From NCBI GenBank assembly GCA_020849275.1, contig JADLGO010000028.1, positions 1 through 64,000 on the forward strand: DNA of 64,000 nt, read 5' to 3'. Position numbers and translations under genes: made by a program. The notes below the pieces were generated by a model. That model saw nothing but the letters and a program-made list of their open reading frames with translations. It was not told the origin of the DNA and searched no databases. Shown in pieces: positions 1 to 64,000 of this stretch. Each line of letters begins with the position of its first letter. Within the stretch, counting starts at the first letter, position 1. Source of the stretch: Chthonomonadales bacterium. GTDB lineage: Bacteria; Armatimonadota; Chthonomonadetes; Chthonomonadales; CAJBBX01.

Positions 1-65
1 GCGCCACCCGCTGCCACCCCGCTCCCCACACAGCCAGCGAGCCGGCGGCCTGGCAAGGCCGCCAG

Positions 66-123
66 GTCAGATTCCTATCTGAGGCAACGAAAGAGCCAAA
101 GTCAGGTTTCTAGGTGAGGCAAC
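66..123. repeat. Pair of imperfect 23-nt direct repeats
   Basis: Two copies of a 23-nt unit at 66-88 and 101-123 match at 19 of 23 positions. Both begin GTCAG and end TGAGGCAAC, and they are offset by 35 nt. The first copy also contains a short inverted repeat (CAGAT...ATCTG). They lie downstream of the stop of the leftward DUF2993 gene in otherwise featureless DNA. They might be protein-binding sites, or a remnant of a repeat belonging to the sequence left of the window. Function is unknown. Confidence 0.5.
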
Positions 124-197
124 ACGCCCCGCGCGACGCCGCCGTGGCGCCCGCCGGGATTGGAGCGCCGACGCGTGCATCCCGCGGAGTGGGCGTA

Positions 198-779
198 CTA
201 GCGGGGCGACGCCTCGGCCGGCACGATGGAGGAGCCGTCGGGACGGAGCTCGAGCACGGCGGTGGCCGTTAACACGAGGCGGCCCGTCTCGGCGGTCACG
301 CCCGTGAGGCGGCAGGGGATGGGCAAGCGCGTGACGTCGAAGGCGTGCGCCAGCGTGGCGTTCACCTGCTCGCCGACGATTTGCGCGCTGAAGCCGGGCA
401 TCGAGACGACCGCGAGGACGAGTTGCCGCGGCTCAAGGCGGATCCGCGCCCCGCCCTCGATCTCGGGTACGGCGGTGAAGGAGAACGGCAGCGCCATCGG
501 CCCACCGATGGCGTAGTGGCCGCTGATGCGCACACGGTCCGAGAGCAGCGCCACCTCGAGGTCGCGCACACGGCCGGTCGGCTGTGCTCGCAGCGCGCGG
601 TTGAGCGCGGCCTCGTCGACCACGAGGCGCGCACTCAGATCGGCAACGCGTAGGCCGCTCCCATCACGCGTCCGGGCCTGCAGGCCCGCCGCCTCGAGTC
701 GCACCTCCTGGAGGGTCACCAGGTCGCCAAGATGCACCTCGCGGGCCGTGAACTGCGCCCAATCGATGCGGATCTGCAT
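198..779 (-). CDS. DUF2993 (LmeA-like) lipid-binding protein, 193 aa
   Basis: The protein resembles the DUF2993/LmeA family, whose members are phospholipid-binding proteins of the envelope. Visible features are an N-terminal beta-strand stretch with an alternating hydrophobic pattern, a central segment SDRVRISGHYAIGG and a C-terminal strand-rich part. No signal peptide is visible from the ATG at 779, and no clear Shine-Dalgarno lies in front of it. The true start could therefore be upstream in the same frame, or the protein may be cytoplasmic. It is divergent from mreB, with 176 nt between starts, which may link it to envelope biogenesis. The family assignment comes from the overall sequence pattern and is moderately sure. 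Confidence 0.65.
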   Translation of the reverse strand: MQIRIDWAQFTAREVHLGDLVTLQEVRLEAAGLQARTRDGSGLRVADLSARLVVDEAALNRALRAQPTGRVRDLEVALLSDRVRISGHYAIGGPMALPFSFTAVPEIEGGARIRLEPRQLVLAVVSMPGFSAQIVGEQVNATLAHAFDVTRLPIPCRLTGVTAETGRLVLTATAVLELRPDGSSIVPAEASPR

Positions 780-857
780 GGCGGCCGATTCGCGGCGCGG
801 GCGTCAACGTCCTCCTGCCGGGCGCGCCGCGGGCCGTTCCCCAAGCCCGGCCGTTCG

Positions 858-1996
<1,139 letters not shown>

Positions 1997-2033
1997 CGCC
2001 GGCGCCACCGACCGCTGCTGAAAGGGCGCGACC

Positions 2034-2870
2034 GTGCTGCGGAACGACCAGGGCAGCAAACGCAACCGGACGCTGGCCGTGGTCCTGTGCGTGCTGGTGG
2101 GCGCCACGCTCGGCGTCTGGCACAACCGGGCGCAGGAGAGCGGCCGCCCGGACGGGGTCACATCCGCGGTCCGCTTCGTCGTCGTCCCCTTCGTTCAAGC
2201 GACGCTCGCCGTCAGCCGCTGGGGCGGCCGACAGGTTGGCTGGCTCTTTCGGGGCCGCGGCCTCGCCCGCGAGAACCGCCGCCTCCATTCGCGCGTCGAA
2301 GCCCTCGAGCAGGAGGTCGCGCGGCTGCGCGAGACGGACGCCACCGCCCGCCGGCTGCGCTCGCAACTCGGGTTCCGCGACGCCCCGCCAGGCCCCAAGC
2401 TTGCCGCGGACGTCGTCTCCTTCCAGCCTAGCCGCTACGTCAACAGCATGCTGATCGCGCGCGGCACGCGCTCCGGTGTGCGCGTCGGCAGCGTGGTCGT
2501 GGCGCCGGAGGGCCTGGTCGGGCACGTGTACGACGTGGCGCCCAACAGCGCCTCGGTGCTGCTGATCACCGACACGAACGCCGCCGTCGGGGCGCTGGTG
2601 CAACGGCCACAGTCGCGCGTGGCCGGGGTGTGCCGCGGGCTGGGGAACGGTCTGCTAACGATGGTGTACGTCAACCGCGACGCGGATGTGCGGGTCGGCG
2701 ACACCATCATCTCCTCGGGCCTCGGCGGGGAGAAAGCGATCTACCCCAAGGGCATCGTGATCGGCACCGTCACCTCGGCCTCCAACGACCTCTCGGGCTC
2801 CTCTCGTCGCGTCACCGTTAGGCCCGCGGTCCGCTTCGACCACCTGGAAGAGGCCTACGTGCTGCCATGA
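2034..2870 (+). CDS. mreC: Rod shape-determining protein MreC
   Basis: This is the bitopic partner of MreB that links the cytoskeleton to periplasmic wall synthases. Residues about 10-30 form a single membrane segment, residues about 75-110 a coiled coil (ENRRLHSRVEALEQEVARLR), and the rest the double beta-barrel MreC domain (VVVAPEGLVGHV, LITDTNAAVG, SSGLGGEKAIYPKGIVIG). The GTG start at 2034 is preceded by AAAGGG at a suitable distance. Length 278 aa fits the family. The stop overlaps the mreD start as ATGA, which implies translational coupling. Confidence 0.96.
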   Translation: MLRNDQGSKRNRTLAVVLCVLVGATLGVWHNRAQESGRPDGVTSAVRFVVVPFVQATLAVSRWGGRQVGWLFRGRGLARENRRLHSRVEALEQEVARLRETDATARRLRSQLGFRDAPPGPKLAADVVSFQPSRYVNSMLIARGTRSGVRVGSVVVAPEGLVGHVYDVAPNSASVLLITDTNAAVGALVQRPQSRVAGVCRGLGNGLLTMVYVNRDADVRVGDTIISSGLGGEKAIYPKGIVIGTVTSASNDLSGSSRRVTVRPAVRFDHLEEAYVLP

Positions 2871-3340
2871 CGCGAGCGCGAAGTGCGCGGCTTGCCGCCG
2901 CGGTCGTGATCGCCTTCATCCTGCAGGCCGCGCTCGGCGGCGACCTCGCCGTAGCCGGCATCCGACCCAACCTGGCCCTCACCACGCTCAGCGTCGCCTG
3001 CATCTTCGTCGGCCCGGTGACCGGCGCGCTCCTGGGCTTCCTCTGTGGGCTGCTAGAGGCCTCCTTCGCCGCTCTCTTCGTCGGCAGCTACCTGGTGACG
3101 CGCTCCGTCGCCGGATGGGCGGTCGGCGCCCTCGAGGAGCGCGTGTTCCGCGACAACCTCGTTTTCGCCGCCATCACCACGTTCCTGGTGAGCCTGCTCG
3201 CCGAGGTCGCCTTCTTCCTGTTCGCTCCGCAGCCCGACGCCCGCGCGTTCGCGCTGGCCACCGTCGGCGCCGCCGCCTACAACGGGATGCTCGCGGTGCC
3301 CGTCTACCTGCTCGTACGGCGCTCCGCCGGCGTCAGGTAG
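2867..3340 (+). CDS. mreD: Rod shape-determining protein MreD
   Basis: This small polytopic membrane protein (157 aa) has about five hydrophobic segments and sits directly after mreC with a 4-nt ATGA overlap, the standard mreBCD order. The motif GIRPNLALTTLSVACIFVGP matches the MreD pattern (RPDL...L). It works with MreC/RodA in the elongasome. No PBP2 or RodA gene follows. The next gene is convergent and only 13 nt away. Confidence 0.9.
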   Translation: MTRARSARLAAAVVIAFILQAALGGDLAVAGIRPNLALTTLSVACIFVGPVTGALLGFLCGLLEASFAALFVGSYLVTRSVAGWAVGALEERVFRDNLVFAAITTFLVSLLAEVAFFLFAPQPDARAFALATVGAAAYNGMLAVPVYLLVRRSAGVR

Positions 3341-3353
3341 GCGCGCGGTCCGC

Positions 3354-4460
3354 TCAACGGCGCGCAAGCTCGCGGGAAAGCTGCAGGTAGCGCTCGATGC
3401 CCTCCGGCGTCACGTTCCACGGGATGTGGTTGCCAACGCACATCATGTACCCGCCCGTCATTCGGGCCGTCTCCACCATCGATTCGACCATGGCGCGGAT
3501 CTCGCCGGGGTCATTGCGAGTGAGGACGCGGTTGTCGCCCTCGCCGGCCAGAAAGCAATCCGTATGGCGCCGCGCGATGCTCTTGTAGTCGGTGTAGGGC
3601 TCCGAGATGATCCCGCGAGCGCCGCAGGCCATAACGTCATCGGCGAACGCGTCCATGCGCCCGTCGGACATAAAGATCACGTGCTTGCCCGCCGCCCGCA
3701 CGATCGACCAGAACTCCTCGTAGCGCGGGAAGATGTGCCGGCGCATCCAGGCCGGCGAGCAGACCGGCCCGCGAGTGTTCACGATGTCGTCATGGCAGAT
3801 GATGTAGTTGACCGGCAGCCGCGCAAACACGCGGAACACGCGACGGTTGATCTCCGCGAACTCCTCCAGCACGCGCCCGAACCGCTCGTCCAGACAGGTC
3901 TGCAGGAAGAGGTCCCAGCCGAACGTGAGCAGCGGCCACATGAAGAGCGTGTTGTAAAAGAAGACGGAGGCCGTGGAGCCCTCCGGCGCCCGATCGCCCC
4001 ATTCGGCAGGGTAGTGCGCGCGGTACTGGCGGTAGAGCGCCTCCTCGTCGCGGTAGTCGCGCGACTCCACGACTGGCACCTCGGTGAAGTCGGCGTGCTC
4101 GAGCGGCGAGAACGCCAGAACGGCCTCGGCGTCCGGGAATGTGCGCCCCCAGTCCCAGTGCCAGCTCTCGCCATCGCCCCAACGGATGGTGTGGCGCCCG
4201 CCCTCGTCCACCGCGCTGGCGCCCTCCTCCGCGCTGAAGGATGGGCGCGGACGCGGCGCGTCGGAGGTGGGCACGGGCAGCTCCAGCTCGGGGTAGAGCT
4301 CCCGCAGGCGCAGCCGGCACTCGCGAGGGTGCGCGTAGTAGTCGATCTTGGTCAGGTAGGTCTCGGCGTCCGGGCAGGACCAGTGCTCCCAGTGCGGAAT
4401 GCGTGCGGGAGCCAGGCCCATGTAGGCCAGGTAACGATCGCTGTGGACTGTTTGCACCAT
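3354..4460 (-). CDS. Uroporphyrinogen decarboxylase (URO-D) family protein, copy 1
   Basis: This 368-aa TIM-barrel protein belongs to the broad URO-D/methylcobamide:CoM methyltransferase superfamily. Recognisable segments are the central FYNTLFMWPLLTFGWD, the IICHDDIVNTRG strand, HVIFMSDGRMDAF and the C-terminal NHIPWNVTPEGIERYL. The HxCx(n)C zinc motif of MtaA/MtbA methyltransferases is not evident (HVIFMSDG instead), so the reaction is unknown. True haem URO-D function is unlikely because there is no haem pathway context. The ATG at 4460 is chosen because GAGGAGA sits 8-9 nt upstream. It lies 11 nt after a second URO-D gene of identical length, so the pair probably arose by duplication and then diverged. 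Confidence 0.85.
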   Translation of the reverse strand: MVQTVHSDRYLAYMGLAPARIPHWEHWSCPDAETYLTKIDYYAHPRECRLRLRELYPELELPVPTSDAPRPRPSFSAEEGASAVDEGGRHTIRWGDGESWHWDWGRTFPDAEAVLAFSPLEHADFTEVPVVESRDYRDEEALYRQYRAHYPAEWGDRAPEGSTASVFFYNTLFMWPLLTFGWDLFLQTCLDERFGRVLEEFAEINRRVFRVFARLPVNYIICHDDIVNTRGPVCSPAWMRRHIFPRYEEFWSIVRAAGKHVIFMSDGRMDAFADDVMACGARGIISEPYTDYKSIARRHTDCFLAGEGDNRVLTRNDPGEIRAMVESMVETARMTGGYMMCVGNHIPWNVTPEGIERYLQLSRELARR

Positions 4461-4471
4461 CGTGTGTCTCC

Positions 4472-5578
4472 TCAATCCGCCAGGCCGCAGAGGCGATCCA
4501 CGAGCCGGGTGATCGCCTCGATCTTCTCGATCTCCCCCACCTCCGAGATCTCGTCGGAGACGCCCAGGATCAGCCGCGGCGCGAACATGTCGATCACCCG
4601 TTCAGCGAAGTCAAGGCACTCGCGCATGGAGTAGTGCGCGAGGAAGTGGACGGCCGGCAGAAGGTCGAGGCAGATCACGCGATCGCCGACTGCGGCCTTG
4701 ATCTCCTCCAATGTCATGTCGCCCATCGGCGCCGGTGGGAGCGCCTCCACGCCGTCAAGGCCCGTCTCGCACAGGTAGGGCAGCATGTGGCGCGAGCGGC
4801 CGTCCCAGTGGGTGTGCACGAAGCGACCTGCCGTGTGCAGGCGCGCGCTGATGCGCTGCCAGCGCGGCAGGAGGTAGCGCTTGAGGATGGAGGGCGGGGT
4901 GAACTCGTTGTTGGCGTGGTCGCCCAGGTTGAAGATGCGGCAGGGAAGGTCGATGGCCGCGTCCACGATGCGGTCGTCGCGACGGTCACACGCCTCCAGG
5001 TGGCGCTCCACCTCGGCGCGGCGGTCCTGCAGCAGGTAGTAGGTGCCGGCCAGGCCGCAGTACTCCTTGATCAGCTCCGTGAACCCGGAGCTCGAGAGGA
5101 ACACCGTGGGCTCGCCGCGGTGCCCGACGGCCTCGGCGGCCCGCGCGTGCGCGGCCACGTCGGCCCGGTACCGGGCCCGCTCCACCAGGTCGGTGGCAAC
5201 GCGCAGGTCCGCCGCCGTCTTCACCGGGTACTCCTCGATGCGGCGGTTCGTCAGCTTGCCGTCGACCCAGATGTCGTGGTGGACCCAGCGGATCTCGCCG
5301 GAGGGCGTGCGCGCGGTCGTCACGTGGCGGTCGCCGTGCTGCTCGGCGCGGTACTCGACGTCGTCGGGCTCGCGGTAATACTCGATTCCGGCGCAGGCGG
5401 CGTAACGCACCGAGCAGCCGAGGGAGTCGTAGATCCCCAGGTAGTCCAGGTCACGGTAGCGCTCCGGGAGCGTCCCGGCCTCCCGGTGGTGCTGAATCCA
5501 GGTCTCGAGGCGCGGCTGCCACAGCACCGAGCGAGCGGTGCCCTCGAAGATCGCCAGGTTCAGCTCACGGCGCGTCAT
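4472..5578 (-). CDS. Uroporphyrinogen decarboxylase (URO-D) family protein, copy 2
   Basis: This is a 368-aa URO-D superfamily protein. Signature parts include YLGIYDSLGCSVRYA near the N-terminus, FLSSSGFTELIKEYCGL, the strand FVHTHWDGRSRHMLPYL and a C-terminal LILGVSDEISEVGEIEKI. The H-x-H-x-D-G arrangement is the family's active-site strand but lacks MtaA-type cysteines. The start at 5578 follows AAAGGGATGAG on the minus strand. It sits between an upstream glycosidase-like gene (47 nt away) and URO-D copy 1. Such URO-D paralogues commonly accompany glycan-utilisation genes in Armatimonadota and Planctomycetes. A methyl-transfer or decarboxylation role on sugar-derived substrates is only conjecture. 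Confidence 0.85.
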   Translation of the reverse strand: MTRRELNLAIFEGTARSVLWQPRLETWIQHHREAGTLPERYRDLDYLGIYDSLGCSVRYAACAGIEYYREPDDVEYRAEQHGDRHVTTARTPSGEIRWVHHDIWVDGKLTNRRIEEYPVKTAADLRVATDLVERARYRADVAAHARAAEAVGHRGEPTVFLSSSGFTELIKEYCGLAGTYYLLQDRRAEVERHLEACDRRDDRIVDAAIDLPCRIFNLGDHANNEFTPPSILKRYLLPRWQRISARLHTAGRFVHTHWDGRSRHMLPYLCETGLDGVEALPPAPMGDMTLEEIKAAVGDRVICLDLLPAVHFLAHYSMRECLDFAERVIDMFAPRLILGVSDEISEVGEIEKIEAITRLVDRLCGLAD

Positions 5579-5625
5579 GTGCTCATCCCTTTCGCCATGC
5601 CCGGGTAGGTGCGCCCGCCCGCGGC

Positions 5626-6921
5626 TCAGGCCAGCCGATGGACGGCGCGGGCCGCCACGAGCTGGCAGGGCAGGCAGTAGTCGGCCGCGGGCCGGCCCGG
5701 GGGCAGCGTGACTTGCTCGTAGGCCGTCAGGTGCCCGTCGGCCTGATGGTAGAGCACGTGGCCCCACAGGCTCAGCCGGTAGTCGCCGCGTCGCCCGAGC
5801 GCCCACAGGCCGACCAGATGCTCTGCGAGCGGCCAGTCGTCCAGGTGCCCCTCGAAGCGCGTCATCCCCAGAAGCTGCCCACCGCCGGCGAGCCGCGCGC
5901 CGACGACGCGCCGCGCCAGGCCGCGCGGGAGCACGCCGCTGGAAAGGAGCTCGGGCCAGTAGCGGTAGTTCGTGTACGACCCCAGCCGACTCCCCGTCAA
6001 GCACCCACGCGGACGCGCCATCGCGCCGGCGCCGTCGGGCTCGGCCGTCGGGCGCAGCCACCAGTCGCCGCTGTCGCGCGGCCACGCGTCGCGGATCGCC
6101 GCGACGGTGAGCCGCGCCAACGTCCGGCCGGTCCGATCGGCCTCGCGCGCCTCGGCGGCCAGTCCGACATCTTCGGCGAGCGCGGCCCATTCCGCGAGTC
6201 CCCGGGCGAGCCACGCATTGTTGTGGAAGTAGGTGGCCCGATCGTCCGCCGTGTCGGCCTCGGGCGGCCCGAAGGCCAGCGCGACCAGCCCATCGGGCCG
6301 CGCCAGCGCCAGCGCGCGCCCGGCGAGCGCCCGGAGCGGCCGTCCGCACCGGGCGGGCCACTCTCGCCAGTCGGCCCGCTTGCGCAGGCGCGCGGCCGTG
6401 GCGAGGAGTTGCCCGTACTCGCTCAGCGCGGTGCCGTAGTAGCGCACCGCGCCAGAGTCGTCGACGAAGGCGTCCAGCCAGTACTCGAACAGGCGGCGCG
6501 CCCGCTCGTGCAGGCCCCAGAGAGCCAGCGCGTCGACCGCGGCGACGATCGTCGGCGGGAACCCGTCGTGCTCGGCGCGGGCATAGGCGCCGGTGCCGTA
6601 GCGCGGGTGCGGCCCGTCGAACGTCAGGTCGATGTGCGCCAGGCCCACTCGCACGGAGCGCTCCAGGAGCGGGTGCTCGAACCGGGCCGCTCGCGGGAGC
6701 GGCAGGGCGTCGGCACGCCGTGCCACCTCGGCCGGGTCGAAGGCCGGCTCGCCGCGGAGTGGCTCGGCGCACGCGCGCATTCGCTGCGGCAGCGCGCGCC
6801 CGGCGCCAAGCAGCGCCGCGCGGAAGCGGTCGCCAGCCGTCGTCTCCGCGCCGCCGCCGGCGTGGCGAGCCCCGGCCAGATCCAGCGTCTCGGGCGTGTG
6901 CTCGCGCCCCGGCTCGGGCAT
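5626..6921 (-). CDS. Six-hairpin glycosidase-like protein, 431 aa
   Basis: The sequence is rich in paired alpha-helices with aromatic-acidic turns typical of (alpha/alpha)6-barrel glycosidases: RYGTGAYARAEHDGFPP, DSGAVRYYGTALSEYGQLL, ATYFHNNAWLARGLAEWA, RDSGDWWLRP and RLGSYTNYRYWPELL. No signal peptide is visible, which suggests cytoplasmic action on imported oligosaccharides. The family could be near glucoamylase or alpha-L-rhamnosidase-type catalytic domains, but I cannot assign a GH number. The start at 6921 has AAGGAG 7 nt upstream. It is the promoter-proximal gene of the unit with the two URO-D proteins. Confidence 0.65.
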   Translation of the reverse strand: MPEPGREHTPETLDLAGARHAGGGAETTAGDRFRAALLGAGRALPQRMRACAEPLRGEPAFDPAEVARRADALPLPRAARFEHPLLERSVRVGLAHIDLTFDGPHPRYGTGAYARAEHDGFPPTIVAAVDALALWGLHERARRLFEYWLDAFVDDSGAVRYYGTALSEYGQLLATAARLRKRADWREWPARCGRPLRALAGRALALARPDGLVALAFGPPEADTADDRATYFHNNAWLARGLAEWAALAEDVGLAAEAREADRTGRTLARLTVAAIRDAWPRDSGDWWLRPTAEPDGAGAMARPRGCLTGSRLGSYTNYRYWPELLSSGVLPRGLARRVVGARLAGGGQLLGMTRFEGHLDDWPLAEHLVGLWALGRRGDYRLSLWGHVLYHQADGHLTAYEQVTLPPGRPAADYCLPCQLVAARAVHRLA

Positions 6922-7308
6922 CGGAAGGCTCCTTCGCGCGGCAGCCGCGCTGTGCGCGGCTGCTCAATGGCGCCAGATTCCACACCGGATCGGGCTCTCC
7001 TGCAGGGGGACGCAGTCCGTGTGTGGGCGAACCCGGAGGGCATCGTCGATGCCAATGAAGCCGCGGAGGACCCGCAGGCGCGCTGGGTGCTGGGGCTTCA
7101 CCCGATCGCCAGTGTCACGGGAGCTCTGGAGGGCCACGGCGTCTGGCCCTCCCATAGCCACCGGCACGCGCAGGAGGTTCGCCGCCGCCACGGCGAACTG
7201 AGAAGGCAGCGCCGCATCCGCCCGCACCGCCGACGCGCCGACCCGATCGAGGGCGCCCACGTCCGCGCCGCCGGGCACCTGTCTGCCGCGTGCCGAGGAG
7301 AAGCCGCT
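6922..7308. other. Divergent intergenic region, no gene seen
   Basis: These 387 nt lie between the leftward glycosidase-like gene and the rightward GH106-like gene. Open frames cross the region on both strands, but they lack domain-like sequence and are explained by high GC content. It must hold the two divergent promoters. I see no convincing -10/-35 pair, operator palindrome or structured RNA. Confidence 0.5.
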
Positions 7309-10300
7309 ATGCTCAACCTGCTCAGCCGACCGCTCGCCGCGGTCGCCCTCCTGCTGCTGCCGCTGGCAGGCGGCGTCCCGGCCGCCGCGCGTCCCGCCGC
7401 ATCCGGGCGCGCCGACGCGCTGGCACGCGGTTTCCGCGAGCCGCCCGCGTCGGCGCGCCCATGGGTCTACTGGTTCTGGCTGAACGGCAACATCACGCGC
7501 GAAGGCATCACGGCCGATCTGGAAGCGATGAGGCGCGCGGGGATTGGCGGCGTGCTGATCATGGAGGTCGATCAGGGGGCGCCGCTGGGCCCGGTGGCCT
7601 TCGCGAGCCCGGCCTGGCGAGACCTGTTCCAGCACGTGTGCGCCGAGGCCAACCGGCTGGGCATCGAGGTCAACATGAACGACGATGCCGGCTGGAACGG
7701 GAGCGGGGGGCCCTGGATCACGCCGGACCTCGCGATGCAGAAGCTGGTGTGGTCGGAGGCCGAGGTCTCCGGGCCCGGCCGCGTTGCCGCCACGCTCCCG
7801 CGACCTCCCACGGTGGCCGGCCACTACCGCGACGTCGCGCTGCTTGCGTTTCCCACTCCCTCCGACTACCGCATCCCGGACCTCGCCGGCAAGTCGGCGC
7901 TCACGCGCCAGGACCAGCCGCCCCGCGCCGTCTATCCGTCGGCGCCGGAGGGCGCCGCGGTCGCCCGCGGCGAGATCGTGGACCTGACCGGCCGTATGGC
8001 GCCTGACGGCCGGGTTGAGTGGGAGGCGCCCGCTGGTCGATGGACGCTGCTGCGCCTCGGGCACACCTGCACCGGCGCCGTCAACGCGCCGGCGCCGGAA
8101 TCCGGCCGAGGGCTCGAGTGCGACAAGCTGAGCAAGGAGGGAGCCGAGGCTGCCTTCGCGGGCCTGATGGGCAAGCTCATCGCCGACGTCGGCCCCCTGG
8201 CCGGCCGCACGCTTGTCCGAACCCACATCGACAGCTGGGAGAACGGCTCCCAGAACTGGACGCCCCGTTTCCGCGAGGAGTTCCTCCGCCTGCGCGGCTA
8301 CGACCCCCTGCCCTACCTGCCGGCCATGACCGGCCGCGTCGTCGAGAGCGCCGAGGTGTCCGAGCGGTTCCTGTGGGATGTCCGCCAGACCGTGGCCGAC
8401 CTGATCCACGACAACTACGCCGGGCACATACGCGACCTCGCCCACCAGCACGGACTGGGGCTCTCCATAGAGGCCTACGGCGACACGACCTGCGACGACA
8501 TGACCTACGCCGGCCGCGCGGACGAGCCGATGGCCGAGTTCTGGTCCTGGTCGGAGTATGGCGCGGCCGGCACCCTCGTCGAAATGACCTCCGCGGCGCA
8601 CGTCTACGGCAAGCCGATCGTCGGCGCGGAGGCGTTCACGGCCAGCGACGGGGAGCGTTGGCAGGCGCACCCCGGCGGCATCAAGGCGCTCGGCGACTGG
8701 GCGTTCGCGCAGGGAATCAACCGATTCGTCGTGCATCGCTACGCGCTTCAGCCGTGGCGAGACCGGCGGCCCGGCATGTCGATGGGGCCGTGGGGCCTGC
8801 ACTACGAGCGCACGCAGACCTGGTGGGACCAGTCGACAGCCTGGCACCGGTACGTGAGCCGCTGCCAGTACATGCTCCGGCAGGGCCTCTTCGTCGCCGA
8901 CGTGCTCTACCTCCAGCCCGAGGGCGCTCCGCGCGCCTTCGCGCCCCCGCCGCCGGTTTCCGGGGCGGCCTCCCCGCGCCCGGGTTACAACTACGACGGC
9001 TGCACGCCCGAGGCGCTGCTGACGCGCGTCGCCGTGAAGGGTGGCCGCCTGGTCCTCCCGGACGGCGTCAGCTACCGCGCGCTCGTGCTGCCCGCCGTGG
9101 AGGTGATGACGCCGACGCTGCTGCGGCGCGTGAAGCAGCTCGCGGACGCCGGCGCCACGGTCATCGGACCGAAGCCCTCGAGGTCGCCGAGCCTGGCCGG
9201 CTTCCCAGCGTGCGACGCCGAGGTGAAGCGCCTGGCCGACGCGCTCTGGGGCTCCGGGCGCGTGATCACCGGCCGGACCGTGGACCGCGTGCTGGCCTCC
9301 CGGGGAATCCCGCCGGACTTCCGGGCGGATCGCGTGCTCAACTGGATCCACCGGCGCGCGGGCGCGGACGACATCTACTTCGTTGCCAACGGGCGACGGC
9401 AGGCGGTCAACGCCTACTGCCGTTTCCGTGTGACGGGGAAGCGGCCCGAGCTATGGCGTGCCGACACCGGCTCGATGGAGCCCGCGCCCGTCTACCGGGA
9501 GAGCGGTGGCGTGACCGAGATCCCGATCCGGCTCGATCCCGGCGGGTCCGTCTTCGTGGTCTTCCGCCCCGGAGCGCCGCTGCCTGGCGCCCTGGCGCGC
9601 TTCGGGGCGGCCGGGCGGCTCTCGGGCTCCACGCCGACCCGCGCCAACGAGATCGTCGTCCGCAAGGCCATCTGGGGTGCCGCCGCGCGCTCCGCCGACG
9701 TGACGGATGTCGTCCGCCAGCGCGTGGCCGAGGGCGCCCGCTCCTTCCCCGTCGCTCAACTCGGCCCGGACCCTGCGCCCAACGTGCCCAAACAGCTTCG
9801 CGTCGCGTACGAGGTCGCCGGCAAGGCGCGAACCGCGGCCGCGGACGACTTCCAGGTCATCCACATCGGGACGCCGGAGGACCTCGGCAAGCCGATCACG
9901 GTGGTTCGTGCCGTGTGGGGGCCGCCCGGCGAGGTCGACCGTGTCAAGGACGTGACAGCGCAGGTGCAGCGCCTGGCGCGCGAGCGCAACGGCGCGTTCC
10001 TGGTGGCTGACCTGGCCGCCGCGGGCGACCCGGCGGTGAATGTGGTGAAGACGCTGCACGTGGAGTACAGCATCGGCGGGCGCGCGCACACCACCTCGGC
10101 GACCGATCCGGAGGTGATCACGTTTGCCCTCCCGGCTGACGAGGATCCGGGCGCGCGCGCCGTCGCGTCGGCCGGCGGTGGAGTGGCCGTCGAGACGGCG
10201 CGGCCCGGCCGCTACGAAGCGGTCACTCGGGCCGGCCGACGCCTCGCGGCGCGCCTTGCGGCGGCGCCGCCGACCATCGCGATCGGCGGGCCGTGGGATG

Positions 10301-10848
10301 TGGCGTTTGACCCGCGCTGGGGCGGGCCCGCGCGGGCGCGCCTGGAGCGCCTCGCGTCCTGGAGCCTCTCGTCCGATCCCGGTATTCGCTACTACTCGGG
10401 CGCGGCGATCTACCGAACGACGTTCCGCGTGCCGGCGGCGGCGCGGCGACCCGGACGCCGCGCCTACCTCGACCTCGGTGACGTGCAGGTGATGGCCTCG
10501 GTCCGGCTGAACGGCCAGGACCTCGGCATCCTGTGGAAGGCGCCCTACCGGGTCGATGTCACCTCGGTGCTGCGCGCGGGAGTGAACGCTCTTGAGGTGC
10601 GCGCCACGAACCTGTGGATCAACCGAATGATCGGCGACGAGGAGCTTCCCGAGGACAGCCCGCGCCAGGGTGGAACCATGGCGCGCTGGCCGGACTGGCT
10701 GCTACAGGATCGGCCCAGCCCGACCGGCCGCTACACATTCACCTCATGGCGGTTGTGGCCTCGCGGGGCGCCGCTGCGCCCCTCGGGGCTGCTCGGCCCC
10801 GTGCGCGTTGAGACGGCCGACGTGGTGCGCCTCGTCCCCGCCCGCTGA
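7309..10848 (+). CDS. Secreted GH106-like alpha-L-rhamnosidase, 1179 aa
   Basis: The GH106 hallmarks are an N-terminal WVYWFWLNGNITREGITADL, GIGGVLIMEV, NMNDDAGWNGSGGPWITP, a TIM-barrel with THIDSWENGSQNWTPRFREEF, and a C-terminal jelly-roll ending with YLDLGDVQVMASVRLNG and LEVRATNLWINRMIGDEE. A signal peptide occupies residues 1-27 (LAAVALLLLPLAGGVPAAA). Between barrel and jelly-roll, residues 781-940 hold two tandem DUF3395-like repeats. GH106 enzymes release alpha-L-rhamnose, for example from rhamnogalacturonan. The start at 7309 has GAGGAG 8 nt upstream, and the longer open frame to the left is antisense to the neighbouring gene. It leads a plus-strand run of glycan-degradation genes. 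Confidence 0.85.
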   Translation: MLNLLSRPLAAVALLLLPLAGGVPAAARPAASGRADALARGFREPPASARPWVYWFWLNGNITREGITADLEAMRRAGIGGVLIMEVDQGAPLGPVAFASPAWRDLFQHVCAEANRLGIEVNMNDDAGWNGSGGPWITPDLAMQKLVWSEAEVSGPGRVAATLPRPPTVAGHYRDVALLAFPTPSDYRIPDLAGKSALTRQDQPPRAVYPSAPEGAAVARGEIVDLTGRMAPDGRVEWEAPAGRWTLLRLGHTCTGAVNAPAPESGRGLECDKLSKEGAEAAFAGLMGKLIADVGPLAGRTLVRTHIDSWENGSQNWTPRFREEFLRLRGYDPLPYLPAMTGRVVESAEVSERFLWDVRQTVADLIHDNYAGHIRDLAHQHGLGLSIEAYGDTTCDDMTYAGRADEPMAEFWSWSEYGAAGTLVEMTSAAHVYGKPIVGAEAFTASDGERWQAHPGGIKALGDWAFAQGINRFVVHRYALQPWRDRRPGMSMGPWGLHYERTQTWWDQSTAWHRYVSRCQYMLRQGLFVADVLYLQPEGAPRAFAPPPPVSGAASPRPGYNYDGCTPEALLTRVAVKGGRLVLPDGVSYRALVLPAVEVMTPTLLRRVKQLADAGATVIGPKPSRSPSLAGFPACDAEVKRLADALWGSGRVITGRTVDRVLASRGIPPDFRADRVLNWIHRRAGADDIYFVANGRRQAVNAYCRFRVTGKRPELWRADTGSMEPAPVYRESGGVTEIPIRLDPGGSVFVVFRPGAPLPGALARFGAAGRLSGSTPTRANEIVVRKAIWGAAARSADVTDVVRQRVAEGARSFPVAQLGPDPAPNVPKQLRVAYEVAGKARTAAADDFQVIHIGTPEDLGKPITVVRAVWGPPGEVDRVKDVTAQVQRLARERNGAFLVADLAAAGDPAVNVVKTLHVEYSIGGRAHTTSATDPEVITFALPADEDPGARAVASAGGGVAVETARPGRYEAVTRAGRRLAARLAAAPPTIAIGGPWDVAFDPRWGGPARARLERLASWSLSSDPGIRYYSGAAIYRTTFRVPAAARRPGRRAYLDLGDVQVMASVRLNGQDLGILWKAPYRVDVTSVLRAGVNALEVRATNLWINRMIGDEELPEDSPRQGGTMARWPDWLLQDRPSPTGRYTFTSWRLWPRGAPLRPSGLLGPVRVETADVVRLVPAR
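9649..10128 (+). repeat. Tandem DUF3395-like domain repeat inside the GH106-like gene
   Basis: Copy 1 (9649-9870, residues 781-854) and copy 2 (9892-10128, residues 862-940) share a pattern: (I)VVR-A-WG..., DVT, F-VA-L, DPA-NV-K-L-V-Y, a G-RT/AHT segment, then D-(F/P)-(Q/E)VI. The layout resembles the DUF3395 domain seen at the C-terminus of some DnaJ proteins and in bacterial extracellular proteins. The two copies are divergent, so the duplication is old. Confidence 0.6.
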
Positions 10849-10893
10849 CCATCGCCGTGATGAGGGGCTCGTCCAGGTCAGGAGGACCCGAAC

Positions 10894-13800
10894 ATGCTCA
10901 TACCGCCGATACCGGCCGCGCTCCCCTCGACCGGTGCTCCCGTGAACGTTGCCGCATTCGCCATGCCGCTGCCGGGCGGCAACGGCATCCAATGGGAGGA
11001 CCCACGCGAGATCCACCGCGTCGTGGTCCGCTTCCAGGCGCCGCCGACCCCGGGATCCGTCCGCCTGGAGTACTGGGGCAGCCGATGGCCGGAACAGCGC
11101 CTGCCCAAGGACCGCCAGCCAGGCGGCGGCGACGTGGGCTGGTGGGAGCTCGGCAACTGGTACAACGGCGGCTGGCGCGAGGCCGACGTCGAGGCGCGCC
11201 AGGAGGGCCGGCAGGTCACCTTCGAGTTCCGGCCCGTCAACGCGCGCGAGTTCCCCGACCAGAAGGACTACCCGGCCCGGTTCCGCTACACGCTCCGCTT
11301 GCGCGTCACCGGCAGCGAGGCCCTGCCGGCGCTCGAGGGCATCGACGCCTACAGCGACTCGACCTGGAGGCAAGGGGGCGCGCGCGTCGCCTGGCGCACG
11401 GGCGGCCGTACGCGCACGACGATCGAGGTGTTCAATGGCGCGGCCGTCGCCGCCACGGCCGACGGCGATTCCGCGAGCGACCTGCGTTTCTGGCTGACCT
11501 CGAACGCGGACCCGAACTCCTTCGACCGCACGACTGTAACGGTGCGTCGCGGGTCCGCCTCTTTCACCTTCGCGCCCACCGACCTGGCCAACGGCCCCCT
11601 GATCGTGACGGGGTCCGGCGCGGCCGTGCTGGCGCCCGGCGACCGGCGCACGTTCGCGCAGGTGGACGCGGAGCGCCGCGCCGCAGGCAAGAAGGGCCTC
11701 TACGAGCGCGTCGCCGCGATGCCGGAGCAGACCTGGCGTGGCGCGTGGGAGGGGATGCCGCCGAAGAAGCGCGACATCATCTTCCCCATGGGCCTGGACG
11801 GGGGGCGGCAGCGCTACGAGCTCGGGCCCGACGGGTCCGTGACCTACCGCATCAACAACCACTTCATCCTGCATCGCCCCGGCGCCGAGACGCCGCGCAT
11901 CCAGAGGGACGGCGAGCGGCTCCGGTTCGCCTTCGGCCTGCCGGAGCGTCCGGACGAACGGACGCTAGAGGAGGGGGCGCTGCCGATCTGCCGAACCACC
12001 TGGCGGCGCGGCGACCTGCGCGTGACGCAGACGGCGCTCGTCACCGCCCTGGACGGCACGGACCCGGCCGGCCCGCCGCCGCCCGGCGACGCGTTCGCCG
12101 TCTGCCTCCTGCGCTTCGAGCTCGCCAACACCGGCCAGACGCCACTGGAGGCCGTTCTACCGATCTTGTGCCGGGTGGGTGAGCAGGACCGTTCCCCGCG
12201 GGACGCATCGGACGGAACGCTGCGCGTGGACGGCATCGAGCGCGCGGCCTTCGCGGCCGATACGCCGCCCGCGGCCAGCCCCGAGGGACTGCGGTGGTCG
12301 TGGACGCTGGCGCCGGGCGAGTCGCGGGCGGTGGTGTTGAAGCTCCCCTTCGTGACGCCCGAGGGCGCCGACGCCGCCCGCCTGGCCGGGCTGAGTTGGG
12401 AGTCCGAGCACGCGGCAGTCTCCGGCTACTGGCGGCGACGGCTCGACGCCGGAATGCGGCTGACGACCGGCGAGCCCATGCTGGACGATTTCCACCGCGC
12501 GCACGCCGGTCACCTGCTGATCAATTGCGAGCGGGATCCTGGCGCCGACCGCCGCTTCGCGCGCGTCGGCTCGTTCTACTACGCCGTCTACGGCAACGAG
12601 TCGTGCATGATGGTGGTCGACCTGGACCGCCGGGGCATGCACGAGGAGGCGCGCGAGTGCCTGGAGACCTGGCTGCGCTACCAGGGCACCGTGGGCTTGC
12701 CCGGCGACTTCTCCTCCAAGGAGGGCGTGCTCTACGGCGCCGGCGGCTACGAGCACGGCGGTTACAACCAGCATCACGGCTGGATCCTCTGGTGCCTCGC
12801 CGAGCACTACCGCTTCACCCGCGACCGCGAGTGGCTCGAGCACGCCACCCCGGGGATCCTGGCCGGCGCCGAGTGGATCATCCGCGAGCGCGCCCGCACG
12901 GCCGCCCGCAAGGACCTGGCCCGCGGCCTGCTGCCGGCGGGCAGCCTGGAGGACATCGGCGACTGGTGGCCCTGGCTCTCGACCAACTGCTACACCTGGC
13001 GCGGTCTGGATGCGGCCGCCTGGGCGCTAGGCGAGTTGCGCCACCCCGAGGCCCCCCGCGTGCGCCGCGAGGCCGACGCCTACCACGCCGCGCTGCTAGG
13101 CGCCTTTCGCGAGGCGGCACGCCGCGCCCCGGTCGTGCGTCTGCGCGACGGAACGGCCGTCGTCAAGATCCCCTCACACGTCTACCGCCGGGGCCGCTGC
13201 TTTGGGTGGATCTGCGAGACCCTCGAAGGCGCGATCCACCTGCTGATCACGCGCGCGCTCGACGCCCGCTCGCCCGAGGCGCTCGCCATTCTGCAGGACT
13301 ACGAAGACAACCTGTTCCTCTCCAACCAGTACGGCTACACGCTGGACGATTTCGAGCGCGACTGGTTCGGCCGCGGCGGAATGTCGATGCAGTCCTGCCT
13401 GCTGCTGGACGTGGAGCCCTACCTCTACCGCGACGACGTGAAGCCGGCGCTGCGCGCCCTGTTCAACGCGGTCGCAGTGGGCTACTTTCCGGACGTGCGC
13501 ATGATCACCGAGCACGCGCTTCCCGAGATGGGCGACTGGCGCGGCGACCACTACAAGAGCTCGGACGAGGCCAACGCGGCGGGCTGGCTGCGCGATCTGT
13601 TCGTGCGCGAGGAAGGCGACGAGCTGCTGCTGGGCCAGGCCGTGCCGCGCGAGTGGGTGGCGCCGGGCAAGGCATGCGGTCTGGAGCGCGCCGCCACCTG
13701 GTTCGGTCCGATGTCGCTGCGTTTCGCGGGCGAACCCGACCGCATCCTGGCCACGCTGGAGGGACCGCAACGGAACCCGCCGCGGGCGATCCGGCTGCGC

Positions 13801-13938
13801 TTCCGCCCCCCCGAGGGCCGCGCCGTGAGCCGGGTCACCGTTGACGGCGCGCCGTGGAAACGGATCGAAGGGGATTGGGTCGTGCTGCCGGGCGACATCG
13901 GGCGCGCCACCGTGGTCGCCGAGCTTCGCCGGCCCTGA
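10894..13938 (+). CDS. Large (alpha/alpha)6 glycosidase-like protein, 1014 aa
   Basis: Residues 1-130 look like a discoidin-type beta-sandwich (IHRVVVRFQAPPTPGSVRLEYWG). Residues about 250-480 are a beta-rich linker domain. The C-terminal half is an (alpha/alpha)6 toroid with YYAVYGNESCMMVVDLDRRG, GGYNQHHGWILWCLAEHYRFT, GDWWPWLSTNCYTWRGLDA and MGDWRGDHYKSSDEANAAGWL. A small beta-domain closes the protein. This layout resembles GH78/GH95-like clan-L/GH-M enzymes without allowing a precise family. No classical signal peptide follows the ATG at 10894, which has AGGAGGA 7 nt upstream. It lies 45 nt after the GH106-like gene, so they probably share a transcript. Confidence 0.7.
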   Translation: MLIPPIPAALPSTGAPVNVAAFAMPLPGGNGIQWEDPREIHRVVVRFQAPPTPGSVRLEYWGSRWPEQRLPKDRQPGGGDVGWWELGNWYNGGWREADVEARQEGRQVTFEFRPVNAREFPDQKDYPARFRYTLRLRVTGSEALPALEGIDAYSDSTWRQGGARVAWRTGGRTRTTIEVFNGAAVAATADGDSASDLRFWLTSNADPNSFDRTTVTVRRGSASFTFAPTDLANGPLIVTGSGAAVLAPGDRRTFAQVDAERRAAGKKGLYERVAAMPEQTWRGAWEGMPPKKRDIIFPMGLDGGRQRYELGPDGSVTYRINNHFILHRPGAETPRIQRDGERLRFAFGLPERPDERTLEEGALPICRTTWRRGDLRVTQTALVTALDGTDPAGPPPPGDAFAVCLLRFELANTGQTPLEAVLPILCRVGEQDRSPRDASDGTLRVDGIERAAFAADTPPAASPEGLRWSWTLAPGESRAVVLKLPFVTPEGADAARLAGLSWESEHAAVSGYWRRRLDAGMRLTTGEPMLDDFHRAHAGHLLINCERDPGADRRFARVGSFYYAVYGNESCMMVVDLDRRGMHEEARECLETWLRYQGTVGLPGDFSSKEGVLYGAGGYEHGGYNQHHGWILWCLAEHYRFTRDREWLEHATPGILAGAEWIIRERARTAARKDLARGLLPAGSLEDIGDWWPWLSTNCYTWRGLDAAAWALGELRHPEAPRVRREADAYHAALLGAFREAARRAPVVRLRDGTAVVKIPSHVYRRGRCFGWICETLEGAIHLLITRALDARSPEALAILQDYEDNLFLSNQYGYTLDDFERDWFGRGGMSMQSCLLLDVEPYLYRDDVKPALRALFNAVAVGYFPDVRMITEHALPEMGDWRGDHYKSSDEANAAGWLRDLFVREEGDELLLGQAVPREWVAPGKACGLERAATWFGPMSLRFAGEPDRILATLEGPQRNPPRAIRLRFRPPEGRAVSRVTVDGAPWKRIEGDWVVLPGDIGRATVVAELRRP

Positions 13939-13980
13939 GCGCAGCGCCGTCCGGCGCCGCCCGCGAGAGGAGACACGCTG

Positions 13981-15294
13981 GTGCGCTGCTTGATCACGAT
14001 GGTCGCGGTCCTCGGCGCAGTGGCCGCCGGTTCCCACCTGCGAGCGGAGCCGCTGCGCCTGCCCGACGGCGAGCCGCTCGTCGCCATCTACTTCTTCCCG
14101 CACTGGTGGGACCCGTGGAAAAGCAGCGACGAGGCGGTGCTCGCGGACATGCGCCGCCTGCGCGCGATGGGCTTCAACACGCTCCTGCTCGACCATGAGT
14201 GGAGCCAGGCCATCGACGGCGACTGGCGCCTGCTGGATCGCAGCCACCGACTCGCCGCGCGGGCCGGGCTCCAGATCGTTCCCTGGCTCAGCCTGAAGAC
14301 CTGGTCCGACGTCACCGCCGGGGACCGCGCCAGGCTCGCCAGGAAGTGGTTCGGAGTCGACGTGCGCTACGGAGTCGGCCAGGACGGCAAGCCCGCCGCG
14401 CCGCTCGTCTACGACGAGTCGGTGCTCAGGGCCGGCGCCGGCTACACCGGCATGTACCTGGACCGTTACGCCGGCGGCCGCATCCTCAAACTGCGCTGGA
14501 AGGGCCGGGAGCGGCCAGTCGTGTCGCTCAGCGTGGAATCGGCGTGGGGCGGCAGCTTCGACGATGGCACGAACGCGATGTTCCGCCACTGGCTGCGCCG
14601 GCGCGATGGCGCGCTAGAGCGCCTGAACGCGAGATGGGGCACGCGCTACGCCTCCTGGGCGGCCGTTGACCCGCGCGACGTGGCCGTATTCGACTATGCC
14701 GGCCACGTGAAGGGGGCGGCAAGGCACCCGGCCGCCGTGGAGGATCACGTCGCCTTCCGGGCCGAGATGCTCAACCGCTCGCTGGCGCGCATGGCCCGCG
14801 AGGTGCGTCGCGCGCACCCCGAGGTTCTCTTCATGGCGGAGATACCCTACCAGTACGGGAGCGAGCATCCCCACGCCCGCGCCTATCGCATCGACTACGC
14901 GGCGAACCCCGAATCGTGCGACTACGCCGACATCGTCCTGTTTCGTTGCACCGGCCCGCTGAGCGCGAGCGAGATCGAGACGCTGGCGAAGCACCGTCGA
15001 CGCACCGGACAGCGCTTCGTGCTGACCTACCGCACCTACTCCGACTGGGACGTGGCCGCGGACGCCCCGGGGTTCGCGCGATCGGTGAGTTCGTACGCCG
15101 AGCAGGCGGCGCGTCACGGCGACGGGTTCGGCTTCTACAGCTTCAACGAGATGGTGGACACGCACCTTGCCTGGTCTCCCGGGTTGGGCCCCGAGGGCTG
15201 GACGCGCGAGCGATCGGAGAGGGCGATCGGGCTCGCCGCGGCGATGGTCCGCCGCTATCGCTCGCTCGTCGGAGGCTCCGCGCATGGCCGGTGA
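13981..15294 (+). CDS. Secreted TIM-barrel glycoside hydrolase-like protein, 437 aa
   Basis: A signal peptide covers roughly residues 1-22 (LITMVAVLGAVAAGSHLRA). The mature part resembles GH42/GH-A-like barrels: LVAIYFFPHWWDPWKSSDE, MGFNTLLLDHEWSQAI, SLSVESAWGGSFDDG, VLFMAEIPYQYGSEH and FGFYSFNEMVDTHLAW. The acidic residues in VESAWG and MAEIPY are candidate catalytic glutamates, but this is inference. The GTG start has GAGAGGAGA upstream. The 3' end overlaps the next gene by 11 nt, indicating an operon. Confidence 0.65.
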   Translation: MRCLITMVAVLGAVAAGSHLRAEPLRLPDGEPLVAIYFFPHWWDPWKSSDEAVLADMRRLRAMGFNTLLLDHEWSQAIDGDWRLLDRSHRLAARAGLQIVPWLSLKTWSDVTAGDRARLARKWFGVDVRYGVGQDGKPAAPLVYDESVLRAGAGYTGMYLDRYAGGRILKLRWKGRERPVVSLSVESAWGGSFDDGTNAMFRHWLRRRDGALERLNARWGTRYASWAAVDPRDVAVFDYAGHVKGAARHPAAVEDHVAFRAEMLNRSLARMAREVRRAHPEVLFMAEIPYQYGSEHPHARAYRIDYAANPESCDYADIVLFRCTGPLSASEIETLAKHRRRTGQRFVLTYRTYSDWDVAADAPGFARSVSSYAEQAARHGDGFGFYSFNEMVDTHLAWSPGLGPEGWTRERSERAIGLAAAMVRRYRSLVGGSAHGR

Positions 15295-17803
15295 ACAGGA
15301 AACGCCGGCCTGGGCGCGCCGGCCGGTATCGCGGCGCGCCTTCGTGGGCAGCGCCTGCGTCGTGCTGCTCGTTCCCGCCGAAACGCTCGCGGGCGCGCCG
15401 CCACCCGCTCCAGCGAGCGCCCCGGACGGCGGCCCCTGGTGGATGCACGAGCTCTTCTCCTTCGCGCAGGGCACGGAGCCAGACGCGATGGCCGCCACGC
15501 GGGCGCGCGTCGTCATCGTCGGGTGTGGCAGCGACCCGACCTGGGGCCCCTACGCGCAGCGCCTGACGGAGCTGGATGCCGGCACGAGCTGCGCCCGAAT
15601 CGCGCAGAGCGGTCAGCGCCGAATCGCGTGGATCGAGGGCTTCGGCGACTGCATGGTCTACGCAGCCGCGTTCGTGCGCGAGGAGGACGGCTCGTTCCTG
15701 GGGCGCAAGGAGGATCCGTCGGTCCCGCGCACCGTGCGCAACCACTGGAACTGGGCCGATCCTCGTGTGCCAGCGGGCAACGCGCTGCGCTGGGTCGGGA
15801 TACACAACTCGGTGAACGCCGAGGATTTCGTTCCGCCGGGAATGACCCTGCGCGCGATCGGCGTGCCGCCGCCGCGCTACCCGGACGGTCGCGTCGCGAC
15901 TGGCGTCGCTGCGGGCGGCCGCTATCCGCTCGACGCTCGAGTCTACGACGCCTGCGGAGCCAAGGACCTGGATGGGCGGATCGCTGCAGCGTTCGAGCTG
16001 CCGGCCCACGTGAACGGCCCCGCGCCAAGCGACGGCGCGCCGGCCGGGCCGATCGAGGGCCTCTACCCGGCCATCGTGGGCCGCGACGACGTGGCCGCGC
16101 CTCCCGGTGTGAGCCCGGGCCAGACGGTCTACGCGGGGGTCATCAGCGTGCACAAGGACCTGAGCGCGCCCTTCTGGCGCGACTACTCCCGCGCCTCGGT
16201 GCGCGCGATGGCGCGCCTCGGGCTCGACGGCGCCTGGTGTGACAACTACTCGCCCTGGGACAACTTCGGCTACCCGCCCATTCGTCGCGCGTTCGGGGAG
16301 TGGTCGATAGCGCTCTTCCACGCGCACGCACGCGGCGCCGGCAGGAAGGCGCTGGCGGAGGCCGGCGTCGGCGATCCGGCCGCGTTCGACGTGCGGCGCC
16401 ACCTGCGCGCGCGAGCCGCCGAGCTCGGCGCACCGGCCGACGCGCCCCTCGATCACGACGTCTGGTCCGACTCACGCTGGAGCGACGACCCGATCTGGCG
16501 CGCCTTCAAGGCCTTTCGGCAGCGCCAGGCCCACCGCGACATGCGGGCGTTCGATCGCGCGCTGCACGCCGCCGCGCGCGACGGCGGTCGGCCGGACTTC
16601 TGCGTGGGCGGCAACGACATCCCGTTCTACGGCCTGGGCTGGACGCGCGACTCCTGGCTGGACATGGTCAACACAGAGGTGACGCCCGGCTGGCACATGG
16701 GCACCGGCACGCGGGGCCTGGGTCTGCCGCCATCAGGGAAGATGGCCGTCGCCTACCGGGCAGCGCGCGACCACCAGCGGGCGCCCTTCGCCGGCGCCTG
16801 GTACTACCTGGACGGTGACGCCGCGCCCTACCAGGACAACCCGGGCCTCGCCCGCGTGCTGATGGCGGAGGCCTTCGCCCACGGCGCGTTCCTGCTGTGC
16901 GACCCATCGAACGCCCGCGTGGCCGGCGACACGGCGAGTCATGCGTGGTGGAACCGGTTCATCGCCCGCAACGAGAGCGCGCTGCGCGACCGCGAGCCCG
17001 TGGCCGACGCCGCGGTGCTCTTCTCGCCGGACAACCAGCTCGATCTGCTGGCGCCAGGCGGCTTCCCCGACTTCGACCGCCAGCCGCACATGTTCGGCCA
17101 TTGGGGCTGGGCAACGGCCCTGCTCGATGCGCACCTCCCCTACCGAGCGATCGCCGACTGGCATCTCGACCAGGCGGGCCTGCGCGGATTGCGCGCCCTC
17201 GTGCTCCCGGACACTGCCTGCCTGTCGGACGCGGCCCTCCGGGCGCTGGAGCGCTGGCTGCGCGCAGGCGGCTCCGCCGTCGTTACCGGCCCGTGCGGCA
17301 CGCGGCACGGGCCGGAGGACGACTTCCGGACGCGTGATGGCGCGCGCCTCGCCGCGCTCGCGCCGTCGCTGGCCGGCGAGGGGCCGGCCGCCGCGCGCGT
17401 GCGCCGCGTCGTCGAGTCCATCGGCATGGACTACCACCTGCGGCACGACGCCCGCGCCTCGCTTCTGCCGCGGCTCGCCGGGCTGCTCGGGCCGTCGACC
17501 GTCGCCGACGGGTCCGGCCTCCCCGCAACGGTCGGCCTGAGCGTGTGGCGTGCCCGCGACGATGCGGCGCTCTACGCCGACCTGCACAACTACGACATCG
17601 ACCTAACCGCCGACCGTGTGCGCCCGGCCGAGGGGCTCGCGCTGCGGCTGCGGCTCCCGAGCGGGTGGAGCGCGGCGGAGGCCGTCACGCTCTCGCCGGA
17701 CGACGACGTGCCCGCGCGCGTGGAGGTCGAGGGCGGCCAGGCCGCGATCCGACTGGATCGGCTCATGCACTACGCGACCGTGCGGCTGGAGCGCCGGCGG
17801 TGA
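15284..17803 (+). CDS. Tat-exported GH42-like TIM-barrel protein, 839 aa
   Basis: The N-terminus carries a twin-arginine motif (SRRAFVG) followed by the hydrophobic stretch ACVVLLVPAETLAGA, so Tat export is likely. The middle region is a TIM barrel (FWRDYSRASVRAMARLGLDG, WCDNYSPWDNFG, FCVGGNDIPFYGLGWTRD, MVNTEVTPGWHMG). It is followed by a Rossmann-like segment (LRALVLPDTACLSDAALRAL, AGGSAVVTGP) like the GH42 beta-galactosidase trimerisation domain, then a C-terminal beta-domain. The ATG at 15284 has GGAGG upstream and overlaps the preceding gene by 11 nt. The substrate is unknown. The next gene starts within its stop codon (GTGA). Confidence 0.65.
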   Translation: MAGEQETPAWARRPVSRRAFVGSACVVLLVPAETLAGAPPPAPASAPDGGPWWMHELFSFAQGTEPDAMAATRARVVIVGCGSDPTWGPYAQRLTELDAGTSCARIAQSGQRRIAWIEGFGDCMVYAAAFVREEDGSFLGRKEDPSVPRTVRNHWNWADPRVPAGNALRWVGIHNSVNAEDFVPPGMTLRAIGVPPPRYPDGRVATGVAAGGRYPLDARVYDACGAKDLDGRIAAAFELPAHVNGPAPSDGAPAGPIEGLYPAIVGRDDVAAPPGVSPGQTVYAGVISVHKDLSAPFWRDYSRASVRAMARLGLDGAWCDNYSPWDNFGYPPIRRAFGEWSIALFHAHARGAGRKALAEAGVGDPAAFDVRRHLRARAAELGAPADAPLDHDVWSDSRWSDDPIWRAFKAFRQRQAHRDMRAFDRALHAAARDGGRPDFCVGGNDIPFYGLGWTRDSWLDMVNTEVTPGWHMGTGTRGLGLPPSGKMAVAYRAARDHQRAPFAGAWYYLDGDAAPYQDNPGLARVLMAEAFAHGAFLLCDPSNARVAGDTASHAWWNRFIARNESALRDREPVADAAVLFSPDNQLDLLAPGGFPDFDRQPHMFGHWGWATALLDAHLPYRAIADWHLDQAGLRGLRALVLPDTACLSDAALRALERWLRAGGSAVVTGPCGTRHGPEDDFRTRDGARLAALAPSLAGEGPAAARVRRVVESIGMDYHLRHDARASLLPRLAGLLGPSTVADGSGLPATVGLSVWRARDDAALYADLHNYDIDLTADRVRPAEGLALRLRLPSGWSAAEAVTLSPDDDVPARVEVEGGQAAIRLDRLMHYATVRLERRR

Positions 17804-18765
17804 GCCCGGTCACCTACCGACCCATGCGGGCCGGCGAGGAGGAGGAGGCGCTCGACCTCTGGGAGCGCTGCTACGAGGTGAGCCGGCGGTACGTGTCGTC
17901 GCGGTACCGGGGCGAGCCGGCCCGCCGCCCGGAGTGGACGCTCGTGGCCGTCGACGATGGGCGAATCGTCTCGACGGTTCACCGCGTCCCGCGCACGGTG
18001 CGGCGTCCGAGCGGAGAGGCCTGGCACATCGCGATCGTCGGCTACGTCGCCACGGATCCGGCCTCGCGTCGCCGTGGGCACTCGGGCGCGCTCCTGCGGC
18101 TCACCGCGGAGGCCCTGGAGCGGGAGGGTTGCGCTTGGGCGATGCTGTTCACGCACATCCCCGGCCACTACGCGCCGCACGGCTGGCGCACGCTCCCGTC
18201 GCGCCACCGGGAGGGCGCGATCGCGGGGCGCGCGCCGGCCAGCGCCCCGTGGGTGATCGACCGGTGGCTGCCGGGCAGCGAGGGATGGGCGCCGCTCGCG
18301 CGCATCTACTCCGCCTACAACACGCGGCGCCCGCTGAGCACCGTTCGCGAGGCCGCGTACTGGAGCGGCTATGCCGGGCCGCAGCTCCTCGAGCGCGACG
18401 GCGTCATCCTGGTGGCGCGGGCCGGAGCGGGGGCGCCGCCGGCAGCCTACGCGCGGGCGCAGTACCGCGACGGCGTCGTCGCGGTGACCGAGTGCGGCGC
18501 GCTCGCCGGCTCCGAGGCGGCCCTGCCGGCGCTTATGGGGGCGATCGCTCGCGAGGCCCGAGCACGCCGGTGCCGTGACGGCCGGGCCAATCTACCCTGC
18601 GACGGCCCTGCCGACGCCGCCGTGCACGCGCTCCTCGACGCGCCGCGGACAGCGCGGCGCGAGACCGTCATGCTGCGAGCCGTGGCTCCCAGCTTCGACC
18701 TCTCCGCCGTCGAGGCTGCCTCTGCGCTGCCCGGCGCGATCTTCTGGTCGGCCGACGACGCGTAG
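17800..18765 (+). CDS. GNAT-family N-acetyltransferase, 321 aa
   Basis: The N-terminal half has the GNAT fold: YRPMRAGEEEEALDLWERC, IAIVGYVATDPASRRRGHSG containing the acetyl-CoA loop R-R-x-x-G-H, ALLRLTAEALEREGC, and a GHYAPHGW motif. A less conserved C-terminal half may bind substrate or mediate dimerisation. No signal peptide is present. The GTG start at 17800 overlaps the preceding stop as GTGA, so translation is coupled to the Tat-exported glycosidase. Acetylation of an amino sugar or small metabolite is possible but not shown. Confidence 0.8.
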   Translation: MSPVTYRPMRAGEEEEALDLWERCYEVSRRYVSSRYRGEPARRPEWTLVAVDDGRIVSTVHRVPRTVRRPSGEAWHIAIVGYVATDPASRRRGHSGALLRLTAEALEREGCAWAMLFTHIPGHYAPHGWRTLPSRHREGAIAGRAPASAPWVIDRWLPGSEGWAPLARIYSAYNTRRPLSTVREAAYWSGYAGPQLLERDGVILVARAGAGAPPAAYARAQYRDGVVAVTECGALAGSEAALPALMGAIAREARARRCRDGRANLPCDGPADAAVHALLDAPRTARRETVMLRAVAPSFDLSAVEAASALPGAIFWSADDA

Positions 18766-18793
18766 GCCGCCGACTCACGGGAGGGCCCGCTCG

Positions 18794-21589
18794 ATGATCT
18801 CGCGCTTGCTCCTGACTGCGGCGGTCGCGCTCATCGCGGGGGGCCGCGCGGTCGCCGGCGGCGACGTACTGCGCCCCGACCCCACCGCGACAGCGCGGCT
18901 GGACGGCGTGATCGGCCGGCGCCTCCACGCCAACGTGCGCCGCTGGCTCGTGCCCGCTCCCGAGGCCAACCCCGGCATGACCGGCATGTTCCGCCTGCGC
19001 GACCGCAAGCCGACGCCCAGCGTCGTCCCCTGGGCCGGCGAGTTCGCCGGCGAGTACCTGATCTCGGCCATCCCCGCCCTGCGCATGAGCGGCGACCCCG
19101 CGCTCATGCCCACGGTCCGCGGGGTGGTGAACGCACTGCTGGCCGCCCAGGCCCCGGACGGTTACCTCGGCCCCTTCCCGCGCGATCAGCGCCTGATGGG
19201 CAACTGGGACCTGTGGGGCCACTACCACCTCATGCTGGGTCTGATCGAGTGGCATCGGGCGACGGGCGACCCTCGCGCGCTCGCCGCCACGCGTCGCGCT
19301 GCCGACCTCGTCTGCCGCACCTACCTCGGAGGCAAGCGCCGCGTCTACGACGCGGGCTCGCACGAGATGAACATGGCCATCGCCCACGCGCTGGCGCGCC
19401 TCTACCGCCTCACGCGGGAGCCGCGCTACCTGGGGATGACCCACGCGATCGTGAAGGACTGGGAGCGCGCCGGCGACTACCTTCGCACTGGCCTGGCCGG
19501 CACCGAGTTCTTCCGCACGCCGCGGCCACGATGGGAAAGCCTGCCCGACCTCCAGGCGCTGGCCGAGCTCTACCGCATCACCGGCGACACGCGGTATCGA
19601 ACCGCTCTCGTTCGCCACTGGTGGAGCATTCGGCGCTGGGACGTGCACAACTCCGGCGCGTTTTCCACCAACGAGCAGGCGGCCGGCGACCCGTACGCGT
19701 CCGGCGCCATCGAGACGTGCTGCACGACGGCCTGGATGGCCCTCTCCGTCGAAATGCTGCGGCTGACCGGCGACCCGGCGGCCGCCGACGCCCTCGAGGC
19801 CGCCACGCTGAACGCAGTCCCCGCGTCGCAGCACCCGTCCGGCCGCTGGTGGACCTACAGCACGCCGATGGATGGGGTGCGCGAGGCGAGCGCCCACGCC
19901 ATCGTCTTCCAGGCGCGCGCGGGCACGCCGGAGCTCAACTGCTGCTCCGTCAACGGACCGCGTGGCCTGGCGATGCTCGCCGAGTGGGCGGTCATGCGCA
20001 GCGGCGACGGCCTGGTGGTGAGTTGGTACGGACCGGGCGCGTGGCGCGTGCGCCTGCGCGATGGCACGCCGGTCCGACTGGAGACCCGCACCGCCTACCC
20101 CGCCGACGGCGATGTGCGGATCGCCGTGATGCCGACCTCCGCGCGGCGGTTTGCCCTGCGGCTGCGCGTTCCGGGCTGGGCCAAGGGGGCCCGGCTGCGC
20201 GTGAACGGTGGCGTCTGGCAGGCCGCGCGCGCGGGCGCGTACCGGGCGATCACGCGCACCTGGCGCGGCGGCGACCGCGTGGAGTTGTCGCTGCCGATGC
20301 GCGTGCGCTGGGAGGCGGGCGACCGCGCGGCCGCCGGCAAGGTCAGCGTCTACCGCGGCCCCCTGCTGCTCGCGTACGACCAGCGGCTGAACGCGTTCGA
20401 CGAGGACGCCATCCCGGAGCTTACGGCCGACGGTCTGCGCGCGGCGCGCGTCGTCCAGCCGCCGCCCGGCGGCGCCGTCCTGAAGCCCTGGATCGTGCTG
20501 GAGGTCCGCGTCGGCCGCCGCGCGCTGCGCCTGTGCGACTTTGCGTCGGCGGGAGCCAGGGGCACCCGGTACCGGTCGTGGCTCGCCATGCGCAGTCCAC
20601 CGCCTCCGCGCCCGATCCTGCTCGAGCCGGCCGAGGGCGCGGCCGTGGCCCCGGGCGCGGTGCGGTTCCGCTGGTCCGGACTGCGGCGCCCGGAGGCGCT
20701 GGCCGGCCGCTTCACGCTTCGCGTCGCCGACGAACCCGAGATGCGCGCGCCCGTCGCGCGCGTCGAAGTGCGGGGGTCCACGCGCGCCGTCGTCGCGGGC
20801 GCCGCCGCGGCACGGTTGGCGCCCGGCCGCCGATTCTGGTGGACGGTCACGGCCGTCAACGCGCACGGCACGGCCGTCGACCTCGGGCCACCGCGGTCGT
20901 TCGTGGTGGACGATCACCTTCCGCCCGTCGACCCGGCCTCGCTCGAGCCGGCAGAGGGCCCCGGCGGGCTGCTCGTGCGCGCGCCGCTCACCGGCGCACC
21001 CGAGCCGGCGTTCGGACGCCTGCTGAGGGCACGGGGATGGGCGGCGGCCGCGGGAAGCGACGGGCAGGTCAGCGTGGCCGTACGCGAGGGCGGCATGCTC
21101 GTCTACGCCGTCGATGAGTTCCCCGACGAGGAGTACACGGCGACGGTGCGCGTGCTCATCGAGCGGCTCCCGGAGGGCCGCGTAGGCCAGGTGCTCAGCG
21201 CGTGGTGCGCGGGCATGGACGACCCGCTACGCGTGTGCGTGGAGAGCGGCCGCATCCGGGCCCGCATCGAGGCCGGCCAGAGCTACGACGGCGAAGCCGC
21301 GCCCATCAAGCCGGGCCGCTGGCGTCACGTAGGCGTCGTCAAGCGCGGATCCGCGCTCACCCTCTTCCTCGACGGGCGCCCCGTCGCGCGCGGGCCCGCG
21401 CCGGCCTTCCTGCGTTCCGCTTCGCGCGCAATCGCCCTCGGGGGCAACCCGCTCTACTCCGGCGACGAGCACCTGGATGCCCGGTTCGCCGACTTCCGCC
21501 TCTACTCTCGCGCGCTTACCGACGACGAGATCGCCGGCGCCGCCGGTCAGGGCGCGAGTTCGGTCAGCTCGATGCGCCCAACGCGGTAG
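18794..21589 (+). CDS. Secreted GH127-like beta-L-arabinofuranosidase with LamG-type C-terminus, 931 aa
   Basis: A signal peptide spans about residues 1-21. The (alpha/alpha)6 domain matches the GH127/DUF1680 pattern: GEFAGEYLISAIPALRM, DGYLGPFPRDQ, WDLWGHYHLMLGLIEWH and SHEMNMAIAHALARLY. The zinc-cysteine site of the family appears conserved, with Glu307-x-Cys309 in ETCC and the Cys383-Cys384 pair in LNCCSVNGPR. In characterised members one of this cysteine pair is the nucleophile. A Fn3-like stretch (about 600-700) and a concanavalin/LamG-like domain (about 740-920) follow. The last 43 nt overlap the convergent DUF4832 gene. The role would be arabinofuranose release from plant glycans or glycoproteins. 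Confidence 0.85.
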   Translation: MISRLLLTAAVALIAGGRAVAGGDVLRPDPTATARLDGVIGRRLHANVRRWLVPAPEANPGMTGMFRLRDRKPTPSVVPWAGEFAGEYLISAIPALRMSGDPALMPTVRGVVNALLAAQAPDGYLGPFPRDQRLMGNWDLWGHYHLMLGLIEWHRATGDPRALAATRRAADLVCRTYLGGKRRVYDAGSHEMNMAIAHALARLYRLTREPRYLGMTHAIVKDWERAGDYLRTGLAGTEFFRTPRPRWESLPDLQALAELYRITGDTRYRTALVRHWWSIRRWDVHNSGAFSTNEQAAGDPYASGAIETCCTTAWMALSVEMLRLTGDPAAADALEAATLNAVPASQHPSGRWWTYSTPMDGVREASAHAIVFQARAGTPELNCCSVNGPRGLAMLAEWAVMRSGDGLVVSWYGPGAWRVRLRDGTPVRLETRTAYPADGDVRIAVMPTSARRFALRLRVPGWAKGARLRVNGGVWQAARAGAYRAITRTWRGGDRVELSLPMRVRWEAGDRAAAGKVSVYRGPLLLAYDQRLNAFDEDAIPELTADGLRAARVVQPPPGGAVLKPWIVLEVRVGRRALRLCDFASAGARGTRYRSWLAMRSPPPPRPILLEPAEGAAVAPGAVRFRWSGLRRPEALAGRFTLRVADEPEMRAPVARVEVRGSTRAVVAGAAAARLAPGRRFWWTVTAVNAHGTAVDLGPPRSFVVDDHLPPVDPASLEPAEGPGGLLVRAPLTGAPEPAFGRLLRARGWAAAAGSDGQVSVAVREGGMLVYAVDEFPDEEYTATVRVLIERLPEGRVGQVLSAWCAGMDDPLRVCVESGRIRARIEAGQSYDGEAAPIKPGRWRHVGVVKRGSALTLFLDGRPVARGPAPAFLRSASRAIALGGNPLYSGDEHLDARFADFRLYSRALTDDEIAGAAGQGASSVSSMRPTR

Positions 21590-23019
21590 CGCCGCTGCCC
21601 GTCGTCGTCCGGCAGCGGGAGCGCGATCGTCGGCGTGCCGTCGCGCATGCCCACGGAGACATAGACGTCGTAAGCGCCCGACTTCGTCGTCGGAGCCACC
21701 AGGCCCACGGCGGGTCGGAAGGCACTCTCCACCACGGGCGCCTGGCCCTCGAGCCCCGGCTTGAGCGTCCGCATATCGAGGCCCTCGTCCACCAGGACGG
21801 AGACGATGCCGCCCTTCTCGTCCTTGAGCGTGAGCGTCATGAAGCCGCCCGGGTAACAGGGAGCCACGCCCGCGTTGGCCCAGCGACTGCGCACCGCGAT
21901 CTCCGAGCCGACGGCCGCGCGGCGCGGCCACTCGAGCTCGCGGAGCTGAAGGCGATACCCGAGGCGCCGGTTCACGTGGTCGATCACCGCCCGGTTCTCG
22001 GCGAGGAGCTCCCGCGGCCACCAGTGGATCGACAGGTAACTCGCGTGGTAGTCCTCGACGGCCTTCAGCAGCAGCGACCCGTCGCCCCACGCGCCGCGCT
22101 GCCTGGAGCCGCCGTAGTGCTCGTGCTCCAGGATGACGGGGAAGCGCGGCCAGAACGCCTGCGCCATATCGGAGTGAAACCACGAGCGCGGGGGCGGCTG
22201 CACCAGGATGCTGTCGTCGCGCAGCGTGACGCCACGCGAGAGCGCGTAGTCGGTGGCGGGGAAGTGCGTCCCGGGCCGGTCGTGGCCGACCACGTCGTCG
22301 CTGACGCAGAGCAGGGTGCGCGGAAAGTGCCGGACGTAGAGGTCGATGTGGCGCTTCACGATCGCCAGCGTCCGGTCGTCCGGCACGCGGCTGCTCATGA
22401 AGGTGTGCCCCTCTCCCCAGAGCCCAAAGGAGCCCACATCGATGAAGTCGACGTGCGGGCTGCCGTCGTAGCGCGCGGCCATGACGGTGAGGAAGGCGTC
22501 GAGCTTCGCGAGGAACACCGGGTCGCCGAAGTCCGGGTCCCAGCATGGCCCGTCCTCCTGCGGCCCCTTGCCGAACTCGTAGAAAGTGCCGGCGGCCCCG
22601 GCGTTCTTTACCCACTCGGGCGTCGCGAAGCGCATCCAGTTCTCCGAGCACGTGATACGGAGGGCGACGCGCTTGCCGCGCGCGATCCAGCGCTGGGCCG
22701 GCGTGTCCAGCAGCGCCCAGTTGAAGCGCCCCTCGGCCGGCTCCAGGTAGGCCCACGGCACGCGCAGGTAGACCGTCGAGAGGCCCGGGAAGTCGTCCAA
22801 CGTGTCCGAGGGCTCCAGGCGCGAGCCGTAGTTCGTGGGAACGTTCGAGTAGAAGTGCATGGTCCAGCCCATGCCCGGGTTCACGAGCGCCTGTCCCGTG
22901 TCGGCGGGCTGAACGACGACCGTGCCGGGCTCCGGACCCGCTGCCTGGCCGGCGAGCGGGGCGGGCTCGGACGGCGGGGCGCTCCAGGCCAGCGAGAGAG
23001 GCAGCAGCAGGGCGAGCAT
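21547..23019 (-). CDS. Secreted DUF4832 glycosidase-like protein, 490 aa
   Basis: A signal peptide (LALLLPLSLAWSAPP) precedes a TIM-barrel region with NPGMGWTMHFYSNVPTNYG, VYLRVPWAYLEPAEGRFNW and VDFIDVGSFGLWGEGHTF. The C-terminal region (ELEWPRRAAVGSEIAVRSRW, NAGVAPCYPGG) matches the DUF4832 beta-sandwich. Such proteins look like GH42/GH-A relatives of unknown specificity. The start at 23019 is supported by GGGAGGA 8 nt upstream and by the signal peptide, although the frame stays open further upstream through a TPR-like stretch. It is convergent with the GH127-like gene, with a 43-nt coding overlap. Confidence 0.75.
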   Translation of the reverse strand: MLALLLPLSLAWSAPPSEPAPLAGQAAGPEPGTVVVQPADTGQALVNPGMGWTMHFYSNVPTNYGSRLEPSDTLDDFPGLSTVYLRVPWAYLEPAEGRFNWALLDTPAQRWIARGKRVALRITCSENWMRFATPEWVKNAGAAGTFYEFGKGPQEDGPCWDPDFGDPVFLAKLDAFLTVMAARYDGSPHVDFIDVGSFGLWGEGHTFMSSRVPDDRTLAIVKRHIDLYVRHFPRTLLCVSDDVVGHDRPGTHFPATDYALSRGVTLRDDSILVQPPPRSWFHSDMAQAFWPRFPVILEHEHYGGSRQRGAWGDGSLLLKAVEDYHASYLSIHWWPRELLAENRAVIDHVNRRLGYRLQLRELEWPRRAAVGSEIAVRSRWANAGVAPCYPGGFMTLTLKDEKGGIVSVLVDEGLDMRTLKPGLEGQAPVVESAFRPAVGLVAPTTKSGAYDVYVSVGMRDGTPTIALPLPDDDGQRRYRVGRIELTELAP

Positions 23020-23703
23020 GGGCGCATCCTCCCGAGCTTCCAGGGTTCGCGCTCCGCGTCTGCGGAGCGCCTGCCCGATCATACCTCGCCACGTGGCACG
23101 CAAGGGCGCGGCGGCGCGCTGGTACGCCGTCCGCGCATCGGCGTTGCGCCCGGCCTTCCGCAGTTCGCGGCCGCAGGTGAGCTGGGCCAGTGCCGACCGG
23201 GGCCGCTGGCGCACCGCCGCCTCCAGGCGCTCGCGCTGCTCCGCCGGGTCCGCCGGCCCGCGACGCGGGCCTCGCATGCCCAGCACCAGGCGGGTGGCGG
23301 CCTTCAGCGTGGGTCAGCCGGCGCGGCGCGTGTCGAGGTCGAGCTCGCCCGTGCCCTCCTGGCTGTTGGCGAATGTCGTCTGGCGGCGCGCCCGGTCGCA
23401 GTCCTCGACGGCGTTTCCTCAACCCTTGACGCCCGTGCGCGAGAGAGTGAGCACGTAACGCTCCAGGGTCGTGGGGTCGGTTTCCATGCTGTTGCTCCAG
23501 CCCCGCGAGTCCGAGTAGACGAGCTCCCGGTAGGCGGCGCGCGCCTCGGCGTGCTTGCCCTGGTTCCCGAGGACGCGCGCCAGCAGGAGCCAGCCGAGCG
23601 CATCCACCTTCGCGAGCGCGGCAAGCTTGCGGCTGGCGGTCTCGGCGGCGGCCCAGTCGCGGCGCGCCGCCGGGCGGCCGGCGATCTCCTCAGTCGGGGG
23701 CAC
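23020..23703 (-). pseudogene. TPR-repeat protein interrupted by two in-frame TGA codons
   Basis: Reading leftward from a GTG at 23703, a single frame gives a TPR-like segment (LGWLLLARVLGNQGKHAEARA), a TGA (23421-23419), a coding-like stretch (VEDCDRARRQTTFANSQEG), a second TGA (23316-23314), and then another TPR-like segment (LAQLTCGRELRKAGRNADAR). All three pieces share one frame and show the GC-rich third positions of real genes here. The simplest reading is a decayed TPR gene with two nonsense mutations. Two or three short ORFs, or sequencing errors, are alternatives. Its end runs in frame into the DUF4832 gene without a stop. Confidence 0.6.
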
Positions 23704-24049
23704 TGGACGCGAGCGGTACCATTCGGTCCCGCGAGCGCGGAGACCGGAGCCGGCGCGAGCCGGCGTACTGCCGAGACGTCAACGACAGGTGCACCACGGC
23801 GCCACCTCCTTGACGGGCTCGGCGCGACCCATCGCGGGATCGGCGCGGTTGGCGAGCGGGCCGTTCAGCCTGCCCGTCACCCCGCCGAGGAGACGAGCTG
23901 CTCGTATCGCAGGATCTCGCGCCGGGCCGCCGAACCAGAGAGGTGATCGCCCCGACCGGCCACGGAGGACTCGCCATGCCCGCCTTTGCGCCCGCCCTGT
24001 CCCGCCCGGCGCTCGACCCGCCGGAGTGTGCCCGAACGCGATTCCGCCC
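23704..24049. other. Intergenic region between broken TPR gene and DUF6259-like gene, no gene seen
   Basis: These 346 nt separate divergent coding regions. Short open frames exist on both strands but show no recognisable domain. There is no convincing promoter pair, and no strong Shine-Dalgarno precedes the ATG at 24050. Confidence 0.45.
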
Positions 24050-27000
24050 ATGTTGAGGGCCGCTCTCGTGGCCGGGCTGATGGCCCTCGGCCCTCAGGCT
24101 TCCGGTGCCGCGGCGTCGGACGCCGGCCCCACGCTCCGCGGGCCCGGTTGGCGCGTGGTCTTCTCGCCGCGCGATGGCTCGCTGCGCGCGTTCGCGCGCT
24201 ACCGGCGCACCGAGCGTGAGCTCTGGCGCAGCGGCGAGTCCGGCCTGTGGGCCCTCCGCTTCCGCGACGGCCACGTGCTGGAGGCGACGCGCTTCTCCAG
24301 CGCAGATCGCGCGCACCGATTCACCGCGGCCACCGGCGGCGGCGTCGTCACGCTGCGGTACGTGTGCGATGAGGCGGCGGTGACCGTTCGGGCCGCGGCC
24401 ATACGCGAGGGCCTCGACGTTCGGGCCTGGGTGCGGCCCATGCGCGGCGAGGTGCTCGAGGTCTCGCTGCCGGGACGCCTGCGCTTCGCGCCGTCGCATG
24501 TGCGCCGCGTGGTCTGCCCGATGGACGGGAACCAGTCGGTGGGAGCGGCGTTTCAGCGCGCGTTCTTCGAGCGACAGCCGGAGGCCGAGCCCGGCGCGTG
24601 GACGCCGCGCGTCGAGGGGCCAGGCGGCTACGCCTCGCTCTACGGCGACGGCCTGGTCGAGCGGCCCGTGCAGGACCCGCCGACGGCGCTCCGCGTGACC
24701 GACGTCGGGCGCGAGTGGCTCGGCGCCCGGGCGGTGGCGCGGGCCGAAGCTGAGAAGGCGGTGGTCAACCGCCCGCCCGCGCCCGGCCAGGCCGACCTGA
24801 CGCTGGTCGACTCGCCCAACGGCGCCTACCTCTCCGCCAGCCGCCTGGGCGGCGCGGGGCGCCTCTGGCGGTTGGGCGGTGGCGTGGGCGAGCGCGAGCG
24901 CGGCCTGGCGCTCGACCTGATGACGGCGGTCGCGGGCAGCCTGGCGACGCGTGGGGCCGCGGGCCGAACGCGCGTCGGCGTGCTCAGGGTGACCGGCGGG
25001 CCCTCGCAAGGTGGATGGGCGTCCGTGGCGCCGCGCGCCTGGGTCAGCGCGCTTCGCGCCGCGATGCCCGGGTGGCAGGTGGTCGAGCTCCACAGCGCCC
25101 GCGAGTGGATCGAGGCGGCCCGCTCGGGCGTCTACCTCCTCCTCTTGAACCCGTACGGAGAGTGGCTGCCGGTGCCGTCGGGTGGCGGGATGGCGGAGGC
25201 CGTGCGCGCGGTCGGCGAGTACGTGCGCGGGGGCGGCAACTGGATGGAGGTCGGCGGCTACCCGTTCTTCGCCGCGCTCCGACCGGCCCGCTACCTGAGC
25301 TACGCCTGCACCTATCCCCCGGCCTTCGCGGACTTTCTGCACCTGGATTCGGCCGGCGGCAGCGTCTCTCTCTACGGCGTGCAGCCCCGGCCCTGGGCCC
25401 CCTGGGCCGGCAGCACTCGCCCCGCGGCAGTGTTCGTGCCCGGCCGCATCGGCTGCGGCGGCGATGAGCGCGGCGGCTACGTCGAGCGCGCCTTCGCGGC
25501 CGACGTGCACGCGGGCGCCATGTGGCAGACGCCCGTGGTCCGCCTTGCCTTCGGAGCGACGGCCGAGCGATCGCTAGACCGCTACGCCGCCGCGAACGGC
25601 CTCGTCCGTCCGATGTCCGCCAAGATGGACGCGCGCACGCTCGCGCGCCTGAAGCGCGCGGTCCTGGTGTACTATTCCGGCTCCGCGCGCGAGAAGGAGG
25701 CGGCGCTGCCGCTGCTGCCCAGGCCGGCGCTGATCCACTTCGCCGACTACCTCCACGGGGGCTTCGACAAGCAGTACCCAGACCATCTGCCCCCGAACCC
25801 GGCCTTCGGCACCCTGGCGGATCTCGCAAGCTTCGTGCGCCGTGCGCGCGCCGCCGGGCACCTCGTGATGCCCTATACGAACCCGACCTGGTGGTGCGAC
25901 GACCCGAAGGGCCCCACCTTCCGGCGCGAGGGCGAGGCGCCGCTGCTGCGCGACCTCGACGGGAAGCTCGCGATGGAGCGCTACGGCGACAACACGGGCT
26001 TCACGGTGAGCCACTGGCATCCGGCCGTGCGGGCCGCCAACCGGCGCACGCGCGAACAGTTCCGGCAGGAGATTCCGGTGGACGTGCTGTTCCAGGACCA
26101 GTGCGGCGCGCGCGGCTGGCGCTATGACACGAACCCGGCAAGCCGATCGCCCATCGCCTACACGGAGGGCCTGCTCTCCATGGTCGACGAGGACAGCCGG
26201 TTGATCCCGCTCTCCACCGAGGGCGGCTGGGACGGCGTTCTGAACGCCGAGTCGCAGCTCTGCGGCATGACCTGGAGCCTGGCGCCCACCGTGGGCGGCC
26301 CGGAATGGCGACGCTTCCTCAAGGAGCAGTACCCACCGCGCACATGGCGGATCTATCCGGTCGCGCAGCGGCTCGCCCACGCGCGCGCCATCATGCTGCA
26401 CCACGACCTCGGGCAGTTCGTCACGAACCGCCGCGTGCTGGCCTGGACGCTCGGTCTGGGGTTCGGACTGAGCGCGCGGCTAGACGCGAGCGACTTGCGT
26501 AAGGACACCGCGCGCGAGTGGCTGCGCTGGCTGGATCGCGTGCAAAAGTCGGTGTGCGCCCGCTACACCGGACGGCCGGTTACCGCGTTCACGCACTCGC
26601 AGACGGCCCGCGCGGAGCCGGATGACGACGGCCTCATCCACGCCGGCTACGGCCCCGTCGTCGTGGATGCCAACCTGGGGCCGGCCCCGCGGCGCGTGGC
26701 GGGGGCCACGCTGGCGCCCTACGGGTTCCGCGCAAGCGCGGCCGGCCTGCTGGCGGGCGACGCCGACGGCCAGGCCGCCTTCGTGCTGGAGGCCGGCGCG
26801 GGGCGCGCCGACCTGTGGGTCTACGCGCCGGGCGGCGCCAAGGTGACGCTTCCCATCGCTCGCACCGTCCGGCGACTGCGGTGGCTACGATGGGACGGCC
26901 AGGTCGCCGGACGCGTCGAACGCCAGGGCACCGCGGCCATCCGGGTACGCACACCGCGGCGCGCCGCCGATGCACCGGTCGTGCCTGCCCCCGGGCTGCG

Positions 27001-27820
27001 CGGCGTGGCGCCCGCCCACTGGCCCGGCCCGCGCCCCGCAGTGGGAGTCCTCGACTTCCCCGGCGTGGCGCCCACCTGGGCCTCGGCCGGGCCCGACGCG
27101 TGGGTGCGCGCGTTCGAGGGCTCCCGGATGGCGCGGCAGTGGAGCGTGCCGGTGCGCCGTATCCGCGCGGCGGCCGACCTGCGGAAAGCGCTGGAGGCCG
27201 GGCCCCAGGCGTGGCTGACGATCGTGAACCCCTACGGCGAGGCGCTGCCCGGCGCGAGCGCCGCGGATTGGGGGGAGGCGCTCGAGCGGCTCCGCGCATA
27301 CGTGCGCGGTGGTGGCAACTGGTGGGAGACGGGCGGGTACTCGTTCCACGCGGCCGCTACCGGCGACGGCGAGACCGCTGCCGTCGGCCCCGCCGGGGCG
27401 GCCCGCCTGGGACTGTCGGTCGGCGGCGGGGAGGTTCGGCAGGCTCCGGAACCGCTGCGCGCGACCGCGGCGGCACGCGAATGGCTCGGCGCCGCGCTCA
27501 CGAGCGAGCTCGCCCGGGCGTCCGCCGCGGTGAACCGCGCGCTGTCGCCGGACGGGCCGACGCCCCACCTCGCACTGGTAGCCGGACCCTCCGGCGACTA
27601 CATTGGCGGCTACCGCCTCGGCGGTTGGGGCTGGCTATGGCGCATCGGTGGGATGAACCCGCCACCCTCCATTGCGATTCCCGCCGCGGTCGCGGTCACC
27701 GAGCACGTCTTTACCCACCCGCCCGCGCCGCCGCTGCCGGGCGTCACGCGCTATCTCTGGCACGCCGTGCTGACGCGCGGCGCGTCGGACGGCAGCAGGA
27801 GGAGCGCAAACAGGCGATGA
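24050..27820 (+). CDS. Giant secreted DUF6259-like protein with mirrored domain duplication, 1256 aa
   Basis: A signal peptide is predicted at residues 1-20 (ALVAGLMALGPQASGAAA). Residues about 540-860 form a TIM barrel like DUF6259 glycosidase-like proteins (LIHFADYLHGGFDKQYPDH, DVLFQDQCGARGWRYD, LIPLSTEGGWDG). On both flanks lie copies of two other modules. Module A is a GATase1/ThuA-like Rossmann segment containing NPYGE and YVRGGGNW. Module B contains REWLGA and LWR(L/I)GG. The order is B(211-279)-A(309-410)-barrel-A(998-1102)-B(1133-1202). The start is the ATG giving the signal peptide, but no good Shine-Dalgarno is seen, so it is moderately sure. The stop overlaps the next start as ATGA. 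Confidence 0.7.
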   Translation: MLRAALVAGLMALGPQASGAAASDAGPTLRGPGWRVVFSPRDGSLRAFARYRRTERELWRSGESGLWALRFRDGHVLEATRFSSADRAHRFTAATGGGVVTLRYVCDEAAVTVRAAAIREGLDVRAWVRPMRGEVLEVSLPGRLRFAPSHVRRVVCPMDGNQSVGAAFQRAFFERQPEAEPGAWTPRVEGPGGYASLYGDGLVERPVQDPPTALRVTDVGREWLGARAVARAEAEKAVVNRPPAPGQADLTLVDSPNGAYLSASRLGGAGRLWRLGGGVGERERGLALDLMTAVAGSLATRGAAGRTRVGVLRVTGGPSQGGWASVAPRAWVSALRAAMPGWQVVELHSAREWIEAARSGVYLLLLNPYGEWLPVPSGGGMAEAVRAVGEYVRGGGNWMEVGGYPFFAALRPARYLSYACTYPPAFADFLHLDSAGGSVSLYGVQPRPWAPWAGSTRPAAVFVPGRIGCGGDERGGYVERAFAADVHAGAMWQTPVVRLAFGATAERSLDRYAAANGLVRPMSAKMDARTLARLKRAVLVYYSGSAREKEAALPLLPRPALIHFADYLHGGFDKQYPDHLPPNPAFGTLADLASFVRRARAAGHLVMPYTNPTWWCDDPKGPTFRREGEAPLLRDLDGKLAMERYGDNTGFTVSHWHPAVRAANRRTREQFRQEIPVDVLFQDQCGARGWRYDTNPASRSPIAYTEGLLSMVDEDSRLIPLSTEGGWDGVLNAESQLCGMTWSLAPTVGGPEWRRFLKEQYPPRTWRIYPVAQRLAHARAIMLHHDLGQFVTNRRVLAWTLGLGFGLSARLDASDLRKDTAREWLRWLDRVQKSVCARYTGRPVTAFTHSQTARAEPDDDGLIHAGYGPVVVDANLGPAPRRVAGATLAPYGFRASAAGLLAGDADGQAAFVLEAGAGRADLWVYAPGGAKVTLPIARTVRRLRWLRWDGQVAGRVERQGTAAIRVRTPRRAADAPVVPAPGLRGVAPAHWPGPRPAVGVLDFPGVAPTWASAGPDAWVRAFEGSRMARQWSVPVRRIRAAADLRKALEAGPQAWLTIVNPYGEALPGASAADWGEALERLRAYVRGGGNWWETGGYSFHAAATGDGETAAVGPAGAARLGLSVGGGEVRQAPEPLRATAAAREWLGAALTSELARASAAVNRALSPDGPTPHLALVAGPSGDYIGGYRLGGWGWLWRIGGMNPPPSIAIPAAVAVTEHVFTHPPAPPLPGVTRYLWHAVLTRGASDGSRRSANRR
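24680..25279 (+). repeat. Modules B1 and A1 of the duplicated domains in the 1256-aa protein
   Basis: B1 (24680-24886) encodes LRVTDVGREWLGA through LWRLGGGV. A1 (24974-25279) encodes VGVLRVTGG through NPYGEWLPVP and YVRGGGNWMEVGGYPF. The partner copies are at 27041-27355 (A2) and 27446-27655 (B2). The similarity is evident at protein level and the order is reversed between the two sites. Confidence 0.65.
27041..27655 (+). repeat. Modules A2 and B2 of the duplicated domains in the 1256-aa protein
   Basis: A2 (27041-27355) encodes VGVLDFPGV through NPYGEALPGA and YVRGGGNWWETGGYSF. B2 (27446-27655) encodes LRATAAAREWLGAA through LWRIGGM. Compared with the first site (B1 then A1), the order here is A then B. 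Confidence 0.65.
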
Positions 27821-30800
27821 GAGCGTGGATCGTGGCGATCGCCCTGGCGCTGGCCGCACAGGGAGCGGGGCCGCAAGCGAACCCAGTGACGAACGCGGGC
27901 TTCGAGGAGGTCGACGCGCAGGGCCGTCCGGTGGACTGGGAGATACTGGGCACGGGCACGGTGGACGCCGCCGCGGCCCACGCGGGCGCGCGCGGCCTGC
28001 GCCTAGTGCGCACGCGCGAGGGCGGCGAGGTCGGCCTCAACCGCCGGTGGGCTCCAGGATCCCATGCGCGGGGCGCGATGCTGACCCAGGTTCACGGCGG
28101 AATCCGGTTCTGGTACCGCGCCGTCGCGGCGGATCCGGAGGACTCGCTAACGGTGCAGGTCATCCCGATGAGCGACCGGCCCCAGGAGGTCGGCGGCGGC
28201 CGCGTGGTCTGGCGAGTTCCGCCGTCGCACGTTGGCGACGGCAGGTGGCACCACGGCGCGCTGGCCTACGACTTCCGCGCGAACCCGGAGGTGAAGTGGG
28301 TCCACGTCGGCGCACGCCTGTTCGGCGAGCGCGGCGAGCTCTGGCTCGATGATGTCGAGTGGGTCGAGCAGGTCGGGCCGGTGCTACAGATCGAGGCCGT
28401 GACGCTCTCGGAGACGGAGGGGGCCGCGGGCCGGTCGGCTACGGCCCGCGTGACGGTCCGCAACGTCGGCGACGCCCTGACCGCCGAGGGCGAGACGCGC
28501 ATCCGCGTTCCGGTTGGACTGCGCGCCGGGGCGAGCAGCGGCGCCGCCGCCGGCGTCGAGGCAGAGGCGCCACTCCCCGCGATCGGGCCCGGCAGGGCGG
28601 CCGTCGTGGCCTGGAGCGTCGTGGGCACTCGCGACCAGGTCGGCAAGAAGATCGAGGTGATGGCGCGCTCCGGCGCCCAGACAGCGGAGGCCGACCTCCA
28701 GCTCAAGACGGACATCACGACGGCTCGGCTTCGGTGCGAGCGGTTGCTGCTGCGGCCTGGCGAGAGCCTTCGGGTCGCGGTGCTCGCGCGCAACGAGGGG
28801 ACCGCGATCGCTCGCGGGGTGCGCGCCTCGCTCGTGGTGCCGTCCGGCTTCGACGCGACGCTCCTGCGCGGCTCGGCGGATGTGCCTCCCGGCGGGACGG
28901 CGCCGGTGGGCGAGTGGCGCCTGCGCGCCCGCGTGGCGAGCCCGCGCGCCGTGCTGAGCGGCTGGGTGAGCGGCGCGGGCCAGGCCCGGTCGTTCGTGGT
29001 CGTCGCGCGCAACCTGCCCGAGCCTCTGCCGACGTCTGGCGCGGTCTATTCCGCGGTGAGCGGCGGGCGCGCGATGGTCGGGTCGGCGAAGGCGCGCGTT
29101 CTCCTCGCGCGCAACGGCACGGGCTGGGGGCCCGCCGCGCTCCAGGCGCGCAGTGCCGATGGCTGGCGCACGGTGGCCACCCTCCCCTACCTCGGGCTGC
29201 TGGCCACGGCCGACGGCGACCATGTGCTGGCGCCAGGAACCGTAACGCCCTCGCGCTCCGCGTCGGCCGCCCGGCTCGTGCTCGAGGGCTCCATCCTCGC
29301 CAACGGTCGGCGGTGGAAGACGCGCTGGGAGTTGAGCGCGCGGGCCGGCGACGACGTGATCGGCTACGCCCTCACCGCCACGCCGCTGGCGGCGCGTAGC
29401 GAGGCGCCCGCGCGCGTGCTTGCGCTGGAGGGTCCGATGCTCTACGCGGGCGCGGCCGGCGGCCGGTCGCGCGACGACGCGGTCGTGCCCGGCCTCGAGT
29501 GGCTCGTTCGCGGCGAGGAGTCGTCCAACGCGCTTGACTTCACGCCCGACCACCCCGATCGCGAGCGGTACGTGCCGCATCCATACAAGGTGACCGTGCC
29601 GGCCGTCGGGATGCGCTTCGGCTCGACGGCGGTCGGCCTGCTATGGGACGTGCCGGCGCGCCAGCCTTCGTCGGCCGCGGCCGGCCCGCTGAGCCTGGTG
29701 TTCGGCTCGCCGAACCGGTGGGAGGGCCACGCGAGCCACCTGGCCGGGCTCTTCCTGCCCGCCGTCGGCAAGTGGGTTCCCGAGAACGAGCGGCGCGCCA
29801 GGAGCCCGCTTGCGGCGCCCGCCGGCCGCCCACTGGCGATCCGCGCCGGACTGCTCGCGGCGGCGGGCGTCCGCGACTCCCTCGTGGCGCTCGACCGCTG
29901 GTTCGCGCGCGACGGTTACCCGATGCCGCTCCCCTACCCGCGCGGCTCGGCGCGCGGCGAGGTCGCCTTCAGCCTGCGCGCCTACTTCAAGGACCGGGCG
30001 CTCTGGAACCCGAAGTGGGGCCGCTGGTACACCGACCTGATCGTCGGTTTCCAGCCGACCGATGCTCCTGCCCTGGACCTCCTGCGCGGGGCGCGCTTCC
30101 TGGGCTCCGGCGCGATCGCCGACCGCGCGCGCCGCCTGGCTGCCGAGGTCCTCAAGGGCGATGCGCGCACCCTCGCGCTGGCCGTGCAGCACCGGGCCGA
30201 CCCGAGCGGGCTGCGCGGCGCGGCCCGAGAGGCGCGCGCGCTGATCGCGTCGCAGCACGCCGACGGCACCTGGCGCTTCGAGGGCAAGGGCGCCGGCACC
30301 GGTGCTCCCTACGAGTTCCTGGGGCCGGTCGGGGCCTCCGAGGTCGGCCTGACCGCGCAGAAGGCAACTACGGTGCTCGACTATGCCCTGCTCAGCGGTG
30401 ACCGCTCCGCGGCGGACGCTGGCCTGAGGGCGCTCCGCGCGATGCGGCGTTTCCGCGTCCCGCGCGCCGCGCAGGTCTGGGAGGTGCCGGTGCACACGCC
30501 CGATGTCCTGGCCTCCGCGCAGGCGGTGGACGCTTACGTGGCCGGCTACCGGCTGACCGATGACCGCGCCTGGCTGGCCGACGCCGCCTACTGGGCGCGC
30601 ACCGGGCTGCCCTTCGTCTACGTGTGGAGCGCGCCAGGCCTGCCCGCCATGCACGGGGCCTCCATCCCGGTGTTCGGCGCCACCTCCTATGCGTTGAGCT
30701 GGACCGGCGTGGCGGTGCAGTGGAACGGCCTCGCCTACGCCTCCGCGCTCCTCGACCTGGCGAAGCTCGACCGCTCGTTCTCGTGGGGCCGCGTCGCGGA

Positions 30801-31770
30801 GAGCCTGCTGCGAAGCGCGATGTACCAGCAGGCGACGCAGGGCGACCGGCTCGGCCAGTGGCCGGACGCGATGAACTTCATCGCCGACCGGCCCGGGCTC
30901 CACGGGCAGACGCCCCCCTGCTTCCAGCCGGCCAGCATCCTCGCTCTCCTCTGGAGGACGCAGGGCTTGCATCCGCGCTCCGAGGCGCGCGTGGCGCGCG
31001 GAGCCGGCGGGCGCGCCGCCGTGCGAGCCGCCGCCGACATCGAGCGCATCGCCTTCCCGCGCGGCGGCGTGCGCTTCTCCATCGCCTGCGCACCCGAGGA
31101 GGCGGGCGCCGCCGAGGTCATCGGCGTGACTCGCCCACGGGGCGTCACCGTGGACGGCCGGCCTGTCCCGTTCCGGCCCGACGTCTGGCTCCGGGACGAG
31201 CCCGGCTGGACCTGGCACGCCGGCGAACGCGTCGTTGAGGTTCGCTTCACGCGCGGCGGGACCCACCGTGTGACGGTGGATGGCGTTCGGCCGGAGGCCC
31301 CTCCGGCCGCGCCGAAGCCGCGGGTCGCCCTGGTCTTCGACTTCGCCCGGGGCGCCGATGGCTGGTACGCCGCCCACGACCTCGCGCCGCTCCGCGCGGG
31401 TCCCGCCGGAATCGTTACGCGCGTCACCGGCGCCGACCCGTACCTCGTGCGCGAGGACCTGGCAGTGCCCGGCCGCGCAGGCGACGTGCTCGTGGTACGG
31501 CTCGCGGCGGACGGCGGCCCGGCCAGCGGGAGCCTCTTCTGGGGCACAAGCACGGCGCCCGGCTTCGCGCCGACAAGGGAGCTGCCCTTCGCCTTCATCG
31601 CCGACGGCGCGCCGCACGAGGTGCGGATCCCGGTCGGCGACAGCCCGTCGTGGGCCGGCCAGACCGTCACGAGCCTTCGCATCGACCCGGGCGGCGGCTC
31701 GACGGGCGCGGCGGTGCGCGTTGCCTCCGTACGGCTGCAGAGGGCGCGCGGCCGCCAGCAGACTCGATGA
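27817..31770 (+). CDS. Giant secreted multidomain protein with alpha-toroid, 1317 aa
   Basis: A short signal peptide (WIVAIALALAAQGAGPQA) is followed by a carbohydrate-binding-like jelly-roll (NPVTNAGFEEVDAQGRPVDW to LWLDDVEWVEQ), then CARDB-like adhesion domains (VRNVGDALTAEGETRIRVP; LARNEGTAIARGVRASLVVP). A beta-rich region and an alpha-helical toroid follow (about 680-1060; ASQHADGTWRFEGKG, TPDVLASAQAVDAYVAGYRL). The C-terminus holds small beta-domains. It resembles large exported polysaccharide lyase/hydrolase proteins, but no family can be named. The ATG at 27817 overlaps the preceding stop and has AGGAGGAG about 13 nt upstream. Co-translation with the 1256-aa protein suggests joint action. 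Confidence 0.7.
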   Translation: MRAWIVAIALALAAQGAGPQANPVTNAGFEEVDAQGRPVDWEILGTGTVDAAAAHAGARGLRLVRTREGGEVGLNRRWAPGSHARGAMLTQVHGGIRFWYRAVAADPEDSLTVQVIPMSDRPQEVGGGRVVWRVPPSHVGDGRWHHGALAYDFRANPEVKWVHVGARLFGERGELWLDDVEWVEQVGPVLQIEAVTLSETEGAAGRSATARVTVRNVGDALTAEGETRIRVPVGLRAGASSGAAAGVEAEAPLPAIGPGRAAVVAWSVVGTRDQVGKKIEVMARSGAQTAEADLQLKTDITTARLRCERLLLRPGESLRVAVLARNEGTAIARGVRASLVVPSGFDATLLRGSADVPPGGTAPVGEWRLRARVASPRAVLSGWVSGAGQARSFVVVARNLPEPLPTSGAVYSAVSGGRAMVGSAKARVLLARNGTGWGPAALQARSADGWRTVATLPYLGLLATADGDHVLAPGTVTPSRSASAARLVLEGSILANGRRWKTRWELSARAGDDVIGYALTATPLAARSEAPARVLALEGPMLYAGAAGGRSRDDAVVPGLEWLVRGEESSNALDFTPDHPDRERYVPHPYKVTVPAVGMRFGSTAVGLLWDVPARQPSSAAAGPLSLVFGSPNRWEGHASHLAGLFLPAVGKWVPENERRARSPLAAPAGRPLAIRAGLLAAAGVRDSLVALDRWFARDGYPMPLPYPRGSARGEVAFSLRAYFKDRALWNPKWGRWYTDLIVGFQPTDAPALDLLRGARFLGSGAIADRARRLAAEVLKGDARTLALAVQHRADPSGLRGAAREARALIASQHADGTWRFEGKGAGTGAPYEFLGPVGASEVGLTAQKATTVLDYALLSGDRSAADAGLRALRAMRRFRVPRAAQVWEVPVHTPDVLASAQAVDAYVAGYRLTDDRAWLADAAYWARTGLPFVYVWSAPGLPAMHGASIPVFGATSYALSWTGVAVQWNGLAYASALLDLAKLDRSFSWGRVAESLLRSAMYQQATQGDRLGQWPDAMNFIADRPGLHGQTPPCFQPASILALLWRTQGLHPRSEARVARGAGGRAAVRAAADIERIAFPRGGVRFSIACAPEEAGAAEVIGVTRPRGVTVDGRPVPFRPDVWLRDEPGWTWHAGERVVEVRFTRGGTHRVTVDGVRPEAPPAAPKPRVALVFDFARGADGWYAAHDLAPLRAGPAGIVTRVTGADPYLVREDLAVPGRAGDVLVVRLAADGGPASGSLFWGTSTAPGFAPTRELPFAFIADGAPHEVRIPVGDSPSWAGQTVTSLRIDPGGGSTGAAVRVASVRLQRARGRQQTR

Positions 31771-31783
31771 GGGGGCAGCGGCT

Positions 31784-33799
31784 CTATGGGAAGAACCCGT
31801 AGGTCAGCTGGTCGGTCAGCGCGTTGTACAGCGAGAGGCCGCCGCCCACCACGAACTCGCCCATCACCAGGCCCACGAAGAACGGAGCCGCGCCGCGGTA
31901 GGCGCGCACGCCCCCGTAGCGTAGCAGGAGGCCCTTGAGCGCCCACCCCGCCAGCACCGAGCACCACAGCCACGAGACGGTCCATGACCCGGCGAGCGCG
32001 TAGCCGACCGGGTGAAATGGGAACCAGAGAAACCGCCGGCGGAGGGCGAGCAGCGCGATCGTTACTCCAAGGCCGCCGCCGAGCTGCGACCAGACCGGGT
32101 AGTCCGGGCCGCGGTTGCCCGGCGCCAGCCAGCCATCGAGCCGCCTGTACGACTCGCCGGCCAGAAACGTCCAGCCGGCGCCCGGATGCGCCACGCGGAC
32201 GATCACCCCGCGATCGTACATTACGTGCAGGTAGCACCAGAACCACGAGACGAACGCCCAGGCGCTCACAAGCAGGATCGGCAGCACGAGCGTGCGAAGT
32301 CGCAGGCCGGCCTCGCTTCCAAGCTTGTAACCCTCCAGGTAGTGGGGCATCGGGCTGCTGCGGTAGTCGCGAGTGAGCCAGTGAAACTGGGAGAGCACGA
32401 CCAGATCGCGCGTGGAGTAGACGCCGGTGCCGCTCACGACCGTCATCACGCGCTCGGGCCCGCTGAAGTAGAGGTCGTGCGTCGCCGGCCCGAACTCGGC
32501 GCGCATCCGCGTGGCGGCGGCCAGGAACACCAGGAGCAACGCGAAGAACGCGAGCGTCACCCACAGTGCCAGCCCCATCAAGAGCGCGAAGCCGACCACG
32601 AGCGCCGCGCCGGCCGCAAAGCCCAGCAGCGCCGTGCGGTACGACATCGGCTCGCGCCCGTCGTCAGCGTCGCCGCGCGCGGCGTGGCGCACCGTCTCGG
32701 CCAGGTAGCGGCGCAGTCCCCAGAGAGCCGCCAGGCCGATTCCCAGCCACGCGCCAGACGACTGGTCGCCCATGTAGGCGCCCGTGAGCGGCTCCATCCC
32801 GAGCGCGCCGCGCACCACCATCTGCGCCTTCCACACCCAGTAGAACGCCCACGCCGAGAACGCGAGATCGAGCGGCATGAAGTAGGTAAGCCCAACCGCG
32901 AAGGGATAGACGCAGAGCGGGGTCCAGCCCATCTCGGACCACGGCCGTTGTGTGAAATAGGGTGCGAGGTCTGCGCGCAGGTTGATGAGGGGGATCGACG
33001 GCCAGGCCGTCGCCAGCGCGTTCCATAGGTCGAGCCCACCGGCCAGCCCGAAGGCGAACCAGAACGCCCGGCTGCCCAGGAGCCGCTCCTGATGGACGAG
33101 AAGCGATACCGGCACCTGCACCAGTGGGAAGGCCAGGCGCTCATGCTCCGTCCAGCGGCGACGCAGCAGGCTGACGGCGCAGAGCATCGTCCAGACGAGG
33201 GCCAGCGTGAACACCAGCCAGGCCGCCAGCGGCAGCGCCCAGGCGCGCAGCGTCGCGGCCCGGTACAGAGTGGAGTTGCCGAGCCAGACCCCCTTCAGCG
33301 CGTCCGGGTCGGTCACCACCAGCCAGCGCGGCATGTGCGCCAGGTAGGTGCTGCCCCACGCCGGGTCCCCGGCGCGCTGCCAGTAGGGGTAGAGTAGCAT
33401 GGTGCTGAGCACCTGCAGGAAGTCATGGCCGAAGACCGCCGTTGCGGCGCAGAGCAGCACGTAGAGCCCGACCAACTCGGCGGGCGTCAGCGCAAGGCGC
33501 GGGGCGCGGCGCGCCGCGAGGCGGTTGAGCAGGACCAGGGCGAACAGCGTGCCGAGGACGTTGAAGAAGAGCGAGAGCACGGTGGCGTGAACGAACGCCC
33601 AGACCACCTCCGTCTTCACGATCCAGTAGGCATGGAGCGGGGTCAACAGCAAGGCGAGGACCACCACGCGGCCGGTGAGGCCCGACCGTGGCGCCGAAGC
33701 CGGCGCCCCGGCGGGCGCGGCGCGCGACTCCGGGCCGGCGGGCTCGATCTGCCCGGCGCCTGAATGCGGGGACGTGTCCGGCGGGCTGGGAAGCGACAC
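31784..33799 (-). CDS. DUF6785/DUF6784 polytopic membrane protein, copy 1, 671 aa
   Basis: About a dozen hydrophobic segments follow a proline-rich cytoplasmic N-terminus of about 40 residues. Signature segments shared with the second copy at 54269-56299 are WTEHERLAFPLVQVPVSLL, RFLWFPFHPVGYALAG and APFFVGLVMGEFVVGG. The family is unnamed (DUF6785 with DUF6784) and looks distantly like oligopeptide-transporter (OPT) type carriers, which is inference. The start is GTG at 33799 with a GGAGGG some distance upstream, so a slightly different start is possible. It ends 13 nt from the convergent 1317-aa gene. Transport of a glycan-derived compound would fit the setting. Confidence 0.75.
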   Translation of the reverse strand: MSLPSPPDTSPHSGAGQIEPAGPESRAAPAGAPASAPRSGLTGRVVVLALLLTPLHAYWIVKTEVVWAFVHATVLSLFFNVLGTLFALVLLNRLAARRAPRLALTPAELVGLYVLLCAATAVFGHDFLQVLSTMLLYPYWQRAGDPAWGSTYLAHMPRWLVVTDPDALKGVWLGNSTLYRAATLRAWALPLAAWLVFTLALVWTMLCAVSLLRRRWTEHERLAFPLVQVPVSLLVHQERLLGSRAFWFAFGLAGGLDLWNALATAWPSIPLINLRADLAPYFTQRPWSEMGWTPLCVYPFAVGLTYFMPLDLAFSAWAFYWVWKAQMVVRGALGMEPLTGAYMGDQSSGAWLGIGLAALWGLRRYLAETVRHAARGDADDGREPMSYRTALLGFAAGAALVVGFALLMGLALWVTLAFFALLLVFLAAATRMRAEFGPATHDLYFSGPERVMTVVSGTGVYSTRDLVVLSQFHWLTRDYRSSPMPHYLEGYKLGSEAGLRLRTLVLPILLVSAWAFVSWFWCYLHVMYDRGVIVRVAHPGAGWTFLAGESYRRLDGWLAPGNRGPDYPVWSQLGGGLGVTIALLALRRRFLWFPFHPVGYALAGSWTVSWLWCSVLAGWALKGLLLRYGGVRAYRGAAPFFVGLVMGEFVVGGGLSLYNALTDQLTYGFFP

Positions 33800-33827
33800 C
33801 CTCGCGATGGCCCTCCGATCGGGGAAG

Positions 33828-33855
33828 CGCCGCCGGCCCGGGCGGGCCGGCGGCG
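33828..33855 (-). terminator. Strong GC hairpin, possible terminator
   Basis: A perfect 12-bp stem (33828-33839 with 33844-33855) encloses a 4-nt loop. It lies 29 nt beyond the stop of the leftward 73-aa gene and 28 nt before the start of the DUF6785 gene. There is no T-tract. It may attenuate or terminate the pilin/small-protein transcript, or stabilise its 3' end. Confidence 0.5.
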
Positions 33856-33884
33856 ACCGGTCGCTGTGGGGAACGGCGGCGCTC

Positions 33885-34106
33885 CTACATTCGGCGCACC
33901 TGGGCGGGCGGAGCGCCCCGAAAGCCAGCCGGTGGGACCGGCGCCCCCTGGCCGTTCCCCGCCCCGGCGGGCAGCGGACCGCGCATGGGCTCCGGCACGA
34001 CCGCCGCGGGCGCCCCGCCGCCCACGCTCCGCCAGGCCACGAACGCCAGGATCGCGGCGGCCACGGCGGCCAGCACGAACGCCTGCCACGTCTTCATCCG
34101 GCTCAT
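33885..34106 (-). CDS. Small single-pass membrane protein, 73 aa
   Basis: A hydrophobic helix at residues about 8-25 (AFVLAAVAAAILAFVAW) is followed by a glycine/proline-rich tail without cysteines. The ATG at 34106 is preceded by a purine-rich GGAGAGGGCGAGA. It lies 34 nt downstream of the prepilin-like gene on the same strand. Short membrane proteins like this often follow DUF1559 genes in Armatimonadota, which is a recollection and not proof. Function is unknown. Confidence 0.55.
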   Translation of the reverse strand: MSRMKTWQAFVLAAVAAAILAFVAWRSVGGGAPAAVVPEPMRGPLPAGAGNGQGAPVPPAGFRGAPPAQVRRM

Positions 34107-34140
34107 GGCGATGGTCTCGCCCTCTCCGGCGCGCCGGCTC

Positions 34141-34896
34141 TCACTGCACGTCCGGCACGCCGACGCAGGGGCTCACCCAGCCGCGCGGCCAGTGATAGTC
34201 GTAGCCCCAGCCCGACCAGGAGGCCTGCACCAGCGAACGGTCCACCGCCATCGTCTTCACGTGGCCGTCCAGGAACAGCAGGTTGATGCGCGCGCCGGGG
34301 GCCCAGAACCCATTGGACAGCACCTCGCCGGCGCTGTGGAAGATCGCGTTCTCGTGGAACGCGAAGACCTGGGCGGGCGTCGGCACGCTGGCATCGCTCA
34401 CCACCACACCCTGCCAGTTGGCGGGCAGGCCGGTGATGCCCGGCGGCAGGCTACACCAGCTAAAGTAGAAGCGGTAGTGGTACGAGCTCCACCGATCGCC
34501 CGGCAGACCCGAGGCCGAGCCATCCGACGGGCAACTCCATATTCCCTTTGGCCTGGTGCCCACTCCTCCTCCACCCTTGATGTAGGGATCGAGCTGGGAT
34601 CCGACGGTGATCAGGCCGTCACGGTAGACGTCGTGGCCGGCATAGCCTTCGGCATAGGTGTCGGGCGGGCTCACGGCAGCCAGGTTGGTGACGTCCGGCA
34701 CCGGTAGCATGCCGTCGTTGTCCTGCGTATACGACAACAGCGCCAGCCCGAGTTGCTTCAGGTTGGACACGCACGTGATACTGCGCGCCTGCTCCCTTGC
34801 GCGTGCGAACACCGGGAAGAGGATCGCGGCAAGGATCGCAATGATCGCGATGACGACGAGTAGCTCGATCAGCGTGAACCCGTTCCTTCGGTCCAT
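34141..34896 (-). CDS. Prepilin-type N-terminal cleavage / DUF1559 protein, 251 aa
   Basis: The N-terminus has the type IV prepilin signature [19 protein letters not shown], with cleavage expected after Gly and Phe as the new N-terminus. It is followed by [22 protein letters not shown] and [10 protein letters not shown], typical of DUF1559 pseudopilin-like proteins. The C-terminal H-x(n)-FLDGHVK motif (residues about 205-225) is also characteristic. These proteins are exceptionally abundant in Planctomycetes and Armatimonadota and probably assemble at the envelope. The ATG at 34896 has AAAGGAG 8 nt upstream. Two earlier in-frame ATGs are rejected. Confidence 0.92.
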
Positions 34897-34941
34897 GTGG
34901 ATGGCTCCTTTCATCGGCTGCGGCGCTGGGCCGCCGGACAC

Positions 34942-35976
34942 TCAGCGTGCGGCGGGCCGGCCGCCGCCGCAGGACTGCCGAACGACGATGTGCGGCGTGA
35001 CGATGACGCGCCGCGGTGGCTGGCACCCATCTTGCAGGCGCTCCAGCACCATGCGCACGGCCTGCTCGGCGAATGCCTCGATGGGGTAATCGACGGTAGT
35101 AAGGCGCGGCCGCACCACCTCCGCCAGGTCCAGGTTGTCGAAGCCGACGACGGCGACGCGATCGGGTACCGCGATCCCCATGGCCTCGAGCTCGCGGAGG
35201 ACCCCGGCGGCGAGGGTGTCGTTGTAGGCGAACAGGGCGTCGGGCGGCTCGGCCCGGGCCATGAGGCCGCTCAGTGTATCGGCGAGCGCCCTGTCGCCGT
35301 CGACCGCGGGGCACAGGCTGCCCTCTTCGGGCAGGCCGGCCTCGCGGATCGCCTCCAGGAAACCGCGTATGCGGTCGAACGGGCCGCGCACGGCCGTGCC
35401 GCCCACGAGCACGATGCGCCGGCGACCGGCCGCGAGCAGGTGGCGAGTGAGCGCCCGCGCCCCGGCGGCATCGTCGCCCGTCACCATGCTGAAACGCTCG
35501 GCGCCAGCCACCCAGCCCAGCAGCACGACGGGCACGCCGCGCTCGTGGAGCCTCTCCACCTCGGGGCGCGCCGTCAGGCCGCCGGTCCCGGTGACGACGA
35601 TGATGCCGTCGGCGCGACGCTCGTAGAGCGAGCGCACACACTCGCCCTCGTCCTCCTGATGGGAGCCGCTGATGGTGAGCAACACCGAGTAGCCGGCCCG
35701 GCGCGCCTCCTGCACGCTCAGGTGGATCAGTTTGGGGTAGTAGGGATTGATCACCTCGGGCACCACCAGGCCCAGAGTGCAGGTGGCGCGGGTCGCAAGG
35801 CTGCGGGCGACCCGGTTGACGTGGTAGCCGGCCTGGGCGGCGACGCACCGCACGCGCTCGCGGGTAGCGGGTCTGACGAGCGGGCTTCCGGCGAGCGCGC
35901 GGGAGGCTGTGGCGCACGAGACGCCGGCGAGGCGGGCGACATCCTGCAGGGTCACCACGTCGGGAGTCCCCCCCAT
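34942..35976 (-). CDS. LacI-family transcriptional regulator, 344 aa
   Basis: The helix-turn-helix VTLQDVARLAGVSCATASRA lies at residues 8-27, with the hinge helix around HVNRVARSLATR. The periplasmic-binding-protein-like effector domain follows (GLVVPEVINPYYPKLI, RADGIIVVTGTGG, VVGFDNLDLAEVVRPRLTTV). Such proteins repress sugar-catabolic genes until a sugar binds. The ATG at 35976 lies inside one of two LacI-type operators and has no Shine-Dalgarno, so the mRNA would be nearly leaderless. It is divergent from the sugar ABC-transporter operon, the likely target, and is probably autoregulated. Confidence 0.95.
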   Translation of the reverse strand: MGGTPDVVTLQDVARLAGVSCATASRALAGSPLVRPATRERVRCVAAQAGYHVNRVARSLATRATCTLGLVVPEVINPYYPKLIHLSVQEARRAGYSVLLTISGSHQEDEGECVRSLYERRADGIIVVTGTGGLTARPEVERLHERGVPVVLLGWVAGAERFSMVTGDDAAGARALTRHLLAAGRRRIVLVGGTAVRGPFDRIRGFLEAIREAGLPEEGSLCPAVDGDRALADTLSGLMARAEPPDALFAYNDTLAAGVLRELEAMGIAVPDRVAVVGFDNLDLAEVVRPRLTTVDYPIEAFAEQAVRMVLERLQDGCQPPRRVIVTPHIVVRQSCGGGRPAAR

Positions 35977-35989
35977 GCGAACGTTTGCA
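35976..35989. promoter_or_regulatory. LacI-type operator O1
   Basis: TGCGAACGTTTGCA is a near-palindrome centred on the CG typical of LacI/GalR operators (TGnnAnCGnTnnCA). It spans the predicted transcription start and the first base of the regulator's ATG. Binding here would block transcription of the regulator gene itself. Confidence 0.8.
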
Positions 35990-35994
35990 TGGGC

Positions 35995-36023
35995 ACTATA
36001 GCATGGCCTGCAAACGCTTGCAA
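35995..36023 (-). promoter_or_regulatory. Promoter of the LacI-type regulator gene
   Basis: On the minus strand TTGCAA (36023-36018) is followed after exactly 17 nt by TATAGT (36000-35995), preceded by the TGC extended -10 element. Transcription would begin about 35988, some 12 nt before the ATG. Operator O2 overlaps the -35 hexamer and O1 covers the start site. Confidence 0.7.
36009..36022. promoter_or_regulatory. LacI-type operator O2
   Basis: TGCAAACGCTTGCA matches the LacI-family consensus on both half-sites around a central CG. Its centre is 33 bp from O1, about three helical turns, so two dimers could sit on nearly the same DNA face. It overlaps the -35 region of the regulator promoter and lies 163 nt before the ABC-transporter operon. 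Confidence 0.85.
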
Positions 36024-36184
36024 GGGCCGGTTCTGACCGGCGGACGCCACGGCGCCATGCACGGCCGCCGATCCGTCGCTAGCGCCCAGACCCGGCGGGA
36101 TTCGTGCCCTCGCCGTCGAATAGGGAGGTGGCGGCGCCCGCGCGCGGCGCGGTGCCGCACGAAACGCGGGGATGAGGCACGCGT

Positions 36185-37513
36185 ATGACGAGACAGCGCC
36201 GCTGGCTACTGGTCGCCGCCCTCCTGGCCGCCTGCGCCGGAGGATGCGGGAGGAAGAGCGGCTCGCCGGCGTCCGGGAGCGAGGTGGAGGTCGCCCTTTT
36301 CAAGGGCGGCTACGGCATCGACTTCTTCGAGCAGGCCGCGCGCGAGTACGAGCAGAAGCACCCGGGCGTGCGCCTCAAGGTCTGGGGCAACCCGCGCGTG
36401 TGGGAGCAGCTTCGGCCCCGGTTCGTGGCCGGGACGCCACCGGACCTCGCCTGGCCCGGATGGGGGATGGACTACTGGCCCCTCGTCTACGAGGGTCAGG
36501 TGACCCCGCTTGACGACGCGCTCGCCGGGCCGGCCTACGACGGCAAGGGCATCTGGCGCGACACCTTCGAGCCGAGCCTGCTGCGGCTCGGGCAGTACGA
36601 CGGCAAGCAGTACATGCTGCCCTACTACTTCAGCATCAACGGCTGGTGGTACGACCGGCACCTGTTCGCGAAGCATGGCTGGCAGCCGCCGCGCACCTTC
36701 TCCGAGTTGCTGTCGCTCTGCGAGAAGATCAAGGCGGCCGGAATCGCGCCCATCACCTACCAGGGCAAGTATCCTTACTACATGGTGACGGGCTTCCTCC
36801 TGCCCTGGGCCATCAGCGCCGGCGGCATCCAGGCAGTCGACGACGCACAGAACCTGGTGCCAGGCGCCTGGAAGTCGCCAGCGTTCCTGCAAGCCGCTCG
36901 AATGGTCAGGGAACTGAAGGACCGTGGCTTCTTCCAGGAGGGCGCCAACGGGATGAGCCACACGGAGTCGCAGATGGAGTTCGTCTCCGGGCGCGCCGCG
37001 ATGATCCCGTGCGGCACCTGGCTCTACTCGGAGATGAGCAAACAACTCCCGCCGGCCGACCGCTTCCAGATGGTCTACTTCCTGCCGCCGGTGCTCGACG
37101 ACGGGCCCGGCGACCCGACGAACGTGGCCATCGGCATCGAGCCGTGGGTCGTGCCGACCCGGGGCAAGCACCGCGACACCGCGATCGACTTCTACAAGTA
37201 CCTGACGTCGCTGCCCAAGGCGAAGGAGTTCGTGGAGCAGAAGGGCACGCTGATGTCGATCAAGGGCAGCGACCAGGCGAAGCTGCCGGAGCATCTGGAG
37301 GAGCCCGCCCGCGCCTTCCGTGAGGCAAGGACGGTCTGGTCCGTGGAGTATGTTCAGTGGTACCCGGCGCTAGGGACGGCGAGCCAGAACGCGATGGCGG
37401 CGCTGCTCAACGGCGAGGCGAGCCCGGAGGAGTTCGTGCAGCGCCTTGAGGACGCGGCCGAGAAGATTCGGCGGGACCGCACCGTCCCGCGGCACCAGGT
37501 CGCTCCGCACTGA
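36185..37513 (+). CDS. ABC sugar transporter substrate-binding lipoprotein, 442 aa
   Basis: This is an extracellular solute-binding protein of family 1. A lipoprotein signal ends in the lipobox LAAC (Cys17). The body has the MalE-like pattern: EVALFKGGYGIDFFEQAARE, YEQKHPGVRLKVWGNPRVWE, SINGWWYDRHLFAKHGWQPP, FVSGRAAMIPCGTWLYSEM and FYKYLTSLPKAKEFVEQKG. It captures an oligosaccharide and delivers it to the two permeases encoded next. The ATG at 36185 follows GATGAGG. It heads a seven-kilobase-plus operon facing the LacI regulator, whose operators lie in the shared upstream region. Confidence 0.95.
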   Translation: MTRQRRWLLVAALLAACAGGCGRKSGSPASGSEVEVALFKGGYGIDFFEQAAREYEQKHPGVRLKVWGNPRVWEQLRPRFVAGTPPDLAWPGWGMDYWPLVYEGQVTPLDDALAGPAYDGKGIWRDTFEPSLLRLGQYDGKQYMLPYYFSINGWWYDRHLFAKHGWQPPRTFSELLSLCEKIKAAGIAPITYQGKYPYYMVTGFLLPWAISAGGIQAVDDAQNLVPGAWKSPAFLQAARMVRELKDRGFFQEGANGMSHTESQMEFVSGRAAMIPCGTWLYSEMSKQLPPADRFQMVYFLPPVLDDGPGDPTNVAIGIEPWVVPTRGKHRDTAIDFYKYLTSLPKAKEFVEQKGTLMSIKGSDQAKLPEHLEEPARAFREARTVWSVEYVQWYPALGTASQNAMAALLNGEASPEEFVQRLEDAAEKIRRDRTVPRHQVAPH

Positions 37514-37516
37514 GCG

Positions 37517-38407
37517 ATGCGCCGAGCACGCGAGCGCGCGGCCTTCGTGGCCCTGTTCCTGCTGCCCGCCACGGCGCTCTACGGGCTGTTCGTCGTGTGG
37601 CCCGTCGCCCAGGCGTTCGGCCTTTCGCTCTACCGCTGGCGCGGCGTCTCCGAGCAGAAGACCTTCGTGGGGCTGGGCAACTTCCGGCGGCTGCTCGCCG
37701 ACCCCGTGTTCGGCCTGTCTCTGCTCCACAATGTGGAGTTGCTGGTGGTTGCCGGCGCGGCGATCCTGGTGATCGCCCTCGCCCTGGCCCACGCGCTGCA
37801 CACGGGCGGCACCGGCGCGCGCGTGCTTCGCTCGGTCTATCTCTTCCCGCAGATCATCTCGCTGGTCGTCGTGGCCATCCTGTGGATGTTTGTGCTGAAC
37901 CCGTCGTTCGGGATCCTGAACGGCACGCTGAAGGCCGTTGGGCTGCCGCGTCTGGCCCTCGACTGGCTGGGCACGCCAGACACGGCGCTGCCCGCGGTCG
38001 GGGCCGCCTTCGTGTGGCACGGGCTCGGCTTCTATGTCATGCTCTTCTCGGCCGGCCTGCGCGCCATTCCGGTCGAGGTAAACGAGGCGGCGCTCCTGGA
38101 CGGCGTCGGCGGCCTCACGCGCTTCGCCCACGTTACGCTGCCCATGCTCTGGGCGGTGATGCGGGTCGCGCTCGTCTACCTGGTCATCAACGCCCTCAAC
38201 GTGTTCGCGCTGGTCTATCTGATGACCGTGGGCGGCCCGGACCGCCGCACCGAGGTGATGCTCACGTACCTCTATGAGCAGGGCTTTCGCCACAGCGACT
38301 TCGGGTTCGCCACGGCGCTGGCGGTCGCCAACGTCGCCATCGTCATGGCGCTGAGCGCGGCCGTGTTCGCCGCCCTGCGGCGCGACCCGCGGGAGGGCCG
38401 CGCATGA
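37517..38407 (+). CDS. ABC sugar transporter permease (MalF/UgpA type), 296 aa
   Basis: There are six transmembrane segments. The cytoplasmic EAA loop EVNEAALLDGVGGLTRFAH...LP, which contacts the ATPase, is at residues about 190-212. Length is typical. It starts 3 nt after the binding-protein stop and overlaps the next permease by 4 nt. It pairs with that permease to form the channel. No ATPase gene is present in the window, so a shared MsmK/UgpC-like ATPase encoded elsewhere is probable. Confidence 0.94.
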   Translation: MRRARERAAFVALFLLPATALYGLFVVWPVAQAFGLSLYRWRGVSEQKTFVGLGNFRRLLADPVFGLSLLHNVELLVVAGAAILVIALALAHALHTGGTGARVLRSVYLFPQIISLVVVAILWMFVLNPSFGILNGTLKAVGLPRLALDWLGTPDTALPAVGAAFVWHGLGFYVMLFSAGLRAIPVEVNEAALLDGVGGLTRFAHVTLPMLWAVMRVALVYLVINALNVFALVYLMTVGGPDRRTEVMLTYLYEQGFRHSDFGFATALAVANVAIVMALSAAVFAALRRDPREGRA

Positions 38408-39225
38408 TGCGCCGCCTCCTCGCTAACATGGCGATGACGGCGTTCGCACTCACGGTGATCCTGCCGCTCGTCTGGGTGCTCATCACGTCGCTCAAGTCGA
38501 GTGCACAGATCTTCGCCTCGCCGTGGACGCTTCCTGACCCGCCGATATGGAGCAACTACGCGCATGCCTGGCAGGAGGCAGGGATCGCGCGCTGCTTCGG
38601 CAACAGCCTGCTCGTGACGCTGGCGACGCTGGCGATCTTGTTGCCGGTGGGCGCGATGGCCGCCTACGTGTTCGCCCGCTACCCGTTTCGCGGGTCGCGC
38701 ATCCTGTTCGCCCTCTTCCTGGGCGGCATGATGTTCCCGCTCTTCCTGACCATCGTGCCCCTCTTCTTCCTCTTGGGAGCGCTCGGGCTTCTCGACAGCC
38801 TCGAGGGGTTAACCCTCGTCTACGTGGCCTACTCGCTCCCTTTCACGGTCTTCGTGCTGACCGGCTTCTTCTTGACGCAGCCTCAGGAGCTCCTCGAGGC
38901 CGCGATGATCGACGGATGTGGCAACGCGCAGGCGTTCCGCCGCGTCATGCTGCCGCTGGCCCGGCCCGGGCTCGTGGTGGTGGGCATCTTCAACGCCATC
39001 GGCCTGTGGAACGAGTATCCGCTGGCGCTGGTCATCATGTCGAGCGATGAGCGACGCACCCTACCACTGGGCGTCGCCAATCTGATGATGGTGGAGCACT
39101 ACCAGAGCGACTGGGGCGCGCTCTTCGCCGGCCTGGTGATCGTGATGGTGCCAGTGCTGGTCGTGTACTGGGCCTTCCGCGACCGCATTCACGAGACCAT
39201 GATCGCCGGGGCGCTGAAGGGATGA
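38404..39225 (+). CDS. ABC sugar transporter permease (MalG/UgpE type), 273 aa
   Basis: There are six membrane segments. The EAA motif ELLEAAMIDGCGNAQAFRRV...LP is at residues about 162-186, and the C-terminus is typical (VVYWAFRDRIHETMIAGALKG). The start ATGATG overlaps the previous gene by 4 nt, and the stop overlaps the following glycosidase start as ATGA. The importer and the secreted enzymes are thus on one coupled transcript. Confidence 0.94.
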   Translation: MMRRLLANMAMTAFALTVILPLVWVLITSLKSSAQIFASPWTLPDPPIWSNYAHAWQEAGIARCFGNSLLVTLATLAILLPVGAMAAYVFARYPFRGSRILFALFLGGMMFPLFLTIVPLFFLLGALGLLDSLEGLTLVYVAYSLPFTVFVLTGFFLTQPQELLEAAMIDGCGNAQAFRRVMLPLARPGLVVVGIFNAIGLWNEYPLALVIMSSDERRTLPLGVANLMMVEHYQSDWGALFAGLVIVMVPVLVVYWAFRDRIHETMIAGALKG

Positions 39226-42200
39226 AGCCGCAACCCGGGCGCGCCGCGACAGAGACAGGGGCCCTCGGCAACATGACATGTCGTCTATACCTCCTTCTCA
39301 CGATTCTGCTGCTCACCCTCGCGCCGGGCGCTCCGGCGAGAGCAGCCGAGCTACCGTGGCGCGCCGTCGTCGCCGGACGCCTCACGACGGCGGAGCGGCT
39401 GGCGATCGCGGACCTGCGGCGCTACCTGGCCCAGGTGGGCGGGGCGGTGCCGCGGCTCGTTGGTGGGGCGGTATGGCGGCGTGCCCCGTGCCCGGCGGTG
39501 GTGGTCGGAACGCCCGCATCGGGGGCTCCAGTGGCCAGGCAGGCGCTCGCACGTCTCGCGAAGCGAATCCGCGGGCCGTACGCCGCCTTCCGTTCGCAGG
39601 GCTACGCGCTCGCGAACGACCGCGTTGCCGGCGTTCCGGTGGTGCTGCTGGCCGCCCACACGCCGGAGGGCGTGGTGAACGGCATCTACGGCCTGCTCCG
39701 CGAGCTCGGCTTCGGCCTGTTCCTGGGCAGTGAGTCGACGCCGGCACGGCTGCCCGCCCGCCTGCCGCGCTCTCCCGTGGCGCGGGGGCCCGCATTCGCC
39801 GTGCGGGGTGTGCTCCCCTGGTACAACTTCCTCAACAGCCCGACGACGTGGGACCCGATCGACCACCGGGCGTTCGTCGATCAGCTCGTGCGCATGGGCG
39901 CCAACTTCCTCGGCTTTCACTCCTACGACTCCGAGCCGTTCGCCGCCTACGAGGAAGGTAGCCGGATGCGCTGGGGCGGCCACCTGCTCAGCTCGGCCGA
40001 CGCCGTGTGGGGAACGCGCCCGACTCCCACGAGCGCCTTCGCTTTCGGCACGAGCCTGCTATACGCGTACCCGGCCTTCGGCGCGGCGACGACGCGCCTG
40101 GCGGATGCCGACGCCGCCATTCGGCGCGAGCAGGCGGTTATGCGCGAGGCGCTCGCCTATGCCCACGCGCGCGGGCTCCGCACGTGCCTGGGCTTCGAGG
40201 TGAACGGCGACCCGACGCGTGCGGCCGACCGCGCCGTCTTCCAAGCGCGCGTGGCCCATGTGGCCCGGGCCTACCCGACGCTCGACTATCTCTGGATCTG
40301 GCAGCCGGAGACGCAGGGAGCTCAGGGCTATGCCGCTGGCTACAGCCAGCATATCCTGCGCGATTCGCTGCGCCCTGGCAGCGCGCTCACCCTCTATGGG
40401 ATTGCACGCCGGGCGATCTTCCGCCGCGTGGTGGAGCGGACCACCGGCGAGCGGCCCTTCTTCCGCGACGATGAGGCCGGCAAGCAGGCCCGCGCGACCG
40501 AGGGCGCCCGCCTGGAGCAGTTCGCGCAACTCGCGCGGCGAGCGCTCGGGGCGGGAGCGGGAGCCCCGCGCGTGGTGGTGAGCGGCTGGGGCGGCGACGA
40601 GCGCTTGCTCTCCGAGGAGTACTACGAGGGGCTTGACCGCGTACTGCCCCCGGAGGTCGTCTTCTCATCACTCGACCACATCGCGCCGCGCCCGCGCATC
40701 GATCGCGTCTATGGCGAGCTTCCCCGCGCGCGGCAGCGCTGGCCGATCCCGTGGCTGGAGAACGACGGCGACCAGTGGCACCCGCAGCCGTGGGTGCATA
40801 CCTACGAGGCGCTCGCCCGCGACGCGCTCCGCGGAGGCTGCCAGGGCCTCATCGCCATCCACTGGCGCACGCGCGATGTGGCGGAGAACCTGGGCTACCT
40901 GCTCGACTTCGCCTGGGACCCATCGCTCACCGCGGAGGGCTACTTCCGCCAGATGGCGAGCCTGGCCTACTCGCCAGAGATCGCCGGGGAGATGGCCGCC
41001 ATCCATGGCGCGCTGGACCGCCTGGGCTACCGATGGATCGGCGGCGGAGGGCAGGCGGAGTGCGGCTTGTTCGACTGGGGGCCCGGCGACAACGCGAAGG
41101 CGACGGATCTGGCGGCGCTGAAGCGGCGGGTACGCGCCCTTCTGCCCCGGGCCGGGGCCAGCCGCGCCCGCGTGGAGTGGCTGCTCGGCACGATGGACTG
41201 GGTGCTGCGGTTCCAGAAGGCGCAGCAGGCGGCCGTCCGGGCGCGCGAGTTGCTGGCCACGGGCAAGGCCGCCGAGGCGCTGAACGCACTGGACGCAGGC
41301 GATCTGGCGGCGGCGATGCGCGCCTACGCGGGCCGCTTGACGACGCGCGGCGAGCACGGCGTTCTCGCCACCATCAATGGCAAGGCCGTGCCCGCGTGGA
41401 CGGACCTGCGCAATCGCTGCCTTGCGGCGCTCGGCCGCCCGGCGGAGCCGCTGCCAAGCTCGGCCTGGCGCCCGGCGCCCCGCATCCTCCTTCCGCGCTT
41501 CGTGGCCTCCGCGCGCGCGGGCACCGACCTCGAGCTCAGGCCCCTGTGCCTGGGCGGCGCGCCCGGCTGGATGCATTTCCGCGCGCTGGGCGACCGCACG
41601 TGGACGACGCGTCCGCTGGCCACCGTGCACGGCTGGGTGCGGCGCGGGGTGGTGGCCGGGGCCGCGGTCCGCGAGCCAGGCATCGAGGTCGCCTTCTCCT
41701 ACAGCGCCTCGCCCACGCGTCCGATGGCGTGGGGACCAACGGCCATCACGGCCATGCCCGCGGACGCCGCGCGAACGCAGCCCGCGCGGGCCCCGGCGCG
41801 GGCTCCCACCCGCGCCACGCTCGGCCTGAGCGCCGCCACCGACCGCGCCTTCCCGTTCGTCCTGCGCTGGACAGACGTGCCCGACGCGCTCTACTACACG
41901 GTGGAGCGCGACGGCGAGGCCATCGCCGACACGGCCCTCACCTTCTTCCCCGATGCGCCCACCGAGCCGGCGCCGGAGCACACCTACACGGTGGAGGCCG
42001 TCGGGCCGACCGGCCCGCTCGCCCGCGAGACGCTGCGCTGCTCGGCCCGCGCCGGCGACCCGCCGGACGCGCCCAGAGTGGAGGCGCGGCCCGTTCTGGG
42101 AGGCGGCGTGCTGACCTGGCCGGCCGCGAGCGACCCGCGGGTGGCCGGCTACCGCGTGCACACTGCCGGCCTCGCCGGGCCCGCCGACTGGGTGCCGGCG

Positions 42201-42857
42201 AGCCGGGCGGCGCCGCACCGCTTCGGCGTCCGCGCCGTCGGCGGAACGCCTGAGCTCGATGTGGTCGCGGTCGATTCGGCGGGCGTCGCCGGGCCCGCCG
42301 TGCGCGTGGCTCTGCCGGACCCCGGCGTGCTGCGGCGCGTCGTACTCGACCTGCCGCTGATCGCCCCGCCAGAGGGCTTCCGCGCGGTGGGTGACGTGGC
42401 CTTCGGCGCAGGGGGAGCCGACCTGCGGGACGGTTATCTGGAAGCGCCCGACGCGCCGGGAATGGATCTTGCCGCGGGCTTCGACCTGCGCTTCGCCTTC
42501 CGCGCCGACTCCGTGGAGGGCATGCCCGTGATCCTCTCGCATGGGGCCTGGACCTCGGACGGATGGTTCGTGCAGATACTGGGCGGCTTGCTCATCGTGC
42601 GCACGCCCGACGGAGACGCGCAGGGTCCGCGAGTGGAGCCCGGGCGCTGGTACGCGGTGCGCTGGCAGTTCGATGGCATCGCCCACCGGCTGGAGGTCGA
42701 CGGCCGCGAGGCGCAGGAGCCTCGCCCGCTGCGCCCGGTGCCCGCCGCCCGCCCGTTGCGCATCGGCCAGTACAGTGACGTGCGGCCGGAGTTCGCTTTC
42801 CGCGGAGCGATCCGCGGCCTGCGCATCGAGTGCGTGCTGCCGCCCGCCTCGCCATGA
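39222..42857 (+). CDS. Secreted glycosidase-like protein with GH20b-like, Fn3 and LamG domains, 1211 aa
   Basis: A signal peptide lies at residues about 18-42 (LYLLLTILLLTLAPGAPARA). Next comes an alpha-glucuronidase/GH20b-type N-terminal fold (AIADLRRYLAQVGGAVPRLV, GVVNGIYGLLRELGFGLFLG). A TIM barrel follows (VRGVLPWYNFLNSPTTWDPI, RMGANFLGFHSYDSEPF, TCLGFEVNGDP, YLWIWQPETQG, VVVSGWGGDERLL). Fn3-like segments (about 870-1040) and a LamG-like domain (about 1055-1205) complete it. GH67/GH115-like uronidase activity is possible, but the family is not certain. The ATG at 39222 is coupled to the permease stop. The ATG at 39273 would give a more usual signal peptide length and is an alternative. 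Confidence 0.75.
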   Translation: MKPQPGRAATETGALGNMTCRLYLLLTILLLTLAPGAPARAAELPWRAVVAGRLTTAERLAIADLRRYLAQVGGAVPRLVGGAVWRRAPCPAVVVGTPASGAPVARQALARLAKRIRGPYAAFRSQGYALANDRVAGVPVVLLAAHTPEGVVNGIYGLLRELGFGLFLGSESTPARLPARLPRSPVARGPAFAVRGVLPWYNFLNSPTTWDPIDHRAFVDQLVRMGANFLGFHSYDSEPFAAYEEGSRMRWGGHLLSSADAVWGTRPTPTSAFAFGTSLLYAYPAFGAATTRLADADAAIRREQAVMREALAYAHARGLRTCLGFEVNGDPTRAADRAVFQARVAHVARAYPTLDYLWIWQPETQGAQGYAAGYSQHILRDSLRPGSALTLYGIARRAIFRRVVERTTGERPFFRDDEAGKQARATEGARLEQFAQLARRALGAGAGAPRVVVSGWGGDERLLSEEYYEGLDRVLPPEVVFSSLDHIAPRPRIDRVYGELPRARQRWPIPWLENDGDQWHPQPWVHTYEALARDALRGGCQGLIAIHWRTRDVAENLGYLLDFAWDPSLTAEGYFRQMASLAYSPEIAGEMAAIHGALDRLGYRWIGGGGQAECGLFDWGPGDNAKATDLAALKRRVRALLPRAGASRARVEWLLGTMDWVLRFQKAQQAAVRARELLATGKAAEALNALDAGDLAAAMRAYAGRLTTRGEHGVLATINGKAVPAWTDLRNRCLAALGRPAEPLPSSAWRPAPRILLPRFVASARAGTDLELRPLCLGGAPGWMHFRALGDRTWTTRPLATVHGWVRRGVVAGAAVREPGIEVAFSYSASPTRPMAWGPTAITAMPADAARTQPARAPARAPTRATLGLSAATDRAFPFVLRWTDVPDALYYTVERDGEAIADTALTFFPDAPTEPAPEHTYTVEAVGPTGPLARETLRCSARAGDPPDAPRVEARPVLGGGVLTWPAASDPRVAGYRVHTAGLAGPADWVPASRAAPHRFGVRAVGGTPELDVVAVDSAGVAGPAVRVALPDPGVLRRVVLDLPLIAPPEGFRAVGDVAFGAGGADLRDGYLEAPDAPGMDLAAGFDLRFAFRADSVEGMPVILSHGAWTSDGWFVQILGGLLIVRTPDGDAQGPRVEPGRWYAVRWQFDGIAHRLEVDGREAQEPRPLRPVPAARPLRIGQYSDVRPEFAFRGAIRGLRIECVLPPASP

Positions 42858-42867
42858 AGGAGCCGAT

Positions 42868-44115
42868 ATGCGCCATGTCCTGCCCTGCCTGGCCCTCTTC
42901 GCCCTGGCGCTCGCGTTGCCGCCCCACGGGTGGGCCGGCCGCGTGAGCCCGGCGGACGTCGTGGTGGCCGATCCGGCCGGCGCGTGCGCCGACGGCCTGG
43001 CCCCGGTGACCGCGTCGCTGCCGACGGGCGCGCCGACCGGCCGGCGGCTGCGCCTGCGTGAGCGCATCGGCGGCCGCCCGGCCGGGCCGGCGATCGCCGC
43101 GCAGGTCGACGGCGGGCCGGGCGCGGACGCCCCGCGCATCCGGTTCCTTCTCCCTCCGGGCGCCGCCGGCACCCGCTCGTTCGCCGTGCTCGCGGACGCG
43201 AGCGGCGGCCCGGCGGCGATGACCGCACGCGTTGACCCGGCCACCGGCCAGGCCGAGATCGCGGAGGAAGGCCGGCCCGTCCTGCGCTATCTGTTCCGCA
43301 CGGTCGAGCCCGGCAAGAGGCTGGCGCCGATCGCGCCGACGAACCTGATCTACGCGAGGGCGCGCAGCGACTACATCCACCCACTCTACGGGCTCGACGG
43401 ACAAGAGCTCACGCTCGATTGGCCTCGGGACCACCCGCATCACCGGGGGATCTACTGGGCCTGGCCCGAGGTCGGCTTCGCTGGCGAGCTTGGCGACCTG
43501 CACGCGCTCCAGCGTGTGTTCGCGCGTCCGGCGGGCGCGATGCGCCTGGCGAGCGGTCCCGTCTTCGCGCGGGTCGAGGCGGAGAACACCTGGATGTGGG
43601 ACGACCGCGTGCCGATCGTGCGCGAGCGCGCCGTGCTGCGCGCCTACCGGGAGACCCCGGTCGGGCGCCTGATCGACCTGGAGCTACACTTCCGTGCGCT
43701 GCGCGACGGCGTGACGCTCGCCCGACGCGGCACGGAGCACTACGGCGGCCTCAACGTGCGCATGGGGCCGGTCGCCGACCAGCGCATCCTGTTCCACACC
43801 GACCCCGAGGGCGCGCGGCCCCGCACCGCGTGGGCCTCACTCTGCGGTGTCTTTCCCGGTTCCCCGAACAGCGCCGACCTCGTCATCCTGCAGCACCCGG
43901 CCAACCCGGACTTCCCCGGTGACTGGGTGCAGTACCCCGAGCTGAACTGGTTCCAGCCCACGTTCCCGCGCTCCGGGACCCGCCACGCACTCGAGCGGCC
44001 GAGGCCGCTCACGCTCCGCTACCGCCTGTGGGTTCGGCGCGGAGGGCCGGCGCCCGAGGCGCGCTATGCGCGGCAGTGGCGCGCCTACGCCGACGGCGCG
44101 CCCGCCGAACCATGA
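42868..44115 (+). CDS. Secreted DUF6807 (PmoA-like) protein, 415 aa
   Basis: A signal peptide (VLPCLALFALALALPPHGWAG) precedes a beta-sandwich protein with the family hallmark DHPHHRGIYWAWPEVGF (DHPHHRG at residues 188-194) and RLIDLELHFRALRDGVTLAR. Despite the historical name PmoA, these proteins are not methane monooxygenase. They accompany Gfo/Idh/MocA oxidoreductases in glycan-utilisation loci. The ATG at 42868 has AAGGAG 5 nt upstream. It lies 10 nt after the 1211-aa gene and just before a Tat-exported oxidoreductase, the recurrent pairing. Confidence 0.85.
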   Translation: MRHVLPCLALFALALALPPHGWAGRVSPADVVVADPAGACADGLAPVTASLPTGAPTGRRLRLRERIGGRPAGPAIAAQVDGGPGADAPRIRFLLPPGAAGTRSFAVLADASGGPAAMTARVDPATGQAEIAEEGRPVLRYLFRTVEPGKRLAPIAPTNLIYARARSDYIHPLYGLDGQELTLDWPRDHPHHRGIYWAWPEVGFAGELGDLHALQRVFARPAGAMRLASGPVFARVEAENTWMWDDRVPIVRERAVLRAYRETPVGRLIDLELHFRALRDGVTLARRGTEHYGGLNVRMGPVADQRILFHTDPEGARPRTAWASLCGVFPGSPNSADLVILQHPANPDFPGDWVQYPELNWFQPTFPRSGTRHALERPRPLTLRYRLWVRRGGPAPEARYARQWRAYADGAPAEP

Positions 44116-44125
44116 GGAGGACCCG

Positions 44126-45511
<1,386 letters not shown>

Positions 45512-45526
45512 GCGGGCGCCGGAGGA

Positions 45527-45557
45527 GCCGGCCCCCGCTCCGCGCACGGGGGCCGGC
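45527..45557. terminator. Bidirectional hairpin terminator between convergent genes
   Basis: A perfect 11-bp stem, GCCGGCCCCCG (45527-45537) with its complement (45547-45557), encloses a 9-nt loop. It fills the 47-nt gap between the stop of the Gfo/Idh gene and the stop of the convergent GH172 gene. There is no T-run, as is common at high GC. Confidence 0.75.
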
Positions 45558-45558
45558 G

Positions 45559-46623
45559 CTAGGGCCGCGGCAGACGCTGCGCCGCGGGCGGCAGCGCGGG
45601 GAAGGGCCGATGTGGCTCGGTCTGGTACCAGTAGGCGGTGCTGCTATAGTCGTTCGAGAGCTTGTTGCCGTGCCCGTGCTCGATTGTGACGCGGATCGAC
45701 TTGCCGAAGTGGATCGGGTCAAGAACGTGGTAGCGGTACATCGAGTTCTTGCCGCCGCACGGCCACTCGGGAGTCCCGCTGTAGAGGATCAGCCCGTGGT
45801 AGGGAGCGCTGTACTCCGTCAGCGGGCAGTAGGCCATGCCGAAGTAGTCCTCGGTGCCGGTGCCGCTCAGCGAAGGGCGCTCGTCGCCATCAATGAAGAT
45901 CATGTCGTCGCCTTCGCCATACCAGTCGTTCGCCTGGCGCTCGAAGACGTCGATGTTCAGGTTACAGCCGACGTAGTGCCCACGTCCCTCGGCCTCCAGG
46001 ATCAGATAGTTGCCGGCGCCGCCCGGGTTCATGGCCTCGGGCAGGTTCCAGATCGAGTGGGCGTCGCTCTGAAGCTCCTCGCGCCGTGACGGGTGCAACC
46101 ATCCATCGGTCGGGTTCTCCCTCCGCCACTGAGCGTGGAATCGGGCTACGTCGTCGGCCAGGCCGCCGCACTCCTCGTAGTCGATGTAGTAGTAGAGCGC
46201 ATGGGGCGCCTCGCCCTCGTTGGCGATCACCACCCTCGCGCCGCGCGCGAACGGCATGGGAAACCAGCAGTTCATGCCTCGCCCGTCGGCCGGCCCCATC
46301 TGGAGCGGAGCCGACACGAAGCTGCGCGTGAGCCCGAAGCCCATCCCGAAGAAGTCGCCGAGGGGAGCCTCCACGCTGGGCTCCGTCTCTCCGTCCCAGT
46401 ACATGCGGATGACCATCCGCCGGAGCGCGGCGCTCTCGTTGCCGCCAGAGGTCATCCAGATGTGCCGGATGCAGCCCGCGCCGTCGATGCGGGCGATGTC
46501 GTCGACCTCGCCGGGAGCGAAGACGCGGTTATCCTCGTTGCCGCCCGTGGGGTCGAAGCTCGAGACGCGGCGGCTTCGAACGTCGCGCAGCCGCGCCAGA
46601 TCGTGCAGGCCACTCAGCATCAT
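45559..46623 (-). CDS. GH172 (DUF2961) family protein, 354 aa
   Basis: The protein matches DUF2961, now GH172, whose members include difructose-dianhydride synthase/hydrolase and alpha-D-fructofuranosidase or arabinofuranosidase. Hallmarks are ARIDGAGCIRHIWMTSGGNE, LGDFFGMGFG, NCWFPMPFARGARVVIANEG, LNIDVFERQANDWYGEGDDM and GTGTEDYFGMAYCPL, with Glu258 in the last motif corresponding to a catalytic position. No signal peptide is seen. The ATG at 46623 is preferred because the GGAGGAGGAG directly in front acts as ribosome binding site. An earlier ATG/GTG would place that site inside the gene. It follows the M60-like gene by 59 nt. Confidence 0.9.
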   Translation of the reverse strand: MMLSGLHDLARLRDVRSRRVSSFDPTGGNEDNRVFAPGEVDDIARIDGAGCIRHIWMTSGGNESAALRRMVIRMYWDGETEPSVEAPLGDFFGMGFGLTRSFVSAPLQMGPADGRGMNCWFPMPFARGARVVIANEGEAPHALYYYIDYEECGGLADDVARFHAQWRRENPTDGWLHPSRREELQSDAHSIWNLPEAMNPGGAGNYLILEAEGRGHYVGCNLNIDVFERQANDWYGEGDDMIFIDGDERPSLSGTGTEDYFGMAYCPLTEYSAPYHGLILYSGTPEWPCGGKNSMYRYHVLDPIHFGKSIRVTIEHGHGNKLSNDYSSTAYWYQTEPHRPFPALPPAAQRLPRP

Positions 46624-46682
46624 CTCCTCCTCCATCACTCGTCGCTATCGCCCGATGTGCGAGTCCTCCACGAGGCAACGGG

Positions 46683-47963
46683 CTACCGGGCGCCCGCGGG
46701 CGCGGCGATGCCATAGCGGTCACGCATGGCGGCCACGCTCTCCTCGGTCACCGGGAAGCGCCAGCGCGCGAACACGGGCACCAGGTCGACGCCCGTCTCG
46801 CGGCTCAGAACCGCGGCCGCCAGGCGCACCTTGTCCTCGGGCTTCTCGGGCGGCTTCTTCCCGTCGTCATGCAGCGACCGGTACGCGCGGTACCAGCGGC
46901 GAAAGACGTCCCACCCGTAGACGCGCTGGAGCCTCTGGAAGAAGCCATGCATCTCGTCCGAGGAGAGCGTGTCCCACGTGCGGCTCGGATCCGCCAGGTA
47001 GGCGTCGCCGAACACCAGAAAGAAGCGCTCGACCAGGTCCGTGCCGCGCAGGAGTGTGTTCGTGTCCGGAGCGGGGTAGCCCGGCGCCTGGAAGGTCCAG
47101 CGAATGCGAAACGACTGGTCGCGCATCGTCTCGAAGGCGTAGGCCAGCTTGAAGTTGGCCTGCCACTCGGCGGCCGGACCACTCCAGATGTACCAGTCGC
47201 CGAGGACATCGAAGTTGTGGCCGACCTCGTGAATCCACCCAAACGAGATGATGCCCTCGTCGAAGTCCTTGAGCGTCTGGCCCACGTAGTCGGTGTTGAG
47301 GATCATCTCCTGGCCCGCGTAGGCCCACCAGGGATGCGCCGGCGCCTCCTTGAACACCATCAGCTTGCCGCCGAAGGGCCGCTCCCCCGTCAGGTCAATC
47401 ATCTGCTGGTAGGCCTGATCGACCCAGCGCAGCGTCCGATCGATGTGGCGGAACTGCGTGAAGCGCGACCGCATCAGCGCCATACCGGCCGTCTTGCCCT
47501 TCACGAGCTTCAGCGGCTCGGGCAGGTACGCGGCTGGCACCTCGAAACGGTACGGCAACTCGAGGGTCCGCTCGCCGTCGCGCACGGCAAAGGCCCCTGC
47601 CATGACGGGCGCCCCGGGATGCGCCGCCTTGACCACCTCCTCGGGCAGCAGACCCACCTCGTCGCGGACCATCTCCTTGCCCGGCTCGATCGACTTGTCG
47701 ATGTCGCCGCCCCAAGGCTCGCCGATCGCCTTCCCGGCGGCCTCCCACCGGGCCGTCCAGCGCAGCACCCGAACGGGGCGGTCCTCCCCGTTCCTCAGCA
47801 CGAACCGGTAGCCGCCCCAGCCGCCGGGCATCCATCCCTTCGCCTGGCGGCCCTCGCCCCTCAGCGTCACCTGCTGGGCCGCGCATCGGCCTGGCGCGCC
47901 GCCGAACAGCGCGAGCGCCAGCACGGCCGCCGCGGCCCGTCTCCTCCCCGCGTAGCCGACCAT
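46683..47963 (-). CDS. Secreted peptidase M60-like protein, 426 aa
   Basis: A signal peptide (AAAAVLALALFGGAPGRCAA) precedes a beta-rich N-terminal region and a zincin domain. The zinc-binding helix is HEVGH at residues 245-249 in GWIHEVGHNFDVLGDW. A glutamate in GPAAEWQANF may be the third ligand. This agrees with peptidase M60/enhancin-like proteases that attack mucin-type or other O-glycoproteins. The ATG at 47963 has GGAGGG just upstream. Its placement between an S9 peptidase and a GH172 gene suggests combined attack on glycoproteins. Confidence 0.8.
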   Translation of the reverse strand: MVGYAGRRRAAAAVLALALFGGAPGRCAAQQVTLRGEGRQAKGWMPGGWGGYRFVLRNGEDRPVRVLRWTARWEAAGKAIGEPWGGDIDKSIEPGKEMVRDEVGLLPEEVVKAAHPGAPVMAGAFAVRDGERTLELPYRFEVPAAYLPEPLKLVKGKTAGMALMRSRFTQFRHIDRTLRWVDQAYQQMIDLTGERPFGGKLMVFKEAPAHPWWAYAGQEMILNTDYVGQTLKDFDEGIISFGWIHEVGHNFDVLGDWYIWSGPAAEWQANFKLAYAFETMRDQSFRIRWTFQAPGYPAPDTNTLLRGTDLVERFFLVFGDAYLADPSRTWDTLSSDEMHGFFQRLQRVYGWDVFRRWYRAYRSLHDDGKKPPEKPEDKVRLAAAVLSRETGVDLVPVFARWRFPVTEESVAAMRDRYGIAAPAGAR

Positions 47964-48025
47964 GGTCCCTCCACGGGCTACGCGCGCGGGAGATGCGCTC
48001 GCGCTCCCTACCACGTCACCGGCCA

Positions 48026-50047
48026 TCATGCCTTCAGGTGCCGGTCCAGCCAGGCCAGGTTGCGGCGCAGGCGATCTATCCGCAGGTCCGGCGGCCCCTC
48101 GCGCGAAAGGCCGTGACTGGTCTCGGCCGGGTAGCGCACGAGCTCCACCGGCTTGCGCTGCCAGCGAAGGGCGGCGAAGAGCTGCTCGGCCTGCTCGATG
48201 GGGCAGCGCAGGTCGCCGTCCGAGTGGATGAGCAGAAGCGGCGTCTGGATGCGCCCGGCGAACGCAAGCGGGGACGAGCGCCAGAGATCGCTCGGATCGT
48301 CCCAGGCGTTGCCCTTGTAGAACTTGCCGGGCTCCCACGGGAAGTCGCAGGTGCCGCTCATGCTGTGCAGGTTCGCCACGAGCCGGTCGGCGATGGCGCA
48401 GCGGAAGCGGTCCGTGTGTCCCACGGCCCAGGCCGTCATGAACCCTCCGTAAGACCCGCCCATGATGGCCATGCGAGCGGGCTCGACGTACGGGAGCGCC
48501 GCCGCGTGGTCCGCCACGGCCATCACGTCGGCCCAGTCGCGGCCCCCCCAGTCGCCGAGTATGGCCCGCGTGTGCGCCTCGCCGTAGCCCTTGCTGCCTC
48601 GCGGGTTGGCGAAGATGACGGCGTAGCCGTTCGCCGCCAGCCATTGCAACTCGTGGAACGGCGCCGCCTCGCCGCCGTACTGCAGCGCCGGGCCGCCATG
48701 CACGTAGAGCACGCACGGGTAGCGACGCCCGATCTCGAACGGCGTCGGGCGCAGCACCCAGCCGTGGATGGCGCCGCCCTCGCCATTCGGCAGGCGAAAC
48801 TCCTCCGGCATCTGAAGCGCCACTTCGTCGAGGACCCTCGCGTTCACGTGCGTGAGACGCAGCAACTCCAGCCCGTCGTCGCGCAGGTCTCCGGCGTAGA
48901 CATCGCCTGTGTCGGTCGCGTTTGCGAGCGCCACGGCGGCCCTCGAGCCGTCCTGGCTGATCGTGAAGGCCCCCATCTCGTGGCCCATCGGCGTGAGTGG
49001 GAGCAGGTTGGCCCCGTCCACGCCGACACGGTAGAGCCGCGTATCGCCGAACGCGCTCACCGGGAAGTAGAGCGCGCGGCCGTCCGGCGACCACGCAAGG
49101 GGCGATCCGCCGCCGGCCTCATGCATGTCCGATAGCGTCAGGTAGCCCACCGCCAGGTCGCTCGCGCCGGTCAGGTCGCGGTGCCCGCCTTCGCCGTCAA
49201 GGCGCACCACGATCACACGATCGTTTCGGGTACCCTCGGAGTCCTCGGTGTCGGTATGGCCAGCATACGCCAGCCAGGCGCCGTCCGGCGACCAGGCGAG
49301 GCCGCCCTTGGGGCCCTCGGGCGCTTCCACGCGGACTAGGTCGCCGCCGGCCGCGGGCACGATCCAGATAGAGTCGAGGAGCGGCGTGAGGTCGCTGTCA
49401 TCGCGCAGATTGGCCACGAAGGCCAGCCTGGAACCGTCGGGCGACCAGGCCGGCGCGCCGTGGTGGCGCCGCCCCTCGGTGAGCGCGCGCGCCTCGCCGG
49501 TCTCCGCGTCGGCCACCCACACCTGCCAGTAGGAGTCGTCGAAATAGCCGAATCCGTCCAGTCGGTAGAAGAGCTTCGAATGCACGCGGGGTGGCGGGCT
49601 GGCGCCCCTCTCCTCGCGCTCCTTGCCGGCCTTCTCGCGGTAGGCCTCGGGCGTGGCCCGGTAGAGAAACGCGATGCTCCGGCCGTCGGGCGACCAGGCG
49701 GGCGCCTGGATGCCGCCCTCGTCGAGCCGCGTGAGCTGGCGCGCCTCGCCGCCATCGGCGGGGATCAGGAAGAGCTGCGAGCCGGGCTTGGCGCGGTCGC
49801 TGACGAAGGCGATGCGCGTGCCGTCTGGCGACCAGCGCGGCGACGAGTCGGCGTGCTCGTCGCCGGTGAATTGCCGCGCCCCCCCGGAGACGGCGTCGGC
49901 CATCCAGAGCGCGGTGAAGTACCGGTTCTTGCCGGGGTCGGTGCGCTTGCATGTGAAGACGACCCGCCGGCCGTCGGGGGCGATCTGCGTGTCGCCGACG
50001 AGACTGAAGCGCGCGAGGTCCTCCAGCACGACGGGACGGCTCGGCAT
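48026..50047 (-). CDS. S9-family serine peptidase (acylaminoacyl-peptidase-like), 673 aa
   Basis: The N-terminal half is a beta-propeller with repeated SPDG blades (RWSPDGTRIAFVSDR, AWSPDGRSIAFLY, AWSPDGSRLAFVANL). The C-terminal half is an alpha/beta-hydrolase. The nucleophile is Ser532 in GGSYGGFMTAW, the acid Asp612 in SDGDLRCP and the base His645 in TSHGLS. Such enzymes cleave peptides or acylated amino acids. No signal peptide is visible, so it probably acts in the cytoplasm. GAGAGGAGAG precedes the ATG at 50047. Length fits the family. Confidence 0.95.
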   Translation of the reverse strand: MPSRPVVLEDLARFSLVGDTQIAPDGRRVVFTCKRTDPGKNRYFTALWMADAVSGGARQFTGDEHADSSPRWSPDGTRIAFVSDRAKPGSQLFLIPADGGEARQLTRLDEGGIQAPAWSPDGRSIAFLYRATPEAYREKAGKEREERGASPPPRVHSKLFYRLDGFGYFDDSYWQVWVADAETGEARALTEGRRHHGAPAWSPDGSRLAFVANLRDDSDLTPLLDSIWIVPAAGGDLVRVEAPEGPKGGLAWSPDGAWLAYAGHTDTEDSEGTRNDRVIVVRLDGEGGHRDLTGASDLAVGYLTLSDMHEAGGGSPLAWSPDGRALYFPVSAFGDTRLYRVGVDGANLLPLTPMGHEMGAFTISQDGSRAAVALANATDTGDVYAGDLRDDGLELLRLTHVNARVLDEVALQMPEEFRLPNGEGGAIHGWVLRPTPFEIGRRYPCVLYVHGGPALQYGGEAAPFHELQWLAANGYAVIFANPRGSKGYGEAHTRAILGDWGGRDWADVMAVADHAAALPYVEPARMAIMGGSYGGFMTAWAVGHTDRFRCAIADRLVANLHSMSGTCDFPWEPGKFYKGNAWDDPSDLWRSSPLAFAGRIQTPLLLIHSDGDLRCPIEQAEQLFAALRWQRKPVELVRYPAETSHGLSREGPPDLRIDRLRRNLAWLDRHLKA

Positions 50048-50150
50048 AGAGCTCTCCTCTCACGGAGCGTCGGACGGCGCCGGGCGCGAGCGCGGCGCCC
50101 GCCGCCCCCGTGTTCGTGCCGGCGGGCCGGAAGTCCTCCAGCCCCGGCGA

Positions 50151-51098
50151 TCAGCCGTCGCGGAGCCAGCGCGCCTCCTCGGCGGAGAGCGCCAGGCCGG
50201 TCGCCGCCGCCGCCTCCGCCACGTGCTCGGGGCGGGAGGTGGAGAAGAGCGGGATGACGGTGGGCGCCTGGCAGCGCAGCCAGGCCAGCGCGACGGCCGT
50301 GGGCGAGCACCCCAGACGCGCCGCCAGCGAGCGCGCCCGCTCGCGACGCGCGCGGTTCTCGGGCGTGCCGTGGTGCGCGTCGGCCGAAGGTGCGTCACAG
50401 AAGAAGCCGGACGCGGTGGCGGAGTAGGCCACCACGGGCATCCCGGCCTGCGCGTACCACGCCGCGTCCGCGCCGGTGACGTAACGCGTCGTCGGGTCCG
50501 GGCCAGGCTCCCAGGTGGGCCGCGCCAGGCTCCACTGCACCTGCGAGGCAGCGAACCCTCGCAGGCCATGCGCCGCCGCGTAAGCGTTCGCCTCGGCCAA
50601 CCGGGCCGTCGACCAGTTGCTCGCTCCCAGCCACCGCACCGCGCCGCGCGCCGCCTGACGGTTCAGCATCTCGACGATCTCGCCCACGGGGACGCGCGGA
50701 TCGTCCCGGTGCAGGAAGTAGAGCGCGATCGTCTCGACGCCGAGGCGCTCCCGACTCTCGTCCACGTCGCTGGCGACGACCTCCTCGGCAAGGTACGCGT
50801 CCGGCCGCCGATAGTCCGGCCCGCCGTCCGGGTGACCACCTTTCGTCGCGACCACCACGTGGTCGGCGGCGCCCAGGCGGCGAAGCGCATCCCCGAGGGC
50901 GCGCTCGCTGGCGCCCAGCCCCTCGGGCAGCCAGAACGCATAGCAGTGCGCGGTATCGAAGAACGTGCCGCCAGCCCCCAGGAACGCGTCGACGACGGCG
51001 TCGAGAGCCGTGCCGATCAGCCCGGTGCCGAAGGCGCCGGCCCCGAGGCAAACCTCCGAGACGTGGAGATCGGTGGCGTGGAGCGGAATCGTTCGCAT
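50151..51098 (-). CDS. Aldo/keto reductase, 315 aa
   Basis: The AKR catalytic tetrad is visible: Asp48 and Tyr53 in FFDTAHCY, Lys86 in VVVATKGG and His130 in LYFLHRDD. The NADPH-binding C-terminal segment includes VIPLFSTSRPEHV. The barrel is complete. It should reduce a sugar-derived aldehyde or ketose, with the substrate not predictable. The ATG at 51098 has an excellent GGAGGTGA 6 nt upstream. It is divergent from the PEP-CTERM gene and shares with it the 163-nt region holding the sigma-54 promoter. Confidence 0.93.
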   Translation of the reverse strand: MRTIPLHATDLHVSEVCLGAGAFGTGLIGTALDAVVDAFLGAGGTFFDTAHCYAFWLPEGLGASERALGDALRRLGAADHVVVATKGGHPDGGPDYRRPDAYLAEEVVASDVDESRERLGVETIALYFLHRDDPRVPVGEIVEMLNRQAARGAVRWLGASNWSTARLAEANAYAAAHGLRGFAASQVQWSLARPTWEPGPDPTTRYVTGADAAWYAQAGMPVVAYSATASGFFCDAPSADAHHGTPENRARRERARSLAARLGCSPTAVALAWLRCQAPTVIPLFSTSRPEHVAEAAAATGLALSAEEARWLRDG

Positions 51099-51171
51099 CG
51101 TGCGTCACCTCCGCGCAGCAGGTCACCCGATACCCCTTTTCGACGCGCACCGCGGGCGTTCTTTCCCTCCG

Positions 51172-51187
51172 ATCGCCGCGCGGCGAT
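51172..51187. promoter_or_regulatory. Perfect 16-bp palindrome next to the sigma-54 promoter
   Basis: ATCGCCGCGCGGCGAT is a perfect inverted repeat lying 7 nt upstream of the sigma-54 -24 box. It may be a regulator-binding site. Sigma-54 enhancers are usually 80-150 nt upstream, so a repressor or local activator is as likely. Confidence 0.5.
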
Positions 51188-51194
51188 GGCGCAA

Positions 51195-51210
51195 TGGCAC
51201 GGAACTTGCA
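51195..51210 (+). promoter_or_regulatory. Sigma-54 (RpoN) promoter of the PEP-CTERM gene
   Basis: TGGCACGGAACTTGCA matches the sigma-54 consensus TGGCACG-N4-TTGC(A/T), with GG at -24 (51196-51197) and GC at -12 (51208-51209) at the obligatory 12-nt spacing. Transcription should start near 51221, giving a leader of about 40 nt with AGGAGGA in front of the ATG. PEP-CTERM genes in other bacteria are known to be controlled by RpoN with the PrsK/PrsR two-component system, which makes this assignment coherent. Confidence 0.88.
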
Positions 51211-51261
51211 TAGGGCCTGTCCATCAACGACAGCGCCCTGGCGCACTCAGGAGGACTCATC

Positions 51262-51939
51262 ATGAATGCCTTGCGCACCCTGGCCGCGGCGGCGATCGTC
51301 TGCCTGTGCGCGGCGGGCAGACCCGTCGCCGCCGACGTGATCATCAGCCCGACCGCCGTGCTCGGGAATACCGGCGGCAACTTCGGCGTCGGTTACGAGA
51401 TCGGGAACACGATCGACCATTCCGGGTTGTCGACGGGGTTCGTGAGCGGCGTGGACGACTTCGACGTCTACCTCGCGGGCAGCCCCTCCCACACCTACGT
51501 CGCGTCCGGGTTCGAGTGGTTCACTCCACTCGACGTGACCTCGTCCACGATCACCTATGACCTGGGCGCCGAGTACACACTTACCCGGCTGGCGCTCTGG
51601 AACGAGGAGTTCAGCGGAATCGAGGACATGTCGGTCGCGACCTCGAACGACCCGCTCTTCGGCACGTCGACGGCGGTCGGCGCCTTCAGCCCGACCGACA
51701 GCCCGTTCGACACGGTCTACCTCGCCCAAGTGTTCGCGCTCACGCCGACGAGCGCGCGCTACGTGCGCCTGGAGGTGAGCGGCCCGAACACGCCGTCCCG
51801 TGGCAACTACGTCAGCATGGGCGAGATCGCGTTCGCGACGGGCGCCGCGACCGTCGTGCCGGAGCCGTCCGCGCTGGCGCTCCTTGTCGGCGCCGGCCTC
51901 GCGAGCGCGGGCATGCTCATGCGCCGCCGCCGGACGTAG
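51262..51939 (+). CDS. PEP-CTERM sorting-domain protein, 225 aa
   Basis: A Sec signal peptide (TLAAAAIVCLCAAGRPVAA) is followed by a beta-sandwich resembling an F5/8-type C (discoidin) domain (TYDLGAEYTLTRLALWNEEF, ARYVRLEVSG). The C-terminus is a textbook PEP-CTERM signal: VPEP at residues 199-202, a hydrophobic helix and a basic tail RRRR. An exosortase would cleave and attach it at the cell surface or release it into the exopolysaccharide matrix. No exosortase is in the window. Expression is predicted from the sigma-54 promoter upstream. A perfect 34-nt palindrome follows as terminator. Confidence 0.93.
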   Translation: MNALRTLAAAAIVCLCAAGRPVAADVIISPTAVLGNTGGNFGVGYEIGNTIDHSGLSTGFVSGVDDFDVYLAGSPSHTYVASGFEWFTPLDVTSSTITYDLGAEYTLTRLALWNEEFSGIEDMSVATSNDPLFGTSTAVGAFSPTDSPFDTVYLAQVFALTPTSARYVRLEVSGPNTPSRGNYVSMGEIAFATGAATVVPEPSALALLVGAGLASAGMLMRRRRT

Positions 51940-51956
51940 ACGCCGTACCCATGATC

Positions 51957-51990
51957 GGGACGCGCCGCGCCGGCCGGCGCGGCGCGTCCC
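51957..51990 (+). terminator. Perfect 34-nt palindrome, terminator of the PEP-CTERM gene
   Basis: Bases 51957-51973 are exactly complementary to 51974-51990, which would form a very stable hairpin 17 nt after the stop codon. There is no T-tract. It lies 34 nt before the next gene and probably insulates it from sigma-54-driven transcription. Confidence 0.75.
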
Positions 51991-52024
51991 TGCGCATGAA
52001 GGCGGTCGGGAAGGGAGAGCCAGA

Positions 52025-53074
52025 GTGGCGGATCTGCGGGTCGGAATCGTGGGCGCCGGCGGCATCGTGCGCTCGCGCCACCTGCCCGGCCTGCGAGCGA
52101 TCCCGGGCGTCCGCGTCGTGGCCGTCTGCAACCGCACGCTCGAGAGCGGCGAGGCCGTGGCACGCGCGTGGGACATTCCCGTGGTGCGGACCAGGTGGCG
52201 CGAGGTCGCCCGGGCGGATGACGTGGACGCGGTCCTGGTCGGCACGTGGCCCGATCTGCACGCGCCCATCAGCATCGCCGCTCTGGAGGCCGGCAAGCAC
52301 GTTTTCTGCCAGGCGCGGATGGCCCGAACCGCCGCCGAGGCCCGCGCGATGTTGACCGCCGCCGACGCGCACCCCGGCCAGGTGGCCATGCTGTGCCCGG
52401 CCCCCGACGGAATGCGCGGCGACCGATTCGTGCGCCAACTCATCGGTGCCGGCTACCTGGGCGCGCCGTGCGAGGTCTACGCCGCCGGTCTCTCCTCCGG
52501 GAATGCCGACCCGAACGCGCCGCTCCACTGGCGCCAGGACTTCGCCCGCCAGGGCTACAACACGCTAACGCTCGGCCTGTGGGCCGAGATCATCCACCGA
52601 TGGGTCGGCCCCCACAGCCGCGTCTCGGCCGTGCTCAAGACACACACCCCGTCGCGCGTTGACCCGGAGACCGGCCGGCCCACGCGCGTACGGGTTGCCG
52701 AGTCGGTGGCGATCGCCGCGGAGCTGCGCAGTGGCGCGGTCGGCTGCTATCGCTTCAGCGGCGTCGCCCGCCACGCGCCGCGCAACCGCATCGAACTCTA
52801 CGGCTCGGAGGGCTCCCTCTCCTACGACCTCGCGACCGACGAGATCACGGGTGGGCGAGCGCGCGATGCGGCCGCCGCGCCGCTGCCAGTCCCGGCGGAG
52901 TTGGCGCGAAGGTGGTCTGTGGAGGGAGACTGGGTGCGCGCGATCCGCGAGGGAGGCCCGGTGGAGCCGTCGTTTGGCGACGGCTGGCTCTACATGGAAC
53001 TCACGGAGGCCGTCTATCGCTCGCACGAGCAGGGGCGCGCCATCACGCTGCCGCTCGCGCCCGAGCCGGCCTGA
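52025..53074 (+). CDS. Gfo/Idh/MocA family protein with altered EKP motif, 349 aa
   Basis: The Rossmann motif VGIVGAGGIVRSRHLPGL opens the protein and VDAVLVGTWPDLHAPISI forms the second strand. At the usual catalytic EKP position the sequence reads GKHVFCQARMA, so the lysine that assists hydride transfer in most members is replaced. The C-terminal beta-sheet domain (RNRIELYGSEGSLSYDL) is intact. There is no signal peptide. The GTG at 52025 has AAGGGAGA upstream. It may bind NAD(P) and a sugar, but ordinary dehydrogenase activity is doubtful. A known QARMA-type subfamily may exist. Confidence 0.82.
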   Translation: MADLRVGIVGAGGIVRSRHLPGLRAIPGVRVVAVCNRTLESGEAVARAWDIPVVRTRWREVARADDVDAVLVGTWPDLHAPISIAALEAGKHVFCQARMARTAAEARAMLTAADAHPGQVAMLCPAPDGMRGDRFVRQLIGAGYLGAPCEVYAAGLSSGNADPNAPLHWRQDFARQGYNTLTLGLWAEIIHRWVGPHSRVSAVLKTHTPSRVDPETGRPTRVRVAESVAIAAELRSGAVGCYRFSGVARHAPRNRIELYGSEGSLSYDLATDEITGGRARDAAAAPLPVPAELARRWSVEGDWVRAIREGGPVEPSFGDGWLYMELTEAVYRSHEQGRAITLPLAPEPA

Positions 53075-53134
53075 GCGCCGAGACAAGGGCGGGCTGCGCG
53101 GGGCGTGAGCAGGAGGAACGCGCGCGCCCCGGGC

Positions 53135-54223
53135 TCAGTCGCCCAGGTGAAGGCCGATCATGCGGGCGGTCTCGATCATCGGGTCGTCGAGCGGGACGGT
53201 CTTCTTTACGCCCGCCACCTTCTCGAGTGGGACCGGCACCACCGCCCGGCCCTTCACGGCGACCATCACGCCGTGGACCCCGTCGGCGATCAGCCGGGCC
53301 GCCGCCACGCCGAGTTGGGTGGCCAGGAGGCGGTCGGTGGCCGAGGGCACGCCGCCGCGCTGCACGTGGCCAAGCGTGGTCACGCGCGTCTCCATGCCCA
53401 GCGCCTTGCCGAGTTGTTCGGCGAGCTCGGCGCTCGTGACCGTCGCGAAAGGCTCCGCCGCCTCGTCCTTCTCGGCCCTGTCGCCCTTCGTCGGCGCCAC
53501 GGCCGGCCGGGCGCCCTCCGCCACCGAGATCAAGCTGAAACGACGTCCCTTCTCACGTCGCTCCTCGAGCGTCCTGGCGACGCGGTCCAGATGGTACGGG
53601 ATCTCGGGGATCAGGCAGACGTCCGCGCCACCCGCCAGGCTCGCGCCGAGGGCCAGCCAGCCCGCGTTGTGGCCCATGATGTCCACCAGGATCATCCGCT
53701 GGTGGCTCGAGGCCGTCGTGTGAAGCCGATCCAGGGCCTCCGTCGCGATGGACATTGCCGAGTCGAACCCGAACGTCGTGTCGGTCTCGGCCACATCGTT
53801 GTCGATGGTCTTCGGGAGGGTGATCACGTTCAGGCCCGCCTTGCGCAGCAGCAGCGCGTTCTTGGCCGTGCCGCCCCCGCCGATGCAGACCAGGCAGTCC
53901 ATTTGCAGCCGACGGTAGGTCTCCACGGCCGCGCCGGTGAGGTCGACGAACGTGCCGTCCGGGCGCGGTACCTTGTGCGGCTTCGTGCGGCTCGTGCCCA
54001 GAATGGTGCCCCCGAGCGTGAGGAGGCCGATCAGCTCCCGATCGGTCAGCGGGATGATCCGGTTCTCGACGAGCCCCGCGAAGCCGTCCAGGATGCCGAA
54101 CACGTCCATGCCATAGGTGCCGATCGCCGCCTTCGCGACGCCGCGGATCGCCGCGTTAAGCCCCGGGCAGTCTCCGCCGGACGTCAGCACGCCGATGGTC
54201 CTTGCTTTGCTTGGTCTGGCCAT
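53135..54223 (-). CDS. pfkA: 6-phosphofructokinase
   Basis: This is the glycolytic enzyme that phosphorylates fructose 6-phosphate. Segments are [30 protein letters not shown] (residues 113-123), [42 protein letters not shown] and [18 protein letters not shown]. At the GGDGS position of Escherichia coli PfkA the sequence is GGGGT, so the Asp103 equivalent is Gly117. The PKTIDND lysine is that seen in PPi-dependent or group III enzymes. Whether ATP or PPi is the donor cannot be decided. GGGAGGAG precedes the ATG at 54223. An insertion [13 protein letters not shown] occurs before the C-terminal part. Confidence 0.93.
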
Positions 54224-54268
54224 GACGCTCCTCCCTCTCCATGATACCGCGCGGGCCGCCGAGGCGGG

Positions 54269-56299
54269 TCAGTTCGGGAAGCAGCGGTACATGTCGATCC
54301 CGAGCGCAATGCCCACCAGGGTCCAGATGCTGGCGATCACGTAGTCGCCGAGGATGAGCCCCACGAAGAACGGCAGCGCGCGGCGGTAGGCGCCCATGCC
54401 CCCGAGCCGCAGGGTCACCCACTTGGCCAGCCACCCCAGCAGGAAGGGAAACCAGAGCAGATCGGTGATGAACGTGAAGGCCACCGCGTAGCCCGCCGGA
54501 TGAAACGGCCAGCCCAAGAAGCGGGCGCGGGCCACGCTGAGCAGCCATGTCGCCCCGGCGCCCGCCGCGATGCCCAGCAGGCCGGGCGTGTCCGTGCCGA
54601 CGGAGCGCTCGGCCAGGTGGCCCGTCGCGACGGTGAAGGGGATGCGCCCCATCGCGATCCGCCAGCCGTTCACATGCGCGGTGCCCGCGCCATACACGTA
54701 GTAGAGGTGCAGAACGCTCCAGCACGCCGCCACGAAGCCGATCGCCAGCACGACAGACATGGCAGCCGTCAGCTTGCGCGGGTGGATGCGCCCCTGGTCG
54801 GCGATGCGGTAGGCCTCGAAGAGGTGCGGCGTCGTCATCGAGCGGTAGTCGATGTTGTACCAGGTGTGGTAGGCGAGCACGCCGAGCGCGGGCACACCCA
54901 GGTTCATCGGCCCCACAACGCGCGTCACCAACTCCGGGGCCGTGACCCAGGGCGCGAAGTGCCAGGCCGTCCCGACCTCGGCGCGGATGCGCGTGAGCGC
55001 CAGCATGTAGGCGGCGAACACGAGCATGAGCAGCGCCGACGCTCCGGGCGGCAGGCCACCCCACCATGCGAACGCGACCACGCCGGCGAAGCTCGCCGCC
55101 GCGCCGACCACGGCGAAGCGGTAGGTCATGGCCTCGGCGCCATCCTCCGCCGAGCGCGGCCGCCACGCTCCCCGCAGCACGCGCCGCACATGGTGCCGGG
55201 CCAGCCACACCGTTAGCCCCGCCAGACAGAGCCACGCGCCCGCCCCCTGCTCCTGCGTGTAGGGCATTCGGGCGCTTGTCGCGCTCGCGCCCCCCGATCC
55301 GTACCCGGCTGCCGCACAGTACACCTCCAGGCCCTTGCGAAAGAGGTAGAAGAACCAGCAACTGAAGGAGACATCCGTCGAGAGCAGATAGGCCAGCCCG
55401 ATCGTGTTCGGATGGAAGGCCAACGGGAAGTAGCCGAGCGCGTTCCAGGGCGGCGAGGTGAAGCGCGGTCCCAGGTCGAGCGGCCCGTTGACGGTCGGCT
55501 TGACGGGGATGTAGGGCAGGCTCGGGAACAGCCAGTCGAGGTTGTTTACGCACTGCAGCACGATCGGGAGCGCAAAGCCGACCTGGAGCGCGCGGCCGCG
55601 CATCAGGCCCGCGAACCCGCCCGGCTCCAGCGTCATGGAGATCGGCACGTAGACGATCGGGAAGCCGAGCCGCTCATGCTCGATCCACTGGCGCCGCAGG
55701 ATGGCCGCGCAACAGAGCGTCATGAAGAGGAGCAGCAGCAGGAAGCCGCCCCAGGTGAGCAGCGGCGGCAGCCAGGCGCGGATGTGGCGCCATTCATAGA
55801 GGGTGCTGTGGCCCAGGTAGAAGGCCCGCACAGCCTCCGGGTCGCGAGGCGACCACAGCGCCGGGACCGCGTTGGCGAACTCCCGCCAGCGCGGCTCGTT
55901 GGTGTACCAGACGGGATTGGCGATGGCGGGCGTCAGGAAGCCGACCATGCCGATTCCCGCGATGGAAGAGCCGACTGCGGTCAGGATGTAGACCGTCGCG
56001 AGCTCAGCAGGTGAGAGCTGCCAGCCTGGCAGCAGCCGGGCCACCCCCAGGTTCAGCGCGCACACGCAGAAGAGCGCGAAGACGACGCCGATGGGCAGCG
56101 AGGTACAGGTGATCTCGGTGGTGCCCGTGCGGACCTCCGAGTAGGCGATCCACCAGCACATGCCGACGACGAGGAGAATGGATAGAACGACCGAGCGCGC
56201 CGAGATGTCGCGCGGGCGACGCGACAGCGCTGCCGGGCGCACCAGCGCGACGCCCGCGGACGGGTCGGCCCGAGACGGCAGGCGGTCCGGCGCGCTCAC
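54269..56299 (-). CDS. DUF6785/DUF6784 polytopic membrane protein, copy 2, 676 aa
   Basis: About a dozen transmembrane segments follow a short N-terminal cytoplasmic part. The segments shared with copy 1 are WIEHERLGFPIVYVPISMTL, FLGWPFHPAGYAVAF and LPFFVGLILGDYVIASIW. Length is almost identical (676 against 671 aa), so the two are paralogues serving different substrates or loci. The start is GTG at 56299 with only a weak GGAG. A transporter role is inferred from topology. It lies 45 nt from the upstream pfkA start region and could form a unit with pfkA. Confidence 0.75.
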   Translation of the reverse strand: MSAPDRLPSRADPSAGVALVRPAALSRRPRDISARSVVLSILLVVGMCWWIAYSEVRTGTTEITCTSLPIGVVFALFCVCALNLGVARLLPGWQLSPAELATVYILTAVGSSIAGIGMVGFLTPAIANPVWYTNEPRWREFANAVPALWSPRDPEAVRAFYLGHSTLYEWRHIRAWLPPLLTWGGFLLLLLFMTLCCAAILRRQWIEHERLGFPIVYVPISMTLEPGGFAGLMRGRALQVGFALPIVLQCVNNLDWLFPSLPYIPVKPTVNGPLDLGPRFTSPPWNALGYFPLAFHPNTIGLAYLLSTDVSFSCWFFYLFRKGLEVYCAAAGYGSGGASATSARMPYTQEQGAGAWLCLAGLTVWLARHHVRRVLRGAWRPRSAEDGAEAMTYRFAVVGAAASFAGVVAFAWWGGLPPGASALLMLVFAAYMLALTRIRAEVGTAWHFAPWVTAPELVTRVVGPMNLGVPALGVLAYHTWYNIDYRSMTTPHLFEAYRIADQGRIHPRKLTAAMSVVLAIGFVAACWSVLHLYYVYGAGTAHVNGWRIAMGRIPFTVATGHLAERSVGTDTPGLLGIAAGAGATWLLSVARARFLGWPFHPAGYAVAFTFITDLLWFPFLLGWLAKWVTLRLGGMGAYRRALPFFVGLILGDYVIASIWTLVGIALGIDMYRCFPN

Positions 56300-56416
56300 T
56301 CCGGAAGCCGCCGCGCCGCCGCGGCCGCCGCCCGAACGCCGCTGCGCGCACGGCGAACGGCCCGCACGCGCGACGGCGTCTCTTCCGAGGAGCGGCGCGC
56401 GCGCGCCGCCTCGCGC

Positions 56417-56842
56417 CTACAGCTTGATGTCAAGGAGCCCGCTGATGCCGACGCCGGGCACGCGCTTGATGTTCGTGATGCTGCGGGTCTCCACCGGCAC
56501 CAGCGCGCGAATGCGCACGCCCAGCGCCCGGAAGTTGCCCTCGACCTGCGCCACCGCCTGCACGCGATCCACCGCCGCCGGCGGCCCCATCACCTGCACC
56601 GCGCCCACCGCCGTGCCCTGGCCGGCCGAAAGCACTGGCACGACCTTCGTGGCGTAGTCCTCGGTGCGGTCCCGCGTGTTGGTGAGCTTGTTGAGCGCCT
56701 TGTTGATGTCCTTGCCGAAGTTGGACACCAGGAACGCGATTCCGCCGCCCTTGAGTATCTGCCCTAGCTGGCCACTGGCCGTGACGCCCAGCACGGCAAC
56801 CAGCGACAACGTAACCGCCAGCGTCTTGCTCCACCGCTTCAT
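56417..56842 (-). CDS. Small secreted protein of unknown function, 141 aa
   Basis: A signal peptide (TLAVTLSLVAVLGVTASG) precedes a mature domain of about 115 residues with an amphipathic helix (FGKDINKALNKLTNTRDRTED) and a beta-rich end (GAVQVMGPPAAVDRVQAVAQ, GVGISGLLDIKL). No family is recognised. The ATG at 56842 is chosen because AAAGGAG lies 7 nt upstream. A TATAAC -10-like hexamer (56909-56904) on the minus strand suggests its own promoter. It is probably periplasmic. Confidence 0.65.
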   Translation of the reverse strand: MKRWSKTLAVTLSLVAVLGVTASGQLGQILKGGGIAFLVSNFGKDINKALNKLTNTRDRTEDYATKVVPVLSAGQGTAVGAVQVMGPPAAVDRVQAVAQVEGNFRALGVRIRALVPVETRSITNIKRVPGVGISGLLDIKL

Positions 56843-56956
56843 CGGCTTTCTCCTTTGGAGTCGCGCGGCGTCCGGGGACCGGCCGCTCCCCCGCGCACCC
56901 ACTGTTATATGGTTGACGGTCCAGAGCCCGCTCCGGTTGCCCTGTGTCCGGCGACG

Positions 56957-59116
56957 TCAGTCGTCGGCCCAGGAAGCGCGCGCTGCCCGGGCGATCTCGA
57001 AGGTGGCGCGCGTGACCTCGGCGGCCTCGGCGAACGGCGTGGGCCAGGGCCGCCCGCCGGCAACCGCGGCCACCAGCGCCGCCATCTCGGCGCGGTGCCC
57101 CTTGTCCTGGCTCCGCAATCGCGCGCCGCGGAACCGTGGCCAGCCATAGCCGGCGAGCGCGCGATAGTTGTCGATCTGCAGCACGCGGCCCGCGCAGAAC
57201 GCTTCCAGACGCTCTTTGGGGAACGCCTTGCTCCCGTTGGCGAAGTAGTGCACCGTTCCGAGTGACCCGTCCTCGAAGCGGATCGTGAAGGTCGCGCGGT
57301 CGTCGCGGAGCGGCCCGGCCTGGCATCCCACGGTGGCCGCCTGGACGCCGGCGATGGGCGCCCCCACCAGGAAGCGCAGCAGGTCAACGAAGTGGCATCC
57401 CTCCCCCACGACGCGCCCGCCGCCGACGGCCGGGTCCTGCGTCCAGTGCTCGGGCGGGATGGCGCCGGCGTTCACCGTCATGATCAGCGTCTTCGGCTCA
57501 CGCACGGCGGCCAGCATGTCGCGCATACGCACGGCCAGCGGCGCGAACCGGCGGTTGAAGCCAACGGCCACGAGCGGGCCGGGATGGCTGGCGCGCGCGC
57601 CCTCCAGGTCGGCCAGCTCGTCCGGCGTCAGGCACATGGGCTTCTCCACGTAGACGTTCTTGCCGGCCTCCAGGGTGGCGCGCACGAACCGGGCGTGCGT
57701 GTCGTGGCGCGTGGTCACCAGCACCAGGTCCACGCCGCCATCGCCAAGCACGGCCTCGACCTCCGTGGTGCACCGCTCAAAGCCAAACTTGCGGGCGGCG
57801 TGCGCGGCGCTTACGCCGGTGCTGGAGGCGATGACGCGAAGAGATGCCCCCGTCTCCTTCAGCGCCGGCAGCAGAACCTGCGTCGTGAAGCCGCCCGCCC
57901 CGATGACGCCGACTGCCGCACCCGCCGCGGCCCGGGGCGCGCGGGGCCGTCGCGCGGGCGCGGTGACGGCCACCGAGCGCGCTCGCGCCGTACACGCCGG
58001 ATCCGGGCCAGCCTGGGGATGCTCGAGCACCACGCCGAGCGCGCCGCCCGCGCCAACGCGACCGTAGGCCTCCAGCGCGCGATCGAACGGGAACCGGTGG
58101 GTCACGAGGGGGGCGGTGTCGAGCGCGCCGCGCTCCATCAGGTCGAGCACGGCCTCGATGTTGCGCTGTTCGGTCCACCGCACGAACCCGTAGGGGTAGT
58201 CGTGCCCGCCCTGCTCGTACGCCGGGTCGTAGCGCCCCGGGCCGTAGGAGCAGGAGACCTGGAAGGAGAGCTCCTTCTCGTAGAAATCCGCGCGGTTGAG
58301 CTCCAGACCGACGACGCCAATCAGAACGATCCGGCCGCGCTTGCGCGACATCAGCGCCGCCTGGCGCACCGGGTCGCTGCTCTTCGTCGCCACGGTCAGC
58401 AGGACCGCGTCCATTCCGCGCCCGCGGGTGAAGGTCGTCGCCGCGCTCACGGGGTCGACGCCGGCGGAGAGATCGACGCTCTCCGCGCCGAGCTCGCGGG
58501 CGAGCGCGCAGCGGCCCGCGTCGAAGTCGACGCCAAGCACCCGGCACCCATGCGCGCGCACGATCTGCACGCAGAGGAGCCCGATCAGGCCGAGACCCAC
58601 CACCGCCACCGATTCGCCGAGCGTGGGCGCCGCCAGTCGCGAGCCCTGGAGGCCGATGGCGCCGACGACGGCGAACGCGGCAGCGTCGTCGGCCACCCCG
58701 ACGGGAATGCGGGCACACAGGTTCCTGGGAACGCACACCACCTCGGCGTGCGGGCCGTTCGAGGCCACGCGATCGCCGACCGCGAAGCCCTCGACGCCCG
58801 CGCCAACCTCGAGCACCACGCCGGCGTTGCTGTAGCCGAGCGGGATCGGCTGGTCGAGCTTGGCGCGCACGGCCTGCAGCGTGGGACGCAGCCCGTCCGT
58901 CCTCACCTTTTCGATCACCTGCCGGACCTTCTCCGGCTGCTGGCGAGCCTTGTCGAGGAGGCTGGCCTTGCCGAAGTCGATCAGCATGCGCTCCGTGCCT
59001 ATCGATACGACGCTGGCGCGCGAGCGCACCAGCAGGTGCCCGGGCCGGGCGCCGGGGCAGGGCACGTCCGCCAGCAGGGTTTCGCCCGAGCCCAGGTTCT
59101 GAAGGATCTGCTTCAT
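56957..59116 (-). CDS. Bi-domain oxidoreductase: MDR dehydrogenase fused to Gfo/Idh/MocA, 719 aa
   Basis: Residues 1-375 are a zinc-type alcohol dehydrogenase (MDR) module (LGYSNAGVVLEVGAGVEGFAVGD, VAVVGLGLIGLLCVQIVRAHG). Residues about 400-719 are a Gfo/Idh/MocA module (VGVIGAGGFTTQVLLPALKE, NVYVEKPMCLTPDELADLEG with intact EKP). This fusion is known as bi-domain-containing oxidoreductase and is usually found in surface-polysaccharide biosynthesis clusters, often with heparinase-like and acyltransferase genes. The ATG at 59116 follows CGGAGAT. The nearby hexapeptide acyltransferase supports a role in nucleotide-sugar or glycan modification. Confidence 0.92.
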   Translation of the reverse strand: MKQILQNLGSGETLLADVPCPGARPGHLLVRSRASVVSIGTERMLIDFGKASLLDKARQQPEKVRQVIEKVRTDGLRPTLQAVRAKLDQPIPLGYSNAGVVLEVGAGVEGFAVGDRVASNGPHAEVVCVPRNLCARIPVGVADDAAAFAVVGAIGLQGSRLAAPTLGESVAVVGLGLIGLLCVQIVRAHGCRVLGVDFDAGRCALARELGAESVDLSAGVDPVSAATTFTRGRGMDAVLLTVATKSSDPVRQAALMSRKRGRIVLIGVVGLELNRADFYEKELSFQVSCSYGPGRYDPAYEQGGHDYPYGFVRWTEQRNIEAVLDLMERGALDTAPLVTHRFPFDRALEAYGRVGAGGALGVVLEHPQAGPDPACTARARSVAVTAPARRPRAPRAAAGAAVGVIGAGGFTTQVLLPALKETGASLRVIASSTGVSAAHAARKFGFERCTTEVEAVLGDGGVDLVLVTTRHDTHARFVRATLEAGKNVYVEKPMCLTPDELADLEGARASHPGPLVAVGFNRRFAPLAVRMRDMLAAVREPKTLIMTVNAGAIPPEHWTQDPAVGGGRVVGEGCHFVDLLRFLVGAPIAGVQAATVGCQAGPLRDDRATFTIRFEDGSLGTVHYFANGSKAFPKERLEAFCAGRVLQIDNYRALAGYGWPRFRGARLRSQDKGHRAEMAALVAAVAGGRPWPTPFAEAAEVTRATFEIARAARASWADD

Positions 59117-59135
59117 GGCATCTCCGGGAAGCGCA

Positions 59136-60461
59136 TCAGGTGGCCGGCTCCGGCAGCGGCAGGCGCCGGACGCTCGCCCCCTGCGCGTGATAGATCTCCG
59201 TGTGGCGGCCCCGAACGTCCAGGCTGTACGTGCGGCGGCCGCAGGCCGCGCGCAACGTGGAGGTCGACACCTCGTCCTGCCAGGGGTTCGCGGCGAGCAG
59301 GATCCACTCGCTCTCGGACACCCGCAGCTTCCGTACGAGCGGCCGGCGCTCGCGCCACGCCACGTGCGCGGGCTCGTCCGAGGCCGGCGTCGCGCGGCCG
59401 ATCGTCTCGGAGAGGCCGGCTACCCGCCGCAGGCTGGCAACGTACAGCGGCAGGCTGCGGTAGTACTGGCCCCTGTGGGCCGCCTCGGAGCCCCACAGCA
59501 CGACTCCGCGAGCGCCGCAGAAGTAGGGTACCGCGGCGCCGGCCTCCACCAGGTAGGGCGCGAGCTCCTGGCCGCGTAGAACTCGGTTGCTGTCGTGGTA
59601 GCGGAGCCAGAAGTAGGCGTAGAGCGGCCTGTCGCCATAGCGGCGCGTCCGCTGGTAGTTCTCCTCGACGTTCGCCGCAAGGTAGAACACCGAGTCCGGC
59701 CGGTCGTAGAAGACGTAGACGCTGGCGACGTAGAAGTCGACGTAGGGATCGATGTACTGCCAGAGCCGGGCATCAGAGGCGTGCGTGCCGTCGATCTGCT
59801 GCGCTGTCTTGCCCGCGATGCCGTAGTAGTCGCGGCGAAAGGGCTGCGCGCCGTAGAGCCCCTCGGGTTGGCCGGGATGCAGCTCGCGCGCCCACTTGCA
59901 CGGCAGGTAAAACCAACTCGCCCACTCGCCGTAGTAGGCTTCGGCGAACTCGGCCTTCGTTTCAACGCCCGATGCCGCGCGGGCCGCCGGGTCCTCCCAT
60001 GCGGCGTCGGCGTCCTCCTCGAACGAGAACTCGATATCGTTGACGAAGATCGCGCCGCCGCTCTTCGCGGCGATGTTGCGCCTCACGATGCGCTCGAAGA
60101 AGAGCGGCTTGTTCCAGGGGTTGGTGCGGTTGCCCTTCAGGAACGTGCTGATGTTCTCGCGCTGCCGGCCCGGATAGTCCGCGTAGGTGTTAACAATGTC
60201 CACGATCTGAAAGCCGTGCTCGCGCGCGCTGCGACGGTTGGCCTCGTCGTCGCCGCCGCGCACGTTCCAGTAGGCGCTCAGGCCGCCCCGCATGTCGACG
60301 GCGCCGATGCGGCTCCACGGCACGGTCGCGGCCGCGTCGTCGGCCTGCCGGGCCCGGAAGAGCGTCCCCAGCCCACCGGCTCCCACGGCCGCCGCGCCGC
60401 CCGCCAGGAGGGCGCGGCGCGTCAGCCGGCGCGGCGCGCCGGTCGGCGTCTCATCGGTCAT
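59136..60461 (-). CDS. Tat-exported GH56-like glycosidase candidate, 441 aa
   Basis: The N-terminus has a twin-arginine motif (LTRRALLAGG) followed by a hydrophobic Ala/Gly stretch. The barrel region contains GGAIFVNDIEFSFEEDADAAW, whose D-x-E resembles the catalytic pair in hyaluronidases (GH56), and GARGVVLWGSEAAHRGQYYR, which resembles the GH56 strand ending in VVLWG. Overall similarity is weak, so this is only a candidate family. The ATG at 60461 with GGAGAG upstream is preferred over a GTG at 60467. The start overlaps the acyltransferase stop by 11 nt, and the gene is 19 nt before the bi-domain oxidoreductase, so the three form one operon. Confidence 0.6.
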   Translation of the reverse strand: MTDETPTGAPRRLTRRALLAGGAAAVGAGGLGTLFRARQADDAAATVPWSRIGAVDMRGGLSAYWNVRGGDDEANRRSAREHGFQIVDIVNTYADYPGRQRENISTFLKGNRTNPWNKPLFFERIVRRNIAAKSGGAIFVNDIEFSFEEDADAAWEDPAARAASGVETKAEFAEAYYGEWASWFYLPCKWARELHPGQPEGLYGAQPFRRDYYGIAGKTAQQIDGTHASDARLWQYIDPYVDFYVASVYVFYDRPDSVFYLAANVEENYQRTRRYGDRPLYAYFWLRYHDSNRVLRGQELAPYLVEAGAAVPYFCGARGVVLWGSEAAHRGQYYRSLPLYVASLRRVAGLSETIGRATPASDEPAHVAWRERRPLVRKLRVSESEWILLAANPWQDEVSTSTLRAACGRRTYSLDVRGRHTEIYHAQGASVRRLPLPEPAT

Positions 60462-61059
60462 CGCCACTCTCCATCGGAGACCCCGGCGGGGGGGCCTTCG
60501 GAACCACGTAGGCGCCGCCGCGGGGCGGCTCAGCCAGCATCGCGTCGTGTCGGGCGCGGTCCGCCGGCTGGGTGAACCGCTCGCCGATCTTGCGCGCGGG
60601 CACGCCGCCGTGGATCTCGTAAGGCGGAACGTCGCGCGTGACCACCGCCCCCGCCCCCACGATCGCCCCGCGCCCGATCCGCACCCCGGCCATCAGGATG
60701 GCCCGCCGCCCGATCCAGGCGTCGGCCTCGATGACGGTGCGCCGCAACGGCGGCCGGCCGGCGAACACGATCGGCACGCCCGGCACATCGAAGACGTGAT
60801 CGCCGCCCACGATGGCGACCTCCGGAGCGATCAGGGCGTAGGGGCCCAGTTCCACGCCGGGAACGAGCCAGCACCCGGGGCTCAGGAAGCTATACGCGTG
60901 GGCGACCAGATCGTGCGGCACATGGCTGCGCCCGGCCATGTAGAAGGTGGGGTGCACATGCGCCAGTCCGTAGCGCCGCCGCTTAACCGCCATCACCGCG
61001 GCGCGATACCAGCCGTAGAGGATCCGGGTGCGCCGGATGCGCGCGCGCAGGCCGGCCAC
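60451..61059 (-). CDS. Hexapeptide-repeat acyltransferase, 202 aa
   Basis: The left-handed beta-helix pattern of repeated (I/V)-G-x-x repeats is plain: FLSPGCWLVPGVELGPYALI, DAWIGRRAILMAGVRIGRGA and IVGAGAVVTRDVPPYEIHGG, ending with the usual VPARKIG loop. These enzymes O- or N-acetylate sugars, as in capsule and colanic-acid synthesis (WcaF/CapG-like). The start is GTG at 61059 with a weak GAGGGG. The 11-nt overlap with the following Tat-exported gene points to an operon with the bi-domain oxidoreductase. Confidence 0.88.
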   Translation of the reverse strand: MAGLRARIRRTRILYGWYRAAVMAVKRRRYGLAHVHPTFYMAGRSHVPHDLVAHAYSFLSPGCWLVPGVELGPYALIAPEVAIVGGDHVFDVPGVPIVFAGRPPLRRTVIEADAWIGRRAILMAGVRIGRGAIVGAGAVVTRDVPPYEIHGGVPARKIGERFTQPADRARHDAMLAEPPRGGAYVVPKAPPPGSPMESGDDR

Positions 61060-61245
61060 GGCCCTGCTACCAGCCCCTCGCCGGCCACGCGGGCCGGCGG
61101 CGGGGGGCGCCGGGGTCGAGTGCGGCCGCGCGCGGCTGGCATTGCCGTGTTGCGTTGCGCATTCTGCCGTCCACAGGATCCGGCGCGGCGCGCGCCCCGC
61201 CAGATCGGCTTCCGTTCGTCGCGGACGTGGCGCTGGCGCGGCCGC

Positions 61246-62091
61246 CTACGGCATCGCCGACTTGTCGATGGCGTCGCGCGTGGCCGCCAGGCACAGGTCC
61301 ATGTACGGAGTCGGGTTGTCGGGGTGCTCCTCGTACTCGAGCGCCACGATGCCCGGGAACCGCAGCTTGCGAAGCTCGCGGAAAAGGCCGACGGTGTCCA
61401 TGTCGCCACGTCCGACCTCGGTGAACTCCGTCCGGTTGCGCACATCCTTGAGGTGCGTCGCGTGCAGGCGCTTGCCGAGGCGCCGAACGGCCTCCACCGG
61501 GTCGTCGCCGGAGCGCATAAGGTGCCCGGTGTCCAGGCAGACGCCGATGCGCGGCCCACGGTCGCGCACGGCTGCCTCCAGCGAAGCGATGGAGCCGTAG
61601 CGCGCGCCGGGACCGTGGTTGTGGATACCGATGTTCACCTTGTACTCGCGCGTGAGGCGATCCAGCACGGGCAGCGCCTCGGGCGACGGATCGGCCGTGA
61701 CGGTGCCGATCCGCATCGCCCGCGCGAAGCCAAGCACCCGCCGAGCCTTCGCCTCGTCGGCATCGAAGCCCTCCACACCCCAGGCCATCAGCCGGACGCG
61801 GGCGGCGCGCAGCTTTTCCAGGATGTTGCGCTGCTGTTCTAGAGCCTCGGTGAGGGGTATGTGCGCCTGGAACGCCTCCCAGTAGTGCAGGCCAAGCGCC
61901 CGCGTCTTCGCGAGCGCCTCGTCGAATCCGAAGGCGCGCAGCGAGTAGCTCTGCACCCCGACGTGAAACGGGCCATATGGCCTGCCTCCTGCCCACGCGG
62001 GCGCCGCCGCGCCCGCGAGCAGACCCATCGCCCCCATCATGCCCGCGCGCATCACCTCGCGCCGGGTCACCCCCCCAACGGGCTCGCTCAT
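61246..62091 (-). CDS. Tat-exported TIM-barrel sugar isomerase/epimerase-like protein, 281 aa
   Basis: The signal VTRREVMRAGMMGAMGLLAG looks like a Tat leader. The rest belongs to the AP-endonuclease-2/xylose-isomerase-like TIM-barrel family. Probable metal-binding positions appear in IGIHNHGPG, GVCLDTGHLMRSG, LHATHLKDV and IVALEYEEHPDNP. Tat-exported members have been linked to epimerase, eliminase or hydratase steps on 3-keto-sugars. GAGGAGG precedes the ATG at 62091. It is 10 nt after the FGE-fold gene stop, so both are likely co-transcribed. Confidence 0.88.
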   Translation of the reverse strand: MSEPVGGVTRREVMRAGMMGAMGLLAGAAAPAWAGGRPYGPFHVGVQSYSLRAFGFDEALAKTRALGLHYWEAFQAHIPLTEALEQQRNILEKLRAARVRLMAWGVEGFDADEAKARRVLGFARAMRIGTVTADPSPEALPVLDRLTREYKVNIGIHNHGPGARYGSIASLEAAVRDRGPRIGVCLDTGHLMRSGDDPVEAVRRLGKRLHATHLKDVRNRTEFTEVGRGDMDTVGLFRELRKLRFPGIVALEYEEHPDNPTPYMDLCLAATRDAIDKSAMP

Positions 62092-62101
62092 GTCCGCCTC
62101 C

Positions 62102-64000
62102 TCACCCCTCCGTCGCGCCGGACTCGGCCGACGCCTGTATGGTACCCGCTCGCGCCGGCTTCGCTCCGGCTGGCGCATCCTGCACACAGCGGAACCCGAT
62201 GGTCGCGCACCGGTCCAGCCCGGGATAGAGCAACAGGAACTTAGTGTGGCTGTCGAGCGGTTGGGCGCCGCCGTGCACGTACCAGAGGCTCCCCTTCGCG
62301 TCGAAGTAGCTGCCGCCGCGCAGGATGCTGAAGCGCGTGTGCCCGTCGTCGCGCTCGCTCTCCGTCCACTGCCACACGTTGCCGGCCATGTCGTAGCACC
62401 CCCAGGGGCTTCGGCCCGCCGGGTAGGCGCGCACGGGTGTCGTGCCCGCCGACTCACCGTTGCAGCGAGCGGGGTCGGGCTCGGCGCCCCACGGCCAGCG
62501 GCGGGCGTCGGCGCCCTGCGCCGCGAACTGCCACTCCTCCTCCGTCGGAAGGCGCTTGCCGGCCCAGCGCGCGTAGGCCCGGGCGTCCTCAAGACCCACG
62601 TACACCACGGGATGATCGCGGAGGGCCGCCGGACTGCGCGCCCCGCCCCAGTGCTTCAGGAAGTTGCGCGGCTCGCGGGGCCGATAGCCGGAGGCCCGAA
62701 GGAAGCGCTCGTACTCGCCGTTGGTCACCAGGCACTCGTCCACCCAGAGCGGCCCGACCTTCACCGGCCCGTAGTCGTGCGTGAGCGTTTCGGCGAACGG
62801 GGTGCCCGACAGGAAGTAGGCTCGGCGCTCCGGCGAGCATCCGGGGTCCGGGTAGCAGCCGCACTCGCGCCGCTCGTGCCGGATCCGCATCTGGACAGCG
62901 CCCGCCGGCACATAGACGGCGCCCGCCGGGCGCGCGCCCGCCACAGTCACCGGGGGCGGCGGATGCGGCGGCAGGGCTGGCGGCGCCGGCGGCGCCGCGT
63001 AGGCGGGAGCGACGAGAGGCGCCTTCTCGAGCGCCGCGCGCGCCACGCGCGCCTGGCGGCTGCCAATGGGGTCGAAGACGACCGCGAAGGCCCCGTAGCG
63101 GCCGAGCGTGCCGCGCAACATGCCGGCCGCGTCAATGGAGGCCGGCGCGCCACTCCAGAGGTCGATCACGCGCGCGCCGCGCCGCGAAGCGCGCAGCAGC
63201 GGCCCCCGCACCGTGGCGCCGGTCCGGTTCACGAGCAGGTACACGTCGGCGTGCGGGTCGCGCCAGAGGTTCGCGAAGACCCCCGAGCGCGCCGTGGTCC
63301 GGCACGGGTCCCAGCCCTCGGAGGAGAGCTGGAACGCGAACGCCCGCATCGCCGCCGAGGCGCGGTGCCAGAGCGCCTCGTCGCGCGCCTGCCAACCGTT
63401 CCACGATCCGAAGATGTTCTCCCAGACGAGCATCCCGCTGCCGTTGAACAGCGCGGCCTCGATCTCGCCCTCGTGCTCGCGATCCCAGCGGCGCACCTGG
63501 TGCTGCATGTGCCGTGGCTCGATCCACTTGAGCTGGAGGATCGACGGTTCCGGGAAGGTGGGGAGCCACTGCGCCCACGAGGCGCCGCAGACGCTCAACT
63601 CCTCCACGAGCGGTTGCCCCTCTGGCTCGAAGGTGACGCCGGGCCGGGCCGCGTCGACCGCGCCACGGAGCCCGCTCGGCGCAGCCACCATCGTGTCGAG
63701 GAAGATGCCGTCGGCGGCCAGTGCTCGCACCATCGAGGCCAGGGCGCGGGAGTCGTCCATCTTCTCCCGCCGTGTCCCCGTGTCCCACGGGTTGTAGGCC
63801 AGGAACACGCGCACGCCTTCGCGGTGCAGGTGGTCCACGACGCGCCGAAGACCGGCCAGGCCGCCCGGCATGTCGCGATAGAAGTCGAACTGATTGCGCT
63901 GGTCGACGCCGATGCGCGGGTAGGCCTGCCAGAGCACGACCGAGTCGATGCGGCCGAAGCGCCGGCGCAGGTCGCGCAGAAAGGTCGCCGTGCGGTACAC
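62102..64000 (-). CDS. Glycosidase-like protein fused to formylglycine-generating-enzyme fold (partial)
   Basis: The 5' end lies beyond the window. About 632 codons are present. The first 350 residues resemble a TIM-barrel glycosidase with a beta-domain (VVDHLHREGVRVFLAYNPW, DGIFLDTMVAAPSGLRG, GSGMLVWENIFGSWNGWQAR). After a proline-rich linker (PPAPPALPPHPPPP), the last 260 residues are an FGE-sulfatase/SUMF1 domain (LWVDECLVTNGEYERFL, YARWAGKRLPTEEEWQFAA, CYDMAGNVWQWTESE, ILRGGSYFD, TIGFRC). The paired copper-binding cysteines of true formylglycine-generating enzymes (CYRxRC region) are absent. A binding or other oxygenase-like role is therefore more likely than sulfatase maturation. It is 10 nt upstream of the isomerase-like gene. 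Confidence 0.82.
   Translation of the reverse strand: MYRTATFLRDLRRRFGRIDSVVLWQAYPRIGVDQRNQFDFYRDMPGGLAGLRRVVDHLHREGVRVFLAYNPWDTGTRREKMDDSRALASMVRALAADGIFLDTMVAAPSGLRGAVDAARPGVTFEPEGQPLVEELSVCGASWAQWLPTFPEPSILQLKWIEPRHMQHQVRRWDREHEGEIEAALFNGSGMLVWENIFGSWNGWQARDEALWHRASAAMRAFAFQLSSEGWDPCRTTARSGVFANLWRDPHADVYLLVNRTGATVRGPLLRASRRGARVIDLWSGAPASIDAAGMLRGTLGRYGAFAVVFDPIGSRQARVARAALEKAPLVAPAYAAPPAPPALPPHPPPPVTVAGARPAGAVYVPAGAVQMRIRHERRECGCYPDPGCSPERRAYFLSGTPFAETLTHDYGPVKVGPLWVDECLVTNGEYERFLRASGYRPREPRNFLKHWGGARSPAALRDHPVVYVGLEDARAYARWAGKRLPTEEEWQFAAQGADARRWPWGAEPDPARCNGESAGTTPVRAYPAGRSPWGCYDMAGNVWQWTESERDDGHTRFSILRGGSYFDAKGSLWYVHGGAQPLDSHTKFLLLYPGLDRCATIGFRCVQDAPAGAKPARAGTIQASAESGATEG

Follow-up and report, generated by a model that had tools for sequence, protein, structure and literature searches.

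The genome analysed here appears to contain a genome-wide sigma-54 regulon which serves mainly the cell exterior and which is driven from solution, without an enhancer, by a sole activator lacking a helix-turn-helix (HTH) domain; we give this reading a probability of about 0.8. Approximately 45 sites appear to turn on nearly all PEP-CTERM genes together with part of the EPS machinery. It is best read as the Armatimonadota version of a regulon already known, that of sigma-54 and PEP-CTERM genes, and it would be activated from solution like that of Chlamydia CtcC. The promoters, the genes behind them, the single activator, its missing domain and the co-occurrence in relatives can be read directly from the sequences.

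The window, i.e. the whole stretch of 64,000 nucleotides (G000:C28:1-64000), belongs to a 4.8 Mb draft genome of 73 contigs which is 99.9% complete. A first-pass annotation of this DNA had described a sigma-54 promoter with exact GG-N10-GC spacing in front of a gene for a protein with a PEP-CTERM tail (Table 1), and both the sequence and the genome-wide recurrence of the motif bear this out. The promoter TGGCACGGAACTTGCA carries GG at 51196-97 and GC at 51208-09, its -24/-12 spacing is exact, and it agrees with the consensus TGGCAC-N5-TTGCW; 51 nt separate it from the ATG. The encoded protein has a signal-peptide-like N-terminus and the C-terminal end VVPEPSALALLVGAGLASAGMLMRRRRT. It exceeds the cut-off of the NCBIfam PEP_CTERM model TIGR02595 (22.5 vs 16 bits), though it stays below that of Pfam PF07589 (16.2 vs 20.7 bits). 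With a PEP motif, a hydrophobic stretch, a basic end and an exosortase in the genome it is assigned to the PEP-CTERM/exosortase system. An F5/8 type C (discoidin-like) domain is seen only sub-threshold (PF22633, E 1.6e-5, below cut-off).

Table 1. Features around the sigma-54 promoter, in window coordinates.
Feature	Position	Strand	Remarks
Perfect 16-bp palindrome ATCGCCGCGCGGCGAT	51172-51187		judged incidental, not a shared enhancer
Sigma-54 (-24/-12) promoter TGGCACGGAACTTGCA	51195-51210	+	exact consensus; predicted transcription start at about 51221
Ribosome-binding site AGGAGG	51249-51254	+	7 nt 5' of the ATG
PEP-CTERM protein gene, 225 aa	51262-51939	+	TIGR02595 over cut-off
PEP-CTERM sorting signal (VPEP, hydrophobic stretch, RRRR)	51856-51933	+	PF07589 match; TIGR02595 at residues 199-224

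Directly 3' of the gene lies a perfect 34-bp inverted repeat (51957-51990) without a T run, which is probably its terminator hairpin. Allowing one mismatch, two near-consensus sites were found in the window where 0.85 are expected, which is not significant, so that the significance of the site at 51195 comes from the genome-wide data and not from the window alone. The second match, at 35021, is regarded as chance: it falls within a LacI-family gene of the opposite strand and has C instead of G at base 7.

Exact matches to TGGCAC-N5-TTGCW occur 13 times in the genome, and from these together with one-mismatch matches the tighter motif TGGCAYG-N5-TGCA was drawn. With the gap left free between 1 and 9 bases, 49 of the 74 genome matches show exactly N5, whereas the eight other spacings share 25 (mean 3.1; Poisson P about 1e-40 for 49 at N5); a Markov model predicts about 5 matches for the N5 form. 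Moreover, three spacer positions are never G among 37 sites despite a GC content of 72%, a feature which is absent from the search pattern. The refined pattern TGGCAYGNHHYNTGCA yields 45 genome matches, its reversed control none. Genome counts with one mismatch gave no excess over the reversed-pattern control, which we suppose to be due to the different dinucleotide content of the reversed pattern, and were replaced by the spacing test and the refined motif. At least four of the matches are probably incidental and not promoters: C2:3089, C37:19355 and C49:71603, which are located inside genes, and C11:91673, which breaks the spacer rule.

The PEP-CTERM HMMs give 29 matches in the genome, four of which (L056-L059) are spurious by sequence, leaving 25 genes. 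A sigma-54 site precedes 24 of them, compared to a chance expectation of 0.005 of 25; a few of these sites are variants with weight-matrix scores of 8-19. The remaining gene (C60:39551) follows a gene for a 559-aa protein which has its own site (C60:42157), and both form an apparent operon. The recurrence of the motif before other PEP-CTERM genes, which the first-pass annotation had suggested to look for, is therefore present before nearly all of them. The other targets comprise an operon encoding sugar transferase, Wzc, glycosyltransferase, acetyltransferase, exosortase, EpsI and ABC transporter (site C54:60150), further a second Wzc, glycosyltransferases and a WecB-like epimerase. Sites are also found in front of a cold-shock-protein gene, a receiver-PilZ gene, a gene for a membrane protein of 193 aa close to the second exosortase, and a MinD/ParA-like ATPase gene which is divergent from rpoN (L123, G000:C2:39070-39085).

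Genes for rpoN and exosortases, which had likewise been proposed for a search, are both present: the genome encodes two exosortases and one complete RpoN with all three sigma-54 domains (AID, CBD, DBD). Only one true sigma-54 activator was detected, with 244 bits vs 21-31 bits for four weaker AAA matches, in a family search which also gives matches in each of the 14 control genomes, among them archaea. This activator (P0001 on C52, 404 aa) consists of a receiver, a sigma-54 AAA+ domain and a lid, and ends after the lid. No HTH or Fis-type DNA-binding domain was detected in it, and 39 nt past its stop codon the sigma-54 site that precedes the following gene already starts, so that there is no space for a lost HTH. 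It is hence of type Ic (receiver plus sigma-54 AAA+, no HTH); the activator of locus L170 served as HTH-positive control. Its sigma-54 contact loop reads NAFTGA instead of GAFTGA, with the F and T, described as essential (PMC3162934), kept. The same replacement is seen in many Armatimonadota activators (L145-L182). Directly behind the activator gene lies the receiver-PilZ gene (L120:7310-8314) with its own sigma-54 site, and a similar site 3' of the activator gene occurs in five more loci of the phylum (L153, L156, L162, L173 and L174).

The activator gene is preceded by a gene for a kinase of the architecture GAF-GAF-PAS-HisKA-HATPase, in which no strong hydrophobic segment, i.e. no membrane segment, is predicted. 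In NCBIfam the kinase matches AtoS best (324 bits) and the activator AtoC (475 bits), both far below the respective cut-offs of 646 and 714 bits.

We also looked for an enhancer upstream of the promoters. The palindrome in Table 1, with the halves ATCGCCGC and GCGGCGAT, is separated from the sigma-54 site by a gap of 7 nt (GGCGCAA) and had been put forward as a possible site of a second regulator. This idea is not supported, neither as an enhancer nor as a shared operator: the sequence was not found again in front of 46 sister promoters, and the window contains six perfect palindromes of at least 16 bp with about four expected, so that a 16-bp palindrome is ordinary at 72% GC. It may have a role at the divergent aldo/keto reductase gene (50151-51098). 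Among the k-mers, dyads and palindrome classes in the 250 bp upstream of the 46 sites, none was clearly above shuffled sequences. An EM motif search in the 200 bp upstream regions gave a best motif (w=20) of 80.8 log units vs 61-65 for shuffles, while as positive control the sigma-54 motif itself was recovered with a score of 476; such searches are insensitive to weak, distant or promoter-specific sites. The Haft-type motif 1, or PEP-CTERM box, which in Proteobacteria is located some 63 nt before the sigma-54 promoter, was not found at the 46 sites.

The activator is also informative about the host, which had been taken for a probable member of the Armatimonadota; its closest named relatives are indeed Armatimonadota. 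In 29 of 30 loci of the phylum, that of the analysed genome included, the activator ends 173-186 aa past the FTGA motif and has no HTH. Only that of L170 runs on (252 aa past FTGA) and carries an HTH_8 domain. Ten activators from named records, among them the eight closest matches, have tails of 171-182 aa and no HTH, and are mostly labelled as Armatimonadota (Capsulimonadaceae, Chthonomonadaceae and others), whereas the tails of 51 other named-record activators are 40-80 aa longer (220-257 aa). Of 39 loci, at least 25 have a kinase gene directly in front of the activator gene.

Among 119 genomes of at least 90% completeness, 84 contain rpoN and activator, three rpoN only and none the activator only; exactly one activator match is found in 60 of the 87 rpoN-positive genomes. 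All 35 genomes with at least five motifs have rpoN, and 34 of them PEP-CTERM genes. In the family of the analysed genome, rpoN, the activator, the motif and PEP-CTERM genes either occur jointly or are jointly missing. The five rpoN-positive members (G000, G002, G003, G005, G008) possess the activator, 11-45 motifs and 7-15 PEP-CTERM matches. In the six rpoN-negative ones (G004, G006, G007, G009, G010, G011), all at least 96% complete, there is no activator and no PEP-CTERM match, and 0-3 motifs are found; G001, 78% complete, was left out of this split. In G002 and G008 of this family and in G087 and G140 of family f24, the motif sites likewise lie in front of PEP-CTERM genes, and also of genes for sugar transferases, UDP-glucose dehydrogenase, glycosyltransferases and cold-shock proteins.

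The link between rpoN, motif and PEP-CTERM genes is not universal, as indicated by family f14, whose mostly rpoN-positive genomes contain up to at least 52 PEP-CTERM matches and only 0-3 strict motifs, and by 11 rpoN-negative genomes with three or more PEP-CTERM matches. Either the regulon is dispensable for PEP-CTERM genes somewhere, or the motif has diverged there. Examples from f14 are G086, G094, G107 and G113, each with many PEP-CTERM genes, one rpoN and almost no strict motif.

We propose that the GAF-GAF-PAS kinase, for which no membrane segment is predicted, senses a cytoplasmic cue and phosphorylates the HTH-less response regulator. Once phosphorylated, its AAA+ ring would act directly from solution, with no upstream enhancer, and open RNA polymerase-sigma-54 at each TGGCAYG-N5-TGCA promoter. 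Like the phosphorylation, the cytoplasmic signal and the transcription from these sites, we infer this enhancer-free activation, here from the missing domain together with the missing enhancer. Because there is only one activator in the cell, the whole set would be switched on together: nearly all PEP-CTERM genes, the exosortase operon and the EPS sugar transferases, and by the same switch the chain-length kinases, glycosyltransferases, the PilZ response regulator and the cold-shock protein. For much of the Armatimonadota we consider it somewhat likely that sigma-54 has turned into a sigma factor which serves the cell exterior and has a single input. The sole activator, having lost its DNA-binding domain, would there open all sigma-54 promoters at once. 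Which genes belong to the regulon would then be defined by sigma-54 recognition alone, and gain or loss would tend to affect sigma-54, activator and PEP-CTERM genes jointly.

Against an enhancer-free regulon we count the f14 pattern, the rpoN-negative genomes with PEP-CTERM genes, the NAFTGA loop and the draft state of the genome with its 73 contigs. The same regulon could also be served by an activator which is tethered to DNA through a separate partner protein or through sites far upstream, in which case enhancers would exist and subsets of promoters would be separately switchable. Enhancer binding is the rule for nearly all characterised sigma-54 activators, the PEP-CTERM promoters of Proteobacteria carry an enhancer at a distance of about 63 nt upstream (PMC1569441), and the w=20 motif scores slightly above shuffles. 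We nevertheless regard tethering as unlikely, since the 250 bp upstream of the 46 sites share no k-mer, dyad or degenerate motif while the positive control was readily recovered, and since the sole activator lacks an HTH across much of the phylum.

The canonical PrsK/PrsR/PrsT system of Proteobacteria would likewise result in PEP-CTERM genes under sigma-54 promoters, and a kinase adjoins the response regulator here as well. However, the sole activator reaches only 380.6 bits where PrsR (TIGR02915) demands 502.6, and it has no Fis-type domain; no protein of the genome exceeds the PrsK cut-off (TIGR02916; best 100.4 vs 300 bits), and the adjacent GAF-GAF-PAS kinase without predicted membrane segment contrasts with PrsK, which is a transmembrane protein (PMC1569441). 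Control by PrsK and PrsR, as assumed in the first-pass annotation, is therefore very improbable. A chance consensus match before the PEP-CTERM gene would agree with the counts from the window alone, where the site at 35021 indeed looks like chance, but it is refuted by the N5-specific excess in the genome, the sites at 24 of 25 PEP-CTERM genes and the co-occurrence with rpoN in relatives, and its probability is practically negligible.

In Proteobacteria sigma-54 boxes were reported before 99 of 167 PEP-CTERM genes, together with PrsK, PrsR of the Fis family and PrsT; the activator motif lies about 63 nt 5' of the promoter. Many PEP-CTERM genes, both of proteobacteria and of other lineages, are without that arrangement (Haft 2006, PMC1569441). 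For one PEP-CTERM gene, pepA of Aquincola, RpoN dependence was shown (PMC9850573). The regulon described here resembles the proteobacterial one in the sigma-54 promoters before most PEP-CTERM genes, a similar distance from promoter to start, the link to exosortase and EPS, and the two-component control. It differs by the activator without Fis domain and below the PrsR cut-off, the lack of a PrsK over cut-off and of a detected upstream activator motif, the promoter of the EPS/exosortase operon itself, and the other phylum.

Activators without DNA-binding domain are already known, namely CtcC (PMC7482065) and FlgR, which belong to type Ic (PMC3162934). Like Chlamydia CtcB/CtcC and Helicobacter FlgR, the system described here combines a response regulator with AAA+ and no DNA-binding domain, and like CtcC (PMC7482065) its activator is the single one for a genome-wide sigma-54 regulon and closest to AtoC. 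In contrast to CtcC and FlgR, which act on late developmental or flagellar genes, the targets are PEP-CTERM and EPS genes, the activator is kept over many families of a phylum and not in one parasite lineage, and the loop is NAFTGA. Kinase and activator score best in NCBIfam as an AtoS/AtoC pair, but the scores are far below the cut-offs, the HTH is missing and the targets are different. The combination of sigma-54/PEP-CTERM control with a sole HTH-less activator in Armatimonadota was not found in searches of open-licence papers.

PEP-CTERM proteins are numerous and their role is mostly unknown. Here, PEP-CTERM promoters, the operon of the sorting enzyme and EPS genes seem to belong to a single sigma-54 regulon that has one input. 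The loss of one gene, rpoN or the activator, should therefore reveal the role of the whole PEP-CTERM set. Besides Chlamydia this would be a second large lineage with a sole sigma-54 activator that does not bind DNA, which opens the question when enhancers are dispensable.

Some individual targets are worth mentioning. The cold-shock gene with motif (G000:C46:76919-76934, L143) has counterparts in G002, G087 and G140 (L263, L280, L293) and is a recurrent target across two families. A membrane protein of about 200 aa without NCBIfam match is encoded behind the motif in three genomes (L121:10549-11175, L261, L270); in the analysed genome its gene adjoins the exosortase/EPS export locus. Paired sigma-54 sites on the same strand, 240-300 bp apart, precede single PEP-CTERM genes at C1:118394 and 118698 as well as at C59:28239 and 28478.
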